Assembly (NCBI GenBank): GCA_900170005.1
Contig: LT827128.1
Span: 2,972,168 to 3,036,167 of the forward strand
Direction: 5' to 3'
Source: Gordonibacter massiliensis (ex Traore et al. 2017)
Lineage (GTDB): Bacteria > Actinomycetota > Coriobacteriia > Coriobacteriales > Eggerthellaceae
Length of the DNA: 64,000 nt
Positions 1 to 64,000 of this stretch are shown in pieces (within the stretch, counting starts at the first letter, position 1; the number at the start of each line of letters is the position of its first letter). The notes beneath the pieces were generated by a model. That model was not told where the DNA came from and did no database searches. It worked only from the letters and a program-made list of their open reading frames with translations. The translations under genes and the position numbers were made by a program.

Positions 1-1
1 C

Positions 2-790
2 ATGCGCATCGACGCCGCGCCTCCCGGCCGGTTCGGCACGGTGGCCTTCGCGGTGAACACGAACGCGGCCGCAGCCTCCACCGGCTTCGCCAACGGATAC
101 GTGCGCGAGGCGGGCGCGCTGGGCGCGCGGGCGGCCGTGTCGGCGGCCACGCTGGTGGCCGAGCCGTCGGACGAGGGGCGAAACGTGGTGTCGTCGCTGC
201 TCGACGGCTTGCGGGGCGAGGGCGGCGCGGCGACGGGCGCGCTCGGCGTGGTGCTGGATTGCTGGTCGGGGCTTTTGGGCGCCTACCTCGAGGGGCAGGA
301 CGCCGTGCAAGGCGCCATCGAGCGCGCGGTGGACGCGCTGCCGTTCGCGAGCGCAAGCGGGCTGGGGTCGTGGGCGGCGGGCGCGTTCGGAAAAGCCGCG
401 GAGGCGCTGGGCTTGGAGCCGGCGAAGCTCGACGCGCTGAAGCCGGTGCTGGTGAACACGGCGCACGTGGCCTCGGCCGACGACGCGTCGTTCTCGGCAC
501 GCTTCCTCGCCGTGAAGGCGCAGGCCGTGGCGCACCCGCTCGCGTCGACCGACCTGTTCTCGTCGGTGGTCACGGCGGCCGAGGCGGCCGCCGTGGAAGG
601 GGTGGCCGGGCTCGACGGCACCGTCGAGATCGCCTCGGTGCGGCTGTTCGGCGACGACGGTCCGGCCATCCCGATAACCATCGCGTTGCCGCAGGCGGCG
701 AAGGACGCGGCCGCCGATTTCGCAAGCGGGGTGGCCGACGGCGTGCGGGCGGTGTACGCGCAGGTGACGGGGGTGAGGACGTGGGAATGA
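2..790 (+). CDS. Tad-locus protein of unknown function, possibly 5'-truncated by the window edge
   Basis: I do not recognise a family. The open frame begins at the second base of the window, so the true start may lie upstream and only the C-terminal 262 residues may be visible. The protein is rich in Ala, Gly and Val, has no clear membrane segment in the visible part and has no Cys-rich or ATPase motif. Its TGA overlaps the ATG of the TadE-like gene at 787 (ATGA). This is the coupling style of the whole pilus operon, so it is probably a pilus-assembly or secreted accessory protein. That role comes from context only. Confidence 0.55.
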   Translation: MRIDAAPPGRFGTVAFAVNTNAAAASTGFANGYVREAGALGARAAVSAATLVAEPSDEGRNVVSSLLDGLRGEGGAATGALGVVLDCWSGLLGAYLEGQDAVQGAIERAVDALPFASASGLGSWAAGAFGKAAEALGLEPAKLDALKPVLVNTAHVASADDASFSARFLAVKAQAVAHPLASTDLFSSVVTAAEAAAVEGVAGLDGTVEIASVRLFGDDGPAIPITIALPQAAKDAAADFASGVADGVRAVYAQVTGVRTWE

Positions 791-1254
791 CGTGGAAGCG
801 CGCGCCGTGCGTCCGGGCGGCGCGGAGACGGGGCGCGGCTGAGCGCGGGCAGATGACGGTGGAGCTGGCCGTGGTGTTTCCGGTGCTTGTCGCCGTGGCG
901 GTGATCGCGGTGAACGCGCTGCTGTTCTTCTCCGAATGCGCGGCGTTCGATCGCGTGGCGCGCGAGGCGGTGCGCGTGCACGCCACGTCGCCGGCCTACG
1001 GCCAGGGGCTCGAGCAGAGCCGCGCGCAGGTCGCCCAGACGGTGGAGCAGGCATTCGACCGGCCGTTCGAGGCCACGCGCGTGGCGGTGGAGGGAACGGA
1101 CGGCGGGCACGCCCGGTTCACGGCGACCATCGAGTTCTCGCCGACGCTGTTCGGGATGGGCTTGAAGCCGTCGGTGTTCGGCGTGGCGCTGCCGCCCCTG
1201 CAGCATGAGGTGTCGCTCGCGGTCGATCCGTACAAGCCGGGGGTGCTGCTGTGA
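787..1254 (+). CDS. TadE-like pseudopilin
   Basis: This is a 155-residue TadE-type minor pilin. A basic N-terminus of about 20 residues is followed by GQMTVELAVVFPVL, which has the prepilin layout: a small residue before the cleavage site, Glu at +5 and a hydrophobic helix at about 24-45. A short globular domain with alternating beta-like sequence follows. In Tad systems TadE/TadF are processed by the prepilin peptidase and are needed for Flp pilus assembly. I chose the start at 787 because its ATG overlaps the upstream TGA by 4 bp. The open frame runs upstream to 259, but that part overlaps the previous gene. The stop overlaps the GTG of the next gene. Confidence 0.8.
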   Translation: MTWKRAPCVRAARRRGAAERGQMTVELAVVFPVLVAVAVIAVNALLFFSECAAFDRVAREAVRVHATSPAYGQGLEQSRAQVAQTVEQAFDRPFEATRVAVEGTDGGHARFTATIEFSPTLFGMGLKPSVFGVALPPLQHEVSLAVDPYKPGVLL

Positions 1255-1741
1255 GCGCGCTTCTCCGCCGCAGGCGTCGGGCGGCGGCCGTTCTGGCGGC
1301 GCTGCTCGCGCTGGCGCTTGCGGCGGATGCGGTGCTGAAGGCCGAACGCCCGGGCGTGGCGCACGAAGCGGCGGCCCTGGCGGCGGACGGATGGGACGCG
1401 CGCGGGCTCCTCGCGTTCGGCGAAGGGGAAGGGGCGGCGGGGGATGCGAACGACGCGTATGCGGTCGAGCCGCTGCCCGAGGGCTTCGCCGAAGAGGTGA
1501 TGCCGCTTGACGGGTACGCCGACGTGCGGGTGACGCGGAGCCGGCGCGTGCGTTCGAGGAGGTGCGAAGAGCGCTGTGCGAACGCGGTTGGACGTCGGTG
1601 CCCTCGGGCAGCGATGCGGGCGGCTCGTTCGTGAAACGCGCGGGGCCGCGCACGTGGGCCTACGTCGCGTGCGTGCGGACGGGAGAGACGACGAGCGTCG
1701 TCGTGCAGTGCGCGGCGACCGATGGGAAAGGACGAGCATGA
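1251..1741 (+). pseudogene. Tad-locus membrane/secreted protein with an internal -1 frameshift
   Basis: Translation from the GTG at 1251 gives a basic N-terminus and one hydrophobic helix (residues 10-25), then an acidic stretch up to about 1530. After that the frame decays into Arg-rich sequence and stops at 1634. The third frame from about 1530 reads AEPARAFEEVRRALCERGW and continues as protein-like sequence to TGA 1739-1741. That stop overlaps the next ATG (1738) exactly as at other junctions in the operon. One extra base near 1530 (for example in the GGGTGACG run) would restore one gene of about 163 residues. It could be a real disrupted gene, a programmed frameshift or a sequencing error. 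The function is unknown; position suggests a pilus accessory protein. Confidence 0.65.
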
Positions 1742-2226
1742 TGGAGAAAGCGGAAGTCGGCACGCGAGACCTCGCGTGCCGGAAGGGGACTGCTTCGAGC
1801 GAGAGGCGCGTGGCGAAGAGGGCTCCGGAAGGATTGGGGAGGCGGCGGTCGGAGAAACCGGAGAGGGTCACGGTTTCCGCAAATTCCGAGCAAGCGAAGC
1901 GCTTGGAGAAGCGCACGGCGCTCACGCTGGCCACGCGCGGGAGGCGCAAGGCGGCCGGTCTGCTGTTCACCGGGCCGAACGACAAGGCGTTGCTGCTGGT
2001 GTCGTGCAACGACGTGCACACGGTGGGCATGCGCCATGCCATCGACGTGGCGTTCGTTGACCGGGCGGGGCTCGTGGTGGAGGCGCACCGCGCCGTGGGG
2101 CCCCTGCGCAGGCTGCGCAACGCCAAGGCCGTGGCCGTGGTGGAGCGGTTCGCCTCGTGCGACGCGCCGTGGTTCGCGGTGGGCGACCAGGTCATGATCT
2201 CCAGCGGAAGGGAGGCGGCGTTATGA
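1738..2226 (+). CDS. DUF192 family protein
   Basis: A 162-residue protein. The C-terminal 105 residues carry the DUF192 pattern: a conserved core around TVGMRHAIDVAFVDRAG, then VV, and a tail ending in GDQV. The first 55 residues are charged and low-complexity, without a signal peptide. DUF192 proteins are small beta-barrel proteins of unknown biochemical role that often sit in Tad pilus loci. The ATG at 1738 overlaps the third-frame stop of the preceding frameshifted gene. The stop at 2226 overlaps the next start (ATGA). It is probably translationally coupled within the pilus operon. Confidence 0.75.
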   Translation: MMEKAEVGTRDLACRKGTASSERRVAKRAPEGLGRRRSEKPERVTVSANSEQAKRLEKRTALTLATRGRRKAAGLLFTGPNDKALLLVSCNDVHTVGMRHAIDVAFVDRAGLVVEAHRAVGPLRRLRNAKAVAVVERFASCDAPWFAVGDQVMISSGREAAL

Positions 2227-3026
2227 AGACGTGTCCGATATGCCGGGCGCGCACGTTCGACGACGCGGAGGTGTGCTACGGGTGCATGCACCGTTTCGAT
2301 AGCGAGCCGGTGCGTCGGCCTGCGGTCGAAGAGGACGTTTGGGAGCCCGACGAGGCGGTGACGCGGCCCACGATCGGCGATGCGGCAGCGGGCGAAGAGG
2401 CTCTCGGGGAGGAGCGGCATCCTGCTCGCTCCCGTCCGGCCACGCGCCTCGACTTGGTGGAAGCCGCAGGTCGTGCGGAGACGCGTCCGGTGGACGGAAA
2501 GGAGCCGGAACGCGAGGGGAAGCACGCCTCGCCGGGCGCCGGGCGGTCGCCCGCGCGAGCGCGGCCCGAGGCGGGTCTTGCGCCGCAGCGTGCCGAGCAG
2601 CACCGGGCGAAGGCCGTGCGCTTCGACGACGGTGCGGGGCGGGCGCTGCCGGCGTCTCGCGCGGCTCCGGCCGTGTTCGACGGCGCCGGCTGGATCGTGC
2701 GCTTCGAGTTGCCGGGATCCGCCGCCTCTTCGCTCGAGCCGCTCGACGGTGGGACATGCGCGCATGGGGCGGAGGATGGGCGCGACGCGGCAGCGTGCTC
2801 CCTGGTCGTCAGCATCTGCCCGATGCGAGCGGACGCGGTGCCCGCCGACGGCGCGTCGGCGCGAGGGGCGAGGACGTTGGAGCTCGGCGGCATGCGGGGT
2901 GCAAGGCCGGCAGAGCCCGGCGGCGTGCGAGCCGCGCAGGCCCTCTTCGCCAGTTCTGAGCCGAAGCGGCGCGCCGGGTTCGCGGGCGCGACGCCCGTCG
3001 CAGCGGGCGAAGGCGGAAAGTCGTGA
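2223..3026 (+). CDS. Zinc-ribbon protein with disordered central region
   Basis: A 267-residue protein that starts with a zinc-ribbon knuckle: CPIC near residue 4 and CYGCMHRF near residue 19 supply four Cys ligands. The middle is Arg/Glu/Ala-rich and probably disordered. A possible folded patch around residues 160-210 (WIVRFELPG) resembles an FHA- or beta-rich segment, but I cannot assign it. There is no membrane segment. It sits between DUF192 and the prepilin peptidase, overlapping both by 4 bp, so it is made with the pilus machinery. A regulatory or scaffold role is a guess from the zinc ribbon and context. Confidence 0.65.
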   Translation: MKTCPICRARTFDDAEVCYGCMHRFDSEPVRRPAVEEDVWEPDEAVTRPTIGDAAAGEEALGEERHPARSRPATRLDLVEAAGRAETRPVDGKEPEREGKHASPGAGRSPARARPEAGLAPQRAEQHRAKAVRFDDGAGRALPASRAAPAVFDGAGWIVRFELPGSAASSLEPLDGGTCAHGAEDGRDAAACSLVVSICPMRADAVPADGASARGARTLELGGMRGARPAEPGGVRAAQALFASSEPKRRAGFAGATPVAAGEGGKS

Positions 3027-3919
3027 GCGCCTCGATGGTCGCTGCATTCGCGGTCGTCGGCGGAGCTCTCGGATGGTTCGCCGTACCCGGTGCGAGCGAT
3101 GTGCTGCTGCGCCGGGCGTGCGCCCGCGCCGACGCCTGGTGGCGCGACTCGCTGCAAGCCTACCGGGCCTTCAAACGCGAGCACCCCGACGTCGAGCCCT
3201 CGAGCTCGGCGCGCGGAGTCGAAGGGGCGGTGGGCATATGGCGCGACGAGGCGTTTTCCGCCGGTCTGGCGGGGTCGCTCACACAGGAGCGGTTGCGATC
3301 GCTTGCCTCCGCCGGGTTCAAGGTCGACGGGTTGGCCGCGGCGGGCACCGAAGAGAGTCGCCGCCTGCGTTGCTCGTTTCGGGCGCGCAAGCGGGATCGC
3401 GCGCTTTGCGCGCTGGCCCTGGCCGCTGCGGCGGCGACTGCGGCGGCGTTCGTTTCGAATGCGATCGCCGCCGCGTTGCTCGGCCTGTGCGCCGCGGCTA
3501 TGGCCGTGGCGATGGTGTGCGACGCGCGGGCCCGCATCATCCCGCTCGAAGCGTGCGCGCTCGTCGCGCTGGGGGGCGCGGCCTTTCAGGCGGCGGTGCG
3601 GGGGCCGGAAGGCCTTGCCGCCGGGGCGCTGTTCGCGCTCGTCGTGACGGGAGGATGCGCGCTGGCGAACCGCCTGTTGCGCGTGCGCTGTCCCGGCGGT
3701 GCCGTGGGGCGCGGGGACGTGCGGTGCATGGGCGCGCTGTCGTTAGCCACCGGCGCCGGCGCGGCGTGCGGCTTCGCGGCGTGCTACGCGCTTGCGGGTC
3801 TCGTGGCCCTGGGCGGATGCGCGATGCGCCGGTTGAAGCTGGGCGACGGGATGCCCATGGCGCCGTTCCTGTCGGCCTGGCTGGCTTGCGGGGCGGCGGC
3901 GAGCGTGGTGCTGGCGTAA
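3023..3919 (+). CDS. Prepilin peptidase, A24 family (TadV/CpaA-like)
   Basis: This polytopic membrane protein of 298 residues has the two catalytic Asp motifs of A24 aspartic peptidases. The first is in VCDARARIIP (about residue 168) and the second in the GxGD signature GRGDV (about residue 232). Helices flank both. The first 130 residues (one N-terminal helix, then a soluble stretch) are longer than in minimal TadV proteins. In Tad systems this enzyme cleaves Flp prepilins and TadE/TadF pseudopilins at the membrane. It starts at a GTG overlapping the previous stop. An 84-bp gap with a good RBS follows before the pilin gene. Confidence 0.85.
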   Translation: MSASMVAAFAVVGGALGWFAVPGASDVLLRRACARADAWWRDSLQAYRAFKREHPDVEPSSSARGVEGAVGIWRDEAFSAGLAGSLTQERLRSLASAGFKVDGLAAAGTEESRRLRCSFRARKRDRALCALALAAAAATAAAFVSNAIAAALLGLCAAAMAVAMVCDARARIIPLEACALVALGGAAFQAAVRGPEGLAAGALFALVVTGGCALANRLLRVRCPGGAVGRGDVRCMGALSLATGAGAACGFAACYALAGLVALGGCAMRRLKLGDGMPMAPFLSAWLACGAAASVVLA

Positions 3920-4003
3920 GCGCGTGGCGGCGCTCGTCGCGAAAAACGTGGAAGAGCGGGCCCAAAACGGGGTCCGCGAACATTCAAGAAAGGACTGTCT
4001 ATC

Positions 4004-4234
4004 ATGAAAAAGGAAAACAACCTGGTGAAATGCAGCAAGCTGAGAGCGCTCGCCGTGCGTGGCGAAGAGGGCGGCGGATCCGAGATCGTGCAGACGGTCA
4101 TCGTGCTCGGCTTCGCCGTGGGGCTGGGGGCGGCGCTCATGCTGCTGCAGGGCAACATCCAGACGGCCATCACCACGGCCGGCACGAACATCACGGACAT
4201 GTTCTCGAAGGTGACGTCCGGTGCGGCCAAGTAG
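4004..4234 (+). CDS. Flp-like pilin subunit (type IVb)
   Basis: A 76-residue prepilin. A 26-residue polar leader ends in GGG, followed by SEIVQTVIVLGFAVGLGAAL, a hydrophobic helix with Glu at +2. A short tail rich in Thr, Asn and Ala follows. Size and layout match Flp major pilins cleaved by TadV. An AAGAAAGGA ribosome-binding site lies just upstream. It follows the only clear gap in the operon (3920-4003), which would allow separate regulation or higher expression of the major subunit. The next gene also carries a pilin-like helix, so the major/minor assignment rests on size. Confidence 0.8.
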   Translation: MKKENNLVKCSKLRALAVRGEEGGGSEIVQTVIVLGFAVGLGAALMLLQGNIQTAITTAGTNITDMFSKVTSGAAK

Positions 4235-4730
4235 GCGGGTCGAACGGGGCGGGAGCGCCGTCGTGGCCGTGGTCGCCATGCCCATCCTGCTCACGTTCCT
4301 GTTCGCCGCCATCGACTTGGGGCGCGTCGTGTTTTTGGGTTCCGAGGCGGGCACGGCGGCTCATGCCGTTTGCCGCCGCGTGACGACGCGCCCCGCATCG
4401 GCGTCCTCGCCGGACGAGCTGCGCGAGGCCGCGGTGGAGGCGGCTCCGTCGCTCGCCGGCGAGGGGCTGGACCTGTCCATCGACGTTGACGTGGGCGACG
4501 TCGAGGAATGCGCGCTCGCGTACCGGCTGTACGACGACGAGGCCGGCTCGTTCCTCTCCCGCACCGTCCGCACGCGCACGCGACCGGTGGAGGCGACGGT
4601 CGCCGTGAGCGGCCGCTATCTGACCCCGCTCGGCGCGCTGCTTTCCAAAGGGGCGGGCGAGGCGGCGTTTCGCTGCTCGGCGCAGGCGCGCGGCTCGATC
4701 GACGAGACGGCGGAGGGAGCGGGCGCATGA
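4221..4730 (+). CDS. TadE/TadF-like pseudopilin
   Basis: This 169-residue protein begins with a short basic segment and GGSAVVAVVAMPILLTFLFAAIDLGRVVF. The helix followed by D-x-G-R is typical of TadE-like proteins. The rest is a soluble domain with two Cys (in AVCRR and EECAL) that could form a disulfide. The GTG start overlaps the pilin gene's 3' end by 14 bp, so translation is probably coupled. A pilus tip or assembly role is expected from the family. It could also be called TadF. Confidence 0.75.
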   Translation: MRPSRRVERGGSAVVAVVAMPILLTFLFAAIDLGRVVFLGSEAGTAAHAVCRRVTTRPASASSPDELREAAVEAAPSLAGEGLDLSIDVDVGDVEECALAYRLYDDEAGSFLSRTVRTRTRPVEATVAVSGRYLTPLGALLSKGAGEAAFRCSAQARGSIDETAEGAGA

Positions 4731-5248
4731 GCGCGCCGCGAAGGCTTCGCACGTTGCGGGCTTTGGAGCGGGGGAGCGAGGTCGTGCAGTCGGTGGTCGC
4801 CGTGTCGCTCGTGCTGCTGGCGGTGTTCGCGGTGGTGCAGGTGGGCGGCATGATGCTGTCCATCAGCCGGCTCACGGCCGATCTTTCCCGCGCCTGCCGG
4901 CAGATGGACACGGCGGGCCTCGCGCTCGCCGCCGATCGGGAGCGCTTCGTGGCCGAGGAGGTGCTCGGCGCGGCGACGCAGTTGAAGCCCGAGCTGCTGC
5001 AGGTTCGAAACGTGAGGATGTCGGCGGCGGTCGAAGAGGGTGCGGGGCAAGCGCCCGGGCAGGGAACAGCTTCGGATGCGGATGCCGGGGTCTTGCAGCG
5101 AACGGACGCCGCGCGCGTGTCGTTCGACGTGGCGTACGAGCTGCCCTCCTTGGCGGCGTTTCCCGGGCTCGCCCATCGGACGATCGCGCGGCATGTGGTG
5201 TGCGAGCACGTGGAAGGCCGGGTCGTGGAAGTGGGGGTGGGGCCGTGA
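4727..5248 (+). CDS. Pilin-like/TadE-like protein
   Basis: A 173-residue protein. After a basic N-terminus it has GSEVVQSVVAVSLVLLAVFAVVQVGG, which parallels the GSEIVQTVIV of the Flp-like pilin at 4004. It is probably processed by the same peptidase. The rest is soluble, with a beta-rich C-terminal portion. The start at ATG 4727 overlaps the previous stop by 4 bp; the open frame upstream to 4508 only overlaps the preceding gene. It is likely a minor pilin of the Tad system. No closer family can be given by eye. Confidence 0.7.
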   Translation: MSAPRRLRTLRALERGSEVVQSVVAVSLVLLAVFAVVQVGGMMLSISRLTADLSRACRQMDTAGLALAADRERFVAEEVLGAATQLKPELLQVRNVRMSAAVEEGAGQAPGQGTASDADAGVLQRTDAARVSFDVAYELPSLAAFPGLAHRTIARHVVCEHVEGRVVEVGVGP

Positions 5249-5919
5249 GCTGCGGGATGACGCGCGTCGCGGCCCCGCATGCTGCGGGGCAGGGCGGCCG
5301 GCTGCTCGAGCCGGGCGAGCGCGGATCCATCGCGCCGCTTGCGGTGATGGCGGCGCTTCTGCTGTTCTCCGTACTGGCGTTCTCGGTGGACCAGGGCATC
5401 GCCTGCGCGGTGAAGACGGGGCAGGAGAACGCGCTCGATGCGGCGCGCGACGCCTGCTTCGATGCCTCGTTCGCGCTGGCGGCGAAAAACGACGAGGACC
5501 CTGGTCTCGCAGTTGCGCGCCGCCTTGCGGAAACGCTGCGCGTGGAGGGCTTCCCGGGGGAGGTCGACGTGTGGTTTTACGAAGTGCCGAAAGAGGACCT
5601 GCCGGCTTCGCGGCGCGTTTGGGGCATCGCGGTGCAGGTGCGGGATCAAGCGCCCACGGTGTTCGCGCGCGGGTTCGGCGTCGCGTCGCTGCCGGTGGCG
5701 TCGAAGCGCGTGGTGGTGGCCGAGCCGTTCGCCGGGTCGGAGGTGTGGCGCCCCGACGTTGCGGGCGGCGAGACGTTCGAGCTGCGTGCAGGCGCCGAGG
5801 TGTCGGCTTTGGTGCGAGCGAGGCTCGCGCGCCTTGACGAATGCCCAATCGAATTGGAGCGCGAGGTGCGCGCCGCCGTCGCGGCGGCGAGCGGGGCGCC
5901 CGAGAAGGAGGAACCATGA
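5245..5919 (+). CDS. Tad-locus pseudopilin/TadG-like N-anchored protein
   Basis: This 224-residue protein has one N-terminal hydrophobic helix in ERGSIAPLAVMAALLLFSVLAFSVDQG (about residues 25-51), followed by a soluble extracytoplasmic domain. The 'ERGxxAPL' leader is the style of TadG/TadE-like proteins, though a von Willebrand A domain as in full TadG is absent. The GTG start at 5245 overlaps the previous stop. The stop overlaps the ATG of cpaB. It probably serves the pilus as an exported accessory subunit. Confidence 0.65.
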   Translation: MSCGMTRVAAPHAAGQGGRLLEPGERGSIAPLAVMAALLLFSVLAFSVDQGIACAVKTGQENALDAARDACFDASFALAAKNDEDPGLAVARRLAETLRVEGFPGEVDVWFYEVPKEDLPASRRVWGIAVQVRDQAPTVFARGFGVASLPVASKRVVVAEPFAGSEVWRPDVAGGETFELRAGAEVSALVRARLARLDECPIELEREVRAAVAAASGAPEKEEP

Positions 5920-6818
5920 TCATGCAACGAGCAAGGGAGCGGGCGGGTGGCGCGTCCGGCTACGCCAGCCGCGAGAGCGCGGGCCCGGCGACGGGCGGCG
6001 CGTTGGGTTCTGCGACCGAACGGCAGGAGCGGCCCCGCCGATCGCGCGGATCTTCCGCCGCGCGCGAGGTGCAGGATCCGCAAAAGGCGAAGAGCTTGGC
6101 CGCCGTTGCGGCGGTGTCGGTCGCGGTGGCCCTGGTAGCTGCTGCATACGGGACGTGGGCGGCCCTGTCCGCGCAGGCGACGGTGGCCGCCGCGGGTGCC
6201 GACGCCCAGCCGACGCTGGTCGCGGCCGCCGACGTACGCGCAGGAGACGTGCTCGCGGCGTCGTCGTTCGAAGTGCGTTCGATCCCGCGCAGCCTGCGCG
6301 TGCAGACGGCGCTCGGGGCCGACGCCCTCGAGGGAGGCGCGTCGTTGCTCGGCCAGCGAGCGCTCGTAGACATGCCCACGGGCACGCAGGTCACGCCTGC
6401 GGCCGTTTCGGGCCGTGCCGACGGTGCGCGCCTGTCGGCGGTGCTCGCGGCCGGCCGGCAGGCCGTCACCGTGGCCGTCGATGCCGAGTCGGGGCTCGCC
6501 GGGCAGCTGCGTCCGTCCGACCGCGTGCGGGTGGTGGCCCTGGAAGGCGCGGCGTCTGGAGAGGTCCTCCTGGCAACGATCTGCGACGACGTGCGCGTCG
6601 TTTCGCTCGACGGCGACCGGGTGGGCGAAAGCGGGACGTACGCGTCCGTGACGCTGGAGGTGACGCCTGATGAGGCCGACGCCGTTCGGGCCGCGCAATG
6701 GGCGGGGAAGGTGAGCCTCGTGCTCATGCCCGCGTTCGCGGAACCCGCGCAGGAAGACGCCTCGCCGGATACGGCGGCGGACGGCGCGAACGAAGCGGAG
6801 GAGGCCGTCGATGGATAG
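5916..6818 (+). CDS. cpaB: CpaB/RcpC-like pilus assembly protein
   Basis: A 300-residue protein with a 70-residue polar, basic cytoplasmic N-terminus and a single helix (about 70-90, AAVSVAVALVAAAYGTW). An SAF-type domain follows, beginning at TLVAAADVRAGDVLAASSFEVR. The next region, about 175-265, contains VTVAVDAESGLAGQLRPSDRVRV, a RcpC-type segment. CpaB/RcpC is an anchored extracytoplasmic component of Tad pili. Start 5916 has a strong AGGAGGAA site and overlaps the upstream stop. The C-terminus is Asp/Glu/Ala-rich. No secretin (RcpA/CpaC) is present, as expected for a monoderm. Confidence 0.85.
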   Translation: MIMQRARERAGGASGYASRESAGPATGGALGSATERQERPRRSRGSSAAREVQDPQKAKSLAAVAAVSVAVALVAAAYGTWAALSAQATVAAAGADAQPTLVAAADVRAGDVLAASSFEVRSIPRSLRVQTALGADALEGGASLLGQRALVDMPTGTQVTPAAVSGRADGARLSAVLAAGRQAVTVAVDAESGLAGQLRPSDRVRVVALEGAASGEVLLATICDDVRVVSLDGDRVGESGTYASVTLEVTPDEADAVRAAQWAGKVSLVLMPAFAEPAQEDASPDTAADGANEAEEAVDG

Positions 6819-8130
6819 GACGCTCGAGCGCGCGCTCAAAGCGGCCGTGCGCGACGAGGTGGCCGCGAAGCTGGGCGGCGGTGCAGCGGGGCCCGACCAG
6901 GTGAAGGCGTTCGTGGTCGAGGCGGTCGAGACGTTGCGGCTCGACTACGGCGCGCATCTGGAGCCGGCTGAGGCGGACGCGCTCTGCCGCGCGATCGTCG
7001 ACGACTTCCTCTACTACGGCCCGCTCCAGCCGCTGCTTGAAGACGGAACCATCACCGAGGTGATGGTGAACGGCGGCGGCGTCGACCTTGCCGATCCGGC
7101 GCTGTCCTATTTGCCCCCTATCGTGTACGTGGAGCGGGCGGGCAAGCTGGAGTACCGTCCCGACGTCGCGTTCGACGATGCGGGGCACGTGCGTCGGATC
7201 ATCGACAAGATAGCGGAGCAAGCGGGCGTTCGCTGCGACGAGGCGCATGCCATGGGGTGCGCCATGCTGCCGGGGGGCCGGGCGCGCGCCACGTACGTCG
7301 TGCCTCCGCTCGCCCCCGACGGACCGGCGCTCAACCTGCGCATGTTCAAGGAAGACCTCATGAGCATGGGCGACTTGGAGCGGGCCGGCGCACTCACGGC
7401 CGCCATGTCGGATTTCCTGCGTTCGGCCGTGGCGGCGCGCTGCCCCATTGTCATATCGGGCGGCACCGGATCGGGCAAAACCACGCTTCTCAACGCGCTT
7501 TCCGAGTTCATTTCCCCTGGCGAGCGCGTGATCACCTTGGAGGACACGCCCGAGTTGCGGCTACGCACGCCGCACACGGAGCGCATGCAGACACGCGAGG
7601 CGAACGTGGAGGGCGAGGGGGCGGTGGGCATGCGCGAGCTGGTGGCCATAGCGCTCAGGCGTCGTCCCGACCGCATCATCGTGGGCGAGTGCCGAGGCGC
7701 GGAGGCCTACGACATGCTGCAGGCCATGCAGACCGACCACCCCGGTTCCATGACCACCGTGCATGCGAACGACCCTGGCAACGCCATCAGCCGCCTGCGC
7801 ACCATGGTGGGCTACGCGGACGGCGACCTGAACCGCGAGGTCATCATGCAACAGATAGCCGAGTCGCTGTGCGGTGGGCTCGTCGTGCATGTCGAGCGCC
7901 TGCAGGACGGGAGCCGGCGGGTCACGAGCATCGTGGCCGTCGACCCGTTGCCCGAGGGCGGAACGGTCATACCGCGCGCCGAGCTGTTCGCCTTCGATGT
8001 GGAAGGGGTGGACGACGACGGGTGGGTGATGGGCGCGTGGCGGGCGCGCGGCATCCAGCCGCAGCACATCAAGGAGCGCATGAGGGCCGCGGGCGTCTGG
8101 TACGACCCGGAATGGTTCTTTTCGACGTGA
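6811..8130 (+). CDS. tadA: Tad pilus secretion ATPase TadA/CpaF
   Basis: This 439-residue protein is a GspE/VirB11-type hexameric ATPase that powers Flp pilus assembly. It has an N-terminal domain with ITEVMVNG near residue 75, and Walker A GTGSGKTT near residue 218. The Asp box lies around ITLEDTPELRL. Walker B/His-box sequence follows (RRRPDRIIVGECRG, then HPGSMTTVHANDP). All catalytic elements are present and the length is typical. ATG 6811 overlaps the end of cpaB by 8 bp. The downstream gene starts at or just after its stop, so TadA and TadB are co-expressed. Confidence 0.93.
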   Translation: MDRTLERALKAAVRDEVAAKLGGGAAGPDQVKAFVVEAVETLRLDYGAHLEPAEADALCRAIVDDFLYYGPLQPLLEDGTITEVMVNGGGVDLADPALSYLPPIVYVERAGKLEYRPDVAFDDAGHVRRIIDKIAEQAGVRCDEAHAMGCAMLPGGRARATYVVPPLAPDGPALNLRMFKEDLMSMGDLERAGALTAAMSDFLRSAVAARCPIVISGGTGSGKTTLLNALSEFISPGERVITLEDTPELRLRTPHTERMQTREANVEGEGAVGMRELVAIALRRRPDRIIVGECRGAEAYDMLQAMQTDHPGSMTTVHANDPGNAISRLRTMVGYADGDLNREVIMQQIAESLCGGLVVHVERLQDGSRRVTSIVAVDPLPEGGTVIPRAELFAFDVEGVDDDGWVMGAWRARGIQPQHIKERMRAAGVWYDPEWFFST

Positions 8131-8165
8131 CGCCGGGCGGGTGGTTGGCGATCAGAGGAGGAACG

Positions 8166-9101
8166 ATGGTGTACATAACGGTATCGACCGCCATCGCGGC
8201 GGCATGCGCCTTCCTTGCGGCGAAGGTGCTGGCCTTCATCAGGGAAGGTCGGCTGGAGCAGCGCAGGCGCGAAGCGCTCGTCGGCTCGAGGGGGCAGGCC
8301 GGGCGACAGGAGACGGGCGCCCGATCGGAGGGCAGGTCCCAGGCGGGCATCGAGCGCGACACGCCGCTCGCCAAGCGTCTGCACGCTGCCGGCATTGGCA
8401 TGGCTCCCCGCCGGTGGATCGCGCTCGTTGCCGGTGCGAGCGCGGCGACGGGGTTTTGCCTTGCGGCGGCAAGCGGCATCGCGGCGCTCGGACCGGTGGC
8501 AGCGGCGGCGATTCTCGTTGCGGCTCGGTTGCTGGTGCGCCGACGCTCGCGCACGCGAAGCGACCTGCTCGACGTCCAGCTCGCCCATGCGCTTCCGCAG
8601 ATCGCGGCCGGCCTGCGCGGCTCGCTCACGCTTGAGCGGGCGCTGCGCGTCGCCCTCGTGCATATGGACGACCCGCTGCGCGGCGAGGTGGCGCACGTGC
8701 TGGCCGACGCGACGTACGGCATGCCCTTGCACGAGGCCCTCGAGGCGATGGCGCGGCGTACCCAAAGCGCGGACGTGAAGACGCTCGCCTCCGCGACCAG
8801 GATGCGCCAGGGGAGCGGCGGCAGCGTGGCAGCTGCCCTGGCCATGATCTCGTCCCGCGTGAACGCCCGCTTGAAAGCGGCGCGCGAGCTCAAGGTCGAG
8901 GTGGCCGGAACGCGTTTGGCCAAGTGGTTCGTCGCGGGTGCCATGCCCGTCATATTTTTCGTCATGTACGCGACGAACGCCGATTTCGCCCGGTTCTATG
9001 CGACGGAGCCGCTCGGCTGGGCCGTGCTCGGCATCGCGGCGGTCATGGAGGCGGCCGGCCTTGCGATGGCGCATGCGGTCACGTCGCTCGATCGGCGATA
9101 G
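8166..9101 (+). CDS. tadB: Tad pilus inner-membrane platform protein TadB
   Basis: A 311-residue type II secretion F-domain protein. It has an N-terminal helix (1-22), a polar loop, paired helices at about 80-125, the T2SSF soluble bundle with QLAHALPQIAAGLRGSLTLERAL, and C-terminal helices at about 255-305. Together with TadC it forms the membrane platform for the TadA ATPase. I prefer ATG 8166 because AGAGGAGG sits 8 bp upstream. An in-frame GTG at 8127 would overlap the tadA stop in the ATGA-like style used elsewhere and add 13 residues. Confidence 0.87.
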   Translation: MVYITVSTAIAAACAFLAAKVLAFIREGRLEQRRREALVGSRGQAGRQETGARSEGRSQAGIERDTPLAKRLHAAGIGMAPRRWIALVAGASAATGFCLAAASGIAALGPVAAAAILVAARLLVRRRSRTRSDLLDVQLAHALPQIAAGLRGSLTLERALRVALVHMDDPLRGEVAHVLADATYGMPLHEALEAMARRTQSADVKTLASATRMRQGSGGSVAAALAMISSRVNARLKAARELKVEVAGTRLAKWFVAGAMPVIFFVMYATNADFARFYATEPLGWAVLGIAAVMEAAGLAMAHAVTSLDRR

Positions 9102-9136
9102 CGACGGCGCGCAAACGGAAAGCGAAGGGGATTCAG

Positions 9137-9382
9137 ATGGAAGGTTCGTGGCTGGCGATCATCGTGCTTCTGGCGTTCGGGTGCGCGGCGGGGTGCGTCG
9201 CCTACGAGGGGCTGGTGAGGCGGTACGCGCCGCCGCGCGTCGAGCGAGCGGCGGGTTCCGCTGCAGGGGCTTCGCCGGCACGCGGGGGCGCGCCGGTGAA
9301 ACCGGTTCCGCGGCGCATCGCGGTGCGCCCACGCGTTTCCTCGCTGCGGCCGGACGGCGCATCGAGCGGGTGCTCCCCATGA
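9137..9382 (+). CDS. Short membrane protein, probable N-terminal part of TadC
   Basis: An 81-residue open frame with a good GAAAGCGAAGGGG ribosome-binding site. It has one hydrophobic helix (residues 4-22, LAIIVLLAFGCAAGCVAYEGL) followed by a basic, Pro/Arg-rich tail. Full-length TadC proteins start with such a helix and basic loop. The next frame begins directly with what would be the following TadC segment. Its TGA overlaps the downstream ATG (9379). It could therefore be a natural split subunit, or the 5' half of a tadC gene with a frameshift near 9330-9375. In the downstream frame, RRIERVLP just before 9379 also looks coding. Confidence 0.6.
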   Translation: MEGSWLAIIVLLAFGCAAGCVAYEGLVRRYAPPRVERAAGSAAGASPARGGAPVKPVPRRIAVRPRVSSLRPDGASSGCSP

Positions 9383-10086
9383 CGCGAGCCGACGGCGATT
9401 CCTACCGCACCCTGATCATGCGGGCCGGCTGGCGCCTCGAACCTGAGACATGGCGCGCCGCGCGCATCGTTTCGGCTGCCGGATGCGGGGCGTTGGCGTG
9501 TGCGTCCTCCCTGACGATGGGCGGTGCTACGCCGACGGTGGCATGTGCGGCAACGGCGGTGGCGGCCGTTGCCGGCTGGACGGCGCCGCGCATCGTGCTC
9601 GCGCGCGCCATCGCGCGTCGACGCCGGCTGGTCGAGGCGCAGCTTCCCGACGCCATGGAGCTTCTGGGTATAGCCATCGCGGCCGGGTCGCCCGTGGAGC
9701 AATGCTTCCGCGAAGTCGCCCAGAACCTGGAACAGCCTCTTGCGGACGAGTTCGAGGCGGTGGACCGCGAGGTGAACCTGCTGGGGCATTCCCGCGAGCA
9801 GGCGCTCGACCATCTGGCTGCCCGCTGCGAGAGCCGGGACGTCTCGGCTTTTGTGGCGCAGCTCGCGCAGGCGGTGAGCCAGGGCTCGTCCATCGCCGAA
9901 GGCCTGTCGTCCCAAGTCGCCCTCGCGCGTGAAACGGCGCAGGCGGCGGCGCTCGAGCGCATCCGCAAGATGCCCACGAAGCTGGACGTGATCCTGTCGT
10001 TCTGCTTCCTGCCTCCGACGATCGCGCTCGTCGTGGTGCCGACGGTGGTGGATCTGCTGAAGTTTTTGAACGACACGCTGCAATAA
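9379..10086 (+). CDS. tadC: Tad pilus platform protein TadC (T2SSF domain)
   Basis: This 235-residue protein has the TadC layout apart from the first helix. RTLIMRAGW is followed by two helices (about 30-75), then the T2SSF core (QLPDAMELLGIAIAAGSPVEQCF, later FVAQLAQAVSQGSSIAEGL). A C-terminal helix (VILSFCFLPPTIALVVVPTVV) ends just before the terminus. It pairs with TadB at the membrane. ATG 9379 overlaps the previous stop by 4 bp. The frame remains open upstream into tadB-overlapping sequence, so it could once have been fused to the 81-residue protein at 9137. Confidence 0.8.
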   Translation: MTRADGDSYRTLIMRAGWRLEPETWRAARIVSAAGCGALACASSLTMGGATPTVACAATAVAAVAGWTAPRIVLARAIARRRRLVEAQLPDAMELLGIAIAAGSPVEQCFREVAQNLEQPLADEFEAVDREVNLLGHSREQALDHLAARCESRDVSAFVAQLAQAVSQGSSIAEGLSSQVALARETAQAAALERIRKMPTKLDVILSFCFLPPTIALVVVPTVVDLLKFLNDTLQ

Positions 10087-10097
10087 GGGGGTTCGCT

Positions 10098-12245
10098 ATG
10101 GGAACGGAACAGGGAAGTCGCGGGTCTGCATCTAGCGGAAGACCGCGGTTCGAAGGAAGGGGCGGCACCCCGTCGCGCGCCGAGGCGAGCGGCGTTTCGC
10201 CGAGCTTCGAAGCGCGTGCCGCGCGGGCAGGCTTCGATGCGGACGGTGCGTCGCCCGATGCGGGCGCGGTAGCGGAATCTTCTGACGTTGCGCGACCGGG
10301 CACGCCCCCGTCGTGCGGACGGAGCATCGCGCGGCGCACGTTTCTGGGATTGGGCGGGGCGGCCGCGCTTTCGTTGCTGTTGGCGCCGCGCCTGGCGTGG
10401 GGCGGCGTGGGCGGCGGGAGTTGGGGAGAGGTGGGCGCCGTGGCGCACCCCGGGTCGCATTTCGGGTACGACGGCGGGTGGGGCTACTCCAGCAACGGGT
10501 GCGTGTGGCTCGCCGTGAGCTGCAACGCCACGGTCGGTCACATGACCGAGCTGTTTCTGGAGATGAGCGTGACGTCTTACTACGCCAACGGCGGCATCTG
10601 GTCGCCCACGTGGTTCACCGACTATCCCGACACGCACGTCGATTCGTTCGTGCGCAACGAATCTGGGGCGTGGATGTCCTCCACGAGCGGTTTCTACGAC
10701 ACCGTCTACGACTGCGCTTCGTTCCAGGGTCCCTACGCCACTCATGCGTTGCGCGTGCGTCGCGAGGCGTGGGACTGGTGGGCTTGGGCGGGCGTGAGGG
10801 CCTGGTGCGATTCCCCCGACAGCGCCTACGGCATCGACACGACCGCCGAGGCTTCGCAGCTCATTCCCCGTCATCCGCTGGCGGACGATCGCTCATGGCA
10901 AGGGAAGATCGCGACCCTGCGCCCCGAGGCCGCGCCGCATTTGCGCCTCGACGCTTCCGAGGGCGGCACCGCGAATGGCACTAACATGCTGGCGTGGAGC
11001 GCGTCCGACTACACGAACCAGCATTGGCTTGTGCTCACGAGCGCGCAAGGCCGCACGTGCCTTGTTCCCGTGCACACCGGCAGCGCCCCCCTTTTCGCCG
11101 ACGTGTCCAGCAACGATTGGAACGACGGCGACAACGTGCACCTCTGGCAGGGCACCGGCGGCTGGAACCAGTCGTTTTGGCTGCATGATCTGGGCACGGG
11201 TTACCATCTTATCGTGCCGGAGTGCTCGGGCTGCGCGTTCGACCTCTACGGTGGCGGCCAGGCGAACGGCACGAACGTCGTGCAATGGAACTGTTACGGG
11301 AACTGGGACAACCCCAATCAGCACTGGATGTTGGAGGAACCGCTGTTCCGCGAGCGGGAGCCGGGCGCGATGACGCTTTCCGGCATCGACGGGGCGGGGG
11401 AGGCGGAGCCGGGGGCCGTGCTCGCTCCCGCGGATCCCGATCAGGCGTGCCTGCCGCGCAACTACCCGGGAACCGCCGGAATGTTCTACCGCTACGCCTG
11501 GTATCGGGGCGTTGCGCCGGGGGAGCGCACCGTGCTCGCACGCGAGGCGAGCGAAGACCCTGCGTACGAGGTGACGGAGGCCGACGAGGACGCGTATCTC
11601 ACCTGCGTCGTGAAGGCGCACGCGCGCTACGGGGACGTGCCGTACCGGGGCGAGGTGGCAACCGCCTCGGTGCGGGTGCGCTCGCGCCATGCTCGCATCA
11701 GGTTCTTCGCGGACGGCGCGGGCGAGCCGTGCTTCGTCGACGAGGCGGAGCGCGGATGCTCCTACGAGCCGCCTCGGGCGGCGCAGGCTGCCGCCGCGAA
11801 ACCCGGTTGCGCAGGGGTCGACGGCTGGTATTGCGATGCGAGCTGCGCCGAGGCCTACGTCGACGGCTCTTTGGTCGAAGGCGATCTCGACCTGTTCGCG
11901 CGCAACCGCGTGGAGCTGTCGTACGCCATGGCCGGCTCCTCGTGCCTGCTGGCTTCCTCGCATGCGTACTTCCTCGACGAAGCCGCCGAGCATCCGTTGC
12001 TCGATCCGCAGGTTCTGCTCCCGCCGCCCGCGTCGCTCCATTACGGAGACCGCGTGACGTTCGCCCGCGGAGCGAGCGCGTGGTACGAGGACATGGGGCG
12101 CATGCGCGAGGCGTCCTGCGCACCAGGCGTCTACGCCGACGCCGACGCTTCCGGTCCGCTCATGCGCTCGGCCCGCCTCGCCCGAAACACCGTGGCGTAT
12201 CTGGTCTGGCGCACCCCCGCCTACGACGGCATCGCGCTTTCATGA
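10098..12245 (+). CDS. Tat-exported protein with ricin-type lectin region
   Basis: A 715-residue protein. A long polar N-region of about 76 residues precedes a twin-arginine signal, ARRTFLGLGGAAALSLLL (RR at 79-80), ending near AWG. An aromatic-rich domain (about 110-260, with WWAWAG) follows. Residues 280-412 carry ricin B-type features: repeated NGTN, Asn-Gln-His-Trp ('TNQHW', 'PNQHW') and W-N-Q-S-F-W. Two beta-rich C-terminal domains with several Cys pairs follow. It begins 11 bp after tadC and is probably co-transcribed. Inference: a surface or secreted carbohydrate-binding adhesin used with the pilus. There is no sortase motif or C-terminal anchor. The 76-residue n-region is far longer than usual. 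Confidence 0.7.
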   Translation: MGTEQGSRGSASSGRPRFEGRGGTPSRAEASGVSPSFEARAARAGFDADGASPDAGAVAESSDVARPGTPPSCGRSIARRTFLGLGGAAALSLLLAPRLAWGGVGGGSWGEVGAVAHPGSHFGYDGGWGYSSNGCVWLAVSCNATVGHMTELFLEMSVTSYYANGGIWSPTWFTDYPDTHVDSFVRNESGAWMSSTSGFYDTVYDCASFQGPYATHALRVRREAWDWWAWAGVRAWCDSPDSAYGIDTTAEASQLIPRHPLADDRSWQGKIATLRPEAAPHLRLDASEGGTANGTNMLAWSASDYTNQHWLVLTSAQGRTCLVPVHTGSAPLFADVSSNDWNDGDNVHLWQGTGGWNQSFWLHDLGTGYHLIVPECSGCAFDLYGGGQANGTNVVQWNCYGNWDNPNQHWMLEEPLFREREPGAMTLSGIDGAGEAEPGAVLAPADPDQACLPRNYPGTAGMFYRYAWYRGVAPGERTVLAREASEDPAYEVTEADEDAYLTCVVKAHARYGDVPYRGEVATASVRVRSRHARIRFFADGAGEPCFVDEAERGCSYEPPRAAQAAAAKPGCAGVDGWYCDASCAEAYVDGSLVEGDLDLFARNRVELSYAMAGSSCLLASSHAYFLDEAAEHPLLDPQVLLPPPASLHYGDRVTFARGASAWYEDMGRMREASCAPGVYADADASGPLMRSARLARNTVAYLVWRTPAYDGIALS

Positions 12246-12267
12246 AATGAGGCGTTAAGTCTAACTC

Positions 12268-12296
12268 TTGAGTAATACTAACTTTAGCGTTATAGT
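12268..12296 (+). promoter_or_regulatory. Predicted sigma-70-type promoter of hicAB
   Basis: TTGAGT (12268-12273) and TATAGT (12291-12296) are separated by exactly 17 bp. The start codon of hicA lies 15 bp beyond the -10, with GAAAGGAAAG as ribosome-binding site. The promoter region is AT-rich against GC-rich surroundings. Confidence 0.65.
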
Positions 12297-12310
12297 GAAA
12301 GGAAAGAACC

Positions 12311-12493
12311 ATGCCTCCGAAACCGTTCGAGATATATCGTCGGCTTTTGCGAGAGGGTTGGCATGACGATGGCTGCACGGGCTCGCACCGAAAGCTTTCC
12401 AAGGGCGACGCAAGGATCGTATTGCCGATGCATCGCGGAGAGATGGCCAAGGGAATGTGGGAGAGCATCAAGAAAGAAGCGGGTTGGCGGTAA
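12311..12493 (+). CDS. hicA: HicA-type mRNA interferase toxin
   Basis: A 60-residue protein of full HicA length. It contains GSHRKLSKGDARIVLPMHRGEMAKG and ends in IKKEAGW, the characteristic double-stranded-RNA-binding-like fold with the catalytic His in GSH (H26). HicA toxins cleave mRNA independently of the ribosome when not bound by HicB. The gene is 21 bp upstream of its HicB partner and behind a clear promoter. The toxin is first, as usual in hicAB operons. Confidence 0.9.
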   Translation: MPPKPFEIYRRLLREGWHDDGCTGSHRKLSKGDARIVLPMHRGEMAKGMWESIKKEAGWR

Positions 12494-12514
12494 GTCTCAT
12501 CGGAAGGAGCAGAC

Positions 12515-12961
12515 GTGAGGTACACCTATCCAGCACTCATTGTCAAGGACGAGTGGGTTGGCTACTGTGCTTACTTGAACGACTTCGGCACCGTCACACA
12601 GGGCGATGATATCCAAGATGCGGTGGAGATGGGCGCCGATGCCCTTTGGATCATGATCGACGATTACCTCCAGTTGGACAAGCCCTTGCCGAAGCCGACC
12701 TACCCCGAAGAGCACGAGGGCCTGCTCGTTGCCATTTCGGTGGACGTTGCCACGGAACGCGGGCTGCTCACCACGAAGATGGCGGCGGGTTTGCTGGGCG
12801 TGAGCGACTCGCGCGTGCGGCAGATGGTGTGCTCGGGCCAGCTTGCCTCCAAGAAGATCGGCCGCGACAACTACGTCTACCTGTGGAGCGTCCGCGAGCG
12901 CCAGGCGAACCCGCCGAAACCGGGCCGCCCCAAGAAGAAGGCCCTCGCGGAGCAGTCGTAG
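12515..12961 (+). CDS. hicB: HicB-type antitoxin with C-terminal HTH
   Basis: This 148-residue protein starts from a GTG preceded by GGAAGGAG. Residues 1-80 form the HicB RNase-H-like fold (YPALIVKDEWVGYCAYLNDFGTVTQGDD, then AVEMGADALWIMIDDYL). Residues 90-130 form a helix-turn-helix (TTKMAAGLLGVSDSRVRQMV, an excisionase-like arrangement) for autorepression of the operon. The tail is Lys/Pro-rich. It neutralises HicA. The coding frame is intact. The 3' end converges with the ABC permease gene on the opposite strand, 43 bp away. Confidence 0.9.
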   Translation: MRYTYPALIVKDEWVGYCAYLNDFGTVTQGDDIQDAVEMGADALWIMIDDYLQLDKPLPKPTYPEEHEGLLVAISVDVATERGLLTTKMAAGLLGVSDSRVRQMVCSGQLASKKIGRDNYVYLWSVRERQANPPKPGRPKKKALAEQS

Positions 12962-13004
12962 CGCTCGGCGAGGGCTCATTCGCAGGCGGGTTGACCTGGG
13001 CCCC

Positions 13005-14234
13005 TTACGCGGCCGTCATGCTTGCGGCGGCGTTGCCGCCGGCCTCCGACGAGCGCATGCGCACGCGCCCGGCCACGAGGGCCACGGCGAACAGGGCGGC
13101 GGCGAACAGCAGCACGATGCCCATATCGCCCAGCACCGGAGCGACGGACGCGAACGACATATCCGTCAAGTGCACGCTCTTGCTCACGGCGTCGGTGTAC
13201 CAAGACGTGGGTATGAACCGGGAAACCGTCTGGATCTCGGGGCCCATGAGCTCGATGCTGATCCACGCGCCGCCCAGAAACGACATCACCATGCCGGAGA
13301 TGTTGCCCACGGCGTTCGCCATCATCTCGCTCGCGCCCAGCTGCCCGAGCAGGAAACCGATGGTGAGCGGCACGAGCGCGAACACGAACGCGCAGGCCAG
13401 GGTCAGCGCGACGGCCGCCGGGGGCACGTCCGCAAGCGACGAGCCGAACGCGGCCAGGCCGATGCCGCTCGAAATCGCCCACACGAGCGCCGTGACCAGC
13501 AGGCTGGCCCCGGCCTTCTGCATGCCCAGCCGCAGGCTGCTCATCGGCGAGACGAGATTGCGGCGGTACAGGTCGGTGCGGTTGAAGGCGCTCATGAGCA
13601 GCCCCACGCACACCACCACGGCCGCCGTCATGGTGTAGGTGCCCCACTGCAGGTAGAAGGCGAACCGGTCGGCCGGCGCAGCTCCGCTCGGCGTCTGCAT
13701 CGTCTCCACTTCGGCCGTAGCGGCGGCAGCCTCGTCGGCGCGCGCCAGCACAGAGGCTGCCGCCGCGTCGGGCTCGAGCGCGGCCGCAGCGCGCACAAGG
13801 CCCAAATACTGGTTCACCTGCTCGTCCACCAAGGTGCCGGCCATGGTGCCGTAGCTGAACGAAGACTCCAGCGTCGGTTCCGCATCGCCGGCACGCGCGG
13901 CCTCCATGAATTCCTCGCCGTAGCCCTCCGGCACGATCAGCAGGTAGCGCACCTGGCCGGTGGCCACGGCGTCCTGCAGGGCGAAGGGGTCGTCGGCGAC
14001 TTCGACCCTCTCCCCCTGCTGGCTCAAGAAGGTCGTCAAGCTCTCGGAGAGCGGGCTGCCGTCGCGGTCGATGACGGCGAAGGGCGCCTTCGACGCGGTG
14101 TATTCGGTGCCGTCGATGCCCGTGTTGATGCTGCTGGTTATGAACACGCCCATGAGGCTGAGGAACCCGACGTACACCAGCAGGTACACGGGGTGGTTTG
14201 CGACGATACGCAGGGCTGCTTTAAAGGCTTGCAT
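13005..14234 (-). CDS. ABC-2 type exporter permease
   Basis: A 409-residue permease with one N-terminal helix (about 15-36, PVYLLVYVGFLSLMGVFI). A large extracytoplasmic domain of about 170 residues follows, then five to six C-terminal helices (about 215-395). This is the YhgE/ABC-2 layout of drug or peptide exporters. It is the third gene of a minus-strand operon (ATPase, permease, permease). Its start overlaps the end of the preceding permease by 14 bp. The two permeases probably form a heterodimer. The substrate cannot be read from sequence. The neighbouring two-component system suggests an inducible antimicrobial-export function. Confidence 0.85.
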   Translation of the reverse strand: MQAFKAALRIVANHPVYLLVYVGFLSLMGVFITSSINTGIDGTEYTASKAPFAVIDRDGSPLSESLTTFLSQQGERVEVADDPFALQDAVATGQVRYLLIVPEGYGEEFMEAARAGDAEPTLESSFSYGTMAGTLVDEQVNQYLGLVRAAAALEPDAAAASVLARADEAAAATAEVETMQTPSGAAPADRFAFYLQWGTYTMTAAVVVCVGLLMSAFNRTDLYRRNLVSPMSSLRLGMQKAGASLLVTALVWAISSGIGLAAFGSSLADVPPAAVALTLACAFVFALVPLTIGFLLGQLGASEMMANAVGNISGMVMSFLGGAWISIELMGPEIQTVSRFIPTSWYTDAVSKSVHLTDMSFASVAPVLGDMGIVLLFAAALFAVALVAGRVRMRSSEAGGNAAASMTAA

Positions 14235-15399
14235 AGCGCTGCCTCCTAACGAACAGGGCGGACACGGCGAACAGCACGGCGGCCATCGCCAAGAGGATGC
14301 CGGCTTTCTGGGCGAAGGGCGCGAGCGAGTCGTAGTAGTACAGGCTGTAGAACAGATCCGTGACCACCTTCGCGGGGTTCACGGAAGCGAGCAGGGGGTA
14401 GTTCCTCGTTATGCTGTCGGCCAGCTCCATGCACGGCTCGCCGTACAGGCCCGCGAACAGCGAGAGGAAACAGGTGAGCGCGGTGAGCAGGCCGGTCTTC
14501 ACGCCCAAGCCGACCTTCGGCAGCGAGCCCAGTAGCGTGCCGAGCGCGGTGGACAGCAGCGCCGCCACGGCTAGGGCCGCCACGCAGAGGCCCTCGCGTC
14601 CCGAGAAGTCGATGCCCACGGCGAAGCGCATGTACAAAAACGCCACCATGAGGCACAGAAACGAGATCAGCCAGCTGGCCGCCAATGTGGCCGCGAGCGT
14701 CTTGCCGCGGCTCGTGGCGCCGAGGGCGCGCCGCGCACCCAGCGGCGAGAGGTTCGGCTGCGCCTCGCAGATGGCCAGCATGCCCACCTGCCCGCAGAAC
14801 AGCGCGGCCATGCCCAGCAGCGCGTAGTAGTAGCGCACCGACTGCGCGGGCTCGGCGTGCGTGAGCGATACCTGTTCGGTGGCGTCGCCGTGCGCGAGCG
14901 CGTCTTCGATGTGGCTGGGGTCGGCGAGCGCCAGCGGGTTGTCCTCGGCGATGCCGGCGACAAGGTCGGCATCGCGCACGTAGGTGTTCACGACGGTGTT
15001 CAGGATGGTGCGCCCGATCTGCTCCACCCCCAGCCCGCCGGAGTCGGGGGTCACAAGGAGCAGGGGGTCGCCGTTATCATCGACCGAGAGGACGCCCTGC
15101 ACCTCCCCGCTGGAAAGCGCGGCGCGCGCCTCGTCGGCGGTTGCGAACGCGCGCACGTCGAGCAGCTGGTCGTCTCCGGGCTCGCCCATCTCGTCCACGA
15201 CGTCGGCGAAGGCCGTGTCCTCGTAGGCGGCATCGGCCACCACACCCGTGGGAACGGGGTCGAACGCCGTGGCGCTGTCGAGGTTCGAGAACATGAACAT
15301 GAACATGGTGGACAGGATGATGGGGAAGGCGAGCGACCACACGAACAGCTCCCGCTTGCGCGTGAGCACCGTGAGCGCCCCCTTGAACACGTTCCACAT
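14221..15399 (-). CDS. ABC-2 type exporter permease
   Basis: This 392-residue permease has the same topology as its partner: an N-terminal helix (about 19-38, FVWSLAFPIILSTMFMFMF), an extracytoplasmic domain to about 190, and several C-terminal helices. The start at 15399 is supported by AGGAGG immediately upstream on the minus strand. It lies 9 bp after the ATPase gene. It is paired with the 409-residue permease, whose start it overlaps. Family knowledge supports ATP-driven export. The substrate is unknown. Confidence 0.85.
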   Translation of the reverse strand: MWNVFKGALTVLTRKRELFVWSLAFPIILSTMFMFMFSNLDSATAFDPVPTGVVADAAYEDTAFADVVDEMGEPGDDQLLDVRAFATADEARAALSSGEVQGVLSVDDNGDPLLLVTPDSGGLGVEQIGRTILNTVVNTYVRDADLVAGIAEDNPLALADPSHIEDALAHGDATEQVSLTHAEPAQSVRYYYALLGMAALFCGQVGMLAICEAQPNLSPLGARRALGATSRGKTLAATLAASWLISFLCLMVAFLYMRFAVGIDFSGREGLCVAALAVAALLSTALGTLLGSLPKVGLGVKTGLLTALTCFLSLFAGLYGEPCMELADSITRNYPLLASVNPAKVVTDLFYSLYYYDSLAPFAQKAGILLAMAAVLFAVSALFVRRQRYASL

Positions 15400-15408
15400 G
15401 GCAACCTC

Positions 15409-16347
15409 CTAATCCCGAAGCTCTTTGCCGGTGATCTCCAGGAACACGTCGTTCAACGTGGGCGGCTCGGCGTAGATGCGCCCGGTGGCCACGCCGCGCG
15501 CGGCCAGCACCGCCAGCACGTCGGCCACGTTGTGCTGCCCGTTTCCGCAGGCCGCCTCCAGCATGGCGCCGTCGAACGTCGCTCCCGCCACGCACGGCAG
15601 TGCGCGCAGCGCCTCCAACACGGCGTCGTCGGCCGCGTCCACCTCGATGCGGATGCGCTCGCCCGTGCCGATCATGGCCTTCAGCTCGTCGTTCGTGCCG
15701 GTGGCCAGCGCGCGACCCTGGTCCATGATCATGATGCGCGTGCAGATCTCCTCCACTTCCTCCATGTAATGGCTTGTGTACACGATGGTGGACCCCTGTG
15801 CGTTCAGACGCAGGATGCCCTCGAGGATGGCGTTGCGGCTCTGCGGGTCCACGGCCACGGTGGGCTCGTCGAAGAAGACGAGCTCCGGCTTGTGCGCGAT
15901 GCCGCACGCGATGTTCAGGCGGCGCAGCAGGCCGCCCGACAGCTTCCGCGGGCGGTACTTCACGTAGTCCTCGAGGCCGACGAACGAGATGGCCTCCTCG
16001 ACGAGTGCGGCACGGCGGCTCTTGTCCCGCACGTACAGCGCGCAGAAGTAGTCGATGTTCTGCTGCACCGTCAGCTCCTCGAACACGGCCACGTTTTGGG
16101 GCACGATGCCGATGCGACGCTTCAGGTCGTAGCGCGCAGGGGTCATGGCCTCGCCGAACAGGCTGATGGAGCCCTTGTCGTACGTGAGCAGCTGCAGCAT
16201 GCAGTTGATGGCGGTGGTCTTGCCCGAGCCGTTCGGCCCCAGAAGTCCGAACACCTCGCCCGGCGCGATGTACAGGTTGAAGTGGTCGAGCGCTATCACG
16301 TCGCCGTAGCGCTTCACCAGGTTGTCGACGGCGATGATGTCTCCCAT
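15409..16347 (-). CDS. ABC exporter ATP-binding protein
   Basis: A 312-residue ATPase with Walker A GPNGSGKTT near residue 37, signature LSGGLLRRLNIACGIAHKP, Walker B LVFFDEPTVAVDPQ, and an H-loop at TSHYMEE. The signature is SGGLL rather than the commoner SGGQQ, still within the ABC-2/DrrA group. A 90-residue C-terminal extension matches the DrrA-type accessory domain. It is the first gene of the exporter operon. Its promoter must lie in 16348-16722, which it shares with the divergent kinase gene. Confidence 0.92.
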   Translation of the reverse strand: MGDIIAVDNLVKRYGDVIALDHFNLYIAPGEVFGLLGPNGSGKTTAINCMLQLLTYDKGSISLFGEAMTPARYDLKRRIGIVPQNVAVFEELTVQQNIDYFCALYVRDKSRRAALVEEAISFVGLEDYVKYRPRKLSGGLLRRLNIACGIAHKPELVFFDEPTVAVDPQSRNAILEGILRLNAQGSTIVYTSHYMEEVEEICTRIMIMDQGRALATGTNDELKAMIGTGERIRIEVDAADDAVLEALRALPCVAGATFDGAMLEAACGNGQHNVADVLAVLAARGVATGRIYAEPPTLNDVFLEITGKELRD

Positions 16348-16500
16348 GGTCTGTCCTCTCTCAGGCTGATGCCGGATGCTGGATTCATCATCGCGCGTCG
16401 CCGCATCCGCCGCCAGTGAGCGGCGTCATCGATCGACCCGCGCGGCATGACAAATGTCACGACTTCGCGCCGACACGCCCCTGCCTGAGATGCCGCAAGC

Positions 16501-16599
16501 TGTCATCCTGAGCGAGCGAAGCGAGTCGAAGGATCTTCGGCAAAGGAAGTCTCCCATTCTCGAAGATCCTTCGACTCGCTTCGCTCGCTCAGGATGACA
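16501..16599. repeat. REP-like palindrome with 39-bp perfect arms
   Basis: Positions 16501-16539 and 16561-16599 are exact reverse complements, separated by 21 bp. The core is TGTCATCCTGAGCG...GTCGAAGGATC. The same core recurs at 33963-34093. A further hairpin (CCCAAAAG/CTTTTGGG, 16652-16678) follows. Between genes the interval 16348-16722 holds these palindromes and presumably both divergent promoters; I see no small gene. Confidence 0.85.
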
Positions 16600-16722
16600 A
16601 CGGGGGGGTACTCCGCTCGGGATGACAACGGGGAAAGATGTTCCGCTCGATCCCAAAAGGGGACAGTCCTCTTTTGGGGCATCCCGCCGCTGCGGCGGCG
16701 CGCGACCTGTTACCATGGCCCC

Positions 16723-17835
16723 ATGGAAAGAGTCGTCGACAAAGCCATCGTGCTCGTCTGCTGTTTGGCGGGCCTCGCCGTCGTGCCGTGGGAGCCCCTG
16801 CTGCTCGTGGCCCTGCTCGTGTCCGTGGTGGTTGCGGCGGCTGCCGAGGTGCTTCCGCGACGTTTCTCGGCGCTGCCTCCGCTGGCGTTCGCCCTCGTCG
16901 CGCTCGCACTGCCGGCCTTCGCGCTGTTTTTGCCCCTCGCGGTGTACGACCTCGCGCGGGACGACCATCCCGCGGTGCGCGCGTGCTGGGCGCTGCCGGC
17001 GCTGGCCGCGGCCGTGCGCCTGCCGCTTCCCGCCACGTTCGTGCTGTTGCTGGGCTGCTCGCTGGCGTTCCTGCTGTCGTATCGCACCCATCGCTCCCAA
17101 ACCGAGCAGGCCGCCTACCGCCGCCTGCGCGATAGCGTACAGGAGACGTCGCTCGCGCTGGAGGAGAAGAACCGCGGGCTGCGCGAGAAGCAGGACCTGG
17201 AGGTGAAGCTGGCCACGCTGGCCGAGCGCGGCCGCATCGCACGCGAGATCCACGACAACGTGGGGCACCTGCTCACGCGCTCCATCATGCAGGTGGAGGC
17301 GCTGCAGGTGGTTCATCGCGACGACGAGCGGGTGCGCGGCGAGCTGGCGCAGGTGGGCGCCACGCTCCACGAGGCTATGAGCACGGTGCGCGCCAGCGTG
17401 CACGACCTGCACGACGACGCGTTCGACTTGGAGACGCAGCTCCGGGAGGCGGCGGCAGCCTGCGCGACGCTCGCCGTGGACGTCGACTACCGCGCCGCCG
17501 ACGTGCCGGCCGACGTGGGCTACTGCTTCATCGCCATCGTGCGCGAGGCGCTGTCGAACGCCGCCAGGCACTCGGACGCCAGCCGCGTGTCCGTGTCGGT
17601 GGCCGCCTATCCGGCGTTCTACCGCCTGGTCGTGCACGACAACGGCTCCGTGCCGCCGCCCGCGGCCCTACTCGATCGGCCGGGAGCCGAAGCGGCGACG
17701 GTGGCCGCCGCCGGGCGCGGCATCGGCCTCGCCACGATGGCCGACCGCGCCCGCGCGCTGGGCGGCATGCTCCGCATCGACTACGACCAGGGATTCAAAG
17801 TGTTCGTCACCGTACCGAAGGAGGACCTCGCATGA
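16723..17835 (+). CDS. Membrane sensor histidine kinase (NarL-family partner, HisKA_3 type)
   Basis: This 370-residue kinase has four or five N-terminal helices (residues 5-120) with almost no extracytoplasmic loop. A coiled-coil linker (125-170) and a HisKA_3 dimerisation domain follow (REIHDNVGHLL, phospho-acceptor H177). The C-terminal HATPase has an N-box at REALSNAARH and a G-box at GRGIGLATMADRA. The intramembrane-sensing layout resembles LiaS/DesK-type kinases. The start 16723 follows a nearby alternative ATG in another frame. Its stop overlaps the response-regulator gene by 4 bp. It is divergent from the ABC exporter it plausibly controls. Confidence 0.88.
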   Translation: MERVVDKAIVLVCCLAGLAVVPWEPLLLVALLVSVVVAAAAEVLPRRFSALPPLAFALVALALPAFALFLPLAVYDLARDDHPAVRACWALPALAAAVRLPLPATFVLLLGCSLAFLLSYRTHRSQTEQAAYRRLRDSVQETSLALEEKNRGLREKQDLEVKLATLAERGRIAREIHDNVGHLLTRSIMQVEALQVVHRDDERVRGELAQVGATLHEAMSTVRASVHDLHDDAFDLETQLREAAAACATLAVDVDYRAADVPADVGYCFIAIVREALSNAARHSDASRVSVSVAAYPAFYRLVVHDNGSVPPPAALLDRPGAEAATVAAAGRGIGLATMADRARALGGMLRIDYDQGFKVFVTVPKEDLA

Positions 17836-18524
17836 GCGATACGCCAGCCGACCCCATCCGCGTGTGCATCGTGGACGACGACCCGTTCGTCACCACGTCG
17901 CTCGCCACCATCCTGGCCGCCGAGCCCGACGTGGCGGTGGCGGGCGAGGGCCACGACGGCAACGAGGCCGCGGCGCTGTTCGAGCGCGAGCGTCCCGACG
18001 TGCTGCTCATGGACATCCAGATGCCCGGAACCGATGGCCTGGCGGCGGCCGAGCGCATCCTGGCCGCGCACCCGGACGCGCGCATCGTGTTCCTCACCAC
18101 GTTTTCCGATGACGAGTACATCGTGCGCGCGCTGCGTCTGGGCGCGAAGGGCTACCTCATCAAGCAGGAAGTGGCCACCATCGCGCCGGCGCTGCGCACG
18201 GTCATGTCCGAACAAAGCGTGCTGGGCGACGAGGTGCTCGATCGCGTGGACGCCCTCGTGAGCGGCCTTGCGGCGAGCGGGGCGGCCGCGTTCGCTTCGG
18301 CTCCCGGAGCGGAGAGGACCGGGACGGCGTCTCCGCTCGACAGCCTGTCCGAGCGCGAGCGCGCCATCGTGGAGCAGGTTGCCGAGGGCCTGGACAACAA
18401 GGAGATAGCCGCCGCCCTTTACATCAGCGAGGGCACCGTGCGCAACCACATCAGCGCCATCCTGCAGAAGCTCGCGCTGAAGAACCGCACCCAGCTGGCC
18501 ATAACGTACTATCGCGCGCGGTAA
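17832..18524 (+). CDS. NarL/LuxR-family response regulator
   Basis: A 230-residue regulator. The receiver domain (10-128) has the acidic pocket VDDDP and phospho-acceptor D61 in LLMDIQMPG, plus Lys in GYLIKQ. The C-terminal LuxR HTH (about 170-228) contains LSERERAIVEQVAEGLDNKEIAAAL and GTVRNHISAILQKL. The Ala/Gly-rich linker between them is long, about 35 residues. ATG 17832 overlaps the kinase stop (ATGA). It is expected to be phosphorylated by the upstream kinase and to activate target promoters, probably that of the divergent ABC operon. Confidence 0.92.
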   Translation: MSDTPADPIRVCIVDDDPFVTTSLATILAAEPDVAVAGEGHDGNEAAALFERERPDVLLMDIQMPGTDGLAAAERILAAHPDARIVFLTTFSDDEYIVRALRLGAKGYLIKQEVATIAPALRTVMSEQSVLGDEVLDRVDALVSGLAASGAAAFASAPGAERTGTASPLDSLSERERAIVEQVAEGLDNKEIAAALYISEGTVRNHISAILQKLALKNRTQLAITYYRAR

Positions 18525-18558
18525 GCGAGCGGACGACCGAACGATGTACGGCAACCTC

Positions 18559-18698
18559 CGTAGGGGCGATCTCCAGATCGCCCGGCGCGAGGGGTTCCAA
18601 ACTGGAAAAGCGATGTGGCGAGCGCACCGTGCGCTCGCCACAAGAAAGTCGACAGGCCGACGATCGTCACACCGGGCGATCTGGAGATCGCCCCTACG
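18559..18698. repeat. Nested palindromic element (MITE/REP-like)
   Basis: Outer arms 18559-18585 and 18672-18698 are perfect 27-bp reverse complements. Each arm itself contains the palindrome GGCGATCT..AGATCGCC. A second perfect hairpin (13-bp arms 18614-18626 and 18630-18642, 3-nt loop) sits inside. A diverged relative of the arm sequence is seen at 60473-60515. It fills most of the 369-bp gap between the response-regulator gene and the next gene. Confidence 0.85.
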
Positions 18699-18893
18699 CG
18701 CAATTGCCGCGCATAGGCAACCGGTAGATCCCATTCGCACCACCGATGGCGCGTGGGTTGCTTTCAAACCACTTCATGTAGTGCATGGCCGTTTCCCGAA
18801 CGTTGCCGAAAAAACTCGCCAAGGCGCTCTGGCGTGTGCTATGATGCCTCTTGTAAATGATACTCAAATCATACCAATTAAAGGAGCGCACCC

Positions 18894-19244
18894 ATGGCCC
18901 AGAGCAGCGAACTGAAGGTTTCCGGCATCGACGTGACCGTCGCCTACGCCAACGAAAGCGATCAACCGGTGACAGAGCACGAGATAGAGGCGTACGTGGC
19001 CCGCGCCCACGAACAGCACCCCCATCAGGCGCTGAGCTTCCTGAAACTGGACGTGGACGGCGAGGACGTGGGCATCAGCTACGGTTTCGAGCCGCTGCCG
19101 TTCGACCGCATCCGCCGCATCACGGGCTACCTGGTGGGTACGATGGATCGCTGGAACGACGCGAAGACCGCCGAGGAATCCGATCGCGTCAAGCACGGCG
19201 TCTCGCGCGACGAGCGAGCTTTCACCTGCTCGAACGGTTGCTAG
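18894..19244 (+). CDS. Small protein with anaerobic RNR (NrdD)-tail-like motif
   Basis: A 116-residue protein behind an AAAGGAG site. Residues 78-103 (RRITGYLVG, then DRWNDAK and DRVKH) resemble the sequence found near the C-terminus of class III ribonucleotide reductases, and in short proteins annotated as related. The glycyl-radical loop and catalytic Cys of a full NrdD are absent, so it is not an active reductase. The N-terminal 75 residues are acidic and soluble. The AT-rich leader contains ATGAT(N6)ATCAT around 18857. It stands alone, and a role in ribonucleotide reduction is only suggested by the motif. Confidence 0.55.
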   Translation: MAQSSELKVSGIDVTVAYANESDQPVTEHEIEAYVARAHEQHPHQALSFLKLDVDGEDVGISYGFEPLPFDRIRRITGYLVGTMDRWNDAKTAEESDRVKHGVSRDERAFTCSNGC

Positions 19245-19297
19245 CGGGCGTTCTTGGCAACCCGGCCGGCCGCGCGTCGGAACGGCGCTCTTCCGTA

Positions 19298-19458
19298 GGG
19301 GCCGTATCAAAAGCCCCGCTTCGTTCGATTTGTAGGGCAAGGGCTCTGCCCTTGCCGCCCAGCATGCAACGTCTCCCCAGGCCGACGGCAAGGAAAGAAC
19401 CCTTGCCCTACGGGGCGGCCGCGAAGAGCGTGCATCTGACGGCTTTCGGTACAGCCCC
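19298..19458. mobile_element. MITE-like element, copy 1
   Basis: The ends form imperfect terminal inverted repeats: GGGGCCGTATCAAAAGC at 19298 against the complement of GCTTTCGGTACAGCCCC at 19442. Inside is an imperfect hairpin (GTAGGGCAAGGG... at 19332-19357 pairing with 19386-19411). A second copy with the same plan is at 62281-62437. No transposase is encoded. Confidence 0.7.
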
Positions 19459-19507
19459 TCAACAAGCAGCCCCCTCCCGATCGAGCAGGGGCGCTGCGAG
19501 CGTTTCT

Positions 19508-19852
19508 CTAGCCCAAGATGCGGGCGAATTCCTTCTCGGCGTCTTCCTGCAGTTTCGCGTCGATGGCCACGTAGGCGTCGAGCAGCTTGTTGCCGGCCTC
19601 GGTCAGGGTGCTGCCGTGAGCGCCGTCGCGATCGAGCAGCTGGATGCCCAGCGCCGCCTCGGTGTCCTTCACGATGCGCCACGCCTTGCTGTAGGCCATG
19701 CCCATGCCCTTGGCCGAGGCGTTGAGCGAGCCCGTCTCGCGCACGCCCAGGCACAGGTTCGCTATGCCGCGGCCGAACAGCGATCCGCTCTCGGAATCGG
19801 GGTTCATGATGGACAGCCTGATGGTGGGCTTCAGGTTCGCCAGTTCGCTCAT
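19508..19852 (-). CDS. ModE-type winged-helix DNA-binding protein
   Basis: This 114-residue protein matches the N-terminal LysR-like winged helix of ModE. It has IANLCLGVRETGSLNASAKGMGMAYSKAWRIVKDTEAALGIQLLDRD, then a wing and LTEAGNKLLDAY. The molybdate-binding MOP domains of full ModE are missing, so it is a stand-alone DNA-binding domain. In anaerobes such proteins often accompany molybdoenzyme genes, but none are adjacent here. It lies 52 bp downstream of thrC on the same strand and could be read through from it. Confidence 0.8.
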   Translation of the reverse strand: MSELANLKPTIRLSIMNPDSESGSLFGRGIANLCLGVRETGSLNASAKGMGMAYSKAWRIVKDTEAALGIQLLDRDGAHGSTLTEAGNKLLDAYVAIDAKLQEDAEKEFARILG

Positions 19853-19904
19853 AATCTTGTCCTCGTCCTTCTCTTTGCCGGGTCCGCCGCGGTTGCGGGA
19901 ACCG

Positions 19905-21479
19905 TCAATCGTTTTGCCCGGAGGTCGCCGCGTCGAGCCTTTCCAGGAAACGCAGCGCCGCCGTCTCTATGTCGTCCGTGCCGTTGTCTATAACATCGGC
20001 GAAGCGGATGGGCAGGTCATCGAGCTGCGCCAAGCCGCTGGGTATGTCGTGCTTGCCCGTCTCCTGCGCGATGAGCTCGTTCAGCGCGCAGCCGGTGAGC
20101 GCGGCCACGTCGGCAGGCAGCGGCGCGCCGGGCTCCAGGCCGTGCAGGGCGCGGTATACGTTGTCGCCGAACTTCGCCCAGTGGGCCGTGCTGGCGATGA
20201 GCACGGGGTTCTCGCCGCGCAGGTTCTCGGCCGTGCGGTAGGCCACCGCCGTGTGCGGGTCCAGCAGGTAGTCGTGCTCGTCGAACACGCGCTTGATGGT
20301 GTCCAGGCACGTGGCGTTGTCGATGGAGTCCGACGCGAACGTGGCTCGCACCTGCGCGAACGTGCCCTCGTCAACGCGGAACGCGCGCTTCTCGCGCAGG
20401 TCGGCCATCCACCCGGCGATGGCTTCCGCATTGCGGCCCGTGAGTTCGAACAGCTGGCGCTCGAGGTTCGACGACACGAGGATGTCCATGGACGGCGACG
20501 GCGTGAGCACGAAGTCGCGGTCGGCTATGTCGTAGGTGCCCGTGTTGATGAAGTCGGTGAGCACGCGGTTCTCGTTGCTGGCGCAGTACAGCATGCCCAG
20601 CGGCACGCCCATGCGCTTGGCGTAGTAGGCGGCCAGGATGTTGCCGAAGTTGCCGGTGGGCACGCACACGTCCAGCTCGTTGCCCAAGCCCAGCTTGCCG
20701 TCGGCAACGAGCTGCGCGTAGGCCGACACGTAGTACACGATCTGGGGCATGAGGCGCCCCCAGTTGATGGAGTTCGCGCTGGAGAGCGCGATGCGGTGCT
20801 CGGCCTGCAGCTTCTCGGCGAAGGCCTCGTCGCCGAACACGTTTTTCGCGCCGGTCTGGCAGTCGTCGAAGTTGCCGCGCACGCCCCACACCTGCACGTT
20901 GCCGCCGCGCTGCGTGGCCATCTGCTTGTGCTGGATGTCGCTCACGCCGCCGTCGGGGTACATGACGCCGATGCTCACGCCGTCCACATCGCGGAAGCCC
21001 TCGAGCGCGGCCTTGCCCGTGTCACCCGACGTGGCCACCAAGATGAGGAAGTCGTGGTCGAGCTCGCCCTGCTCGCGCAGCTGGGCGGCGCTGGCGGAGA
21101 AGAAGCGCGGCAGGCATTGCAGCGCCATGTCCTTGAACGCGCTCGTGGGGCCGTGCCACAGCTCCAGCACGTGCGTGTTCGCGGTGAGCGAGGTGATAGG
21201 GCAGATGCGCTCGTCGTCGAAGTTGTCGCCGTAGGCCTGCTCCATGAGCGCGTCGACCGTCTCGTCGGGCAGATCCACGCCGAACGCTCGGTAAATGCGC
21301 GCCGCGCGCTGTGCGTAGGGCAGCTGCGCCAAGGCCGCGATCTCCTCCAGGGAGAGCTTCGGAATGCGCTCGGGCACGTACAGCCCGCCTCCCGCCGCCA
21401 GTCCGTCGACGACGGCTTCCGTGAACGTGACCGGGCGTTCGCTCGCCCCTCGCGTGTCGATGTACTGGTTTGCAGCCAT
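19905..21479 (-). CDS. thrC: Threonine synthase
   Basis: A 524-residue PLP-dependent enzyme that converts O-phosphohomoserine to threonine. It shows the N-terminal YIDTRG segment and GGGLYVPE. The PLP lysine lies in GPTSAFKDMALQ (about residue 120). The PLP-phosphate site is ATSGDTGKAALEGF, and later PTGNFGNILAAYYAKRMG. Length and order of motifs fit the fungal/proteobacterial-type (long) threonine synthase. The start is ATG 21479. The AT-rich promoter region 21490-21560 is shared with the divergent higBA operon. No other threonine genes are adjacent. Confidence 0.93.
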   Translation of the reverse strand: MAANQYIDTRGASERPVTFTEAVVDGLAAGGGLYVPERIPKLSLEEIAALAQLPYAQRAARIYRAFGVDLPDETVDALMEQAYGDNFDDERICPITSLTANTHVLELWHGPTSAFKDMALQCLPRFFSASAAQLREQGELDHDFLILVATSGDTGKAALEGFRDVDGVSIGVMYPDGGVSDIQHKQMATQRGGNVQVWGVRGNFDDCQTGAKNVFGDEAFAEKLQAEHRIALSSANSINWGRLMPQIVYYVSAYAQLVADGKLGLGNELDVCVPTGNFGNILAAYYAKRMGVPLGMLYCASNENRVLTDFINTGTYDIADRDFVLTPSPSMDILVSSNLERQLFELTGRNAEAIAGWMADLREKRAFRVDEGTFAQVRATFASDSIDNATCLDTIKRVFDEHDYLLDPHTAVAYRTAENLRGENPVLIASTAHWAKFGDNVYRALHGLEPGAPLPADVAALTGCALNELIAQETGKHDIPSGLAQLDDLPIRFADVIDNGTDDIETAALRFLERLDAATSGQND

Positions 21480-21626
21480 GTCCTGCGCTTTCTGCTCGAT
21501 CCCCTCGACCTATTATCCATTCACAGTATACTATGTTCCGAAAACAACGAGCGCGGCGCGAACGCACGTTTTTCATCCAATACCCAATTCCTGCAAGCCC
21601 GTTACCAGTCGGTTGTGAAATTTCAT

Positions 21627-21655
21627 TTGTCATGTGTCACGTTACACGTTATAAT
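21627..21655 (+). promoter_or_regulatory. Consensus promoter with internal palindrome for higBA
   Basis: TTGTCA (21627-21632) and TATAAT (21650-21655) have a 17-bp spacer. The spacer holds GTGTCACGTTACAC, a 14-bp near-palindrome (12 of 14 positions symmetric) suitable as the HigA operator. The higB ATG begins 7 bp after the -10 hexamer, so the mRNA may be leaderless. Confidence 0.7.
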
Positions 21656-21662
21656 AGGATGC

Positions 21663-21944
21663 ATGATAAAGACGTTTGCCGACAAAGCCACGGAGGCGCT
21701 CTTTTGCGAAGGCGTCTCGAAGAAGCTTCCTTCCGAGGTGGTGGGGCGTGCGTTGCGGAAATTAGACATGCTCGATGCCGCAGTGTCGGTGGAGGATATG
21801 CGGGTGCCTCCCGGCAACAGGCTTCATGCTCTGCAGGGTGAGCGCTTCGGGCAGCACGCCGTTTCAGTCAACGATCAATGGCGTATCTGCTTCAGGTTCA
21901 AAGGCGAAGATGTCTACGATGTCGAGATATGCGATTACCATTAA
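21663..21944 (+). CDS. higB: HigB-type toxin (RelE superfamily)
   Basis: A 93-residue RelE/HigB toxin. Recognisable elements are FADKATEALFCEG, KLDMLDAA, the VPPGNRLHALQGERFGQHAVSVNDQWRICF core and the C-terminal DVEICDYH. Such toxins cleave mRNA at the ribosome. The gene is followed 13 bp later by its antitoxin, giving the toxin-first order of higBA. The ATG at 21663 follows the -10 almost directly; AGGA lies only 3 bp before it. Initiation may thus be leaderless. Confidence 0.9.
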   Translation: MIKTFADKATEALFCEGVSKKLPSEVVGRALRKLDMLDAAVSVEDMRVPPGNRLHALQGERFGQHAVSVNDQWRICFRFKGEDVYDVEICDYH

Positions 21945-21957
21945 GGCGGTGAAGAAG

Positions 21958-22284
21958 ATGACTGAACCTAGGAACATGCTAATCGTGTCGCGGAAACCCA
22001 CGCATCCGGGCGAGGTTCTGCGCGAGGAGTTCATGTCGGACTGCGGCTTGACCGTGTCGCAGCTGGCGCGCAGGCTCTCCATTTCGCGACAATCGGCGAA
22101 CGAACTGGTTCGCTGTCGGCGTTCGGTGAGCTCGGACATGGCGCTGCGCTTGTCGCGGTTGTTCGGCACGTCGCCTGAGTATTGGCTGAACCTGCAGCGC
22201 AACGTCGATTTGTGGGATTCCCTCGACCTTCACCGGGACGACATCGAGCGCATCGAGCCGCTGTCTTGGTGCTCGGCGGGCTGA
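21958..22284 (+). CDS. higA: HigA-type antitoxin (XRE family)
   Basis: This 108-residue protein has the HigA core: PTHPGEVLREEFMSDCGLTVSQLARRLSISRQSANELVRCRRSVSSDMALRLSRLFG, then SPEYWLNLQRNVDLWD. An HTH (about 35-58) for autorepression is followed by the toxin-binding tail. The start at ATG 21958 has AAGAAG upstream and follows higB by 13 bp. It is expected to neutralise HigB and repress the promoter at 21627. The frame is intact. Confidence 0.92.
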   Translation: MTEPRNMLIVSRKPTHPGEVLREEFMSDCGLTVSQLARRLSISRQSANELVRCRRSVSSDMALRLSRLFGTSPEYWLNLQRNVDLWDSLDLHRDDIERIEPLSWCSAG

Positions 22285-22411
22285 GCCGCTGTCAGAGGCT
22301 CGTCCAGGGCCTTTCCGTTTCGCAACGAATCTCCCGTGCGGATTCGATCCGGGTGGCCCGCGTCTAATCTGGCCTCGATTCCATCGGTTGAACGGGAAGC
22401 GAGGCACGGCG

Positions 22412-24637
22412 ATGGGCGAAGGCGAAGAAACGCGGAACGGCTCCGACGGAAGCCGTGTCTCCGAGGGCGGCACCTCGAAAAGCGGGCCGCCTATGGGCAT
22501 GACGATGCACGGCGCGAACCTCAAGCGGCGGTTCTTCGTGAGCCTTGTGCTGACGGTGCCCGTGTTGCTGCTGTCGTCGCCCATGGGGATGGCGCTGCCT
22601 ATCACGCTTTCGTTCACCGGGTCGGACTGGGTCGTGGCGGTGCTGGCCACGGTGCTGTTCTTCTATGGCGGCATGCCGTTTCTGCGCGGGGCGGCAGACG
22701 AGCTCAAGGAGCGGCACCCCGCCATGATGACGCTCGTCGCGCTGGGCATCACCACGGCTTACGCCTACAGCATCTACGCGTTCGTTCTGCGCTCGGTTCT
22801 GCATGCGGACGGTGCGCACATGGACTTCTTCTGGGAGCTGGCCACGCTCATCGACATCATGCTGCTGGGCCATTGGGTGGAGATGCGGGCCGTCATGGGC
22901 GCGGGCGACGCGCTCAAGGAGATGGCCGAGCTGTTGCCGGCGCAGGCGCACGTGCGGCAGCCGGACGGCTCCTTCGCCGACGTGCCGCTCGACGAGGTGC
23001 AGGTGGGGCAGACCGTCATGGTGGAGGCGGGCGAGAAAGTGCCCGCCGACGGCGAGGTGGTGGACGGCGCGTCGCAGGTGAACGAGGCGCTCGTCACCGG
23101 CGAGGCGCGCGAGGTGGAGGCGCGGGCGGGCGGCACGGTGTTCGGCGGCTCGCAGAACGGGTCGGGCACGCTGTACGTGCGCGTGACCGGCACAGGCGAG
23201 TCGGGTTACCTGGCCCAGGTCATGCGGTTGGTCTCGCCGGCCCAGCAGGAGAAGTCGCGCGCCGAGGTGCTGTCGGACAAAGTGGCGCGCTGGCTGTTCT
23301 ACGCCGCGGTAGGCGTGGGCTTGGCGGCGTTCGTGGTGTGGCTTGCCGTCACGGGCGACGTGGGCGACGCGCTCACGCGCATGGTCACGGTGTTCGTCAT
23401 CGCATGCCCGCATGCGCTCGGCTTGGCCATACCGCTCGTGGCGGCTCGCTCCACGTCGATCGGCGCGCGCCACGGCCTGCTCGTGCGGCGTCGCCGCGCG
23501 CTCGAGACGGCGCCCCGGGTGAACACGGTCATGATGGACAAGACCGGCACGCTCACCCAGGGCGACTTCCGCGTGGTGGACGTGCGCGCGATGGGGGATC
23601 CGGCAAACGCCGCCGACACGCTTGGCGGGCGCGAAGAAGGCGGCGGTCGGCTCGACGGGCTAGACGGAACGGGCGGTGCGGGCGACGGCCGTGCGGAAGC
23701 TGCGGTTGGCGCGCGTGCGTCCAGCGCTCGCGGCGTCGGCCGTGCAGGCGGTGCCGACGCAGCCGGCGGGACCGGCCGGGTTCTCGCTTTCCTGGCGGGT
23801 CTCGAAGCGTCGTCGTCGCATCCGCTGGCTGCGAGCATCGTGGCCGAGGCGCGCGAGCGCGGCGTGAGCCCCGCATCGGTGCGCGACGTGCAGGCGGTGG
23901 CCGGCGTCGGCGTGGAGGGCGTGCTCGACGACGGCTCGAGCGCCCTCGTCGCGAACGCGCGCTATCTGGACGAGCGGCGCATTCCCTACGACCGCGCCTC
24001 GTTCGAAGAGCTCTCGGGACGCGGGCTCACCGTGAGCTACCTCGTCGTCGACGGGAAGGCGCGCGGCGTCGTGGCGCAAGGCGACGAAGCCAAGCCCACG
24101 GCGCGCGAAACGGTCGCGCAGCTCAAGGCCCGCGGCATCGCCCCTGTCATGCTCACGGGCGACAACGAGCAGGCCGCTCGCGCCGTGGCCCGCGATCTGG
24201 GCATCGATGAGTTCCATGCCGGGCTGCTGCCGCAAGACAAGGTGCGCCTCGTGCAGGAGCGCCGAGCGGCGGGCGACGTGGTCATGATGGTGGGCGACGG
24301 CATCAACGACGCACCGGCGCTGGCGCAGGCCGACGTGGGCGTGGCCATCGGCGCGGGCACGGACGTCGCCATCGACTCCGCCGACGTCGTGCTGGTGAAA
24401 AGCGACCCCGAGGACATCGTGCGGCTGCTCGACCTGGGCACGAGCACCACGCGCAAGATCAAGCAGAACCTGTGGTGGGGCGCCGGCTACAACATCGTGG
24501 CCATCCCGCTGGCGGCCGGCGTGCTGGCCCCGGTGGGCGTCCTGCTGAGCCCCGCCGTGGGCGCCGTGCTCATGAGCCTGTCCACCGTCATCGTGGCCGT
24601 GAACGCCATGACGCTGAAGGCGGGCGACGAAGGGTAG
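22412..24637 (+). CDS. Heavy-metal P-type ATPase with CPH motif (CopB-like)
   Basis: A 741-residue P1B ATPase. The transmembrane metal site is CPH (residues 332-334, IACPHALGLAIPL), the motif of the CopB group that exports Cu or Ag. The catalytic site is DKTGTLTQG with D376. The A-domain has VTGEA, SSSHPLA carries the P1B His-Pro pair, and GDGINDAP is at 628-635. There is no N-terminal CxxC metal-binding domain and only a weak Met/His leader (MGMTMH). A Gly/Asp/Ala-rich insert of about 60 residues (397-456) lies between the P- and N-domains. ATG 22412 is preferred over TTG 22388. It stands alone. Confidence 0.88.
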   Translation: MGEGEETRNGSDGSRVSEGGTSKSGPPMGMTMHGANLKRRFFVSLVLTVPVLLLSSPMGMALPITLSFTGSDWVVAVLATVLFFYGGMPFLRGAADELKERHPAMMTLVALGITTAYAYSIYAFVLRSVLHADGAHMDFFWELATLIDIMLLGHWVEMRAVMGAGDALKEMAELLPAQAHVRQPDGSFADVPLDEVQVGQTVMVEAGEKVPADGEVVDGASQVNEALVTGEAREVEARAGGTVFGGSQNGSGTLYVRVTGTGESGYLAQVMRLVSPAQQEKSRAEVLSDKVARWLFYAAVGVGLAAFVVWLAVTGDVGDALTRMVTVFVIACPHALGLAIPLVAARSTSIGARHGLLVRRRRALETAPRVNTVMMDKTGTLTQGDFRVVDVRAMGDPANAADTLGGREEGGGRLDGLDGTGGAGDGRAEAAVGARASSARGVGRAGGADAAGGTGRVLAFLAGLEASSSHPLAASIVAEARERGVSPASVRDVQAVAGVGVEGVLDDGSSALVANARYLDERRIPYDRASFEELSGRGLTVSYLVVDGKARGVVAQGDEAKPTARETVAQLKARGIAPVMLTGDNEQAARAVARDLGIDEFHAGLLPQDKVRLVQERRAAGDVVMMVGDGINDAPALAQADVGVAIGAGTDVAIDSADVVLVKSDPEDIVRLLDLGTSTTRKIKQNLWWGAGYNIVAIPLAAGVLAPVGVLLSPAVGAVLMSLSTVIVAVNAMTLKAGDEG

Positions 24638-24999
24638 CGCCCTGGCGGGGTTTCCCGCAGGGCTTCTGCGGAACCCCCCCGCAGAGGTTTTGCGCCGAAG
24701 CTTTCTCGTAAAGCGGCGGTTTTCGTTGGATCATTCTCATGCTGCGGCGTCTTGCGCAGGGTCATTCTGTGCTGAGGCGTGCGTGGCGGCCTAGCGGCGT
24801 GTGCGACTTGACCGTCCTATGCGGTTTGCAGCGATCGCGCCAAGGCGGTCAACCTTTTGAAGATGACGGGCTCGATGAAAGTGACGGACTCGAAACCATT
24901 CGGGGGCTTGTTCCAGAAAAAGTTTGCCAGGGCTTCCATTTTTGAAAAGTTTACTATAGAATACTTTTTGTTATACGAAGCTAACTGATGGGAGCCGAC
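24638..24999. promoter_or_regulatory. Intergenic region with candidate feo promoter
   Basis: The first part holds imperfect hairpins near 24650-24690 that may end the ATPase transcript. The last 80 bp become AT-rich. A weak promoter TTCCAT (24934) - 17 bp - TAGAAT (24957) is flanked by the inverted hexamers AAAAGT (24945) and ACTTTT (24963), which could be a metal-regulator site. I see no small gene in the remainder. Confidence 0.35.
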
Positions 25000-25308
25000 A
25001 TGAGCAATGCTACGCTAGCAAGCATGAACGGACGGGCGGTCGGATACGCCGACACGGGTGCTATGCCCGGTGCTTCGTGCTGTCAGATGCCGCTGTCGTT
25101 CATGAAGAACGGGGAAACGGCGACGATCGCGAAGGTGCGCGGCAAGGGCGATCTTCATCATCACTTGGAGAATCTGGGCTTTGTGGAAGGGGCTCGCGTG
25201 ACGGTGATGTCCGAGGCGGCCGGCGACCTCATCGTGGAGGTCAAAGGAACGCAGGTCGCTCTCAACAAGCAGATCGCGTCCCGCATCATCACGAGCGCCG
25301 CCACATAG
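25000..25308 (+). CDS. feoA: FeoA-domain protein (first copy)
   Basis: This 102-residue protein has a 30-residue N-terminal extension with two adjacent Cys (SCCQMPLSFM). An SH3-like FeoA domain follows (GETATIAKVRGKGDLHHHLENLGFVEGARVTVM, ending VALNKQIASRIIT). FeoA proteins support FeoB-mediated ferrous iron uptake. ATG 25000 has GGGAG 7 bp upstream; an in-frame ATG at 24988 is the alternative. The gene is separated from the second feoA by 476 bp containing a parS site. It may thus be transcribed separately from feoA2-feoB. Confidence 0.87.
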   Translation: MSNATLASMNGRAVGYADTGAMPGASCCQMPLSFMKNGETATIAKVRGKGDLHHHLENLGFVEGARVTVMSEAAGDLIVEVKGTQVALNKQIASRIITSAAT

Positions 25309-25477
25309 ACCATCGCAAACGCCGCCGCGTGGCGCGTGAATTTTTCATTCGCTTTTCGCGGCATTGCATTTTCGGCGTCGATTTGTGCAGCGCCCGGTTT
25401 TTTGCCCCCACGCCTCAGCGCTCGTTTCCGCACTCGTTTCGGCACTAGATTTTTCGCTTCTCTTTTTAGCGTACAAA

Positions 25478-25493
25478 TGTTTCACGTGAAACA
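25478..25493. other. parS-type ParB binding site, copy 1
   Basis: TGTTTCACGTGAAACA is a perfect 16-bp palindrome matching the bacterial parS consensus. An identical copy lies at 44828, and the identity extends 8 bp to the left (CGTACAAA). It lies in the 476-bp gap between the two feoA genes; the rest of that gap shows no convincing gene. Confidence 0.9.
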
Positions 25494-25784
25494 AGGCACG
25501 CGTTGGGGAGGCAAGCGCGCTCCACGGTGTCATCTTGGACGGATGCGCGTCGAGGAGCCCGGCGTGCACGTTCCCCGCTTTCGGCCCGAGCAAGGCGGCT
25601 GTAGGGAGCGTGGTCGAAGGACTTTGCGCGGCAGCGGTTGGGAAGGTCGTCGGTACAGTGCGGGAATTTCGAGCATTCGCTCGCCGGGGACGGCATAAGC
25701 GCAGGACGCTCGCTTGCATGCGGACGCATCCCATCGATTTCAGTTAGCAATGCGCAGGCAGTGACGAAAAGGAAGGAACGGCAC

Positions 25785-26024
25785 ATGGCAGAAGGGCAGA
25801 AGACGCTGCGCGACATCGCCATCGGCGAGTCGGCGACGGTGCGCCGCCTGGTGGGCGAGGGCGCCATCAAGCGCCACATCATGGACATGGGCATCACGAA
25901 GGGCACGGACGTGTTCGTGCGAAAGGTCGCGCCGCTCGGCGACCCCATCGAGGTCACGGTGCGCGGCTACGAGCTGTCGCTGCGCAAGAGCGAGGCCGAG
26001 AGCATCATGGTTTCGCCGGCCTGA
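25785..26024 (+). CDS. feoA: FeoA-domain protein (second copy)
   Basis: A 79-residue minimal FeoA: LRDIAIGESATVRRLVGEGAIKRHIMDMGITKGTDVFVRKVAPLGDPIEVTVRGYELSLRKSEAESI. It is the canonical single-domain form, unlike the first copy with its Cys-containing extension. ATG 25785 has GGAAGGAA upstream. It is expected to regulate or assemble with FeoB. Between it and feoB lie 563 bp of repeat-rich non-coding DNA, an unusual separation for a feoAB pair. Confidence 0.92.
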   Translation: MAEGQKTLRDIAIGESATVRRLVGEGAIKRHIMDMGITKGTDVFVRKVAPLGDPIEVTVRGYELSLRKSEAESIMVSPA

Positions 26025-26084
26025 CGGCCGGCGAAGCGCGCCGACTGCTGCGCCGCGTAGCAAGTCCCTTCAGGGGCGGCTTTC

Positions 26085-26171
26085 CGTGGTGCTCCATCTT
26101 GTCGCGCTGGCTTGGGCTCACGTGCGGAAGCACGCTTCGCCCAACCCATCACGTCAATCTGGAGCACCACG
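26085..26171. repeat. Imperfect long inverted repeat between feoA and feoB
   Basis: CGTGGTGCTCCA (26087-26098) is matched by TGGAGCACCACG (26159-26170). Pairing continues imperfectly inward, with TTGGGC near 26123 and GCCCAA near 26143. It has the form of a decayed MITE. Confidence 0.6.
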
Positions 26172-26230
26172 AAAACCCTCGCTGACCTCGGTGGACCTGC
26201 GGCTTTGTTTTCGCGCTTCGCGCGAATCGA

Positions 26231-26310
26231 GCGAACCTGGACTCGGGCGCGTGCGGTCGAGCTTCATCGGGCGAACCTAGGTTCAGACGCGTGCGGTCGA
26301 GCTTCGATAT
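26231..26310 (+). repeat. Two tandem 40-bp repeats and short GGACCGAACCTC repeats
   Basis: Units 26231-26270 and 26271-26310 both begin GCGAACCT and share the exact 18-mer CGCGTGCGGTCGAGCTTC. A tandem CGGACCGAACCT pair follows near 26331. No gene is supported in 26025-26587. The last 60 bp turn AT-rich and probably hold the feoB promoter. Confidence 0.7.
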
Positions 26311-26587
26311 TGAGCCACGGTATCGAAACTCGGACCGAACCTCGGACCGAACCTCGATCTCGAGCCTCAGCCATGAGGGACTCCTCAGTTTTTTCGCGCT
26401 TCGCGTACAGAGCGCTCCGGCGTTTATTTTTTGAGATTGAGTTAGTTACAGTTAACTTCGCGCGTGCGGTGCTGGGAAACGCCGGACTGCGCGGACGAAA
26501 CAGGAGCGCCCGTCTGGGAAAGTCGGGTGGAACGGAAGGAGCCGTACGGCGTGTCCGCCGAACGGCGTCATGTGGGAAAGGCAGAAC

Positions 26588-28939
26588 ATGGGAATTCGCA
26601 TAGCGCTTGCCGGCAATCCGAACTGCGGCAAGACGACGATGTTCAACGACCTCACCGGAGCCTCGCAGTACGTAGGCAACTGGCCGGGCGTGACCGTCGA
26701 GAAGAAGGAAGGCACCTACACGCGCGACAAGGACGTGACCATCACGGACCTGCCGGGCGTCTACTCGCTTTCGCCGTACTCTCCCGAGGAGATCGTGACG
26801 CGCGACTACCTGCTTGACGGCCGCCCCGACGCGGTCATCAACCTGGTGGACGCCACGAACATGGAGCGCAACCTCTACCTGACGACGCAGATCCTCGATC
26901 TGGGCCTTCCGGTGGTCGTGGCCCTGAACATGATGGATCTGGTGGAGAAGAACGGCGACAAGATCGACGCGGCGTTGCTCTCGAAGAAGCTGGGCTGCCC
27001 CGTGGTGGAGACGTCGGCGCTCAAGGGCCGCGGCATGGACGACCTGCTGAAAACCGCCATCGACGCGGCGAAGAAGGGCGCGCCCGCCGCGCCCGATATG
27101 CGCTTCGCCCCCGAGGTTGAAGAGGCGCTGGCCAAGATCATCGACGTGCTGGGCGCGCGCGTGACGCCGAACGTGGCGCGCTGGTTCGCCATCAAGCTTT
27201 TGGAAGGCGAGCAGAAGACCATCGACCAACTGGACCTGCCCGCTGGCGACCTCTCCGCCCTATCCGCCGTTCGCGAGGCGCTCGAGGACCGCATGGACGA
27301 CGATGCCGAGAGCGTCGTCACCGGCGAGCGCTACGACGCCATCGGCGACGTGGTGTCCGCGGCCGTGAAGAAGTCGCTCAAGGGAACCACCACCACGCAG
27401 AAGATCGACCGCGTGGTGACGAACCGCTGGCTGGGCATTCCCATTTTCGTGGTCATCATGTTCCTGGTGTACTTCATATCCGTGTCCACGGTGGGCACGC
27501 TGTTCACCGACTGGGCCAACGACGGCGTGTTCGGCGACGGCTGGCTCTACACCGGCACCGAGCAGTACGACGAGGCCGTGGGCGAATGGGAAGAGAGCGT
27601 GGCGGCCGCCGAAGAGGGCGGCGCTTCCGAGGGCGAGCTGGCGCTGCTGGCCGAGGAGGAGCCCGACCCCGCCGCGTTCGGCTTGTACGTTCCGGGCCTC
27701 ACGCCCGTGGTGACCGATGCGCTCGAGTCCATCGGCACGGCTCCCTGGCTCGTGAGCCTCATCGTCAGCGGCATTTTGGCCGGCGTGGGCGCGGTGCTCG
27801 GCTTCGTTCCCCAGATGATCGTGCTGTTCCTGCTGCTTTCGCTTCTGGAGGCCTGCGGCTACATGGCGCGCGTCGCGTTCATCATGGACCGCATCTTCCG
27901 CAAGTTCGGGCTGTCGGGCAAGAGCTTCATCCCCATGCTCATCGCGTCGGGTTGCGGCGTGCCCGCCGTCATGGCCACCAAGACCATCGAGAACGAGAAG
28001 GACCGTCGCATGACCATCATGACGACGACCATGATCCCCTGCGGCGCGAAGCTGCCCATCATCGCGCTCGTATTCGGCGCCATCGCCGGTGCGGACGCCG
28101 CTTCCACCTGGTGGATCGCCCCGGTGTTCTACTTCTTGGGGGTCATCGCCATCATCGTCTCCGGCATCATGCTGCGCAAGACCAAGATGTTCGCCGGCGA
28201 GGCCACGCCGTTCATCATGGAGCTGCCGCAGTACCACGTCCCGGCTGCGAAGAACGTGCTTCTGGCAACGTGGGAGCGCGTGAAGAGCTTCATCGTGAAG
28301 GCCGGCACCATCATTTTCCTGTCGTCCATCGTCATCTGGTTCCTTATGAACTTTGGGTTCTACGAGGGCGCGTTCGGCCTGCTCGACACCGAGATGGACG
28401 ACTACATCCAGTACAGCCTCATGGCCGGCTTGGGCAACGCCATCGCGTGGATCTTCGCGCCGCTCGGCTTCGGCAATTGGGAGTCCACGGTCACGTCCAT
28501 CACGGGCCTCGTGGCCAAGGAGAACGTGGTGGCAACTGTCGGCATCCTCACCAGCCTGGGCGAGGCGGGCGAAGCCGATCCGTCCATGTGGATGGCGTTC
28601 GGCGCCCTCATGGGCGGCAGCGTGCCGGCGATCCTCGCCTTCTGCGCCTTCCACCTGCTGTGCGCCCCGTGCTTCGCCGCCATCGGCACCATCCGCCGCC
28701 AGATGGCGAGCGCGAAGTGGACGTGGTTCGCCATCGGGTACATGACGGTGTTCGCGTGGGCCGTGGGCCTGATGATCTACCAGTTCGGCATGCTTTTGGG
28801 CGGCGGCGGGTTCAACGGGTGGACCGGCGTGGCGCTCGTCGTACTGGCCGGCATGCTGTTCCAGCTGTTCCGCCCCATGCCGAGGTACGACGGCAAGAGC
28901 TCTGCCGGGCGGCTCGAAGCCGAGAAGAACGCCGCGTAA
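26588..28939 (+). CDS. feoB: Ferrous iron transporter FeoB
   Basis: This 783-residue protein has an N-terminal G-domain (G1 GNPNCGKT at 9-16, DLPG near 56, NMMD near 120) and a helical spacer domain. The membrane permease half has two Gate motifs with Cys (GCGVPAVMATK, and CAPCFAAIGT). An acidic insert of about 45 residues (EEGGASEGELALLAEEEPDP) sits in the first external loop. It imports Fe2+ with GTPase-linked gating. ATG 26588 is favoured by GGAAAGG 7 bp upstream; ATG 26570 would add six residues. A Cys-rich partner follows 143 bp later. Confidence 0.95.
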   Translation: MGIRIALAGNPNCGKTTMFNDLTGASQYVGNWPGVTVEKKEGTYTRDKDVTITDLPGVYSLSPYSPEEIVTRDYLLDGRPDAVINLVDATNMERNLYLTTQILDLGLPVVVALNMMDLVEKNGDKIDAALLSKKLGCPVVETSALKGRGMDDLLKTAIDAAKKGAPAAPDMRFAPEVEEALAKIIDVLGARVTPNVARWFAIKLLEGEQKTIDQLDLPAGDLSALSAVREALEDRMDDDAESVVTGERYDAIGDVVSAAVKKSLKGTTTTQKIDRVVTNRWLGIPIFVVIMFLVYFISVSTVGTLFTDWANDGVFGDGWLYTGTEQYDEAVGEWEESVAAAEEGGASEGELALLAEEEPDPAAFGLYVPGLTPVVTDALESIGTAPWLVSLIVSGILAGVGAVLGFVPQMIVLFLLLSLLEACGYMARVAFIMDRIFRKFGLSGKSFIPMLIASGCGVPAVMATKTIENEKDRRMTIMTTTMIPCGAKLPIIALVFGAIAGADAASTWWIAPVFYFLGVIAIIVSGIMLRKTKMFAGEATPFIMELPQYHVPAAKNVLLATWERVKSFIVKAGTIIFLSSIVIWFLMNFGFYEGAFGLLDTEMDDYIQYSLMAGLGNAIAWIFAPLGFGNWESTVTSITGLVAKENVVATVGILTSLGEAGEADPSMWMAFGALMGGSVPAILAFCAFHLLCAPCFAAIGTIRRQMASAKWTWFAIGYMTVFAWAVGLMIYQFGMLLGGGGFNGWTGVALVVLAGMLFQLFRPMPRYDGKSSAGRLEAEKNAA

Positions 28940-29082
28940 GGCGTGCGGAAACGGAGCGCCAGCCCCTTTGCGGTCTGCGCTCCGCAAACGCCGGGGAACG
29001 AATCGGCCTGCGATCGCGGCGATCGCCCGCTTGGAAGTCGATGTCCCGCCGCAGGGCGGGCGCTAAGGAAAGGAGGCTCCTT

Positions 29083-29313
29083 ATGGCGCCTTTGGATATT
29101 TCGCCAGCCACGATCGTGTTAGCACTTGTCATTGCGGCGCTGGCCGTGTTGGCCGTGCGTCGGCTGGTGAGGCGCGGCACCTGCGATTGCCACGATCACT
29201 GCGGCGACAAGCCGGCGGGAGGGGGTTGCGCGGGCTGTTCCGGATGCGGGGCCGTGGACACTATGGTCGCCGATATGGAGCGCGCCGCGAAGCAGGCGAG
29301 CGCCCGTTCCTGA
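29083..29313 (+). CDS. FeoB-associated Cys-rich membrane protein
   Basis: A 76-residue protein with one N-terminal helix (about 8-26, ATIVLALVIAALAVLAVRRL) and a Cys/His cluster CDCHDHCGDKPAGGGCAGCSGC, then a short polar tail. Small proteins of this design commonly follow feoB in anaerobes and are named for that association. The Cys cluster could bind Fe2+ at the cytoplasmic face, but this is unproven. A strong AAGGAGG site precedes ATG 29083. It ends the feoB transcript segment before the regulator's promoter. Confidence 0.85.
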   Translation: MAPLDISPATIVLALVIAALAVLAVRRLVRRGTCDCHDHCGDKPAGGGCAGCSGCGAVDTMVADMERAAKQASARS

Positions 29314-29359
29314 TGACGGTTGCCTATGTGGAGGAATTGTAAACCAAGGTAAACTTCTC

Positions 29360-29391
29360 TTGACCATACCTATAAGTTAGCATAGACTAAC
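29360..29391 (+). promoter_or_regulatory. Promoter with operator palindrome upstream of the DtxR-like gene
   Basis: TTGACC (29360-29365) and TAGACT (29383-29388) are spaced by 17 bp. The palindrome GTTAGCATAGACTAAC (29376-29391, 5-bp perfect arms) covers the -10. It resembles binding sites of DtxR/MntR/IdeR repressors (TTAGG-type halves). The coding start is about 395 bp downstream. Confidence 0.55.
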
Positions 29392-29526
29392 AAATGTCAG
29401 AAAGCGACCGTGAGATTCGAAAAGCACCTGGCAGGTGCCATCGAACGAGCATCGCTCTCTGCCTCCTCTTCTTGCTGACACGGCGGCGAAGGCTCCTCTC
29501 GTCTGGCCTGTTCGCCGCACAGCATC

Positions 29527-29560
29527 GCCGACGGGGAATACCCCCCTCTTCCCCGTCGGC
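29527..29560 (+). other. GC-rich hairpin in the long leader of the DtxR-like gene
   Basis: GCCGACGGGGAA (29527-29538) pairs perfectly with 29549-29560 across a 10-nt C-rich loop. No T-run follows, so it is not a simple terminator. I did not recognise a known riboswitch in 29392-29789. Confidence 0.5.
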
Positions 29561-29789
29561 ACTCCTCCTCTTTCAACTTGGAATCCAATCTGCGCGCCTC
29601 GCTTGCGCGCCTGTCCGCACGTGCGCCCGGCCCGCTCGGCCGTATGCTCGCGGGCGTCGACCGGCTGCAAAAGACCCCGCCGTTTCCGGGGCGGGTTCAA
29701 CCGAGCGACGATGGGCCAACTCGGCGGCGGCCTTTCGGGCCGGGGGTGCGGTGTGGTACCATGAAGGGCAGCGCGAAGGAGGGTTCCCC

Positions 29790-30170
29790 TTGGAAAAAAT
29801 GTCTATGTCGCACGAGGACTATCTTGAGGCCATCGTCATGCTGGGCGGCACGACGGAAGTGCCGGTACGTTCGGTTGACATCGCTACGAAGCTCGGCGTT
29901 TCCAAAGCATCGGTCAACAAGGCCGTGACCTCCTTGAAAGAGAAGGGCCTCGCCGATCAGCCGTATTACGGCGACATCACGCTCACGGACGAGGGATACG
30001 CCTACGGTTCGTCGGTGCTCGACCGCCACCACATGCTGTTCACGTTCCTTACGAAGGCGCTCGGCATTCCCGAAGAGCAGGCCGAGAAAGAGGCGTGCCT
30101 CATGGAGCACGCCATCAGCGACGAGTCGTTCAAAAAATGGAGTTCTTATATTAAGAAGCTCAGCCTTTAG
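29790..30170 (+). CDS. DtxR/MntR-family metal-dependent regulator
   Basis: This 126-residue protein matches the N-terminal HTH and dimerisation domains of the DtxR/MntR family: HEDYLEAIVMLGG, VRSVDIATKLGVSKASVNKAVTSLKEKGL, YGDITLTDEGY, then HHMLFTFLTKALGIP and CLMEHAISDE. The metal ligands expected from the family (His, Glu, Cys around RHHML and ACLMEH) are present. There is no SH3 domain. The TTG start 29790 has AAGGAGGG 6 bp upstream. It sits just downstream of feoB and probably represses iron uptake and perhaps itself. Confidence 0.88.
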   Translation: MEKMSMSHEDYLEAIVMLGGTTEVPVRSVDIATKLGVSKASVNKAVTSLKEKGLADQPYYGDITLTDEGYAYGSSVLDRHHMLFTFLTKALGIPEEQAEKEACLMEHAISDESFKKWSSYIKKLSL

Positions 30171-30181
30171 CCATCGCAAAG

Positions 30182-30203
30182 CGCCGCCTCGAGCGGCGTT
30201 TTT
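30182..30203 (+). terminator. Rho-independent terminator after the DtxR-like gene
   Basis: CGCCGC-CTCGA-GCGGCG stem-loop (30182-30198) directly followed by TTTTT, 12 bp after the stop codon. Confidence 0.85.
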
Positions 30204-30355
30204 CGTGTTGGCGCTCGCGTTTCAACGGTTTTGCAACAGGCTGCCGCACTGCGGGCGTTCGGTGGCGGGGGCCGTGCTTCTGTGGTATCCTTGGCAATGC
30301 TTCTGGCATTACACCCACCATCAACGAACCACGATGCTAAGAGGAGCGCATTCCA

Positions 30356-31336
30356 TTGGGCAACCAAGCGAATATACTTTCGTTTGACGAGGCGAAACGT
30401 GAATCGGGCGCAGCGCGCTCGTCTTCTGTCGCGCCTGGAAAGTCCGCGCGCAGGCACGCCCCCGGCAGGGCGTCGAGCGCATCCTCTCGTCGCTCCGGCA
30501 CCCGCGTGGCCTCGTCGGCCGCCCGCGTGTCCGGCACGGCAGGCGTCGTTTCCACTCGCTCGGCTAACGCTGCGTACTCCGAACGCGGTTCCCGCTCCGT
30601 GCGCGTCGACTCCGCGCCCCGTCGTGGCGCCCATGCCAAGCAAAGCGTTGCCGACGAGATCGAAGCGTCGCGCGACGAGGCGCAAGACGCTCCCGAGAAG
30701 CGCTCGCACCTGCAGGAGTTCCGCCGCAAGCGCCAGAAGGGCCGTGCCGACAAGAAGTTCGACAAACAGTTCGGGGGCGGCGCCCGCACGAGCGACGCCG
30801 CGTCCGCAGGACCGCGGGCGGCCGTGTACAAGGGCGAGATGGGCACCAACCACAAGCGCGCCGCGCGCATGCAGAACGACGCGGCGGGGAAGACCCGCAC
30901 GTTCTCGCTCGCCTCGCTCAATCCGCTGGCGGTGCTCTCGGCTTGGAAGCGCTCGCCCAAGTTCATAGCGAGCGCCGGCGTGATGGTGTGCCTGCTGCTC
31001 TCGTGCTGGTTCCTGTACACTCCCGCGCAGCAGCTGTACCAGTCGGTGCGCGAGCACGATCGGCTCGAGGCGGAGTACGCCGCCATCGAGCAGCGCAACG
31101 CCTCGCTGCAATCCGAGGTTGAGTCCCTGCAGACGGACTCCGGCATCGAAGACCGGGCGCACCAGCAGTTCGGCTGGGTGCCGGAGGGCGAGCAAACCGC
31201 CAACGTGCACGGCCTTTCCGACGGCGTGGCCGACGGCTCCGGCTCCAACTTCACGGCGAACATCGTGCCCGGCAGCATCGAGGCCCCCGAGACGTGGTAC
31301 TCGCCGGTGCTCGACGTTCTCTTCGGCGTGAAATAA
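30356..31336 (+). CDS. FtsB/DivIC-like septum protein
   Basis: A 326-residue protein starting at TTG, with AAGAGGAG 9 bp upstream. The first 190 residues are basic, Ser/Arg/Ala-rich and probably disordered. One membrane helix (about 203-222, FIASAGVMVCLLLSCWFLY) is followed by a coiled coil (EHDRLEAEYAAIEQRNASLQSEVESL) and the short DivIC/FtsB-type tail DRAHQQFGWVPEGE. Such proteins bridge FtsL/FtsQ in the divisome. The very long basic cytoplasmic region is typical of some actinobacterial versions. It is followed 55 bp later by ppx/gppA, a pairing seen in many Gram-positives. Confidence 0.75.
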   Translation: MGNQANILSFDEAKRESGAARSSSVAPGKSARRHAPGRASSASSRRSGTRVASSAARVSGTAGVVSTRSANAAYSERGSRSVRVDSAPRRGAHAKQSVADEIEASRDEAQDAPEKRSHLQEFRRKRQKGRADKKFDKQFGGGARTSDAASAGPRAAVYKGEMGTNHKRAARMQNDAAGKTRTFSLASLNPLAVLSAWKRSPKFIASAGVMVCLLLSCWFLYTPAQQLYQSVREHDRLEAEYAAIEQRNASLQSEVESLQTDSGIEDRAHQQFGWVPEGEQTANVHGLSDGVADGSGSNFTANIVPGSIEAPETWYSPVLDVLFGVK

Positions 31337-31391
31337 GCCGTCGATCCCCGCCATCAGGCCCCATCTGCGTTCGAGGAGGAACCGACTACCC

Positions 31392-32393
31392 ATGGCCACC
31401 CATCTGACGAATCCGACGCCCGCTTGTCCGGCCGCCGGCGCGTTGCGCCCCGGCCGTTACGCCGCCATCGACATCGGCACGGTGACGTGCCGCATGCTCG
31501 TGGCCGACATCGACGATGCGGGCTCGCTGCACGAGCTGCGGCGCGAATACGCCATCACGAACCTGGGCGAGGACGTGGACGCCACGGGCATGCTGAAACA
31601 CGAGGCCATGCGCCGCGTGGCCGAGGTCGTCGCGCGCTATCGAAAGATTCTCGACGAGTGCGCTCCCGCAGATGGAAGCGGCGTGACCGTGACGGCCGTG
31701 GCCACGTCGGCCTCGCGCGACGCAGGCAACGCCGACGAGTTCGTGGCCATGCTGGCTGACGTGGGCGTGACGCTCGCCGTCGTGCCGGGCGAGCGCGAGG
31801 CGGCGCTGTCGTTCGCGGGCGCCTCGTGCGACTTCGCGGGCGAGCGCCTTCTCGTCGTCGACGTGGGCGGCGGCTCGACGGAGCTCGTCGCGGGACAGGC
31901 GGGCGGTCGGCCCGTGCAGGCGCACTCGTTCAACATCGGGTGCCGGCGCGTGACCGAGAAGTTCCTGGCCGCGGACCCGCCTTCCGCAGACGAACTCGAT
32001 CGCGCCCGCGCTTGGATCGCGGAGGGCATGCGGCCCTACTTCGACGACCTGCGCTCGTCCGGGTTCTCGCTCGAGCGCATGGTGGCCGTGGCCGGCACGG
32101 CCACGAGCGTGGTGGCCGTGCACAAGCGCATGGCGGAGTACGACTCGTCCCGCGTGCACCGCTCCGTGGTCGAACGGGCGACGCTCGACGAGGTGTACGC
32201 GCAGCTTGCCGGCGCGACGCTGGACGAGCGTCGCCAGGTGGTGGGGCTCGACCCCGGCCGGGCACCCGTGATCGTGGCCGGCTTGGTCATTCTGCAGGTG
32301 GTGCTGGACTTGGCGGGCATGCCCTCGTTCACGGTAAGCGAATCGGACATCCTCCACGGCATCGTCTTGGATGCGGCCCGAGCGGCCGACTAA
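31392..32393 (+). CDS. Ppx/GppA family phosphatase
   Basis: This 333-residue protein has an ASKHA-fold ATPase-like core: AAIDIGTVTCRMLVADI (phosphate 1), then VATSASRDAGNADEF, and VVDVGGGSTELVAG (phosphate 2). The C-terminal half has MVAVAGTATSVVAVH and ends near the DILHGIVLD helix. Enzymes of this family hydrolyse polyphosphate or the guanosine pentaphosphate alarmone. At about 330 residues it is the short, single-module form without the HD domain. The ribosome-binding site GAGGAGG precedes ATG 31392. The upstream divisome gene and the downstream tRNA are on the same strand. Confidence 0.9.
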   Translation: MATHLTNPTPACPAAGALRPGRYAAIDIGTVTCRMLVADIDDAGSLHELRREYAITNLGEDVDATGMLKHEAMRRVAEVVARYRKILDECAPADGSGVTVTAVATSASRDAGNADEFVAMLADVGVTLAVVPGEREAALSFAGASCDFAGERLLVVDVGGGSTELVAGQAGGRPVQAHSFNIGCRRVTEKFLAADPPSADELDRARAWIAEGMRPYFDDLRSSGFSLERMVAVAGTATSVVAVHKRMAEYDSSRVHRSVVERATLDEVYAQLAGATLDERRQVVGLDPGRAPVIVAGLVILQVVLDLAGMPSFTVSESDILHGIVLDAARAAD

Positions 32394-32517
32394 CGCGGGC
32401 CGCGCAACGGAACAGGACAACCTGGTCCGCCCGCGCTCAAAATTTGCTACCATATACAAGCTGTCCTTGGCAAGCTTCCCGCAACGCGGACGCTTCGCCG
32501 GGGCACGGGGACCACGT

Positions 32518-32602
32518 GGGAGCGTGGCGGAATTGGCAGACGCAGCGGACTTAAAATCCGCCATCTTCGGATATGTGGGTTCGAGTCCCACCGCTCCTAC
32601 CA
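32518..32602 (+). tRNA. tRNA-Leu (UAA anticodon)
   Basis: The 85-nt cloverleaf has a 7-bp acceptor (GGGAGCG/CGCTCCT, first pair G-U) and an anticodon arm GCGGA-CTTAAAA-TCCGC giving TAA. It also has a class II variable arm (CATCTTCGGATATG region), TTCGAGT in the T loop, and an encoded 3' CCA. Confidence 0.95.
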
Positions 32603-32857
32603 TGTTGGACGACGCCCAAGCGAGCGCACGTCCGGGACGTCCCGGCGGGGCTCGAACCGATGAGGTGGTTTCGCGTTGCTTATGCAGCCTCTCGCATACG
32701 GGCGGTCGGGGCATGCAGTTTTCACGTAGATGACGGTGCCGGTCGCCTTGCCGGTTCATGGCGCGCAGGATGGTTGTGGTACGATTGCTCAAGCGTCTGC
32801 GCCGCGTGCGTTCGGTGCGTTTAGGGCAATGTCTATCCGTCTATCGAAGAAAGCGTT

Positions 32858-33907
32858 ATGGACAACATCAACGACATCATCGCGGCTGTCGAAGAGCCGC
32901 CCGAAACCTTCGAAGAATACCTCACCTGCTACGCCGACAAGGTCGGCCAACTGGTGAACTCGTACATTCCCCAGGGCTCGCACCCTGACATGAACCGGTA
33001 TTTGTACGATCCGCTGAACGCGTACAGCCAGAACGGTGGCAAGCGCCACCGTCCGCTCATCTGTTTCGCGGCCTGCCGCGCGGTGGGCGGCGACATGGCG
33101 CGCGCCACGAGCGCGGCGGCCGCCATCGAGCACTTCCACACGGCGGCGCTCATCCACGACGACATCGCCGACGAGGCCGAGCTGCGTCGCGGCGAGCCCT
33201 GCCTGCACCTCACCGAGGGCATGGGCCTTGCCATCAACATGGGCGATTTGGCGCTGTCGCTGGTGAACGGCACGGTCATCAACGACCCGCTGCTCGACGA
33301 CGCCACCAAGGTGCGCGTGGTGAACGAGCTCATCGAGATGACGCGCCGCACCATTGAGGGCCAAGCGCTCGACATCGGCTGGGCGCGCGACGGCCGCTAC
33401 GACATCACGCCCGAGGACTACCTCGTCATGGCCACGCACAAGACGGCGCACTACTCCGGGGCCGTGCCGCTGGCCATCGGCGCCATCATCGGCGAAGGCA
33501 CCGAGACCGAAATCGAGGCGCTGCGCAACTACGGCTTGGACACGGGCCTCGCGTTCCAGATCCAGGACGACCTGCTGAACCTCGTCGGCTCCGAGGAGAG
33601 CACGAAGAAGGACTTCCGCAACGACATCACCGAGGGCAAGCGCACGCTCATGGTGGTGCACGCGCTGCAGCACTCCGACGACCGGGGGCGCCTCATCGAC
33701 ATCCTCTCGTCGAAGGAGAAGGACCAGGCCGTGCTCGCCGAGGCCGTCGACATCATGGAGGCGTCCGGCAGCATAGAGTACGCGCGCAACTACGCCGAGA
33801 ACCTCACGAGCATCGCGAAGAACCGCTTGGTGGACATGGTGCGCCCCTCCGCATCGCGCGACCTGCTCACCTCCATGGCCGATTGGTTCGTCAACAGGTT
33901 GAAGTAA
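32858..33907 (+). CDS. Polyprenyl synthetase (trans-isoprenyl diphosphate synthase)
   Basis: This 349-residue enzyme has the first Asp-rich motif DDIADEAELRRG (about residue 100) and GGKRHRP upstream of it. The second motif is DDLLNLVGSEESTKKDFRNDITEGKRTL. The first motif is DDxxD. It condenses isopentenyl diphosphate onto allylic primers to give C15-C20 or longer prenyl diphosphates. These feed quinone and cell-wall lipid carriers; chain length cannot be read with certainty. An extra N-terminal segment of about 35 residues is present. It stands alone behind the tRNA. Confidence 0.9.
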   Translation: MDNINDIIAAVEEPPETFEEYLTCYADKVGQLVNSYIPQGSHPDMNRYLYDPLNAYSQNGGKRHRPLICFAACRAVGGDMARATSAAAAIEHFHTAALIHDDIADEAELRRGEPCLHLTEGMGLAINMGDLALSLVNGTVINDPLLDDATKVRVVNELIEMTRRTIEGQALDIGWARDGRYDITPEDYLVMATHKTAHYSGAVPLAIGAIIGEGTETEIEALRNYGLDTGLAFQIQDDLLNLVGSEESTKKDFRNDITEGKRTLMVVHALQHSDDRGRLIDILSSKEKDQAVLAEAVDIMEASGSIEYARNYAENLTSIAKNRLVDMVRPSASRDLLTSMADWFVNRLK

Positions 33908-33962
33908 CGAAGCGCCCGCCTTCGTCATCCTGAGCGGAGGAGGCGGGACGCCGCACCCCCCC

Positions 33963-34093
33963 TGTCATCCTGAGCGGAGCGAACGTAGTGAGCGCAGTCG
34001 AAGGATCCCGCGCGGCGGCAGCCTTAAGCACCCCAGCTGGCGCCGCGCGGGATCCTTCGACTCCGGCGCTTCGCGCCTCCGCTCAGGATGACA
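33963..34093. repeat. REP-like palindrome, second copy
   Basis: The left arm starts TGTCATCCTGAGCGGAGCG (33963) and ends CGCGCGGCG (about 34017). The right arm starts CGCCGCGCGGGATCC (34041) and ends CTCAGGATGACA (34093). The arms pair with a few bulges. A partial extra unit (GTCATCCTGAGCGGAG) sits at 33924. The interval 33908-34202 holds nothing else I recognise. Confidence 0.8.
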
Positions 34094-34202
34094 ATCTCAA
34101 TGACACCGCCGTAGACAATCCCTAGAGAAAACCGCTCTGTTCCTTTGGTGAAACCCCCTTTGCGCATGTTGGAGGGCGTTCGACCTGCGGTACCATGACC
34201 CC

Positions 34203-35099
34203 ATGGAAACCATCAAACGACATGACACGGGCGCTGCCGTCGAGGACGTGCAGCAGCGCCTCGCCACCATCGGGCTGCTCGACCAAGCCGCCGTCGACGG
34301 CGTGTTCGACGAGCGGACCGCCGCCGCCGTGCGGGCTTTCTGCATCCAGGCGGGCCTGCCTTCCGGCGAGGACGTGACCGACAAGGTATGGTCGGCACTC
34401 GTGGACGCCTCGTACTTTTTGGGCGACCGCACGCTGTACCTGCGCATGCCTCACTTCCACGGGCACGATGTCGAGGAGCTTCAGCAGGCGCTCGGCGCGC
34501 TCGGATTCGCCTGCGGGGCGAACGACGGCATCTTCGGCGCGTACACGGAGTTGGCGTTGCGTAAGTTCCAGCTCAACCTCGGTTTGCCGTCCGACGGCAT
34601 CGCGGGCGCGTACACCTATTCGGCCATCCGCAACCTGCATCACTCGTGGGAGGGCAAGGAAGCCGTGCACGAGGCCGTCCATCTGGGGTTCGCCCGCGCG
34701 GCCGACGTGCTCGAGCACAACGCCCTGTGCCTGTTCGGTACGTGCGACTTCACGCGCAGCGTGGCTTCGCGCATGTCGAACCTCGCTTTGGCCACAAGCC
34801 CCGCTTCGAAGATTGTGAGCGCCGACTCGCTTCTGGTGGCTCCCGATCGGGACATGCTGCTCGTGCACATCGTGCTGGCCGAAGAGGACACGGCCGAGGC
34901 CGTTCCGCGCGTGAGCTTCGACGACGAAGCAACGCTGCCCCTTCGCTTGGAAACGGCCATCGGCGTGGCCGACGCCGCCGCCCCTTCGCGCATAGCCGTC
35001 GAACTGCCGGGCACCATGTGGGAGGATGCCGGCGAGGGCCGCTCGGCGCAGCATTTCGCCATCACACTGCTCGACGCCCTGTGCTCCGCGCTTTCGTAG
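34203..35099 (+). CDS. Peptidoglycan-binding-domain protein
   Basis: This 298-residue protein has two tandem PG_binding_1 domains. The first is at about 5-60 (AAVEDVQQRLATIGLLDQAAVDGVFDERTAAAVRAFC). The second is at about 80-140 (DVEELQQALGALGFACGANDGIFGAYTELALRKFQ). The C-terminal 150 residues form a possible domain I do not recognise, with IVSADSLLV and LLLVHIVLAEED. No signal peptide is visible, so a purely extracellular role is uncertain. N-acetylmuramoyl-L-alanine amidases with this layout exist, but the amidase Zn ligands are not evident. The nearest upstream gene is the polyprenyl synthase. Confidence 0.75.
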   Translation: METIKRHDTGAAVEDVQQRLATIGLLDQAAVDGVFDERTAAAVRAFCIQAGLPSGEDVTDKVWSALVDASYFLGDRTLYLRMPHFHGHDVEELQQALGALGFACGANDGIFGAYTELALRKFQLNLGLPSDGIAGAYTYSAIRNLHHSWEGKEAVHEAVHLGFARAADVLEHNALCLFGTCDFTRSVASRMSNLALATSPASKIVSADSLLVAPDRDMLLVHIVLAEEDTAEAVPRVSFDDEATLPLRLETAIGVADAAAPSRIAVELPGTMWEDAGEGRSAQHFAITLLDALCSALS

Positions 35100-35279
35100 T
35101 TCCGAAGCGCCGATGAGCGGTGGGCCGCCTGATGCGACGAAGGGTCGAAACGCTACTCTGTCTTTCAAGCAGGTTTCGTGCCGAAGCGCACGGCTGATAA
35201 AATACGATGATTGGCGAAATGGCAGCCCTTCTCGTCGGAGCACCGAACGGGAAGGGCTGCTTGACGTATGCCTGGGCGT

Positions 35280-37085
35280 CTACTTGCCGGTGGGACCGCC
35301 CTGCTTCTTTTCTTCGGGATGCGCAGCCTTGTAGGCGACCACGCTTTCCGGCGTCCATCCTTCGCTGTAGCATTCGTCGGCGCCTTGCGGGGTGTAGAAC
35401 GCGGAGTTCAAGCCCAAGGTGCCGCTGCCGGTGACGATCGCGCCGGACTTGTCGCGGCCGAGCCAGGGGTTGTTCAGTCCGGCGACCTTGTCACGCGCCA
35501 TTTCGGCGCTGCGGGTCTGCTGCACCAACCACTTGAAACCAGCCTTGATGTCGTAGCTGTACTTCCAAGTGGACATATGGTCGCCGCCTTCGAAAGAAGC
35601 CCAGTTCACGTTGATGCCGGTGTTCTGGTTGGCAAGGGTGTTCACGGCTGCGTTCTGCTCGTCGAGGCTGTCGTTGGGGCTCCAGGTGGCCTTGGCGATG
35701 TTCGCCCCCGCGGCAGCGAAGTACTGGTCGGTGTAATCCCACAAACCGTGCGACATGGCATCGCCCTCGCAGTTCATGACAAGGATGTTGTCGTCGGAGA
35801 TCTGATAGTACCAATTCTCGTAGTTCGGGTCGTTCGCATAGTCGCCGATGAAGGTGTTCGGATCGTTTTCGGGGGTGCGGGCGACCTGCCCCTCGCTTGC
35901 AACATCTTTGTTGTAGCAGTTGGACCACTGGGACCCGGAGATCCAGAAGCCTCCGAAGAAGTTGTCTCGCTGGGCCGCCATGTCCATCAGGGTCATGCCC
36001 CCCATGGACTGTCCGGTGCCGTAGATGCGGTCGGTGTCGACGTAGTCGGCGTACTCGGCGATGACGGAGTCGAGCAGTTCCCAGGCGGCGGTGTTCACCT
36101 CGCTCGTGGCTACGTAGTCGTTGGAGGATCGCTGTTCTTCAGGGACCTGCGGGCAAATGACGATGGTTTTCTGAAGGCTTTGCACCTCGTCGCTCGCCCA
36201 GTCGACGGGTGCCTGGGACTCAGTCAGCGTGAGCATGGGATCTTCGCCAAGCGATCCGGCATCCAGGATGTGCAGCGCTACGGCAACATGGCCCTTGTCG
36301 GCGTCCGAGAGATCCGGCACGTACAGGGAGTACGTCAGGTCGAAGCTGGAGGTCTCGCCCGTGTACTCGCTAAAGCAGTCGACCGCTTTGAAGGTTTCTC
36401 CTATCTTCCAGTTCTCATTGCTCACGAGCTCGGGAAAAAGCATGTAGTCGGGATCGGTAGCGATGACGGTCTCCATGCCTTGCGACTCGCCTTCGCGATT
36501 GAACTTCTCCTGCTCGGTGGCCGTGTAGTTGCATTTTTCCTTCGTGCTGGCCGCAATGGTCTTATCGCCGGCGGCAACCTCGCCCACTTGCGTAACGCCC
36601 GCCATGGTGGTTTTGGTGTAGGCAGGTGTGTTTCCGGCGAGCAGATAGTCGGTTTCCACCTCGATGACCACGTATTTTCCGCTGTCGGTGCCTCCGTTTT
36701 CGGAGACGTCGCAGGTGTCGTTCACGTAGACGTCGACAATGCTTCCCGCCGTGTCCGCGCTGCCACGCTCGAACGCGGCAGCGCCTTTCTGCTCGCTTTG
36801 GAACAAGGCGTAGTCATTGACTTGGTAATCTTCGGCGGAAACCGAGTCGGCCTTCACTGCGTCGGCGTACTCGACGATGACGGCGTCGGTCTTCGCGCCG
36901 TCTATGTCGACGAAGTTGTGCGAGTACACTGCTTTGATAGCGTCGTCGGCGCTGGCGTTACCGCCGTCATTGGAAGTCGTGCTGCAGCCGGTGCAGGTCG
37001 CGGCCAGCATCGCCGACAGGGCTATCGCCCCGAAAGCGCAGGCGGCTTTGCGATTGAATCCGGCGTGTGTTTCTGATCGGTCCAT
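35280..37085 (-). CDS. Lipoprotein alpha/beta-hydrolase (predicted peptidase/esterase)
   Basis: A 601-residue lipoprotein. The basic N-terminus, hydrophobic stretch and Cys around 31-34 (LAATCTGC) form a type II signal. The first 250 residues are beta-rich. The C-terminal half is an alpha/beta hydrolase with nucleophile elbow GTGQSMGGM (Ser near residue 360), then GFWISGSQW, a likely acid near NCEGD and a His in EGGDHMSTW. This resembles PHB-depolymerase-like predicted peptidases. The start at 37085 is supported by GGAGG upstream. It lies 190 bp downstream of, and co-oriented with, a LuxR membrane regulator that probably controls it. Confidence 0.78.
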   Translation of the reverse strand: MDRSETHAGFNRKAACAFGAIALSAMLAATCTGCSTTSNDGGNASADDAIKAVYSHNFVDIDGAKTDAVIVEYADAVKADSVSAEDYQVNDYALFQSEQKGAAAFERGSADTAGSIVDVYVNDTCDVSENGGTDSGKYVVIEVETDYLLAGNTPAYTKTTMAGVTQVGEVAAGDKTIAASTKEKCNYTATEQEKFNREGESQGMETVIATDPDYMLFPELVSNENWKIGETFKAVDCFSEYTGETSSFDLTYSLYVPDLSDADKGHVAVALHILDAGSLGEDPMLTLTESQAPVDWASDEVQSLQKTIVICPQVPEEQRSSNDYVATSEVNTAAWELLDSVIAEYADYVDTDRIYGTGQSMGGMTLMDMAAQRDNFFGGFWISGSQWSNCYNKDVASEGQVARTPENDPNTFIGDYANDPNYENWYYQISDDNILVMNCEGDAMSHGLWDYTDQYFAAAGANIAKATWSPNDSLDEQNAAVNTLANQNTGINVNWASFEGGDHMSTWKYSYDIKAGFKWLVQQTRSAEMARDKVAGLNNPWLGRDKSGAIVTGSGTLGLNSAFYTPQGADECYSEGWTPESVVAYKAAHPEEKKQGGPTGK

Positions 37086-37275
37086 AAGTCCTCCTTGTCG
37101 TTGCGTGTTCGATAGAATCTCATCGCTCAAGCGGCTCCCGCTGGGCTTGGCGTCATGAAAGCGCAAACGAGAGGTCGAGTCCTCGCGCGATTAGGATGAA
37201 AGATTGGAAGTTGTTGCTCCCCAGTAATCGGGGAGGACTGATGATCTGCGGTTTCGTAGGCTAGAAAAGCACGCG

Positions 37276-38787
37276 CTACTGCGGTGCCGAGGGTGTCGGC
37301 AGATCGAGCGCGTCGACCAAGTCGATGAGCTCTTGGCGTGAGTGAACGTCGAGCTTGTGAAAAGCGTGCTTCAGATGCGTGTCCACGGTGGAGGCCGACA
37401 CGCCCAGCTCTTCTGCGATGCGCTTGCTGGTGAAGCCTCGATAGGCGAACACCATCACCTCGAGTTCTTTCGGCGTGAGCTGCGCTCCGTCGCTCGCGTT
37501 GCGGCACCGTTCGAACAGCCAATCCCGCTGCTGTTCGGGTGTGCGGGCGGAGAGGTGGCGGCTTCCCCGCATGTTGAAGACGATGAGGATGAGGGAGACG
37601 GCAAAAAGGGCTATGCCGGCCGCTTGTGCAAAAGGAAGCTTCCCGCTCGAACCGGGCGTGCTCGGCAACGGGAAGAGGTTGATAAGGACGAGCGGCGCGG
37701 CGACTGCGATGAGAATGAAGATGCCCGAGGCGAACCGCGTCGTGCAAATGCCGTGCACAATGCCCCAGTACAAAACGATGAGCGTCAACACCTTGAGGCA
37801 GTGGCCGATGGAGACGAGCAACTGGTCGACGAGCTCCGCTCGCGAGTCTCCCAGCACGATGACCGACAGCAATATGGCCATGTAAACGATCGTCGTCAAG
37901 ACGAAGGCGACGGCGATGCCTTTGCGATGCGATGCGTCTTCCACATGCAGATACGCTGCAAGAACGATCATGATGATTAGCGAGAAAAGCGGTATGGGAA
38001 CATCGTGGGCGAATGCAGTCGAAGAAGGGTTCGAAGCCGTTTTCAGCAGATGCGAGAATAGGTCATCGAAGCAGATGAAGGCTAGCGAGGCGATGAGCAT
38101 GCCGTTCACGAATCGACGGGCGCCCAAGTCATGGGCGGCTTTGCGGTGCTCCCTGTTGTCCGGTCCGCTTGCTGCGCCGAGGAGGAGCGCCGAGGCGGCT
38201 AGGGGGCACGCGAGCCTGAAGGCGAACTGCCATTCGAGGGGAATGAAATGCAGCGATATCTGGATCGCTTCCGTGATGGCGTATGACAGGGCTATGGCGG
38301 CCAACGGATGCCCGATCTGAACGATCTGCGCCAAGCGCAGCCATGCCGACAGGTATGCGAACAAGTACGCGGCGCTCATGATTGATCCTGCGGCGGCGCA
38401 AACTCCCATCAGCGCTGCCGAAGATTGAAGGGGGATAGGCGACGAGAAGCTCCCCATGCCTGAAAGCGTTTGCAGGACGTAGCCGACGATGCCAGCACCG
38501 CCGCTTAGCGCAACAAGCAAGGTGATGCGCATTCTTAGACGCGGTTGCTTTGCAAATGCGGTGAACGCGGCGAATGCCATGAGCATAACGGGAAAAAGAT
38601 AGCTGAGAGCGAGGCGGAACGTATCATCGAACGAGCCGTGTGCCGGCGAATGAAAATCCGCTTGGAACACGCAAGGCCACCAGAAGGCCAAGCCAAGCAC
38701 CAGCATGAGGGGACTGTGCGAACGATTCAATTTCTTTGGACTCCCAGGTGATTTGAACAGCGTCTTCCAATCATAACGCTTTTTCAT
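37276..38787 (-). CDS. LuxR-family regulator with polytopic membrane N-terminus
   Basis: This 503-residue protein has about twelve predicted hydrophobic helices (residues 25-420). A cytoplasmic LuxR HTH follows (about 432-495: LTPKELEVMVFAYRGFTSKRIAEELGVSASTVDTHLKHAFHKLDV). This 'membrane LuxR' architecture is abundant in Eggerthellaceae, typically beside genes for exported reductases or lipoproteins. ATG 38787 was chosen; upstream in-frame Met codons exist without better ribosome-binding sites. Inference: it senses a ligand in the membrane and switches on the adjacent lipoprotein hydrolase gene. The palindrome at 38935 may be its site. Confidence 0.85.
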   Translation of the reverse strand: MKKRYDWKTLFKSPGSPKKLNRSHSPLMLVLGLAFWWPCVFQADFHSPAHGSFDDTFRLALSYLFPVMLMAFAAFTAFAKQPRLRMRITLLVALSGGAGIVGYVLQTLSGMGSFSSPIPLQSSAALMGVCAAAGSIMSAAYLFAYLSAWLRLAQIVQIGHPLAAIALSYAITEAIQISLHFIPLEWQFAFRLACPLAASALLLGAASGPDNREHRKAAHDLGARRFVNGMLIASLAFICFDDLFSHLLKTASNPSSTAFAHDVPIPLFSLIIMIVLAAYLHVEDASHRKGIAVAFVLTTIVYMAILLSVIVLGDSRAELVDQLLVSIGHCLKVLTLIVLYWGIVHGICTTRFASGIFILIAVAAPLVLINLFPLPSTPGSSGKLPFAQAAGIALFAVSLILIVFNMRGSRHLSARTPEQQRDWLFERCRNASDGAQLTPKELEVMVFAYRGFTSKRIAEELGVSASTVDTHLKHAFHKLDVHSRQELIDLVDALDLPTPSAPQ

Positions 38788-38934
38788 CGGGGTGATTTCG
38801 AAAGGATGGGCGTTTGCCTTCCGGAAAGCGAATAGCGGAGAGGCTTGCGATGGCATTGTCCTGCAGATTGGCCCGTCAAGAGGTCTTGCTGCGACGCATT
38901 CGCTGTTCGATACGATGTTTTGCCGCGTACGACC

Positions 38935-38950
38935 TACACCAATCGGTGTA
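38935..38950. promoter_or_regulatory. Palindrome in the divergent promoter region, candidate LuxR operator
   Basis: TACACC-AATC-GGTGTA is a perfect 6-bp inverted repeat with a 4-bp centre. It lies between the LuxR regulator (minus) and the gene at 39049 (plus). Confidence 0.45.
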
Positions 38951-39048
38951 TTTACGTGTCGGTTCGATGACGTTTTCGCTGGGTGTACTCGGTGGCGTGG
39001 CACGGCTTTTATACTGCTGCCAAGCAACCCCGAAGAAAGCAGGTCATC

Positions 39049-39543
39049 ATGGCTGAAGACACGAACAACACCGAGCAGGGCGCACCCGTTCCTCCCGTGC
39101 CCGAGCCCTCCGAGCCTGTCGCGCAGCCGGTTCCGCCCGCGCAGCCTCAACCCCAACCGCAGCAGCCTCCCATGGGCCAGCAGATGCCGCCGCAGCAGCA
39201 GCCCTATCAGGCTCCGCAGCCCACGTATCAGCCCCAGCCCCAGCCCCAGCCCATGTACATGCCCGCTCCGCTCATGCAGCTCACCGGCGGCATGAAGTTC
39301 GGCTGGTTCGTTGTGGGTGCCCTCATGGGCATTCCCGGCATCGTCATCTCGTGGCTCGTGAACGTTGACAAGTTGCCGCAGGTGAAAAGCGACGCGCTGA
39401 AGTGGACTATCATCGGTTTCGCCGTGTGGATCGTGCTGGGCATACTCATCGGACTGGCCATCGGCGGCATGATTACGGCGATGGTGGCTGGAGCCATGGG
39501 CACGGCCGGCTACTACGGTTACGACTACCACGGCACGTGGTAA
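39049..39543 (+). CDS. Pro/Gln-rich membrane protein
   Basis: A 164-residue protein. Residues 1-75 are Pro/Gln-rich with repeated PQPQP and probably disordered. Two hydrophobic helices follow (about 84-102, FGWFVVGALMGIPGIVISWLV, and 118-150, WTIIGFAVWIVLGILIGLAIGGMI). The C-terminus is Tyr/Gly-rich. The design matches small Coriobacteriia proteins with a disordered N-terminus and two helices (DUF5336-like in style, though I cannot assign a family). It is monocistronic, with a strong terminator just downstream. The function is unknown. Confidence 0.75.
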   Translation: MAEDTNNTEQGAPVPPVPEPSEPVAQPVPPAQPQPQPQQPPMGQQMPPQQQPYQAPQPTYQPQPQPQPMYMPAPLMQLTGGMKFGWFVVGALMGIPGIVISWLVNVDKLPQVKSDALKWTIIGFAVWIVLGILIGLAIGGMITAMVAGAMGTAGYYGYDYHGTW

Positions 39544-39575
39544 ACCGTAGCGCATTTCTGGAAAATAGCTTCACA

Positions 39576-39602
39576 AAGAAGAGCCCCTCGGGGCTCTTCT
39601 TC
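39576..39602 (+). terminator. Rho-independent terminator (bidirectional form)
   Basis: AAGAAGAGCCCC and GGGGCTCTTCTT pair around a very short loop 33 bp after the stop of the Pro/Gln-rich protein gene. The stem is flanked by A- and T-containing tracts. Confidence 0.8.
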
Positions 39603-39670
39603 ATGCTGGAGTGGTGGAGTGGTACAATCGAGAGCGTTTTTCACGAGACCCACCGCACAAAGGAGCGCAC

Positions 39671-40939
39671 ATGCCACGTCCCATGACCATGGCGGAGAAG
39701 ATCCTCGCCGCCCATGCGGGACTCGACGAAGTGGAGCCGGGTCAGCTGATCGAATGCGATCTCGACCTCGTGCTTTCCAACGACGTCACGTCCCCCATCG
39801 CCATCAAGGAGTTCCGCAAGATCGGCGTCGAGAAGGTTTTCGATCCTGCGAAGATCGCCCTCGTCCCCGACCACTACGTCCCCAACAAGGACATCAAGAG
39901 CGCCGAGCAGGCCAAGATCGTGCGCGACTTCGCGCGCGAGCAGGGCATCACCCACTACTACGAGGTGGGCTGCATGGGCGTCGAGCATGCGCTGCTCCCC
40001 GAGCAGGGCGTCGTGGGCGCGGGCGATCTCATCATCGGCGCGGACAGCCACACCTGCACGTACGGCGCGCTGGGCGCGTTCGCCACGGGCGTGGGCTCCA
40101 CCGACGCCGGCGTGGGCTACGCCACCGGCAAGGCGTGGTTCAAGGTGCCCGAGTCGCTGCTGTTCAAGATCGAGGGCGAGCTGGCCCCCGGCGTCACCGG
40201 CAAGGACGTCATCCTGCACATCATCGGTATGATCGGCGTGGACGGCGCGCTCTACCAAGCTATGGAGTTCACCGGCAGCGCCATCCGCACCATGGACATG
40301 GACGAGCGCATGAGCATCTCGAACATGGCCATCGAGGCGGGCGGCAAGGCCGGCCTCATCGAGGTCGACGACGTGACGCGAGCGTATATGGACGGCCGCA
40401 CCGAGCGCCCCTACACCGAGTACCATTCCGACGCGGACGCGACGTACGCGAAGGTGTACGAGATCGACGCCGCCTCCATCGTGCCCACCGTGTCGTTCCC
40501 GCACCTGCCGTCGAACACGCACCCGGCCGCCGAGGCGCGCGACGTGCGCATCGACCAGGCCGTCATCGGCTCGTGCACGAACGGCCGCATCGCCGACATG
40601 CGCCAGGCCGCCGACGTGCTGCGCGGCCGCAAGGTGCATCCCGACGTGCGCTGCATCGTGATCCCCGCCACGCAGGCGGTGTACCGCCAGTGCATGGAGG
40701 AGGGCCTCATGGACGTGTTCCTCGATGCGAACTGCGCCGTGTCCACGCCTACGTGCGGTCCGTGCCTGGGCGGCTACATGGGCATCCTCGCCGCGGGCGA
40801 GCGCGCCATCGCCACGACGAACCGCAACTTCGTCGGCCGCATGGGCGACCCCACCAGCGAGGTGTACCTCTCCTCGCCGGCCGTGGCCGCGGCAAGCGCC
40901 GTGCTCGGCCACATCGGCCTGCCGGAAGATTTGGACTAG
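39671..40939 (+). CDS. leuC: 3-Isopropylmalate dehydratase large subunit
   Basis: This 422-residue aconitase-family protein isomerises 2- and 3-isopropylmalate in leucine synthesis. Motifs are [23 protein letters not shown] and SCTNGR, with [11 protein letters not shown] supplying the [4Fe-4S] Cys. The length fits the LeuC2/HacA-like (archaeal and anaerobe) subgroup rather than the 465-residue enterobacterial type. ATG 39671 has AAGGAG upstream. It is followed 11 bp later by leuD. The subgroup includes homoaconitases, but leuB downstream supports the leucine role. Confidence 0.93.
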
Positions 40940-40950
40940 GAGGAGCTGCC

Positions 40951-41445
40951 ATGCAATTCAAAGGAACCGCGCACCGTTACGGGCGCGACGTCGACACCGA
41001 CGTCATCATTCCGGCCCGCTACCTGAACACGTCCGACCCGGCGGAGCTGGCGAAGCACTGCCTGGAGGACTTGGACACGTCGTTCATCGAGCGCGTGCAG
41101 CCGGGCGACATCATTGTGGCCGACGAGAACTTCGGCTGCGGCTCGTCGCGCGAGCACGCCCCCATCGCCATCAAGGCGGCGGGCGTCGACGTGGTCGTGG
41201 CCAAGAGCTTCGCGCGCATCTTCTACCGTAACTCCATCAACACCGGCCTCGCCATCATGGAGTGCCCGGAGGCCGTGGACGCCATCAGCCAGGACGACGT
41301 GGTGAGCGTGGACGCCGACAGCGGCGTGATCGTGGACGAGACGACGGGCGCCACGTTCCAGGCGCAGCCGTTCCCGCCGTTCATTCGCGAGATCATCGAG
41401 GCGGGCGGCCTCATCAACCGCACGAAGGCGAAGCTGGGGAAGTAG
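40951..41445 (+). CDS. leuD: 3-Isopropylmalate dehydratase small subunit
   Basis: A 164-residue swivel-domain subunit with GRDVDTDVIIPARYLNTSDP, then NFGCGSSREHAPIAIKAAG and SFARIFYRNSINTGL. These are the characteristic LeuD substrate-binding loops. It is the short LeuD form that pairs with the LeuC above. It is preceded by AGGAGG and lies 11 bp after leuC. The 446-bp region beyond it, before leuB, contains a perfect inverted repeat. Confidence 0.95.
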   Translation: MQFKGTAHRYGRDVDTDVIIPARYLNTSDPAELAKHCLEDLDTSFIERVQPGDIIVADENFGCGSSREHAPIAIKAAGVDVVVAKSFARIFYRNSINTGLAIMECPEAVDAISQDDVVSVDADSGVIVDETTGATFQAQPFPPFIREIIEAGGLINRTKAKLGK

Positions 41446-41683
41446 GACGCTCCGCCGTTTTCCGAACGGCGGAACTGCTTTCCGGCGGAAGCGGGGGCGG
41501 CTCGACGGTTGCGCCGCCCCTTACTTCCGCGCTGCTCGGGAGGCCGTCGGCGAGAGGCGCGCAGCTGCCGAGCGCGTTGTCGGTACGAGGATCGTGTGCC
41601 GGGGGCTGCCGCCCCTTGCGTGTAGGCGGGTTGTTCGTTTTCGGAAGACGCATGCGGGGAAAATCGAGGAAGCGGGTTGTTTC

Positions 41684-41824
41684 TGCTAAAAAATCGCGTT
41701 TGTGAACGAATATTCGGACCCTTTCTGCAGGGGCTTACGCCGACGGTTTTCATAGTGCCTGTTCAAAGAGTTGGGCTCATCGGCTCCGGAAAGAAGAGTC
41801 GTTCACAAACGCGATTTTTTAGCA
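41684..41824. repeat. Perfect 26-bp inverted repeat flanking an 89-bp core, upstream of leuB
   Basis: Arms 41684-41709 (TGCTAAAAAATCGCG...) and 41799-41824 are exact reverse complements. The 89-bp core contains no gene. The arms are AT-rich against their surroundings. The right arm ends 67 bp before the leuB start, so the element lies in its promoter or leader. The rest of 41446-41891 has no recognised feature. Confidence 0.9.
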
Positions 41825-41891
41825 AATTTCTCCGAGTTAGAGAGATTTGACTCGCAAAGAGCGCACGGCGATTCGAGGGAAGGAATTCTTC

Positions 41892-43001
41892 ATGACCAAA
41901 ACTTACAACATTTGTCTGCTGCCGGGCGACGGCATCGGGCCCGAGATCATCGCCGAGGGTGTGAAGGTGCTCGACGCCGTGGGCGCAAAGTACGACACGG
42001 CGTTCTCCTATACCGAGGCGCTTCTGGGCGGGTGCGCCATCGACGCGTGCGGCACGGCGCTTCCGGATGAGACGCTGCGCGTGGCCGAAGCTTCCGACGC
42101 CGTGCTGCTGGCGGCCGTCGGCGGTCCGAAGTGGGATACCACCGATCCTGCGAAGCCGCGTCCCGAGCAGGGGCTGCTGGGCATACGCAAGGCGCTCGGC
42201 CTGTACACGAACCTGCGCCCCGTGCAGATATTCAATGCGCTCGCCGATGCGTCCACGTTGAAGCCCGAGATCGTCGACGGTGTGGACATGATGATCGTGC
42301 GCGAGCTGACGGGCGGTTTGTACTTCGGCCGTCGCGAGCGTTTCTACGACGAAGACGGCTGCGGAACGAGCGGCGCGGCGGGCCAGCGCGCCTACGACAC
42401 GCTCGAGTACCGCGAGTATGAGGTGGAGCGTATCGCGCGCCAGGCGTTCGAAGCCGCGCGCAAGCGCCGCAACAAGGTGACGAGCGTCGACAAAGCGAAC
42501 GTGCTGGAAACCAGCCGCATGTGGCGCGAGATCGTGCACCGCATCGGCGCCCAGGAGTATCCCGACGTGGAACTCGAGGACCTGCTCGTGGACAACACGG
42601 CCATGCAGCTCATCAGCCGCCCGGTCGACTTCGACGTGGTGGTGACGGAGAACATGTTCGGCGACATCCTGTCCGACGAGGCGGCGCAGATCACGGGCTC
42701 GCTCGGCATGCTGGCCAGCGCGTCGCTCGGCGACGGCACGGCGCTCTACGAGCCCAGCCACGGCAGCGCGCCCGACATCGCGGGGCGCGGCATCGCGAAC
42801 CCGCTCGCGCAGATCCTGTCCGTGGAGATGATGCTGCGCTACAGCTTCGACATGAACGAGGCCGCCGACGACATCCGCCGCGCCGTGACCGCCGTGCTCG
42901 ACGAGGGCTGGCGCACGGGCGATATCAAGCAGGTCGACACCCTGGCCGACAAGATCGTCGGCACCGTGGCGATGGGCGACCTGGTGGTGTCGCACCTGTA
43001 G
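41892..43001 (+). CDS. leuB: 3-Isopropylmalate dehydrogenase
   Basis: This 369-residue NAD-dependent beta-decarboxylating dehydrogenase shows LLPGDGIGPEI, the substrate arginines in GLYTNLRPV and the RELTGGLYFG loop. Further on are the catalytic Tyr/Lys region (YDTLEYREYEVERIAR, VTSVDKANVL) and the metal-binding Asp cluster VVTENMFGDILSDEA, then EPSHGSAPDIAG. It oxidises 3-isopropylmalate to 2-oxoisocaproate. It is separated from leuCD by the inverted-repeat region, so it may have its own promoter. leuA is not in this window. A terminator follows at 43046. Confidence 0.96.
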   Translation: MTKTYNICLLPGDGIGPEIIAEGVKVLDAVGAKYDTAFSYTEALLGGCAIDACGTALPDETLRVAEASDAVLLAAVGGPKWDTTDPAKPRPEQGLLGIRKALGLYTNLRPVQIFNALADASTLKPEIVDGVDMMIVRELTGGLYFGRRERFYDEDGCGTSGAAGQRAYDTLEYREYEVERIARQAFEAARKRRNKVTSVDKANVLETSRMWREIVHRIGAQEYPDVELEDLLVDNTAMQLISRPVDFDVVVTENMFGDILSDEAAQITGSLGMLASASLGDGTALYEPSHGSAPDIAGRGIANPLAQILSVEMMLRYSFDMNEAADDIRRAVTAVLDEGWRTGDIKQVDTLADKIVGTVAMGDLVVSHL

Positions 43002-43045
43002 GACGCATGTGCTGCTTTGCTGCCGATCGTGCATCGATCGGATTG

Positions 43046-43073
43046 AACGGCCCCGACAAGGGGCCGTTTTTTT
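43046..43073 (+). terminator. Rho-independent terminator after leuB
   Basis: AACGGCCCC-GACAA-GGGGCCGTT (43046-43068) followed by an uninterrupted T tract, 45 bp after the leuB stop. Confidence 0.92.
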
Positions 43074-43142
43074 CATCGAGGTCCTCTTTCTATCATTCGG
43101 CTGCTCTCTTGCATAACTTGCTATATAAACCGGTATTGCAAG

Positions 43143-43391
43143 ATGGTGATAATCTACGCTGCTCGAATGAAAAACGGAGAAGACGAATGCCGAAAAGTTG
43201 GTGGCCGTATCCGCGCAATGCGGGAGGGCCAAGATTTGTCTCAAGAAAAGCTCGCAAAGATGATCGGTATGGATCCAACCTATCTGAGTAGAGTCGAGCA
43301 GGGCAAGCGGAACCCTACGGTCAAATTGCTAGCGAAGATAGATTGCGGCCTTGGGGTAGAACTCAAAGAGCTGTTCGATTTTAGTCTCTGA
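43143..43391 (+). CDS. XRE-family transcriptional regulator
   Basis: This 82-residue protein is almost entirely an HTH_3 domain: GGRIRAMREGQDLSQEKLAKMIGMDPTYLSRVEQGKRNPTVKLLAKI, ending near LKELFDFSL. The start may be ATG 43143 or ATG 43167 (MKNGED), which lacks the hydrophobic first eight residues. The sequence is less GC-rich than its neighbours (for example TTGCTAGCGAAGATAGATTGC), which hints at horizontal acquisition. No toxin or modification gene is adjacent, so its targets are unknown. Confidence 0.85.
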   Translation: MVIIYAARMKNGEDECRKVGGRIRAMREGQDLSQEKLAKMIGMDPTYLSRVEQGKRNPTVKLLAKIDCGLGVELKELFDFSL

Positions 43392-43544
43392 AAACGTCTG
43401 CGGCCTCGTCCCGCTCCGCATTCCTCCGGCTTGCCTCGCTTCGCATGGCGAGGACGGCAGGCCGGAAGATGAGGAGCGGTTGGTTTCGAGGCGATGTTTT
43501 CGCCGCCTTCGGCCACGTTCTTCCCGGTTCGTTGCCCTTTGGCG

Positions 43545-44534
43545 CTAGCGCACGGGTTGCGTTCCTGCTTTCTCGGTCGGAACGTCGCCTTTTCGCACGT
43601 CGTCGGGGAGGCCGGCTTTCGGCATGTCGAGCGTGCCCACCTTCTCGCGGCGATGCAGGTCCCACAGCATGAGCGCGGCGACCATGATGAAGGCGCTGCC
43701 GCCCAGGATGCCCGTGGGCGTGGGGCCGACGAACGGGTTGCCGCCGGTGACCGAGAACAGGATGGCGGCAGCGGCCAGCGCGTTGACGGCCCCGTGGCCG
43801 AAGGCGGCGGCCAAGCAGCTGCCCGTGCGCACGGTGACGTAGGTGAGGAAGATGCCCAGCACGGTGCAGAACACGCACATGGCGGCGATGCCCGCGAACG
43901 GCCATCCGGGGTAACCCACGCCGTAGTTATGCCCGATAATGGTGAGCGGCGCATGCCACAACCCCCAGATAACGCCCGTGACCAGCAGCGTGGGAACAAT
44001 GCGCAGGTGCGTGGCCATCTTCGGCACCAGGTAACCGCGCCAGCCCCATTCCTCGCCGAACGTCGTGACGATGTTGAGCGCGGGGCCGAGAAACACGGCG
44101 AAGGGAAGCTGGGCGAGCAGCATCATCGTGATGGTTTCGGCGGGCATTTCGGCACCGCCGGCCGCGGCGGCTTGCTGGGTTGTCGCCACCATCGTCGCCA
44201 TGCCGGGGTCGAAATCCTGCGGAAACGCGAGGAAGTACACGACGGCGCCGACGAGGGCGAGCAGGGCCGGTCCGAACCACGCGACCAAAAACCATGGCAG
44301 CGATTTTTTGAACCCGCGCGGTTTGATGACGCAGTTCTTGAATCCCTCGCGCGTGACGAGGCGCGTGATGAGCACGCCCAGGGCGGGGAAGAACATGGCC
44401 GCGCCGGTGGCGAGTTGGGCGGCTACGGCGGGCACGCCTGCGAGGCCTCCCGTGGCGATGGGGTAGACCACCCCGAACTCGTAGGCCCACGTGAGCCCGA
44501 ACGTGACGGCCAAAAAGACTGCGATTCGTTTCAT
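43545..44534 (-). CDS. CPBP family intramembrane metalloprotease
   Basis: A 329-residue polytopic protein with the CPBP/Abi motifs. The first is EEWGWRGYL (EExxxR, residues 161-169). The second is FxxxH-like GVIWGLWHAPL, and a third conserved segment is AAAFGHGAVNA. These form the metal site of CAAX-protease/bacteriocin-processing enzymes. In bacteria such proteins are linked to bacteriocin self-immunity or membrane-protein maturation; the substrate here is unknown. The C-terminal 40 residues are charged. It is divergent from the ABC operon at 45146, across a long repeat- and parS-containing region. Confidence 0.88.
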   Translation of the reverse strand: MKRIAVFLAVTFGLTWAYEFGVVYPIATGGLAGVPAVAAQLATGAAMFFPALGVLITRLVTREGFKNCVIKPRGFKKSLPWFLVAWFGPALLALVGAVVYFLAFPQDFDPGMATMVATTQQAAAAGGAEMPAETITMMLLAQLPFAVFLGPALNIVTTFGEEWGWRGYLVPKMATHLRIVPTLLVTGVIWGLWHAPLTIIGHNYGVGYPGWPFAGIAAMCVFCTVLGIFLTYVTVRTGSCLAAAFGHGAVNALAAAAILFSVTGGNPFVGPTPTGILGGSAFIMVAALMLWDLHRREKVGTLDMPKAGLPDDVRKGDVPTEKAGTQPVR

Positions 44535-44559
44535 TGCGACATCCTCTCTCGCGTTCGCT

Positions 44560-44680
44560 TGCTATCGCGCACTATCGCGCGCTAGCACCCTGGCGCATTA
44601 GCATTCTGGCGCGCTATCACGCGCTATCGCGCGCTAACGCTCCGGCGCGTTATCAACCTGGCGCGCAATCGCGCTGGCTG
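44560..44680. repeat. Degenerate tandem repeat of CGCGCTATCGCGCGCTA-type units
   Basis: About ten variants of GCGC-TAT/TAA/TAG-CGCGC occur in a row. They are partly self-complementary and AT/GC alternating, unlike the flanking DNA. There is no spacer regularity as in CRISPR. Confidence 0.65.
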
Positions 44681-44715
44681 CATTCGTTTTTGTTGAATGA
44701 AAAAACGAATGCAGC
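44677..44715. terminator. A/T-tract hairpin, possible terminator
   Basis: GCTGCATTCGTTTTT (44677-44691) and its exact complement (44701-44715) flank a 9-nt loop. The stem has T/A tracts at its apex rather than downstream. The orientation and the gene it would serve are unclear. Confidence 0.4.
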
Positions 44716-44827
44716 GCGCCTGCTCCCTCTCCGCTTCCCTTGCCACTGCTTCTGCCACTGTCCCATCCTTTTCCTTTCTATCTTGGCTCTTCGTCGTACT
44801 GCCTGTCTTTGGTGAAATACGTACAAA

Positions 44828-44843
44828 TGTTTCACGTGAAACA
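44828..44843. other. parS-type ParB binding site, copy 2
   Basis: A second TGTTTCACGTGAAACA, identical to that at 25478 and preceded by the same CGTACAAA. The surrounding interval 44716-45145 is relatively AT-rich and shows no convincing gene. Confidence 0.9.
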
Positions 44844-45145
44844 TGTTGGAAGCTGTGTGGTTCCGCGCCTAGCCATTGGCTTTGTTCTGAACGCAAAAAC
44901 TGGCTTGCTTCCATGTTCCCGTGCTCCAATGCCCCCATGTTTCCAAAGACCTTGTAGCTTCATGGCTCTTTGGGTTCCCAAGGCTCGCTTTTTTATTCTG
45001 CAGTTCGCTATTCGTTGGTTTCTATCCATGGTTGCTCGCGATGGGTTCGTTGAATTTTCAATAATCAAAAATCAATTGCATCTTTGTTCCATCTGTTATA
45101 GCATAAATATAACAAAAAGAAAAGCATCGGAACGGAAGGCGGACC

Positions 45146-46024
45146 ATGAACGATACAGGCAAGGCGCCCGTGCTGGCGGTGAAGGATGTGGTGAAGGCGT
45201 TCGGGTCGAAGCGCGCGGTGGACGGGGTGTCGCTCGAGGTTATGCCCGGGGACATCTTCGGTTTCGTGGGACACAACGGGGCGGGCAAGACCACGCTCAT
45301 CCGCGCCATCGTGGGCGTGACCGACTTCGACGAGGGTGATATCCGCATCGCCGGGCGCTCTGTGCGCACCGATGCGCTGGCTTGCAAGCAGGTCACGGCC
45401 TACGTGCCGGACAACCCCGACGTGTACGAGTTCCTCACGGGCATCCAGTACCTCGACTACATCGCGGACATCTTCGGCGTGCCCGCCGATACGCGTCGCG
45501 CGAGCATCCAGGCGCATGCCGATCGGCTGGGGCTGACGGAGGCGCTCGGCGATTTGATCTCGTCGTATTCGCACGGCATGCGGCAGAAGCTCGTGCTCAT
45601 CGGCGCGCTCGTGCACGAGCCCACGCTGCTCGTTTTAGACGAGCCGTTCGTGGGTCTGGACCCGGAAGCCGCGTTCCACGTGAAGGAGATGCTTCGCGAG
45701 CTGGCCGACCGCGGCTCGGCCGTGTTCTTCTCGAGCCATGTGCTGGAAGTGGTGGAGAAGCTGTGCGACAAGGTGGCCATCATCAAGCAAGGACGGCTGC
45801 GTGCATGCGGCGCCACGGCCGACGTCGTGGGCGACGAAAGCTTGGAAGACGTGTTCCTGGACATGATTGACCGCGAGGCCGCGAAGGACGGGGAACCGGC
45901 GGCTGCGCGCGACGCGTCCGGGCGCGCTGCGGCTGCGCGCGACGCAGCCGACCGTCGCGATACCGAAGGCCGCAGCGGTGAGGGCCGCCGTGCGGAAGGC
46001 CGCCGTCGCGGCCGGAAGGCTTGA
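45146..46024 (+). CDS. ABC exporter ATP-binding protein
   Basis: This 292-residue ATPase has Walker A GHNGAGKTT (about residue 42), a Q-loop region near QVTAYVPDNPDVYE and signature YSHGMRQKLVL. Walker B is LLVLDEPFVGLDP and the H-loop SSHVLE. The signature lacks the SGGQ form (SHGMR), as is usual in ABC-2/YtrB-like ATPases. The last 45 residues are an Arg/Ala/Glu/Gly-rich low-complexity tail (RRAEGRRRGRK). It heads a five-gene operon with a permease, SdpI-like proteins and a GntR regulator. The substrate is unknown. Confidence 0.9.
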   Translation: MNDTGKAPVLAVKDVVKAFGSKRAVDGVSLEVMPGDIFGFVGHNGAGKTTLIRAIVGVTDFDEGDIRIAGRSVRTDALACKQVTAYVPDNPDVYEFLTGIQYLDYIADIFGVPADTRRASIQAHADRLGLTEALGDLISSYSHGMRQKLVLIGALVHEPTLLVLDEPFVGLDPEAAFHVKEMLRELADRGSAVFFSSHVLEVVEKLCDKVAIIKQGRLRACGATADVVGDESLEDVFLDMIDREAAKDGEPAAARDASGRAAAARDAADRRDTEGRSGEGRRAEGRRRGRKA

Positions 46025-46034
46025 GGAGGCCGTC

Positions 46035-47630
46035 ATGCGTTCGTTCTTTCTGCTGTTGAAGATACAGCTGCTCGGTTTGTTCGGCATCAACAAGGCGCTG
46101 CATGCGAACGCCGCCAAGGCGAAGCGCACGCTGGCGCTGGCGGCTTTGGTCGTGGTGGCCATCGTGGCGGTGGTTGCCCTGTACAGCGTCGGCGTTGCCG
46201 AGGGAATGGCGCAGCTGGGCATGGTCGAGGCCATCCCGCTGGTGGCCGTGCTCGTGGGCGCCGTTGCCGGCGCGGTGGCGGCGTTCCTTAAAACGAACGG
46301 CGTGCTGTTCGCCTTCAAGGATTACGACCTGGTCATGTCGTTGCCGGTGCCCACGCTGTCCGTGGTGCTGTCGCGCATCGCGTCGCTGTACGCCATGAGC
46401 GTGGTGTTCGGGCTGCTGGTGATGGCGCCGGCGTTCGCGGTGTACGCGGCGCATGCGGGCGCGAGCGCGCTGTCCGTCGTGCTCATGGCGCTGTCCATCG
46501 TGCTGGCGCCGCTTGCCCCTTTGGCGGCGGCCATCGTGCTGGCGGCGCTCATCGCGGCGTTTTCCTCGCGCTTCCGGCACGCGAACATCGTCATGGTGGT
46601 GTTGTCGCTGGTTGCGGTGCTCGCTGTCTTGGCAGGTTCGTTCGCGTTGTCGGGGCAGTCGGGCGACGCGGCTGCGCTCGCCGCCCTGGGTACGGAGGCG
46701 GTGGCGCAGATGGCCGGCTTGTTCCCGCCTGTCGCCTGGGCCGCCGAGGGCATCGCGTCTGGCAACTTGCTGTCGTTCGCGCTGTTCGCGGGCGTGTCGC
46801 TGCTGGCGGGAGCCGTGCTGCTAGCGGTGCTGGTGCGCGTGTTCGTGCCGGTGAACTCGCTGCTCATGTCGTCGCGGCCCCGCGGCTCGTTCTCGTTCGA
46901 GGGCTCGGCGGGCAGCGCGCGCGGCCTGCGGGCGCGAACGCCGTTTCGGGCGATGGTGGGCAAGGAGCTGCGCCTGCTGGTGGCCACGCCCATCTACCTG
47001 CTGAACGGGTGCATGGGCTACGTGCTGGTCGTCGTGGCGTGCGTCGCGGCTGTGGCGGCCCGCGCCATGGGGGTGTTGTCGCTCGACGCGTTGCCGGCCG
47101 AGTTCGCTCCTCTCGTCGGAGGCTTTCTGCCCTGGGTCGTCGCGTTCTGCGTGGGCATCTCGTCCACCACGGCGCCGTCGGTGTCGCTCGAGGGGTCCAG
47201 CCGGTGGGTCATGCTCACGGCGCCGGTCTCCTCCCGCACCGTACTGGGGGCGAAGGCTGCGGTCAATCTGTTGTTCGCGCTGCCCACGGTGGTGATCGGC
47301 GGCGTGACGCTGTCGCTGGCGTTCTCGCTCGACGCCGTTTCGGTGGCGGCGATGTTCGTGGTGCCGCTGGGGTTGTCCCTGTTCGCCACGTTCGTGGGCT
47401 TGATGGTGGACGCGCGCCATCCGCGCTACGACTGGACGACGGTGTACGAGCCCGTGAAGCGCGGCATGCCGGTGATGGTGGCCATCATGGGCGGCATGGC
47501 GTGCACGGGCGTGGGCATCGCGGTCACGGCGCTGCTGGGCACGGCGGCCTCCCTCGTGGTGGCCGTGGTGATCGGCGCGGCGTCGGTGGCGCTGTTCCAA
47601 GCGACGGCGAGCAGGCGACTGGTTGCATAA
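46035..47630 (+). CDS. ABC-2 type permease, large polytopic
   Basis: A 531-residue membrane protein with about twelve to fourteen hydrophobic helices (from residue 35 onward). It has a central soluble stretch near 290-320 (RPRGSFSFEGSAGSARGLRAR) that separates two halves, as in large ABC-2 permeases of the YtrC/EcsB-like kind. It starts 11 bp after the ATPase gene, with GAGGAGG upstream. It presumably forms the channel for the upstream ATPase. The two-halved form may act without a second permease. Confidence 0.83.
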   Translation: MRSFFLLLKIQLLGLFGINKALHANAAKAKRTLALAALVVVAIVAVVALYSVGVAEGMAQLGMVEAIPLVAVLVGAVAGAVAAFLKTNGVLFAFKDYDLVMSLPVPTLSVVLSRIASLYAMSVVFGLLVMAPAFAVYAAHAGASALSVVLMALSIVLAPLAPLAAAIVLAALIAAFSSRFRHANIVMVVLSLVAVLAVLAGSFALSGQSGDAAALAALGTEAVAQMAGLFPPVAWAAEGIASGNLLSFALFAGVSLLAGAVLLAVLVRVFVPVNSLLMSSRPRGSFSFEGSAGSARGLRARTPFRAMVGKELRLLVATPIYLLNGCMGYVLVVVACVAAVAARAMGVLSLDALPAEFAPLVGGFLPWVVAFCVGISSTTAPSVSLEGSSRWVMLTAPVSSRTVLGAKAAVNLLFALPTVVIGGVTLSLAFSLDAVSVAAMFVVPLGLSLFATFVGLMVDARHPRYDWTTVYEPVKRGMPVMVAIMGGMACTGVGIAVTALLGTAASLVVAVVIGAASVALFQATASRRLVA

Positions 47631-47649
47631 GACGAGGAAGGAGAGCGTC

Positions 47650-47967
47650 ATGAGGGAGCGGAACAAGGGCAAGGTGCTCGAGGGGACGTCGGGCTTGGCG
47701 GTGGCGGTTGCGCTGGGGGTGGCGGCAGTGGCGCTGGCTGCGCTACAATGGTTTCTCCTGCCCGACCAAGTCGTCACGCATTTCGGCGTGAACGGGCAGG
47801 CCAACGGTTGGTCGCCGAAGTGGTTCCTCGTTCTGCTGTCGACAGGACTCGGGTTGTTCGGCGCGGCGTGGTTCGGGGCCTCGCGCGAGAAACCGGGTCT
47901 GCTTCTGGCTGCCATCGGTGTGATGGTGGGAGCTCTCGATCTCGTGGTGAACGGGATCGCGTTATGA
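47650..47967 (+). CDS. DUF1648-type small membrane protein
   Basis: This 105-residue protein has three hydrophobic helices. The motif LLPDQVVTHFGVNGQANGWSPKWF is the DUF1648/SdpI N-terminal signature (P-x-x-x-x-H-F/W-x-x-x-G). Proteins with this domain occur in signal-transduction and immunity systems such as SdpI. It lies 20 bp after the permease gene, with AAGGAGAG upstream, and 19 bp before the GntR regulator. It probably modulates signalling in this ABC module, but the function is not established. Confidence 0.82.
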   Translation: MRERNKGKVLEGTSGLAVAVALGVAAVALAALQWFLLPDQVVTHFGVNGQANGWSPKWFLVLLSTGLGLFGAAWFGASREKPGLLLAAIGVMVGALDLVVNGIAL

Positions 47968-47986
47968 CAGGAGGAGGTGCACGCCC

Positions 47987-48493
47987 ATGGTAATCCGTAT
48001 AGATCAGCGGTCGGACGAGCCGCTGTATCTGCAGATACGCAACCAGATTATCGCGGCCATCGCGCGCGGCGAGCTGGTGCCGGGGCAGGCGCTGCCCAGC
48101 GTGCGCTCGCTGGCGAGCGACTTGGGCATCAACCTGCACACCGTGAATAAGGCCTATGCCGTGCTGCGCGACGAGGGCTACGTGCTCATGCGGGGTCGCT
48201 CGGGCGCCTATATCGCCGATCCCTGCGAGGAGGATCGCGCCGATCGCGCGCGCATCGAGCTGAAAAAAATGGAAGACGAGCTGTTCGAGCTCGCGTTGGC
48301 GCACCGCGCGCGCGGCGGTAGCTGGGGGCAGTTTCTGGAGTGCGCCCAGGCCCAGGCTGCACGCGCCTACGGCGCGGGAGAGCGTACCGACGCCGACCCG
48401 GCTTCCTCGACGTCCCAAGTCGATCGATCCGTCGGCACGACGAGGTTTCCCGTCGAAGCCGATTTCGCCCCTGCTTTCGGAAAGGACGCGTGA
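47987..48493 (+). CDS. GntR-family regulator, YtrA subfamily
   Basis: A 168-residue regulator. The N-terminal winged helix is IDQRSDEPLYLQIRNQIIAAIARGELVPGQALPSVRSLASDLGINLHTVNKAYAVLRDEGYV. A short helical effector/dimerisation tail replaces the large FadR/HutC domains, which is diagnostic of the YtrA type. Such regulators repress adjacent ABC-transporter operons and respond to cell-wall antibiotics in some Gram-positives. It has an AGGAGG site and lies within the operon it probably controls. The C-terminal 40 residues are Ser/Thr/Ala-rich. Confidence 0.88.
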   Translation: MVIRIDQRSDEPLYLQIRNQIIAAIARGELVPGQALPSVRSLASDLGINLHTVNKAYAVLRDEGYVLMRGRSGAYIADPCEEDRADRARIELKKMEDELFELALAHRARGGSWGQFLECAQAQAARAYGAGERTDADPASSTSQVDRSVGTTRFPVEADFAPAFGKDA

Positions 48494-48499
48494 CGCGCC

Positions 48500-49624
48500 G
48501 TGGAGGGAAACGCTACGGAGTTCGCCACGGCGATGCTCGCTTTGACCGTTTTGCTGGTGCCCATCGTGGGCATCATGACCGTCGTGACGCCGTTCCTCAT
48601 GCGGCGCGGCGAGGTGTTCGCGGTCACCGTGCCGGACGCTGCCGCGCGCGACCCTTACCTGCGCGGGCTCAAGCTGCGGTACGCGCTGATCATGGGCGCG
48701 ATCACGGCTGCGCTCACGGCGGCTGGCGCTTTCGGCTCGTTCACGGGCAACGCCGGCGTGGCGCTGGCCGTGCTCTGCGTGGGCACGCTGCTGATCTGTG
48801 GCGTGAGTTACGGGCTCATGCTGTACTTCCGCGCGAGGGTGCAGGCGTACAAGAAAGAGCGGGGATGGCACGCCGCGGCCCAGGAGTCGGTGGCCGTGGT
48901 GGGCGACGCTCCCGTTCCGCATGCCGTGTCGCTCAAGTGGGACCTGCTGTACCTGCCCGTCATTGCGGTGACGCTGGCTATCGGCGTCGCGGGGTACGCC
49001 CAGATGCCCGATCTCATTCCCCAGCACATGAACTTCCAAGGCGAGGTGACGGAGTACATGGAGAAAACCCCGCTCACCGTGCTGGCGCCCGTGCTCATCG
49101 TGGCGTTCATGGCGGCGTGCATGGTGTTCTCGCACTGGACCATCCTGCGGTCGAAGAAGCCGTCGAACCCGAACGCGCCGGCAACGTCGGCGCTGGCCTA
49201 CGGCATGTTCGCGCGCGCCCAGAGCATTCTGCTGGTGGCGGGCGGCCTGGCGCTCAGCCTGCTGGGGCCGGTGATGCAGCTGGCATTCATCGGCGTGATA
49301 GGACTCGCGCAGGCGGGCGTGTTCGTGGTGGCGCTGGCGCTGGTGATGGTGGTGGGCTCGCTGGCCATCAGCCTGGTGTACGGTCAAGGCGGCGCCCGCG
49401 TGTTCGCGCGCATGAGCGCCTCCGACAAGCTGCTGGCCGACGACGACGAGCATTGGAAGCTGGGCGTGTTCTACTTCAACCCCGACGATTCCAGCCTGTT
49501 CCTGCCCGAGCGCTTCGGCATCGGTTGGACCACGAACTGGGCCCGCCCCGCCGTATGGGCCATCATGGCGGGCGGCTTCCTGCTGACGGTGGCATTCGTG
49601 GTGGGCGTGATGACGATCATGTAG
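48500..49624 (+). CDS. SdpI-like membrane protein (DUF1648/DUF5808)
   Basis: This 374-residue polytopic protein has about eight helices. A DUF1648 segment (MPDLIPQHMNFQGEVTEYMEKTPL) is in the centre. A C-terminal DUF5808-type segment (DEHWKLGVFYFNPDDSSLFLPERFGIGWTTNWARP) precedes the last helix. Relatives act as immunity or signal proteins (SdpI) in Firmicutes. The start is GTG 48500, 6 bp after the GntR stop. It completes the ABC-GntR operon. A 27-of-32-base match to its last codons reappears at 49814, suggesting a decayed partial duplication downstream. Confidence 0.82.
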   Translation: MEGNATEFATAMLALTVLLVPIVGIMTVVTPFLMRRGEVFAVTVPDAAARDPYLRGLKLRYALIMGAITAALTAAGAFGSFTGNAGVALAVLCVGTLLICGVSYGLMLYFRARVQAYKKERGWHAAAQESVAVVGDAPVPHAVSLKWDLLYLPVIAVTLAIGVAGYAQMPDLIPQHMNFQGEVTEYMEKTPLTVLAPVLIVAFMAACMVFSHWTILRSKKPSNPNAPATSALAYGMFARAQSILLVAGGLALSLLGPVMQLAFIGVIGLAQAGVFVVALALVMVVGSLAISLVYGQGGARVFARMSASDKLLADDDEHWKLGVFYFNPDDSSLFLPERFGIGWTTNWARPAVWAIMAGGFLLTVAFVVGVMTIM

Positions 49625-49654
49625 CCCAGGAACGCAGGGACGTTTGGCCTGCGT

Positions 49655-49819
49655 TCAGCCGATCTGCATCAACGCTTGCTCGTCGATGCAGAAGGCGGCA
49701 TACAACGGCACGCCGAACGTGGTCCGCCATTCCGAAGTTTTGTCGATATAAAACGTGCCTGCGATGTCACTTTTTACCGGAAAAACCGGAATCGAGGACA
49801 CGCTTTCAAATAATGGCAT
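49655..49819 (-). CDS. Possible 54-residue small protein or gene remnant
   Basis: On the minus strand, ATG 49819 opens a 54-codon frame ending at TGA 49655-49657, in the 309-bp gap after the SdpI-like gene. The product (GTFYIDKTSEWRTTFGVPLY, then AAFCIDEQALMQIG) reads like folded protein, with Trp, Tyr, Phe and Cys. It is unlike the Arg-rich shadows common in this genome. There is no convincing ribosome-binding site, so it may be the tail of a lost gene. I do not recognise a family. Confidence 0.35.
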   Translation of the reverse strand: MPLFESVSSIPVFPVKSDIAGTFYIDKTSEWRTTFGVPLYAAFCIDEQALMQIG

Positions 49820-49933
49820 TCATGGTGGGCGCGATGATGCTGATGGAGGGAGGCGTTCGGGATCGATCCGCCATGCGCACGCTGCGCGCGATTCGTGTAT
49901 AGTGAAGGACAATGGTAGAGGGGAGGAATACCA

Positions 49934-50866
49934 TTGGAAACCGCTTACTTGAAAGAGTACCTGGCGTTCTCGCGCACGCTCAACTACGCCCAGGCGTCGG
50001 CGGAGCTGTTCGTTTCGCAGCCCACGTTGCGCGCCCACATCCATGCGCTCGAAGACGAGGTGGGAGCGCCGCTCACCGTGAAGCGCAGCGGCGCGTTGGA
50101 GCTGTCGCCGACGGGCAAGCTGTTCTTGAAGAAGGCGCGCGCCATCGTGAAGGTGGTGGACGAGAGCGTGGAGGAGTGCCGTGCGTTCGCGGCCGAGTCG
50201 TCGTCGCTCGTGGTGGGCACGTTGGACTATCCGCCGTTCGAGGATTTGCTGCTGGGCACCATCGCCGCGTTCAAGGAAGAGTGTCCCGGCAAGCACATCG
50301 AGATACTGTTCGCTTCGGGCACGTACGCGAACGTTGAGTCGGTGCAGGCGGGCAAGGTCGACCTGTCCCTATTCGCGCACCTGCGTAACCGCCGCTCCGC
50401 CGGCGCCGTCGAGCCGCTTTCGCTTCCCGAAGGCATAGCGAGCTTCTATCTGGAAACGGGCGAGTGCCTGTTCTGGATGAACCGCACCTGCCCCCTGTTC
50501 GAGAAGGAGCGCATTTCCGCGGCCGACCTCGAGGGCTACACGCTGCTGCTGGGGAATTCTCGGAACATGGTATGCGCGGGCGAGACGGCATCGGATTACT
50601 TCGCCGCCGCCGGCGTGACGGTGGAGCCGGACAATCAGCCGTGTGCGAATTACCTGGATCTGTACCTGTCCGGGCTGGGCGAGACGTTCGGCGTGGCGCT
50701 GGCCGGGTCGCGCTCGGGGCTGCGGTCGAGCCCCGACATCAGGATATTCGGGGTCGAGGACTTCTCCATCCCCTGCGACCTGCACGTACTGTGCGATCCT
50801 CAGCGCCTCGACGCCTGCGGCTCCGCGTTCTTGGAGCGTTTGAAGGCGGCGGCGCTCGCGCGGTAG
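49934..50866 (+). CDS. LysR-family transcriptional regulator
   Basis: A 310-residue LysR protein with an N-terminal winged helix (YLKEYLAFSRTLNYAQASAELFVSQPTLRAHIHALEDEVGAPL) and a periplasmic-binding-like effector domain (SSLVVGTLDYPPFEDLL onward). The TTG start 49934 has GAGGAAT 8 bp upstream; a TATAGT at 49898 may be its -10. It is convergent with the flavoprotein gene at 51221. Its usual divergent target would lie upstream, but only the SdpI operon end and the 54-codon frame are there. Its regulon is therefore uncertain. Confidence 0.9.
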   Translation: METAYLKEYLAFSRTLNYAQASAELFVSQPTLRAHIHALEDEVGAPLTVKRSGALELSPTGKLFLKKARAIVKVVDESVEECRAFAAESSSLVVGTLDYPPFEDLLLGTIAAFKEECPGKHIEILFASGTYANVESVQAGKVDLSLFAHLRNRRSAGAVEPLSLPEGIASFYLETGECLFWMNRTCPLFEKERISAADLEGYTLLLGNSRNMVCAGETASDYFAAAGVTVEPDNQPCANYLDLYLSGLGETFGVALAGSRSGLRSSPDIRIFGVEDFSIPCDLHVLCDPQRLDACGSAFLERLKAAALAR

Positions 50867-51132
50867 CTTTGGTCCCGGGTGCGCTGGCCGGCCTAGCGCC
50901 TTGGCCGCGCGTGCCGTTTTGCCTGGCGCTGCCCCGAACTCTCCGCACCTGTCTCGCATCCTCGCCTAGGGTGCTGTTCTGCCCCGCCCTCCGCCCGGCC
51001 ATGCGCGCGGTGCTGCGCTGCGCCCCATTCCACCTCGCCCCGTTCAGCCGCCCGCGCGCCGGTCTCGCGTCGCGTTTCGCCTCGTTTCGTTCTGTCGTCC
51101 GTGCGCCAATCGTGTGCATGCGCGTCCAAGCC

Positions 51133-51194
51133 CCCTCCGAACAACGCGGTGCCCCGCGAGGAGAGCCTCGCGGGGCACCGCGTTGTTCGGAGGG
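51133..51194. terminator. Very long perfect hairpin between convergent genes
   Basis: Arms 51133-51161 and 51166-51194 are 29-bp exact reverse complements around AGAG. It lies between the convergent LysR and flavoprotein genes, so it probably ends both transcripts. No T tract follows on either strand. The remaining 50867-51220 sequence is GC-rich and featureless. Confidence 0.7.
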
Positions 51195-51220
51195 AGGGGA
51201 GGCGCGGTTCGCGGAAGATT

Positions 51221-53053
51221 CTAGGCTTCGCCGATGATGCTGCCGGCCGCCATGTAGCCGCCCACGAACGACAGGCCCACGTCGCCGTAGATGCCGTTGA
51301 ACGGCTTGCCGGCGATGTTGTTCTCGCCGTTCGATCCGCCGGCGGTGTGCCACCCGGCGTACAGGCCGGGGATGACCGCGCCTTCCGTGTCCACCACCTG
51401 CATCTTCGGGTTGATGCGCAGCCCGCACTTCGTGGCGAACAGGTTGCCGCCGATCTTCGCGCCGTAGTACGGCGGGTCGCCGATGGGGATGAGCCATTCG
51501 GGATCGTACTTGTACGTGGGCACGGTGTCCTCGCCGGCCTCGCAAGCCTTGTTCCAGTCCTCCACGGCCTTCACTAGCACGCCTTCGCGCAGACCGAGCT
51601 CCTGTTCCAGCTCCTCGATGGTGTCGCACTCCTTCACGGCGCCCGCGTCCACCATGATCTGGAACGCATTGCGCCAGTCGCGCTGCCACTCGGGCACGCG
51701 GTCGATGAGCGGGTCGTCGTCGGGGATGACCTTGCCCACGCGGCAGACGGACTGCTTGAAGAAGTTGTCGCCCACCAGCTGCTCGAACTTCGAGTCGAAG
51801 CACACGTAGGTGCGCCCGCCCGGTTGGCTCATCTCCACGGCGCCTTGGTCGGTGAGCGCGGTGACCATGGAGTCGGGGTCGGTGTTCAGGAAGGGGTAGG
51901 ACGATCCGCCGGTGCTCAGGTACGGCACGCGCTGGCCCATGCGGTTGATGAGCAGCCACGGCTGGCGCACTGCTTGGTTGCCGTCCTTGTTGACGTGGGC
52001 GTTCATCGTGGTGGCGTACTCGTCGTAAGGCTCCCACTCCACGCTGCCGTCGAAGCAGGCGACCGAGTTGTAGCCGGAAAGGTCGGCGCCCGCTCCCAGG
52101 CCCATGCGGATGCACGCGCCGTCGTTGTACGGCGGGGTTGCCACGTTCACGATACCGCGCAGGCAGGTGGGCGTGTACTTGGCTAGCATGGCGCGGTTCA
52201 TCTCGAAGCCGCCGGCCGTGAGGAGCACGCCCTTCTTCCCGCGGTAGAACTTCTCGCCGTCGGGCGTTTTCGCCTTGATGCCCACCACGGTGCCGTTGTC
52301 CATGACGAGCGCGAGCGCCTCCGTGTTCGTGTGGATGTCCACGCCGTGCTTCTTGGCCGTTTCGGTCATCATCTCGAAGGGGAAGTGGTTGATCTCGATG
52401 GAGTTCTTCGCCGTTATCTGGCCGTCCCAGTACAGGCTCTTCATGCCCGCCGGGCCCTTGCTCGAGGGCGCCCAGGGAACTTCGAGGGCGTCGGCCATCC
52501 AGTCGATGCACTGCGGACCCTCCACGGCCATGGCGTACAGCAGCTCCGGGTCCACCGTCATCTGCTGGAGGTCGTTCACGTAGGCGACTACTTTGTTCGG
52601 GTCGTAGGGGTAGCTGGGGTAGGCCCATTCCACCGCGTTGGCCATGCGGTGTCCGCCGAAGTTCACGAACATGCCGCCGTACGACGAGGTGCCGCCGGTC
52701 TTCTCGTTCTTCTCCAGCATGATGACCTTGTTGCCTGCGTCCGCCAGGCGCACCGAGCCGGTGATGCCGCCGCCGCCCGACCCCACGACCACGACGTCGG
52801 CCTCGAAGTCCCACGTTGCCGGGGCCTCGACGGGTTCGATGGGCGCCGCAGCTGCTTCGAACGCCGCTGCGGCCTTGTCGCCCGAGCCCTTCTCCGGCGA
52901 GGCTTGCGACGGCGCGCATGCGGCGAGCGCGCCGCCCGCGGCCGTGGCGATGCCCGCCGTGGCGGCCGCCTTGAAGAAGCTGCGTCGGCTGAGCGCGTGC
53001 TTTCCGGTGGTCTTGGCGCCTTCCGACGGGCCTCGCTTCGCTTCGTCTTTCAT
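51221..53053 (-). CDS. Tat-exported FAD-dependent reductase lipoprotein (fumarate-reductase flavoprotein type)
   Basis: This 610-residue protein has a twin-arginine signal SRRSFFK (22-28). The signal's h-region ends in LAAC (C46), so it is probably a Tat lipoprotein. The FAD_binding_2 fold starts VVVVGSGGGGITGSVRLADAG (about 87) with ExKxxxTGGTSSYGGMF. The C-terminal FAD site is AGWHTAGGSNGENNIAG, ending with GDVGLSFVGGYMAAGS. There is no heme domain or evident FMN-binding domain, so electrons must come from a partner. The family reduces C=C bonds (fumarate, urocanate, xenobiotics), and the substrate cannot be read. AGGAGGGA precedes ATG 53053. Confidence 0.88.
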   Translation of the reverse strand: MKDEAKRGPSEGAKTTGKHALSRRSFFKAAATAGIATAAGGALAACAPSQASPEKGSGDKAAAAFEAAAAPIEPVEAPATWDFEADVVVVGSGGGGITGSVRLADAGNKVIMLEKNEKTGGTSSYGGMFVNFGGHRMANAVEWAYPSYPYDPNKVVAYVNDLQQMTVDPELLYAMAVEGPQCIDWMADALEVPWAPSSKGPAGMKSLYWDGQITAKNSIEINHFPFEMMTETAKKHGVDIHTNTEALALVMDNGTVVGIKAKTPDGEKFYRGKKGVLLTAGGFEMNRAMLAKYTPTCLRGIVNVATPPYNDGACIRMGLGAGADLSGYNSVACFDGSVEWEPYDEYATTMNAHVNKDGNQAVRQPWLLINRMGQRVPYLSTGGSSYPFLNTDPDSMVTALTDQGAVEMSQPGGRTYVCFDSKFEQLVGDNFFKQSVCRVGKVIPDDDPLIDRVPEWQRDWRNAFQIMVDAGAVKECDTIEELEQELGLREGVLVKAVEDWNKACEAGEDTVPTYKYDPEWLIPIGDPPYYGAKIGGNLFATKCGLRINPKMQVVDTEGAVIPGLYAGWHTAGGSNGENNIAGKPFNGIYGDVGLSFVGGYMAAGSIIGEA

Positions 53054-53244
53054 GGTTCCCTCCTCCTTGTTGGAACGATCCCCTCCTCGGGATGCCCCCA
53101 TTGTAGGTGCGCCGTGCCGGTGGCTTCAGGAGGGAAAACGGCGCGCTGGAACGATGTCGCGCGCGGCGCGAGGAAGTTCGACGACGCGTGAAGGAAAAAC
53201 GGCATCGGACGAGGAAAACCTTTCGCGCGCGTCGAGCGCGCTGC

Positions 53245-53540
53245 GGGTGCAGGCTAGGTGCGGCAGGCACGTGTTGAGTGCGCGCCGGGTGCGGAAACCC
53301 TTTCGAGTGTGGCAGGCGCGCGTCAGGCGTGTGCCGGGTGCGGAAACCATTTCGAGTTCGGCTGGCGAGCGTCGGGCGTGTGCCGGGTGCGGCAGGCGCG
53401 TGTTGAGCCCGGAAACCCTCTCGGACGCGCGGCGAGCTAAAACCCCTTTTCGAGTGCTCACCGGGTGCGGAAGCTCTGCCGAATGCGTTGGGCGTGCGTC
53501 TGACGCGCGGCGGGCGCTCGTCGGCAGCGCGTTCGGCCGC
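53245..53540. repeat. Degenerate tandem repeats, about 50-bp period
   Basis: Units share GTGCCGGGTGCGGAAACC-TTTCGAGT followed by GGC-GGCGCGCGT-GGC, with four to five diverged copies. No consistent unique spacers are seen. It lies inside a 992-bp gene-poor interval (53054-54045) in which I see no convincing coding frame. Confidence 0.65.
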
Positions 53541-53604
53541 GACGCTCGCCGAGCCCCTATTCCGGTGCCTGTGAGCAAGGTGCTTTGCTGGCATTCGTAT
53601 GGTG

Positions 53605-53759
53605 CAAAAATCACCGATATTCCCCTTGAACGAAGCGAGATGAGCTCGTTTTCGTCCTTGCTTATCGTTCGTTCCGAGCGTTTTCCCAGCTCACATGCTT
53701 AGGAAAATTCCAGCGCTGCCGCGCAGAGCGATATGGCACGGGGACATCGGTGATTTTTG
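53605..53759. repeat. Inverted repeat CAAAAATCACCGAT, 155-bp element
   Basis: Arms 53605-53618 and 53746-53759 are exact 14-bp complements. Imperfect pairing continues inward (ATTCCCC/GGGGAC) and outward (GTA/TAC). The size and form are those of a MITE. Confidence 0.6.
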
Positions 53760-54045
53760 TACGGAGGGCTGTCCCGCGCCGGTGCGTCGAAGCGATGCCG
53801 ATCGTTCGGGACCTGCGACGCCAAGGCGATGCTAGGGGACTGCGGAGCGGCACGTGGATCCCGGTTTGCCAGCGTAAGGTGCATTTCTCAAAGACGTGCA
53901 AGATCGAGCGGCGAATACCCCAAATCGGCGGCGTGGTGTTTAGCGTCCGCGGCACTATTGCGGAGAGGCCGTGGTACCCTAGTGGCGACAAATCGTGCGG
54001 GTAAGCTTCGACAATGGTTTTGTTTGGATGAAGGAAAGGCTCTAC

Positions 54046-55950
54046 ATGGCGTTTCTGCTGGGATGCGAGAAGGTGCGGGTGGAATTCCCCACGAAGACGG
54101 TGTTCGACGGCATTTCGCTGGGCGTGGAGGAGGGCGACCGCATCGGCATCGTGGGCCGCAACGGCGACGGGAAGTCCACGCTGTTGAACCTGCTGGCGGG
54201 CCAGTTGGAGCCCGACGACGGGCGCGTGCTGAAGAACGGCACCGTGCACGTGGGCGTGCTGGGGCAGGCCGACGCGCTTTCCGACGACGACACCGTGGAG
54301 CGCGCCGTGGTGGGCGACCTGCCCGAGTACCAGTGGGCGGGCGACGCGCGCGTCCGCGACATCATCGCGGGATTGGCTTCCGACATTCCGTGGGACGCGC
54401 GGGTGGGCACCCTGTCGGGCGGACAGCGGCGGCGGGTGGACCTGGCGCGGCTGCTCATCGGCGATTGGGACGTGCTCGCGCTCGACGAGCCCACGAACCA
54501 TCTGGACGTGCGCGCCATCACCTGGCTGGCCGGGCACCTGAAGGCGCGCTGGAAGCAGGGCGCGGGCGCGCTTTTGGTGGTCACGCACGACCGCTGGTTT
54601 CTCGACGAGGTGTGCACGCGCATGTGGGAGGTGCACGACCGTGTGGTCGATCCGTTCGAGGGCGGCTTCTCGGCCTACATCATGCAGCGCGTGGAGCGCG
54701 ACCGTCTGGCCGCGCTGGCCGAGCAGAAGCGCCAGAACGACCTGCGCCGCGAGCTGGCCTGGCTCTCGCGCGGGGCGCGGGCGCGTGCGACGAAGCCGAA
54801 GTTCCACGTGGCCTTGGCCCAAGAGCTCATCGCCGACGTGCCGCCGCTGCGCGACGAGCTGGAGCTCAAGCGCATGGCCATGGCGCGTCTGGGCAAGCAG
54901 GTGGTGGACTTGGAGCACGTCACCGTGCGCTTCGACCATGCGGACGGCTCCAGTCGCACGGTGCTGGACGACGTGGACTGGATCATCGGCCCCGGCGACC
55001 GCTACGGCATCGTCGGCGAGAACGGTGCTGGCAAAACCACGCTGTTGCGCGTGATCCAAGGCTTGCAGAAGCCAACGTCCGGCCTGGTGAAGATAGGGAA
55101 AACCGTGCGCTTCGCCGTGCTGTCGCAGCACTTGGACGACCTTGCGCGCTTCGGCGACGATCGCGTGCGGCAGGTGGTGGGCCGCTACAGCCGCCGCACG
55201 ATGCTCGACGGCAAGGAGATGACGCCGGGGCAGCTGCTGGAGAAGCTGGGCTTCACGCGCGCCGACCTGAACGAGCCGGTGTGCGATCTGTCGGGTGGCC
55301 AGAAGCGCCGGCTGGCGCTCATGCTGATCTTGTTGGACGAGCCGAACGTGCTGGTGCTTGACGAGCCGGGTAACGACTTGGACACCGACATGCTGGCCTC
55401 GGTGGAGGACCTGCTGGACGGCTGGCCCGGCACGCTGCTTTTGGTCACGCACGACCGCTACCTCATGGAACGCGTGACCGACCATCAGTTCGCCCTGCTG
55501 GATGGGCGGATTCGCCACCTTCCCGGCGGCGTTGACGAGTATCTGAGGCTGACGGAGGCGCGGGATTCAACCCGGCCCGGCGGAGGGACGGGCGCCGACC
55601 AGTCGCTCAAACAGTCCTCGCAGGGCTGCGGAACTCGCTTGGTGGACGGCACCCGCCCCTCCGCCTCTTCGGGTGCGACCGAAGCCGGCTCGCGCGATGC
55701 CGACAATGGGGGCGGGGAGCGGCTTTCCGGCGGTGAGATACGCACGCTGCGCAAGCTCATGCAGTCGAACGAGCGCAAGACGGAGACGCTCAATGGCAAG
55801 ATCGAGGACGTACGCGCCCAGATGGCCGCCGCCGACCCCAGCGACTTCACTGCCCTCGGCGATTTCCAAGCGCAGATCAACGACTTGCAGGCCCAGGTTG
55901 ATGCCCTCGAGGAAGAATGGCTCGAAGCTGCCGAGAAGCTGGGGGAGTAG
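54046..55950 (+). CDS. ABC-F family ATPase (Uup/EttA-like)
   Basis: A 634-residue protein with two ABC domains and no membrane segment. Domain 1 has GRNGDGKST (37-45), LSGGQRRRVDLARLL and LALDEPTNHLDVRA. The linker (about 220-285) is the helical P-site-tRNA-interaction region. Domain 2 has GENGAGKTT, LSGGQKRRLALMLILLDEPNVLVLDEPGNDLD. A Ser/Gly-rich linker and a C-terminal coiled coil (about 570-630) resemble Uup. ABC-F proteins act on ribosomes. ATG 54046 is supported by AAGGAAAGG; ATG 54028 and 53995 are upstream alternatives. The next gene begins 2 bp later. Confidence 0.9.
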   Translation: MAFLLGCEKVRVEFPTKTVFDGISLGVEEGDRIGIVGRNGDGKSTLLNLLAGQLEPDDGRVLKNGTVHVGVLGQADALSDDDTVERAVVGDLPEYQWAGDARVRDIIAGLASDIPWDARVGTLSGGQRRRVDLARLLIGDWDVLALDEPTNHLDVRAITWLAGHLKARWKQGAGALLVVTHDRWFLDEVCTRMWEVHDRVVDPFEGGFSAYIMQRVERDRLAALAEQKRQNDLRRELAWLSRGARARATKPKFHVALAQELIADVPPLRDELELKRMAMARLGKQVVDLEHVTVRFDHADGSSRTVLDDVDWIIGPGDRYGIVGENGAGKTTLLRVIQGLQKPTSGLVKIGKTVRFAVLSQHLDDLARFGDDRVRQVVGRYSRRTMLDGKEMTPGQLLEKLGFTRADLNEPVCDLSGGQKRRLALMLILLDEPNVLVLDEPGNDLDTDMLASVEDLLDGWPGTLLLVTHDRYLMERVTDHQFALLDGRIRHLPGGVDEYLRLTEARDSTRPGGGTGADQSLKQSSQGCGTRLVDGTRPSASSGATEAGSRDADNGGGERLSGGEIRTLRKLMQSNERKTETLNGKIEDVRAQMAAADPSDFTALGDFQAQINDLQAQVDALEEEWLEAAEKLGE

Positions 55951-55951
55951 C

Positions 55952-56692
55952 ATGCTCCCGGATGCCGAACGTGCGGCCGACGAGTTGGAACCAGCCTTGA
56001 CGGGGGAGGCCGCCATTGAGCCGGCCGCGCCAGCCGCCGCGCCGTCGCTCGTGTTGCCGGCCGAGCTGGCGTGGGCCGTCTACTTCCTGTTCATCCCGTT
56101 TGGCGTGGCCGCCATGGCCCACGCGAATATGGGCCTCGTGCCGGCGGCGGCGCTCCCGTTCGCGCTCAACGCCATCGCGCCCCAGGTGAGCTACGGTGTG
56201 TGGTACGTCGTGTTCCAAGTGGGGCTCATCGCCATTCTGTGCGCGGTGCGGCGCACGCTTGACTGGCGCTACCTCATATCGTTCGCGGTGTGCGCCGTGG
56301 GCGGGGCGCTCATTGACTTCAACGGCGCGTGGATGAACGACCTGTTCCCGGTGGATTCGCTCGGGCTCTCCTGCCTGTGGTTCGCCGTCGGGTTCGTCAT
56401 CGTGGCCGTGACGGTATATTTCTGCACGCGCTGCCAGCTGCCCGTCATGCCCATCGACACGTTTCCGCGCGACCTGTGCGCTGCCATCGATCAACCGTAC
56501 GCTCGCGTTAAAGTGTGGTTCGACGTCATAACGCTGCTTGTCACCTGTGCCATCGGTCTCGTCGGCGGCGGAGCTCTGTTCGGAATCAACGTGGGCACGG
56601 TGGTGTCGGCCCTGCTCATGGGCCGCTCGGTTGGTTTCATCCAGTGCATCATGGACAAGCGGGTGGCCTACCGTAAGCACCTGCCGCTCTGA
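55952..56692 (+). CDS. YczE/YitT-like integral membrane protein
   Basis: This 246-residue protein starts 1 bp after the ABC-F stop, so it is co-transcribed. A 35-residue Ala/Glu-rich leader is followed by about six helices (from LAWAVYFLFIPFGVAAMAHANM to SALLMGRSVGFIQCIMDK). IDFNGAWMNDLF and QLPVMPIDTFPRDL are typical of the YczE/YitT membrane family (COG2364), whose function is unknown. The open frame extends upstream only within the ABC-F gene. It could be a transporter component. Confidence 0.78.
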   Translation: MLPDAERAADELEPALTGEAAIEPAAPAAAPSLVLPAELAWAVYFLFIPFGVAAMAHANMGLVPAAALPFALNAIAPQVSYGVWYVVFQVGLIAILCAVRRTLDWRYLISFAVCAVGGALIDFNGAWMNDLFPVDSLGLSCLWFAVGFVIVAVTVYFCTRCQLPVMPIDTFPRDLCAAIDQPYARVKVWFDVITLLVTCAIGLVGGGALFGINVGTVVSALLMGRSVGFIQCIMDKRVAYRKHLPL

Positions 56693-56711
56693 AGACGCAC
56701 GGGCGTTGGCG

Positions 56712-57956
56712 CTATTTCCAGGTTGAGCGCTTGGCGGCGGTGCCGCGGGCGATGTTGCCGGGTGCGTTGGTTGGCGGTTGCGGGGTTCCCGGTGCAGTCT
56801 GTTGTGCCGTTGCCGGTTCCGGCTGCCCGTCGGCTTGCTGCTCGGGGCCACGCGTCCACGGATCGTCCTTCGCGCTGTTCTGCGCGTACTTCATCCACGC
56901 GTCTTCTTGGCGCGCTTCGGCGATCCAGTCGTCTTGCGACTTGAACAGCACGCTGCCCGCCAAGTACACGATGCCGCACAGGATGCCACCCACCACGAAA
57001 GCGATCCAACTGACGGCGAAGCCGCCTTGACCGGCGCGGATGGCCTCCTTGATCGCAAACTTGTCCATGCCGCCCAGGCCGCCCATCTGGTCGAACAGCG
57101 GTACGAAGCCCCATACCAGAAACACGATCAGCGCCAGCAGCATGATGATGCCGCACGTCACGCCCATGATGGACTCGGCCCGCACCTGTTCGGGCGACTT
57201 TACGTTGGCGGTGGGCGGCAGGTCGGCGCCCAAGTCCCTGCGGTGCGCTATGTAGGTGAGCTCTGACAGGTCGTACTTCGATTTCTGCAGGCATGCCCAC
57301 ATGATGGTACCCACGCCCAGGGCGATGAAGAGCATGAAGGGAAGCAACAAGAAGTCCTCAACGAGCACGCCGCCCACCATGACCTCGCCGTCTTCCGGCG
57401 ACATGCCCACCATAAAGATCACGGCTAGCAGGATGAGGCCCACGCCCCCTGCCATCATGAGGGGGAAGCGGCGGCTGAAGCGGTCGAGCACGTCGGTGCG
57501 GTAGCGCGGCTCGATGGCCGGGTTGCGGCGTTTGAACTCGCTGTGGCTGAGCGAGCCCATGATGAGGATCATCACGCCCACCACCACGAACGCAAGGAAC
57601 ACGGCCGTAGCGAAGTTCTCGCCGAATACCCCGACGGCTTCGAGGGCCCCTTGCACGCCCACGCCAACGAGGATACTGGCCACGCCCGCAACCATGGACA
57701 GGTCGAAGCGGTTCATATGGCGGTCGTAGCGCTCGGTGTCGTTGTCGTTCGTCACCTCCACGCTGCCGCGCATGAGGTCGTCGAGGTTCGTATGGAACAG
57801 GTCGCACAGCACCAGCAGCTTGTCCATCTCGGGGTAGTTGGTGCCGGCTTCCCATTTCGACACGGTCTGGCGCGACACGCCCAGCTGCTCGGCAAGGCCC
57901 TCTTGTGTGATGCCGTAATGCTGGCGCAGGTAGACGAGGTTGTCCGCGAAGGTCAT
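56712..57956 (-). CDS. XRE-family regulator fused to membrane domain
   Basis: A 414-residue protein. The N-terminal HTH (1-60) has FADNLVYLRQHYGITQEGLAEQLGVSRQTVSKWEAGTNYPEMDKLLVLC. Six or more hydrophobic helices follow at about 88-330, in pairs separated by charged loops. The C-terminal 75 residues are Gln/Pro/Ala-rich. Membrane-anchored XRE proteins of this kind occur in Firmicutes and Coriobacteriia, usually autoregulatory. GAAAGGAC precedes ATG 57956, and a possible TATGAT -10 is at 57983-57988. It is convergent with the YczE-like gene (19 bp between stops). Confidence 0.85.
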   Translation of the reverse strand: MTFADNLVYLRQHYGITQEGLAEQLGVSRQTVSKWEAGTNYPEMDKLLVLCDLFHTNLDDLMRGSVEVTNDNDTERYDRHMNRFDLSMVAGVASILVGVGVQGALEAVGVFGENFATAVFLAFVVVGVMILIMGSLSHSEFKRRNPAIEPRYRTDVLDRFSRRFPLMMAGGVGLILLAVIFMVGMSPEDGEVMVGGVLVEDFLLLPFMLFIALGVGTIMWACLQKSKYDLSELTYIAHRRDLGADLPPTANVKSPEQVRAESIMGVTCGIIMLLALIVFLVWGFVPLFDQMGGLGGMDKFAIKEAIRAGQGGFAVSWIAFVVGGILCGIVYLAGSVLFKSQDDWIAEARQEDAWMKYAQNSAKDDPWTRGPEQQADGQPEPATAQQTAPGTPQPPTNAPGNIARGTAAKRSTWK

Positions 57957-58259
57957 CGAAAGTCCTTTCGTTTCGTGAATGCATCATACCTGAAAGTCGC
58001 GCGGTGCTTCGTGGAAGCTGTCGGCCCGCGGTGCCGAATGCCGGCGCGATCTTTCGCGGCTTCTATCTTGCGATTGCGGTTCCGCACGCTCCACCACTTT
58101 GGTGTTGCGTTTCGCATTTTTTCGCGCACGCTCAGGTTGCGGAAGCTGTGAACTGGGGTTATGCAATTGCGCTGAAACGAGGGCGGGATTGATCGCCATG
58201 GCGTTCGCTTTCGCCTTTTGGTAAGGTGAGCGGTGTCGGGCACCGAAAGGAACCGCTTC

Positions 58260-59438
58260 ATGGACGAACCGGGCGTCGAGCGCATTCGAAATTTCAGGTT
58301 GCACGCGCATCACTTGGATGCGCGGTACGACGAGGCCGACGTGCTTGCCGTCGTGGGCGCGTGCGGCATGCAGAACACCCCGCCGGGCGCATGGGAGGCC
58401 GCGCTGCACAACCGCGTTCCCGCGCTCAGTACGGAGGATATGGCGAGCTTGCTGCACGAAAAGCGCTCGCTCGTGCAAGCGTGGAGCTTTCGCGGTGCGC
58501 CGGTGGTGTTCCCTGCCGCGGACAGTGACGCGTTTCTGACGGCGCTGGTGCCGCAGAAGGACGAGCCATGGATATACACGCAGGGCATCGGCTTGGCGCT
58601 CGACGCTTTGGGGATGGAATTCCACGAGGTGCTGGCCCTGCTGGAACGGGTCATGCCGAAGCTGGACGACAGGGTCGTCGTCAGCAAGACCGCGCTTGAC
58701 CAAACGTTGGCCGACTGGGTCGAGCCGCTGCTGCCCGCAGGCAAGCGCGAGCCGTGGCGCGCGCCGTCGATGTACGGCAGTCCCGACAAGCAGACGGTGG
58801 GCGGCGCGGCGGTGTCCTTCCTGCTGCGTCCCTGCGCGTTGAAGGGGCTGGTGGTGTTCGGCGAGCGCTCCGGCACGAGCCCTGCGTTCACGTCGTTTCG
58901 GGCGTGGCTCGGCCGGGAGCTGGAGTCCGGCAAGGATGCGCCAAAGAAGCTCGTGCGGAAGTTTCTGCACTGCTACGGTCCTTCGACCGCCGATCGGTTC
59001 GCCAGCTGGCTCGGTTGCTCGGGCAAGCAAGCGCGGCGCCTGTGGAAGGCCGTCGCCGACGAGATGGAGCCGTTGACGTGCGATGACAAGCGGGCCTACG
59101 TGCTGGCGGCCGACCGGGAGCGCCTGTTTGCGCCCGAGCCTCTCGAGCGTGAGCTGCTTCTGCTGTCAGCGCACGACCCCTACCTCGACCAGCGTGATCG
59201 TGCCGTTCTTCAAGCGGACAAAACGCTGCAGCGTCGGATATGGCGCACCGTGGCCAATCCGGGCGCCGTCGTGCGGCGCGGCGAGGTCGTGGGCACGTGG
59301 ACTGGTAAGAAGAAAGGCGCCGGCTTGGAAGTCGAGGCAAGCCCGTGGGCCGGCGATGTCGACGTGCGCGAGCTGCGCGACCTTGCCGAGGACTACGCCG
59401 CCTTCTGCGGCTTGGAGCTGGTTGGCTTCGCGACGTAG
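58260..59438 (+). CDS. Winged-helix DNA-binding-domain protein (AlkZ/YcaQ-like, HTH_42)
   Basis: This 392-residue protein resembles the HTH_42 superfamily that includes the AlkZ and YcaQ DNA glycosylases. FRLHAHHLD is at the start, then LHNRVPAL, and SLVQAWSFRGAPVVFPA (the 'W..RGT.H' position). LLLSAHDPYLDQRDRAVL follows, and a C-terminal wing reads VVRRGEVVGTWTGKK. The usual QxQ or QxD catalytic pair of YcaQ/AlkZ is not clear here, so enzymatic activity is uncertain. ATG 58260 has GAAAGGAA upstream; GTG 58233 with AAGGTGAG is an alternative start. It is monocistronic. The 303-bp region upstream (57957-58259) shows no further feature. Confidence 0.7.
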   Translation: MDEPGVERIRNFRLHAHHLDARYDEADVLAVVGACGMQNTPPGAWEAALHNRVPALSTEDMASLLHEKRSLVQAWSFRGAPVVFPAADSDAFLTALVPQKDEPWIYTQGIGLALDALGMEFHEVLALLERVMPKLDDRVVVSKTALDQTLADWVEPLLPAGKREPWRAPSMYGSPDKQTVGGAAVSFLLRPCALKGLVVFGERSGTSPAFTSFRAWLGRELESGKDAPKKLVRKFLHCYGPSTADRFASWLGCSGKQARRLWKAVADEMEPLTCDDKRAYVLAADRERLFAPEPLERELLLLSAHDPYLDQRDRAVLQADKTLQRRIWRTVANPGAVVRRGEVVGTWTGKKKGAGLEVEASPWAGDVDVRELRDLAEDYAAFCGLELVGFAT

Positions 59439-59659
59439 CGCCGACGAGGGGGCTCCCTGTTCGCTCAAGTGCCTGGTCAAGTTGTCGGTTTGTTCAAATT
59501 CCTGCAAAGTATCGGTGGAGAAACGATGCCGTGCTAAAACGGGCCGTACAATGGCTTCGAAAACGGAAGCGACGCAGCTCGCTTCAGGTGGCTCTTCACC
59601 TGCTTTTTCGGCATTTCACCCCTCCTGTGCGGCTGCGTCCCAACATGGAAGGTTTCCCT

Positions 59660-60457
59660 ATGATCAAGTTTATCGCCAGCGACATGGACGGCACGTTCCT
59701 CGACGAGAACGAATGCGTGCCCGACGGCGCCTTCGACCTCATCCTGCGCCTGCGCGAGGCGGGTGTGCGGTTCGCGGCCACGTCGGGCCGGCGCTTCGAC
59801 ACGCTGTGCGAGCTGTTCGAACCCATCGTCGATTGCATGGACTTCGTGGCGTCGAACGGCGCGCAGGTTGTCGTTGAAGGCGAGTTGGTGGACTTGGAGG
59901 TGTTCTCGCACGCGGCCGTGAAGCGGCTCGCGGGCGTTGTGGATATGTTCGACACCATGCACCTGGCACTGTTCGACGAGACGCGCAGCTACCTTTTGGA
60001 CGACGAGGAGCGCTTCGAGCGCGAGGTGGACAAGAACCTGCCGAACCCCGTGCGCGTGCTCGACGTGCCCTCTCCGCGGACGAGTATTCTGAAAGCATCG
60101 GTGTACTGCGACGATGCCGTCATGGATATGGCCTACATCCTTACGCGCGAACTGGACGACGACTTCGTGTTCGCGCCGTCCGGCCGCAAGTGGATCGACG
60201 TCATGCAGCGCGGCGTGAGCAAGGCCACCGGCGTCGGCCAGGTGTTGGACGCCCATGGCATCCGGCCTGAAGAGATGATGGCGTTCGGCGACTCGATGAA
60301 CGACTACGAGATACTGCGCATGGCGGGGACGAGCGTGGCCATGGGCAACGCCCGCTCCGCCATCAAGCAGATAGCCGCGAAAACCATCGGCACGAACGTC
60401 GAGCACGGCGTGCAGAACGAGCTACGGAAGGTGCTGGCGGGTATCGAGGGCAGGTAG
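59660..60457 (+). CDS. HAD-superfamily phosphatase, Cof-type
   Basis: A 265-residue HAD hydrolase of the IIB (Cof) class. Motif I is ASDMDGTFL (Asp nucleophile at 8), and motif II Thr/Ser is in FAATSGRR. The cap follows at about 85-185. Motif III Lys is in SKATGVGQVL and motif IV is MAFGDSMNDYEIL. Such enzymes dephosphorylate sugar phosphates or cofactors; the substrate is unknown. ATG 59660 has GGAAGG 7 bp upstream; ATG 59645 is an alternative. A TACAAT -10-like hexamer lies at 59547. Confidence 0.9.
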   Translation: MIKFIASDMDGTFLDENECVPDGAFDLILRLREAGVRFAATSGRRFDTLCELFEPIVDCMDFVASNGAQVVVEGELVDLEVFSHAAVKRLAGVVDMFDTMHLALFDETRSYLLDDEERFEREVDKNLPNPVRVLDVPSPRTSILKASVYCDDAVMDMAYILTRELDDDFVFAPSGRKWIDVMQRGVSKATGVGQVLDAHGIRPEEMMAFGDSMNDYEILRMAGTSVAMGNARSAIKQIAAKTIGTNVEHGVQNELRKVLAGIEGR

Positions 60458-60472
60458 ACCTCCGGACGGGCG

Positions 60473-60515
60473 ACCTCCTGATCGCCCGGCGCGGCGCTCT
60501 CGCAACGGCACAGGC
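60473..60515. repeat. Decayed relative of the 18559 palindromic element
   Basis: GGGCGACCTCCTGATCGCCCGGCGCG here resembles GGGGCGATCTCCAGATCGCCCGGCGCG at 18562. GGCGAGCGCAC follows further on, as in the 18559 element, but the right arm is missing. Confidence 0.55.
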
Positions 60516-60624
60516 AATGCGGCGAGCGCACGGAAGAGCTGGCAAGTCCTTTCCGCGCCCTCTGTTGCCGGGGCATCGCCCGTTGGTTGCCCGCTCTGGA
60601 TGATCGGCGGGCGATCAACCGCTG

Positions 60625-62112
60625 CTATAGCTTCGCGTGCTCCTCGCCGTTCACGCGGGCGTTCGGGTCGCGTAGCACGGCGCGGTCGAGGTCGCCCACG
60701 GCGTTCGACGCGGTGACGCCGGCCACCATGGAGTCGCTCACGTTGAGCGCCGTGCGGCCCATGTCGATGAGCGGTTCGACGGAGGCCAGCAGGCCTACGA
60801 TCTCGATGGGCAGCCCCATGGTGCCCAGCACGATGAGCGAGGCGAATGTCGCACCGCCGCCCACGCCCGCCACGCCGAACGAGCTGATCACCACCACGGC
60901 CACGAGCCCGGCCACGAACGTCGGCGAGAACACGTCGATGCCCACGGTGGGGGCGATGATGGTGGCCAGCATGGCGGGGTAGATGCCCGCGCACCCGTTC
61001 TGCCCGATGGACATGCCGAAGCTGGCCGAGAAGTTCGCCGTGGCCTCGCCCACGCCCAGGGCGCGCGTTTGCGTCTCGATGTTGAGGGGCACCGCTCCCG
61101 CGCTCGAGCGCGCCACGAACGCGAAGCTGAGCACGGGAAACGCTTTCTTCAGATACGCGAGGGGGCTCACGCGGTTCGCCAGCAGGATAAGGCAGTGCAC
61201 CAGGAGCATGAAGAGGAGCGCTGCGTAGGACACCGCCACGAATTTGCCCAGATCGAGGATGGCGGCGTAGTCGCTCGTGGCCATGACGTGGGCGATGAGC
61301 GCCAGCACGCCGTAAGGCGTGAGCGCGAGCACCATGGATACGATGCGCATGACGATGCCGTACAGGCTGTCGATGAGTTGCTTGAAGAACGCGGCCTGCC
61401 GCCCGGCGCTGGCGGCGGCATCGTCGGCATCGTCGGACGCGGGACTTTCGCTGCCGGCTCCGTCCCCGTCGTCTCCGCGGGCGCGCAGCTTCAAGTAGGC
61501 TATTCCGGTGATCGCGGCGAAGATGACGACGGCGATGGTGGAGGTGGCGCGGCTTCCGGCCAAGTCGGCGAACACGTTCACGGGAACGAACGACAGGATC
61601 ATCTGGGGCAGCGAGAGATCCGCCACCTGCTGCTGCTCGGTTTGAAGCGCTTGCAGGCTGTCGGCGCCCGCGCCCGCTCCCGCGTCGGTGAAGCTGGCGC
61701 CTGCGAGCCCCGAGAACGCCACCGCCGCCCAACCGGTGAGCGCCGCCACCGCCACGGTGCCCAGCAGCACGGCCAGCACGACGGCGCTGATGCGCCCCAG
61801 GTTCTCGGTGACCTTCGTGCGGGTGAACGCGCCCACGATGGCCACGAACACGAGCGGCATCACCAGCATCTTCAGCAATGCGATGTAGCCCTGGCCCACG
61901 ATCGACATCCAATCGAGCGCCGTCGAGGCGGCGTCGCTTCCGCGCCCCAGCGCCAGCTGAATGCCGATCCCCAGCGCGATGCCCAGTCCCAGCGCCGTGA
62001 ACACGCGCGGCGTGAAGCCCACGCCCTTGGCCTTCATGAAGCGCAGGACTAGGAGCAGGGCGACGAACACGGCCAGGACGGCCGCTACGGGAAGGATGGC
62101 ATCGAGGGACAT
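60625..62112 (-). CDS. tcyP: L-cystine symporter, TcyP-like (DAACS family)
   Basis: This 495-residue transporter closely follows the TcyP/YdjN pattern. IVGQGYIALLKMLVMPLVFVAIVGAF, PQMILSFVPVNVFADL, LTPYGVLALIAHVM and AFVARSSAGAVPLNIETQTRALGV are present. GQNGCAGIYPAMLATIIAPTVG, GVAGVGGGATFASLIVLGTMGLP and VEPLIDMGRTALNVS complete the sequence. It imports cystine (and perhaps related amino acids) by Na+ or H+ symport. A charged insert of about 35 residues (RARGDDGDGAGSESP...) lies mid-protein. The minus-strand start 62112 lies 53 bp from a GC-rich palindrome. The C69 dipeptidase gene is upstream on the same strand. Confidence 0.87.
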   Translation of the reverse strand: MSLDAILPVAAVLAVFVALLLVLRFMKAKGVGFTPRVFTALGLGIALGIGIQLALGRGSDAASTALDWMSIVGQGYIALLKMLVMPLVFVAIVGAFTRTKVTENLGRISAVVLAVLLGTVAVAALTGWAAVAFSGLAGASFTDAGAGAGADSLQALQTEQQQVADLSLPQMILSFVPVNVFADLAGSRATSTIAVVIFAAITGIAYLKLRARGDDGDGAGSESPASDDADDAAASAGRQAAFFKQLIDSLYGIVMRIVSMVLALTPYGVLALIAHVMATSDYAAILDLGKFVAVSYAALLFMLLVHCLILLANRVSPLAYLKKAFPVLSFAFVARSSAGAVPLNIETQTRALGVGEATANFSASFGMSIGQNGCAGIYPAMLATIIAPTVGIDVFSPTFVAGLVAVVVISSFGVAGVGGGATFASLIVLGTMGLPIEIVGLLASVEPLIDMGRTALNVSDSMVAGVTASNAVGDLDRAVLRDPNARVNGEEHAKL

Positions 62113-62164
62113 GGCGGTTCTGGCTTTCTCGCGCGCGTGGTTTCAGCGGTTGCTGCGAAATAGT

Positions 62165-62195
62165 ATGCGGCCGCATCTGCTGGACGCGGCCGCAT
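62165..62195. other. GC-rich hairpin upstream of tcyP
   Basis: ATGCGGCCGC (62165-62174) pairs with GCGGCCGCAT (62186-62195) around an 11-nt loop. It lies in the upstream region of the minus-strand transporter gene and could terminate the dipeptidase transcript or shape a leader. Confidence 0.45.
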
Positions 62196-62280
62196 GCGGG
62201 TGATTTGTCTCTGGTCTGTTGACCAACGCCAACAGGACGGCAACAAGGGCGAGCGGAAACCTTCAAGCGCCTCCGAGGGT

Positions 62281-62437
62281 GGTGTATCAAAATTCGCCGC
62301 AGGGCGCCGCTTAGACGGTCCCGCCGTAGGGCAAGGGCTCTGCCCTTGCCGTCGACCTGGGAAAATGTCGTCTTGCCGAGCGGCAAGGGCAGAGCCCTTG
62401 CCCTACGACACCAGCGAAGCGGTCCTTTTGGTACAGC
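62281..62437. mobile_element. MITE-like element, copy 2
   Basis: GGTGTATCAAAA at the left end and the complement of TTTTGGTACAGC at the right end form terminal inverted repeats (10 of 12). The internal arms 62325-62351 and 62381-62407 are perfect 27-bp complements (core GTAGGGCAAGGGCTCTGCCC). The plan is the same as at 19298-19458. It lies in the 416-bp gap between tcyP and the dipeptidase gene, which is otherwise empty. Confidence 0.75.
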
Positions 62438-62528
62438 CTTGTTCGCGCGTATGCGCGAAAACGCGAACCGCAGCCGCTTTTCCGGCTTCGTCGAAACGGT
62501 CGATCGGGGGGATCGCTCCTGCGGCGGC

Positions 62529-63956
62529 TTACAGGTTCTCGTCCATGTCGAACGACAAGGGGGAATCCTCCGCCTCGGCCATGATCGCGTCTTGCAGCAG
62601 CGTGCGCGTGTCGGCCAGCAGCTCGTCCATGAACGCGCGGTTCGCGCCGGTCAGGGCCTCGGTGAGCGCTTCGCCTTTCAAGGGGGTGCAGGCGCGGTCA
62701 GTGGCGGCGACGAAGGCGTGGGCTTTCTGGCGGCTGGCCTTCAGGTAGTCCTCCACGCGGCGTGCCACTAGCGGGTAGCGGCTCTCGGCCAGCACGTCCA
62801 GCGCGCGCAGCAGCCAGTAGGCGCTCTCGGGATCGGGGCGGCGGGCCTCGCTCTCCCAGGCGGGGTGCGCGGCCGAGGCGTTCGCGAAGAACGGCACGAA
62901 CGGCGAGAACGCCGTGGTGGCCAGCGACACCCAGTGGACGCCTGCGCGCTCGGGCGGCAGGTCGGGGCGAATCTGCAGCACATGGCCTTCCTGCGTGCGC
63001 GACAGCGCGATGGCGCGGTAGCGGGTACGGCTGCGCTCGTCGCCGTCCGAGCCCAGCGGGTCGAACGGCGTGCCGTCGAAGTGCGAGGCCAGCAGCTGCG
63101 CCACGTCGTCCACGTCCAAAAGACGGTTCGCGCGGCGGATGAACGGCAGGTCCAAATCCTCGGGCTGCTGCTCGGCCTCGGGTGTGAACAGGCGCTGGCC
63201 GAACCAGACGCGTGGGGCGTTGTAGTGGGTGTCCTGCTGCGAGTACGTGCCGAAGATGCGGCGGAAATCGAACGTGCCGGGACGCGGGTTCAGGTGGTTG
63301 TCTTCCACGAACTTTCGGATGCCCTGCGAAGCCATGAAGTCGGGCGATTCGAAGTCGACCTCCTGGATGGAGATGCGGTTCGCGCACACGGCGTACGCGT
63401 CGTCGGGGATGCGCTGCGCCACCCAGTGGTGTCCGGTGGCCAGCTCCATGTACCACACCTCGTCGGCGTCGGCGAACAGGATGCTGTTGCCTTCAGCCGA
63501 CCCGTGTTTGGCCACGATGGCCGCCACGCGCTCTACGCCCGCGCGCGCCGAGGAGATGAAGGGCAGCACCACGGTGACGAGCGCGTCTTCGGCCAGGCCG
63601 CCTTCCTCCACCAGCGGGTCGTGCGCCAGCACGCGCTCGTTGGCGTAGGTGGATTCGGTGGCGCTCATGGCCACGCCGGCCGCATTGATGCCGGCTTCCT
63701 CGTAGGCGCCCTCGGACTGATCGACGTCGGGCGTGGACGTGTAGCGCAGGCCCGCTCCGTCCAGTTCCATCGTGAATTGGTTGTTGGCCGACACGAACGA
63801 CTCTTTCTTGTGCACCCGCTCGGGCACGACGGTGAAGCGCTTCGGCGCGCAGGCTTCCGCATGGTCCTCGGTGCGGGCGATGAGGGTGGAGCCGTCGAGT
63901 GTGGCCGCCTTCCCCACGAGGACGGATGTGCATGCGCAGTGGGTGAGTCGGGCCAT
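62529..63956 (-). CDS. C69 family dipeptidase
   Basis: A 475-residue Ntn-hydrolase of peptidase family C69 (dipeptidase A type). The N-terminal CTSVLVGKAATLDGSTLIARTED carries the catalytic Cys (C9), followed by GINAAGVAMSATES and LVTVVLPFISSARAGVERVAAIV. NSILFADADEVWYMELATGHHWVAQRIPDD and TFDFRRIFGTYSQQDTHYN come later. It starts only eight residues before the Cys, with no pro-segment or signal, so it is probably cytoplasmic. GAGAGGAG precedes ATG 63956. It hydrolyses dipeptides. The adjacent cystine transporter suggests a shared amino-acid supply role, which is inference. Confidence 0.9.
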   Translation of the reverse strand: MARLTHCACTSVLVGKAATLDGSTLIARTEDHAEACAPKRFTVVPERVHKKESFVSANNQFTMELDGAGLRYTSTPDVDQSEGAYEEAGINAAGVAMSATESTYANERVLAHDPLVEEGGLAEDALVTVVLPFISSARAGVERVAAIVAKHGSAEGNSILFADADEVWYMELATGHHWVAQRIPDDAYAVCANRISIQEVDFESPDFMASQGIRKFVEDNHLNPRPGTFDFRRIFGTYSQQDTHYNAPRVWFGQRLFTPEAEQQPEDLDLPFIRRANRLLDVDDVAQLLASHFDGTPFDPLGSDGDERSRTRYRAIALSRTQEGHVLQIRPDLPPERAGVHWVSLATTAFSPFVPFFANASAAHPAWESEARRPDPESAYWLLRALDVLAESRYPLVARRVEDYLKASRQKAHAFVAATDRACTPLKGEALTEALTGANRAFMDELLADTRTLLQDAIMAEAEDSPLSFDMDENL

Positions 63957-64000
63957 GAGGGCTCCTCTCGTTCGATGATGCCGATGGTTGACATGGTACC

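Follow-up and report, generated by a model that had tools for sequence, protein, structure and literature searches.

A putative lectin with a predicted Tat signal ends a Gordonibacter Tad pilus operon and shares its C-terminal module with other Tad-linked proteins

The stretch of 64,000 nucleotides analyzed here (the window; contig LT827128.1 of Gordonibacter massiliensis) carries an operon, referred to as Tad2, whose last gene encodes a putative carbohydrate-binding protein. Judged by its gene content, the operon upstream of this terminal gene is a Tad locus, made up of the following genes (window coordinates):

3023–3919 (+), prepilin peptidase (A24) of Tad2; Pfam match just below the cut-off
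4004–4234 (+), Flp-type pilin candidate of 76 aa; read from the sequence, with no family match
4221–4730 (+), TadE-like minor pilin 1; named by position and sequence reading
4727–5248 (+), TadE-like minor pilin 2; named by position and sequence reading
5257–5919 (+), short TadG-like minor pilin of 220 aa; assigned from its position and sequence
5916–6818 (+), CpaB; TIGR03177 above the cut-off
6811–8130 (+), TadA ATPase; T2SSE, 8e-43
8166–9101 (+), TadB; T2SSF
9106–10086 (+), TadC, with an unsettled start codon; T2SSF

The TadE and TadG proteins of Tad2 are short and carry no grafted module. Directly upstream of Tad2, beyond the edge of the window, is an older Tad locus (Tad1; its TadA1 is at genome position 2966303, within locus L126, genome 2960000–2979000), and the two Tad systems thus stand in tandem. 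The spacing between Tad1 and Tad2 is comparable, at about 12 kb, in Eggerthella-type genomes. Downstream of the terminal gene are a promoter-like site (12268–12296) and a HicA-type toxin gene (PF07927 above the cut-off) with a HicB-like antitoxin (12311–12958).

The terminal gene starts with ATG in the same direction as tadC, 11 bases behind its end at 10086, and encodes 715 aa. Both this arrangement and the repeated NGTN (residues 292–295 and 389–392) and NQHW (residues 307–310 and 407–410) signatures had been reported in an earlier sequence-only reading and are confirmed by the coordinates and motif positions. The protein is encoded once in the genome, and its named relatives are from Gordonibacter sp. 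28C (86%), Gordonibacter pamelaeae (79%) and Senegalimassilia anaerobia (46%). Its layout is as follows:

10098–12245 (+), terminal gene of the Tad2 operon: Tat signal, N-terminal beta-sandwich, ricin-type trefoil, Ig-like domain, C-terminal module
10098–10331 (+), variable polar n-region, residues 1–78; neither length nor sequence conserved
10317–10403 (+), predicted Tat signal, residues 74–102, GRSIARRTFLGLGG...LAWG
10422–10880 (+), N-terminal beta-sandwich domain with no family named, residues 109–261, pLDDT about 72
10899–11336 (+), ricin-type beta-trefoil, residues 268–413; profile matches
11343–11690 (+), Ig-like domain, residues 416–531
11688–11927 (+), C-terminal module part 1: InlB-B-repeat-like beta-grasp, residues 531–610
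11928–12242 (+), C-terminal module part 2: tail, residues 611–715, which varies with the Tad backbone; putative docking domain

The ricin-type region proposed from the repeats is supported by profile comparisons. The Pfam family RicinB_lectin_2 (PF14200) matches the protein with 61.5 bits (E 1.3e-16), where 25.6 bits is the cut-off, and a profile of 8 family members aligned across the three repeats of ThreeFoil, a designed trefoil (3pg0, residues 38–162; E 4.7e-17). Chance as an origin of the repeat signatures was ruled out by these scores. AlphaFold2, run on a shallow alignment (8 rows), gave pLDDT <50 for the trefoil region (259–411), so the trefoil claim rests on sequence, and at that level a fold lacking the trefoil was not indicated. 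In the alignment of the family, a pocket-type combination of Asp, an aromatic residue and Asn-Gln was seen by eye in repeats 1 and 3. The trefoil is a putative sugar binder. The domain resembles ricin-type beta-trefoil lectins and CBM13 (PF14200, PF00652) in its three QxW-type repeats. Unlike other lectins of these families, the protein combines a Tat signal, a place in a pilus operon and fusion to a module seen nowhere outside Eggerthellaceae except in one weak relative in the order.

The predicted Tat signal was likewise recovered: an RR motif at residues 79–80 (RRTFLGLGG) is followed by a hydrophobic core and an AWG/G cleavage-like site around residues 102/103, and the genome encodes TatC. 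The polar extension of about 76 residues described earlier is present (78 polar residues ahead of the RR motif), but in relatives this stretch ranges from 18 to 78 residues (RR start at residue 19–79) with no conserved sequence, and a functional role for it was rejected for lack of conservation. The predicted mature N-terminus, GVGGGSWG, follows a pattern conserved among lectin forms (G-[VA]-G-x-G-x-W-G). We found no LPXTG-type sortase motif or C-terminal membrane helix in any of the 25 family proteins tested, and the terminal-gene protein shows no class III signal, N-terminal pilin helix or pilin family match, family members having a Tat or Sec-like signal instead. Thus, the protein would be either released or held non-covalently.

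In the full structural model, residues 430–708 are predicted with pLDDT near 90 and the N-terminal sandwich with about 72. Naming the sandwich was abandoned, as GH2-type and arrestin sandwiches both match at Z about 9 and the fold is too common; matches of the whole model in Foldseek (TM about 0.1) were discarded as meaningless. The C-terminal module, modeled on its own, reached pLDDT 94. Its first part resembles the InlB B-repeat 2y5p (Z 9.3, rmsd 2.1 Å over 71 residues, with unrelated entries starting from 6.4), and thus has the fold of the Listeria-Bacteroides repeat (PF09479). It differs from PF09479 repeats in that the window sequence falls below Pfam detection and is then followed by a tail. 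This tail had no match among those listed for the joint model of the module, a single search that is no proof of a new fold, and a profile search of the PDB with the whole module returned nothing credible.

Residues of about 530–715 are common to the last genes of other Tad2 operons, whereas the front halves of these proteins are unrelated. By this sequence comparison, the terminal-gene protein is a member of a family defined by a C-terminal module some 185 residues long (the InlB-B-repeat-like domain plus the tail). We surveyed 138 Eggerthellaceae genomes, counting full-length matches with E <1e-50. By this measure, the module is present in 18 of the 138, and these are exactly the genomes whose TadA shares at least 67% identity with that of the window (in G002, a TadA fragment); co-occurrence with Tad loci across the family was thus borne out. 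In Tad2 loci, the module gene is always on the same strand as, and downstream of, tadA and tadC. Across all Tad types, the module occurs in 20 of the 21 genomes with at least two detected TadA genes and in 1 of the 117 others (Fisher p 7e-22, not corrected for relatedness). It is hardly ever found outside Tad loci; a remnant at a distance from a Tad locus was seen in one genome (G070). Orthologues with the trefoil are all in Tad loci and have a Tat signal, and none was found away from Tad and lacking the signal. Samples of the class and the phylum yielded no strong copy outside Eggerthellaceae; a single weak one came from the order. The arrangement, suggested earlier for gut Actinobacteria, is one of some Eggerthellaceae and not of gut Actinobacteria at large.

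The heads carried by the module are a trefoil lectin, Flg_new/InlB-type repeats, a SpaA-like domain, or have no identified family. Gordonibacter and three further genomes (G007, G117, G118) combine the N-terminal sandwich with the trefoil, the Tad2 loci of G016, G123 and G124 have a degenerate trefoil, and Eggerthella-type loci (G035, G097–G099, G011, G110, G027) have InlB-type repeats. A gene of ~190 aa with an N-terminal membrane segment lies between tadC and the terminal gene only where the head consists of InlB repeats (L037, L038, L039, L112, L113, L117). Since the end piece stands almost only beside Tad genes while the front piece is exchanged, the terminal-gene protein is probably a detachable pilus grip. 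A Tat-type RR motif is found in all 13 intact trefoil-headed proteins and a Sec-like signal in all 12 with other heads, including one (G408) in which an RR pair precedes the core in an unconvincing Tat setting. The export signal is thus predicted to go with the head and not with the pilus, other heads on the same operon type being Sec-like. As the trefoil proteins probably form a single lineage, this correlation reflects few independent events. The earlier picture of a Tat-exported, pilus-linked lectin holds as regards the lectin, the signal and the Tad linkage, but the lectin is one of several heads, and Tat export as a trait of the pilus is not upheld.

In one trefoil-headed gene (L035 of G007, 10100–10310), a stop after the RR motif interrupts the Tat signal region; it falls in a stretch like a transposon-end sequencing adapter and is probably an assembly artefact. 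Two proteins of ~980 residues with a Tat-type signal and a weak trefoil-like match (L125, 3602–6547; L129, 12516–15467), one in a Gordonibacter sp. and the other in an Eggerthella-type genome, follow the same general plan near yet another Tad locus. Recent head swapping within Tad2 had been hinted at by a genus with both head types (G027 vs G117/G118). It was ruled out by a tree of the Tad core, in which whole operons differ and the head types need only 2 changes; vertical descent thus explains the Tad2 pattern, and heads have not been swapped often.

A third Tad type (Tad3; G076, G077, G099, G098, G408) has a module-bearing gene directly before the prepilin peptidase. These copies of the module are full length but weaker matches, and their heads are SpaA-like or without identified family. 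One of them (L123 of G098, 11050–11624) is apparently frameshifted within the module, and in one genome the neighbors of Tad3 are a VirB4/TraG-like ATPase and a CHAP-domain protein, an arrangement resembling that on a conjugative element (L122, 401–8364). Senegalimassilia (G016) has a Tad2 operon, whose terminal protein is a degenerate trefoil, and also another Tad locus of a different kind (L036), which encodes a lectin. The head of this lectin is 51% identical to that of the window protein, and such a head is absent from Tad3 loci; the best matches of its TadA, TadC, TadG and CpaB are to Tad3. Its first C-terminal domain is Tad2-like (105.6 vs 59.8 bits), whereas the last 109 residues, the tail, score 20.4 bits to Tad2 vs 30.1 to Tad3, with Tad2 controls at 98–142. 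In the tail tree, L036 grouped with Tad3 on a branch with 99/100 support, although its own branch is long (4.6) and two long branches meet there; keeping the tail with the lectins gave an AU p of 0.053. These comparisons suggest that in the chimera the tail left the Tad2 group together with the backbone. From this one case, they further suggest a tail matched to its pilus, with the head as cargo.

Our preferred explanation, to which we assign a probability of roughly 0.55, is that the terminal protein is a secreted non-pilin adhesin docked by its tail on its own Tad2 pilus. The trefoil head would fold before export, as the Tat signal implies, and signal peptidase would then free the protein outside the membrane. 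The C-terminal tail would hold it on the Tad2 pilus, probably at the minor-pilin tip, and the trefoil would offer a sugar-binding surface to glycans. The basis for tail docking is the domain make-up, the signals, the Tad linkage, the varied heads on one module and the natural chimera; operon linkage alone could mean co-regulation.

An unlikely alternative is a soluble carbohydrate-binding protein secreted for itself, for example to capture mucin or polysaccharide, and merely co-transcribed with the pilus. The signal peptide and the missing wall anchor would suit such a protein, and secreted enzymes and lectins often contain trefoil domains; the near-confinement of the module to Tad loci, however, argues against it, as do the non-lectin heads in the same place on the same module. 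We consider it less probable still that the protein belongs to the wall or envelope and assists the Tad pilus in crossing the cell wall or anchoring in it, with the trefoil binding the cell's own wall polysaccharide. Monoderm cells are not known to have a secretin, which would leave room for such a role, and every Tad2 operon includes the gene, with the extra gene beside some terminal genes. A structural part would, however, predict one conserved head, whereas the heads are unrelated, and Tad1, the other Tad system of Eggerthellaceae, lacks a module gene (none was found in the stretch of it that was read). Finally, the conserved mature N-terminus could be the docking element and the module only a stalk or spacer, in analogy to the aromatic N-terminal segment that docks TcpF and CofJ (PMC9565799), but this is improbable, as the N-terminus tracks the head and not the Tad type, is kept on a non-Tad2 backbone in the L036 chimera and is replaced by another in Sec-type family members.

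Docking by the tail, as predicted here, is comparable in principle to that of TcpF of Vibrio cholerae and CofJ of enterotoxigenic E. coli, proteins secreted by type IVb pili and carried by the minor-pilin tip (PMC9565799), which are the nearest precedent. The features in common are a pilus operon that encodes a protein which is not a pilin, has a cleavable signal and lacks a pilin helix. TcpF and CofJ dock by an N-terminal peptide in diderms, whereas the family described here has a shared C-terminal module, a Tad pilus, a monoderm host and, for trefoil heads, a Tat signal. Tad pili with interchangeable variable domains are known from the adaptable tips of the Myxococcus xanthus Kil/Tad system (KilLMN, TadEFG-like; PMC12075869). 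In that system a minor pilin (TadG/KilN) bears the variable domain as a fusion, whereas Gordonibacter would secrete it as a protein of its own and has a short TadG. The modular type IV pilins PilB and PilC of Streptococcus sanguinis present a lectin or vWA module on a monoderm pilus (PMC8179133) and have a class III signal and a pilin helix, in contrast to the Tat signal and missing pilin part of the Gordonibacter protein.

We tentatively extend this reading to a two-part clip-on system in Eggerthellaceae, in which a Tad-type-specific tail would be combined with an exchangeable head exported by the route suited to its fold (Tat for the trefoil, Sec for the others). The same plan may serve chromosomal pili as well as Tad loci beside conjugation genes, where mating contact would be possible.

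Our literature search returned no paper joining a Tad pilus, a separate tail-bearing adhesin and Tat delivery, which is not proof of absence. New relative to the precedents are the separate protein, the shared C-terminal module and the Tat signal for trefoils. How the Tad pili of monoderm gut bacteria adhere is poorly known, and the minor pilins here are small. The family, which appears to include Eggerthella species, would make Tat delivery of folded proteins to a pilus testable, and its recognizable tail would be a handle for predicting to which pilus each adhesin belongs.
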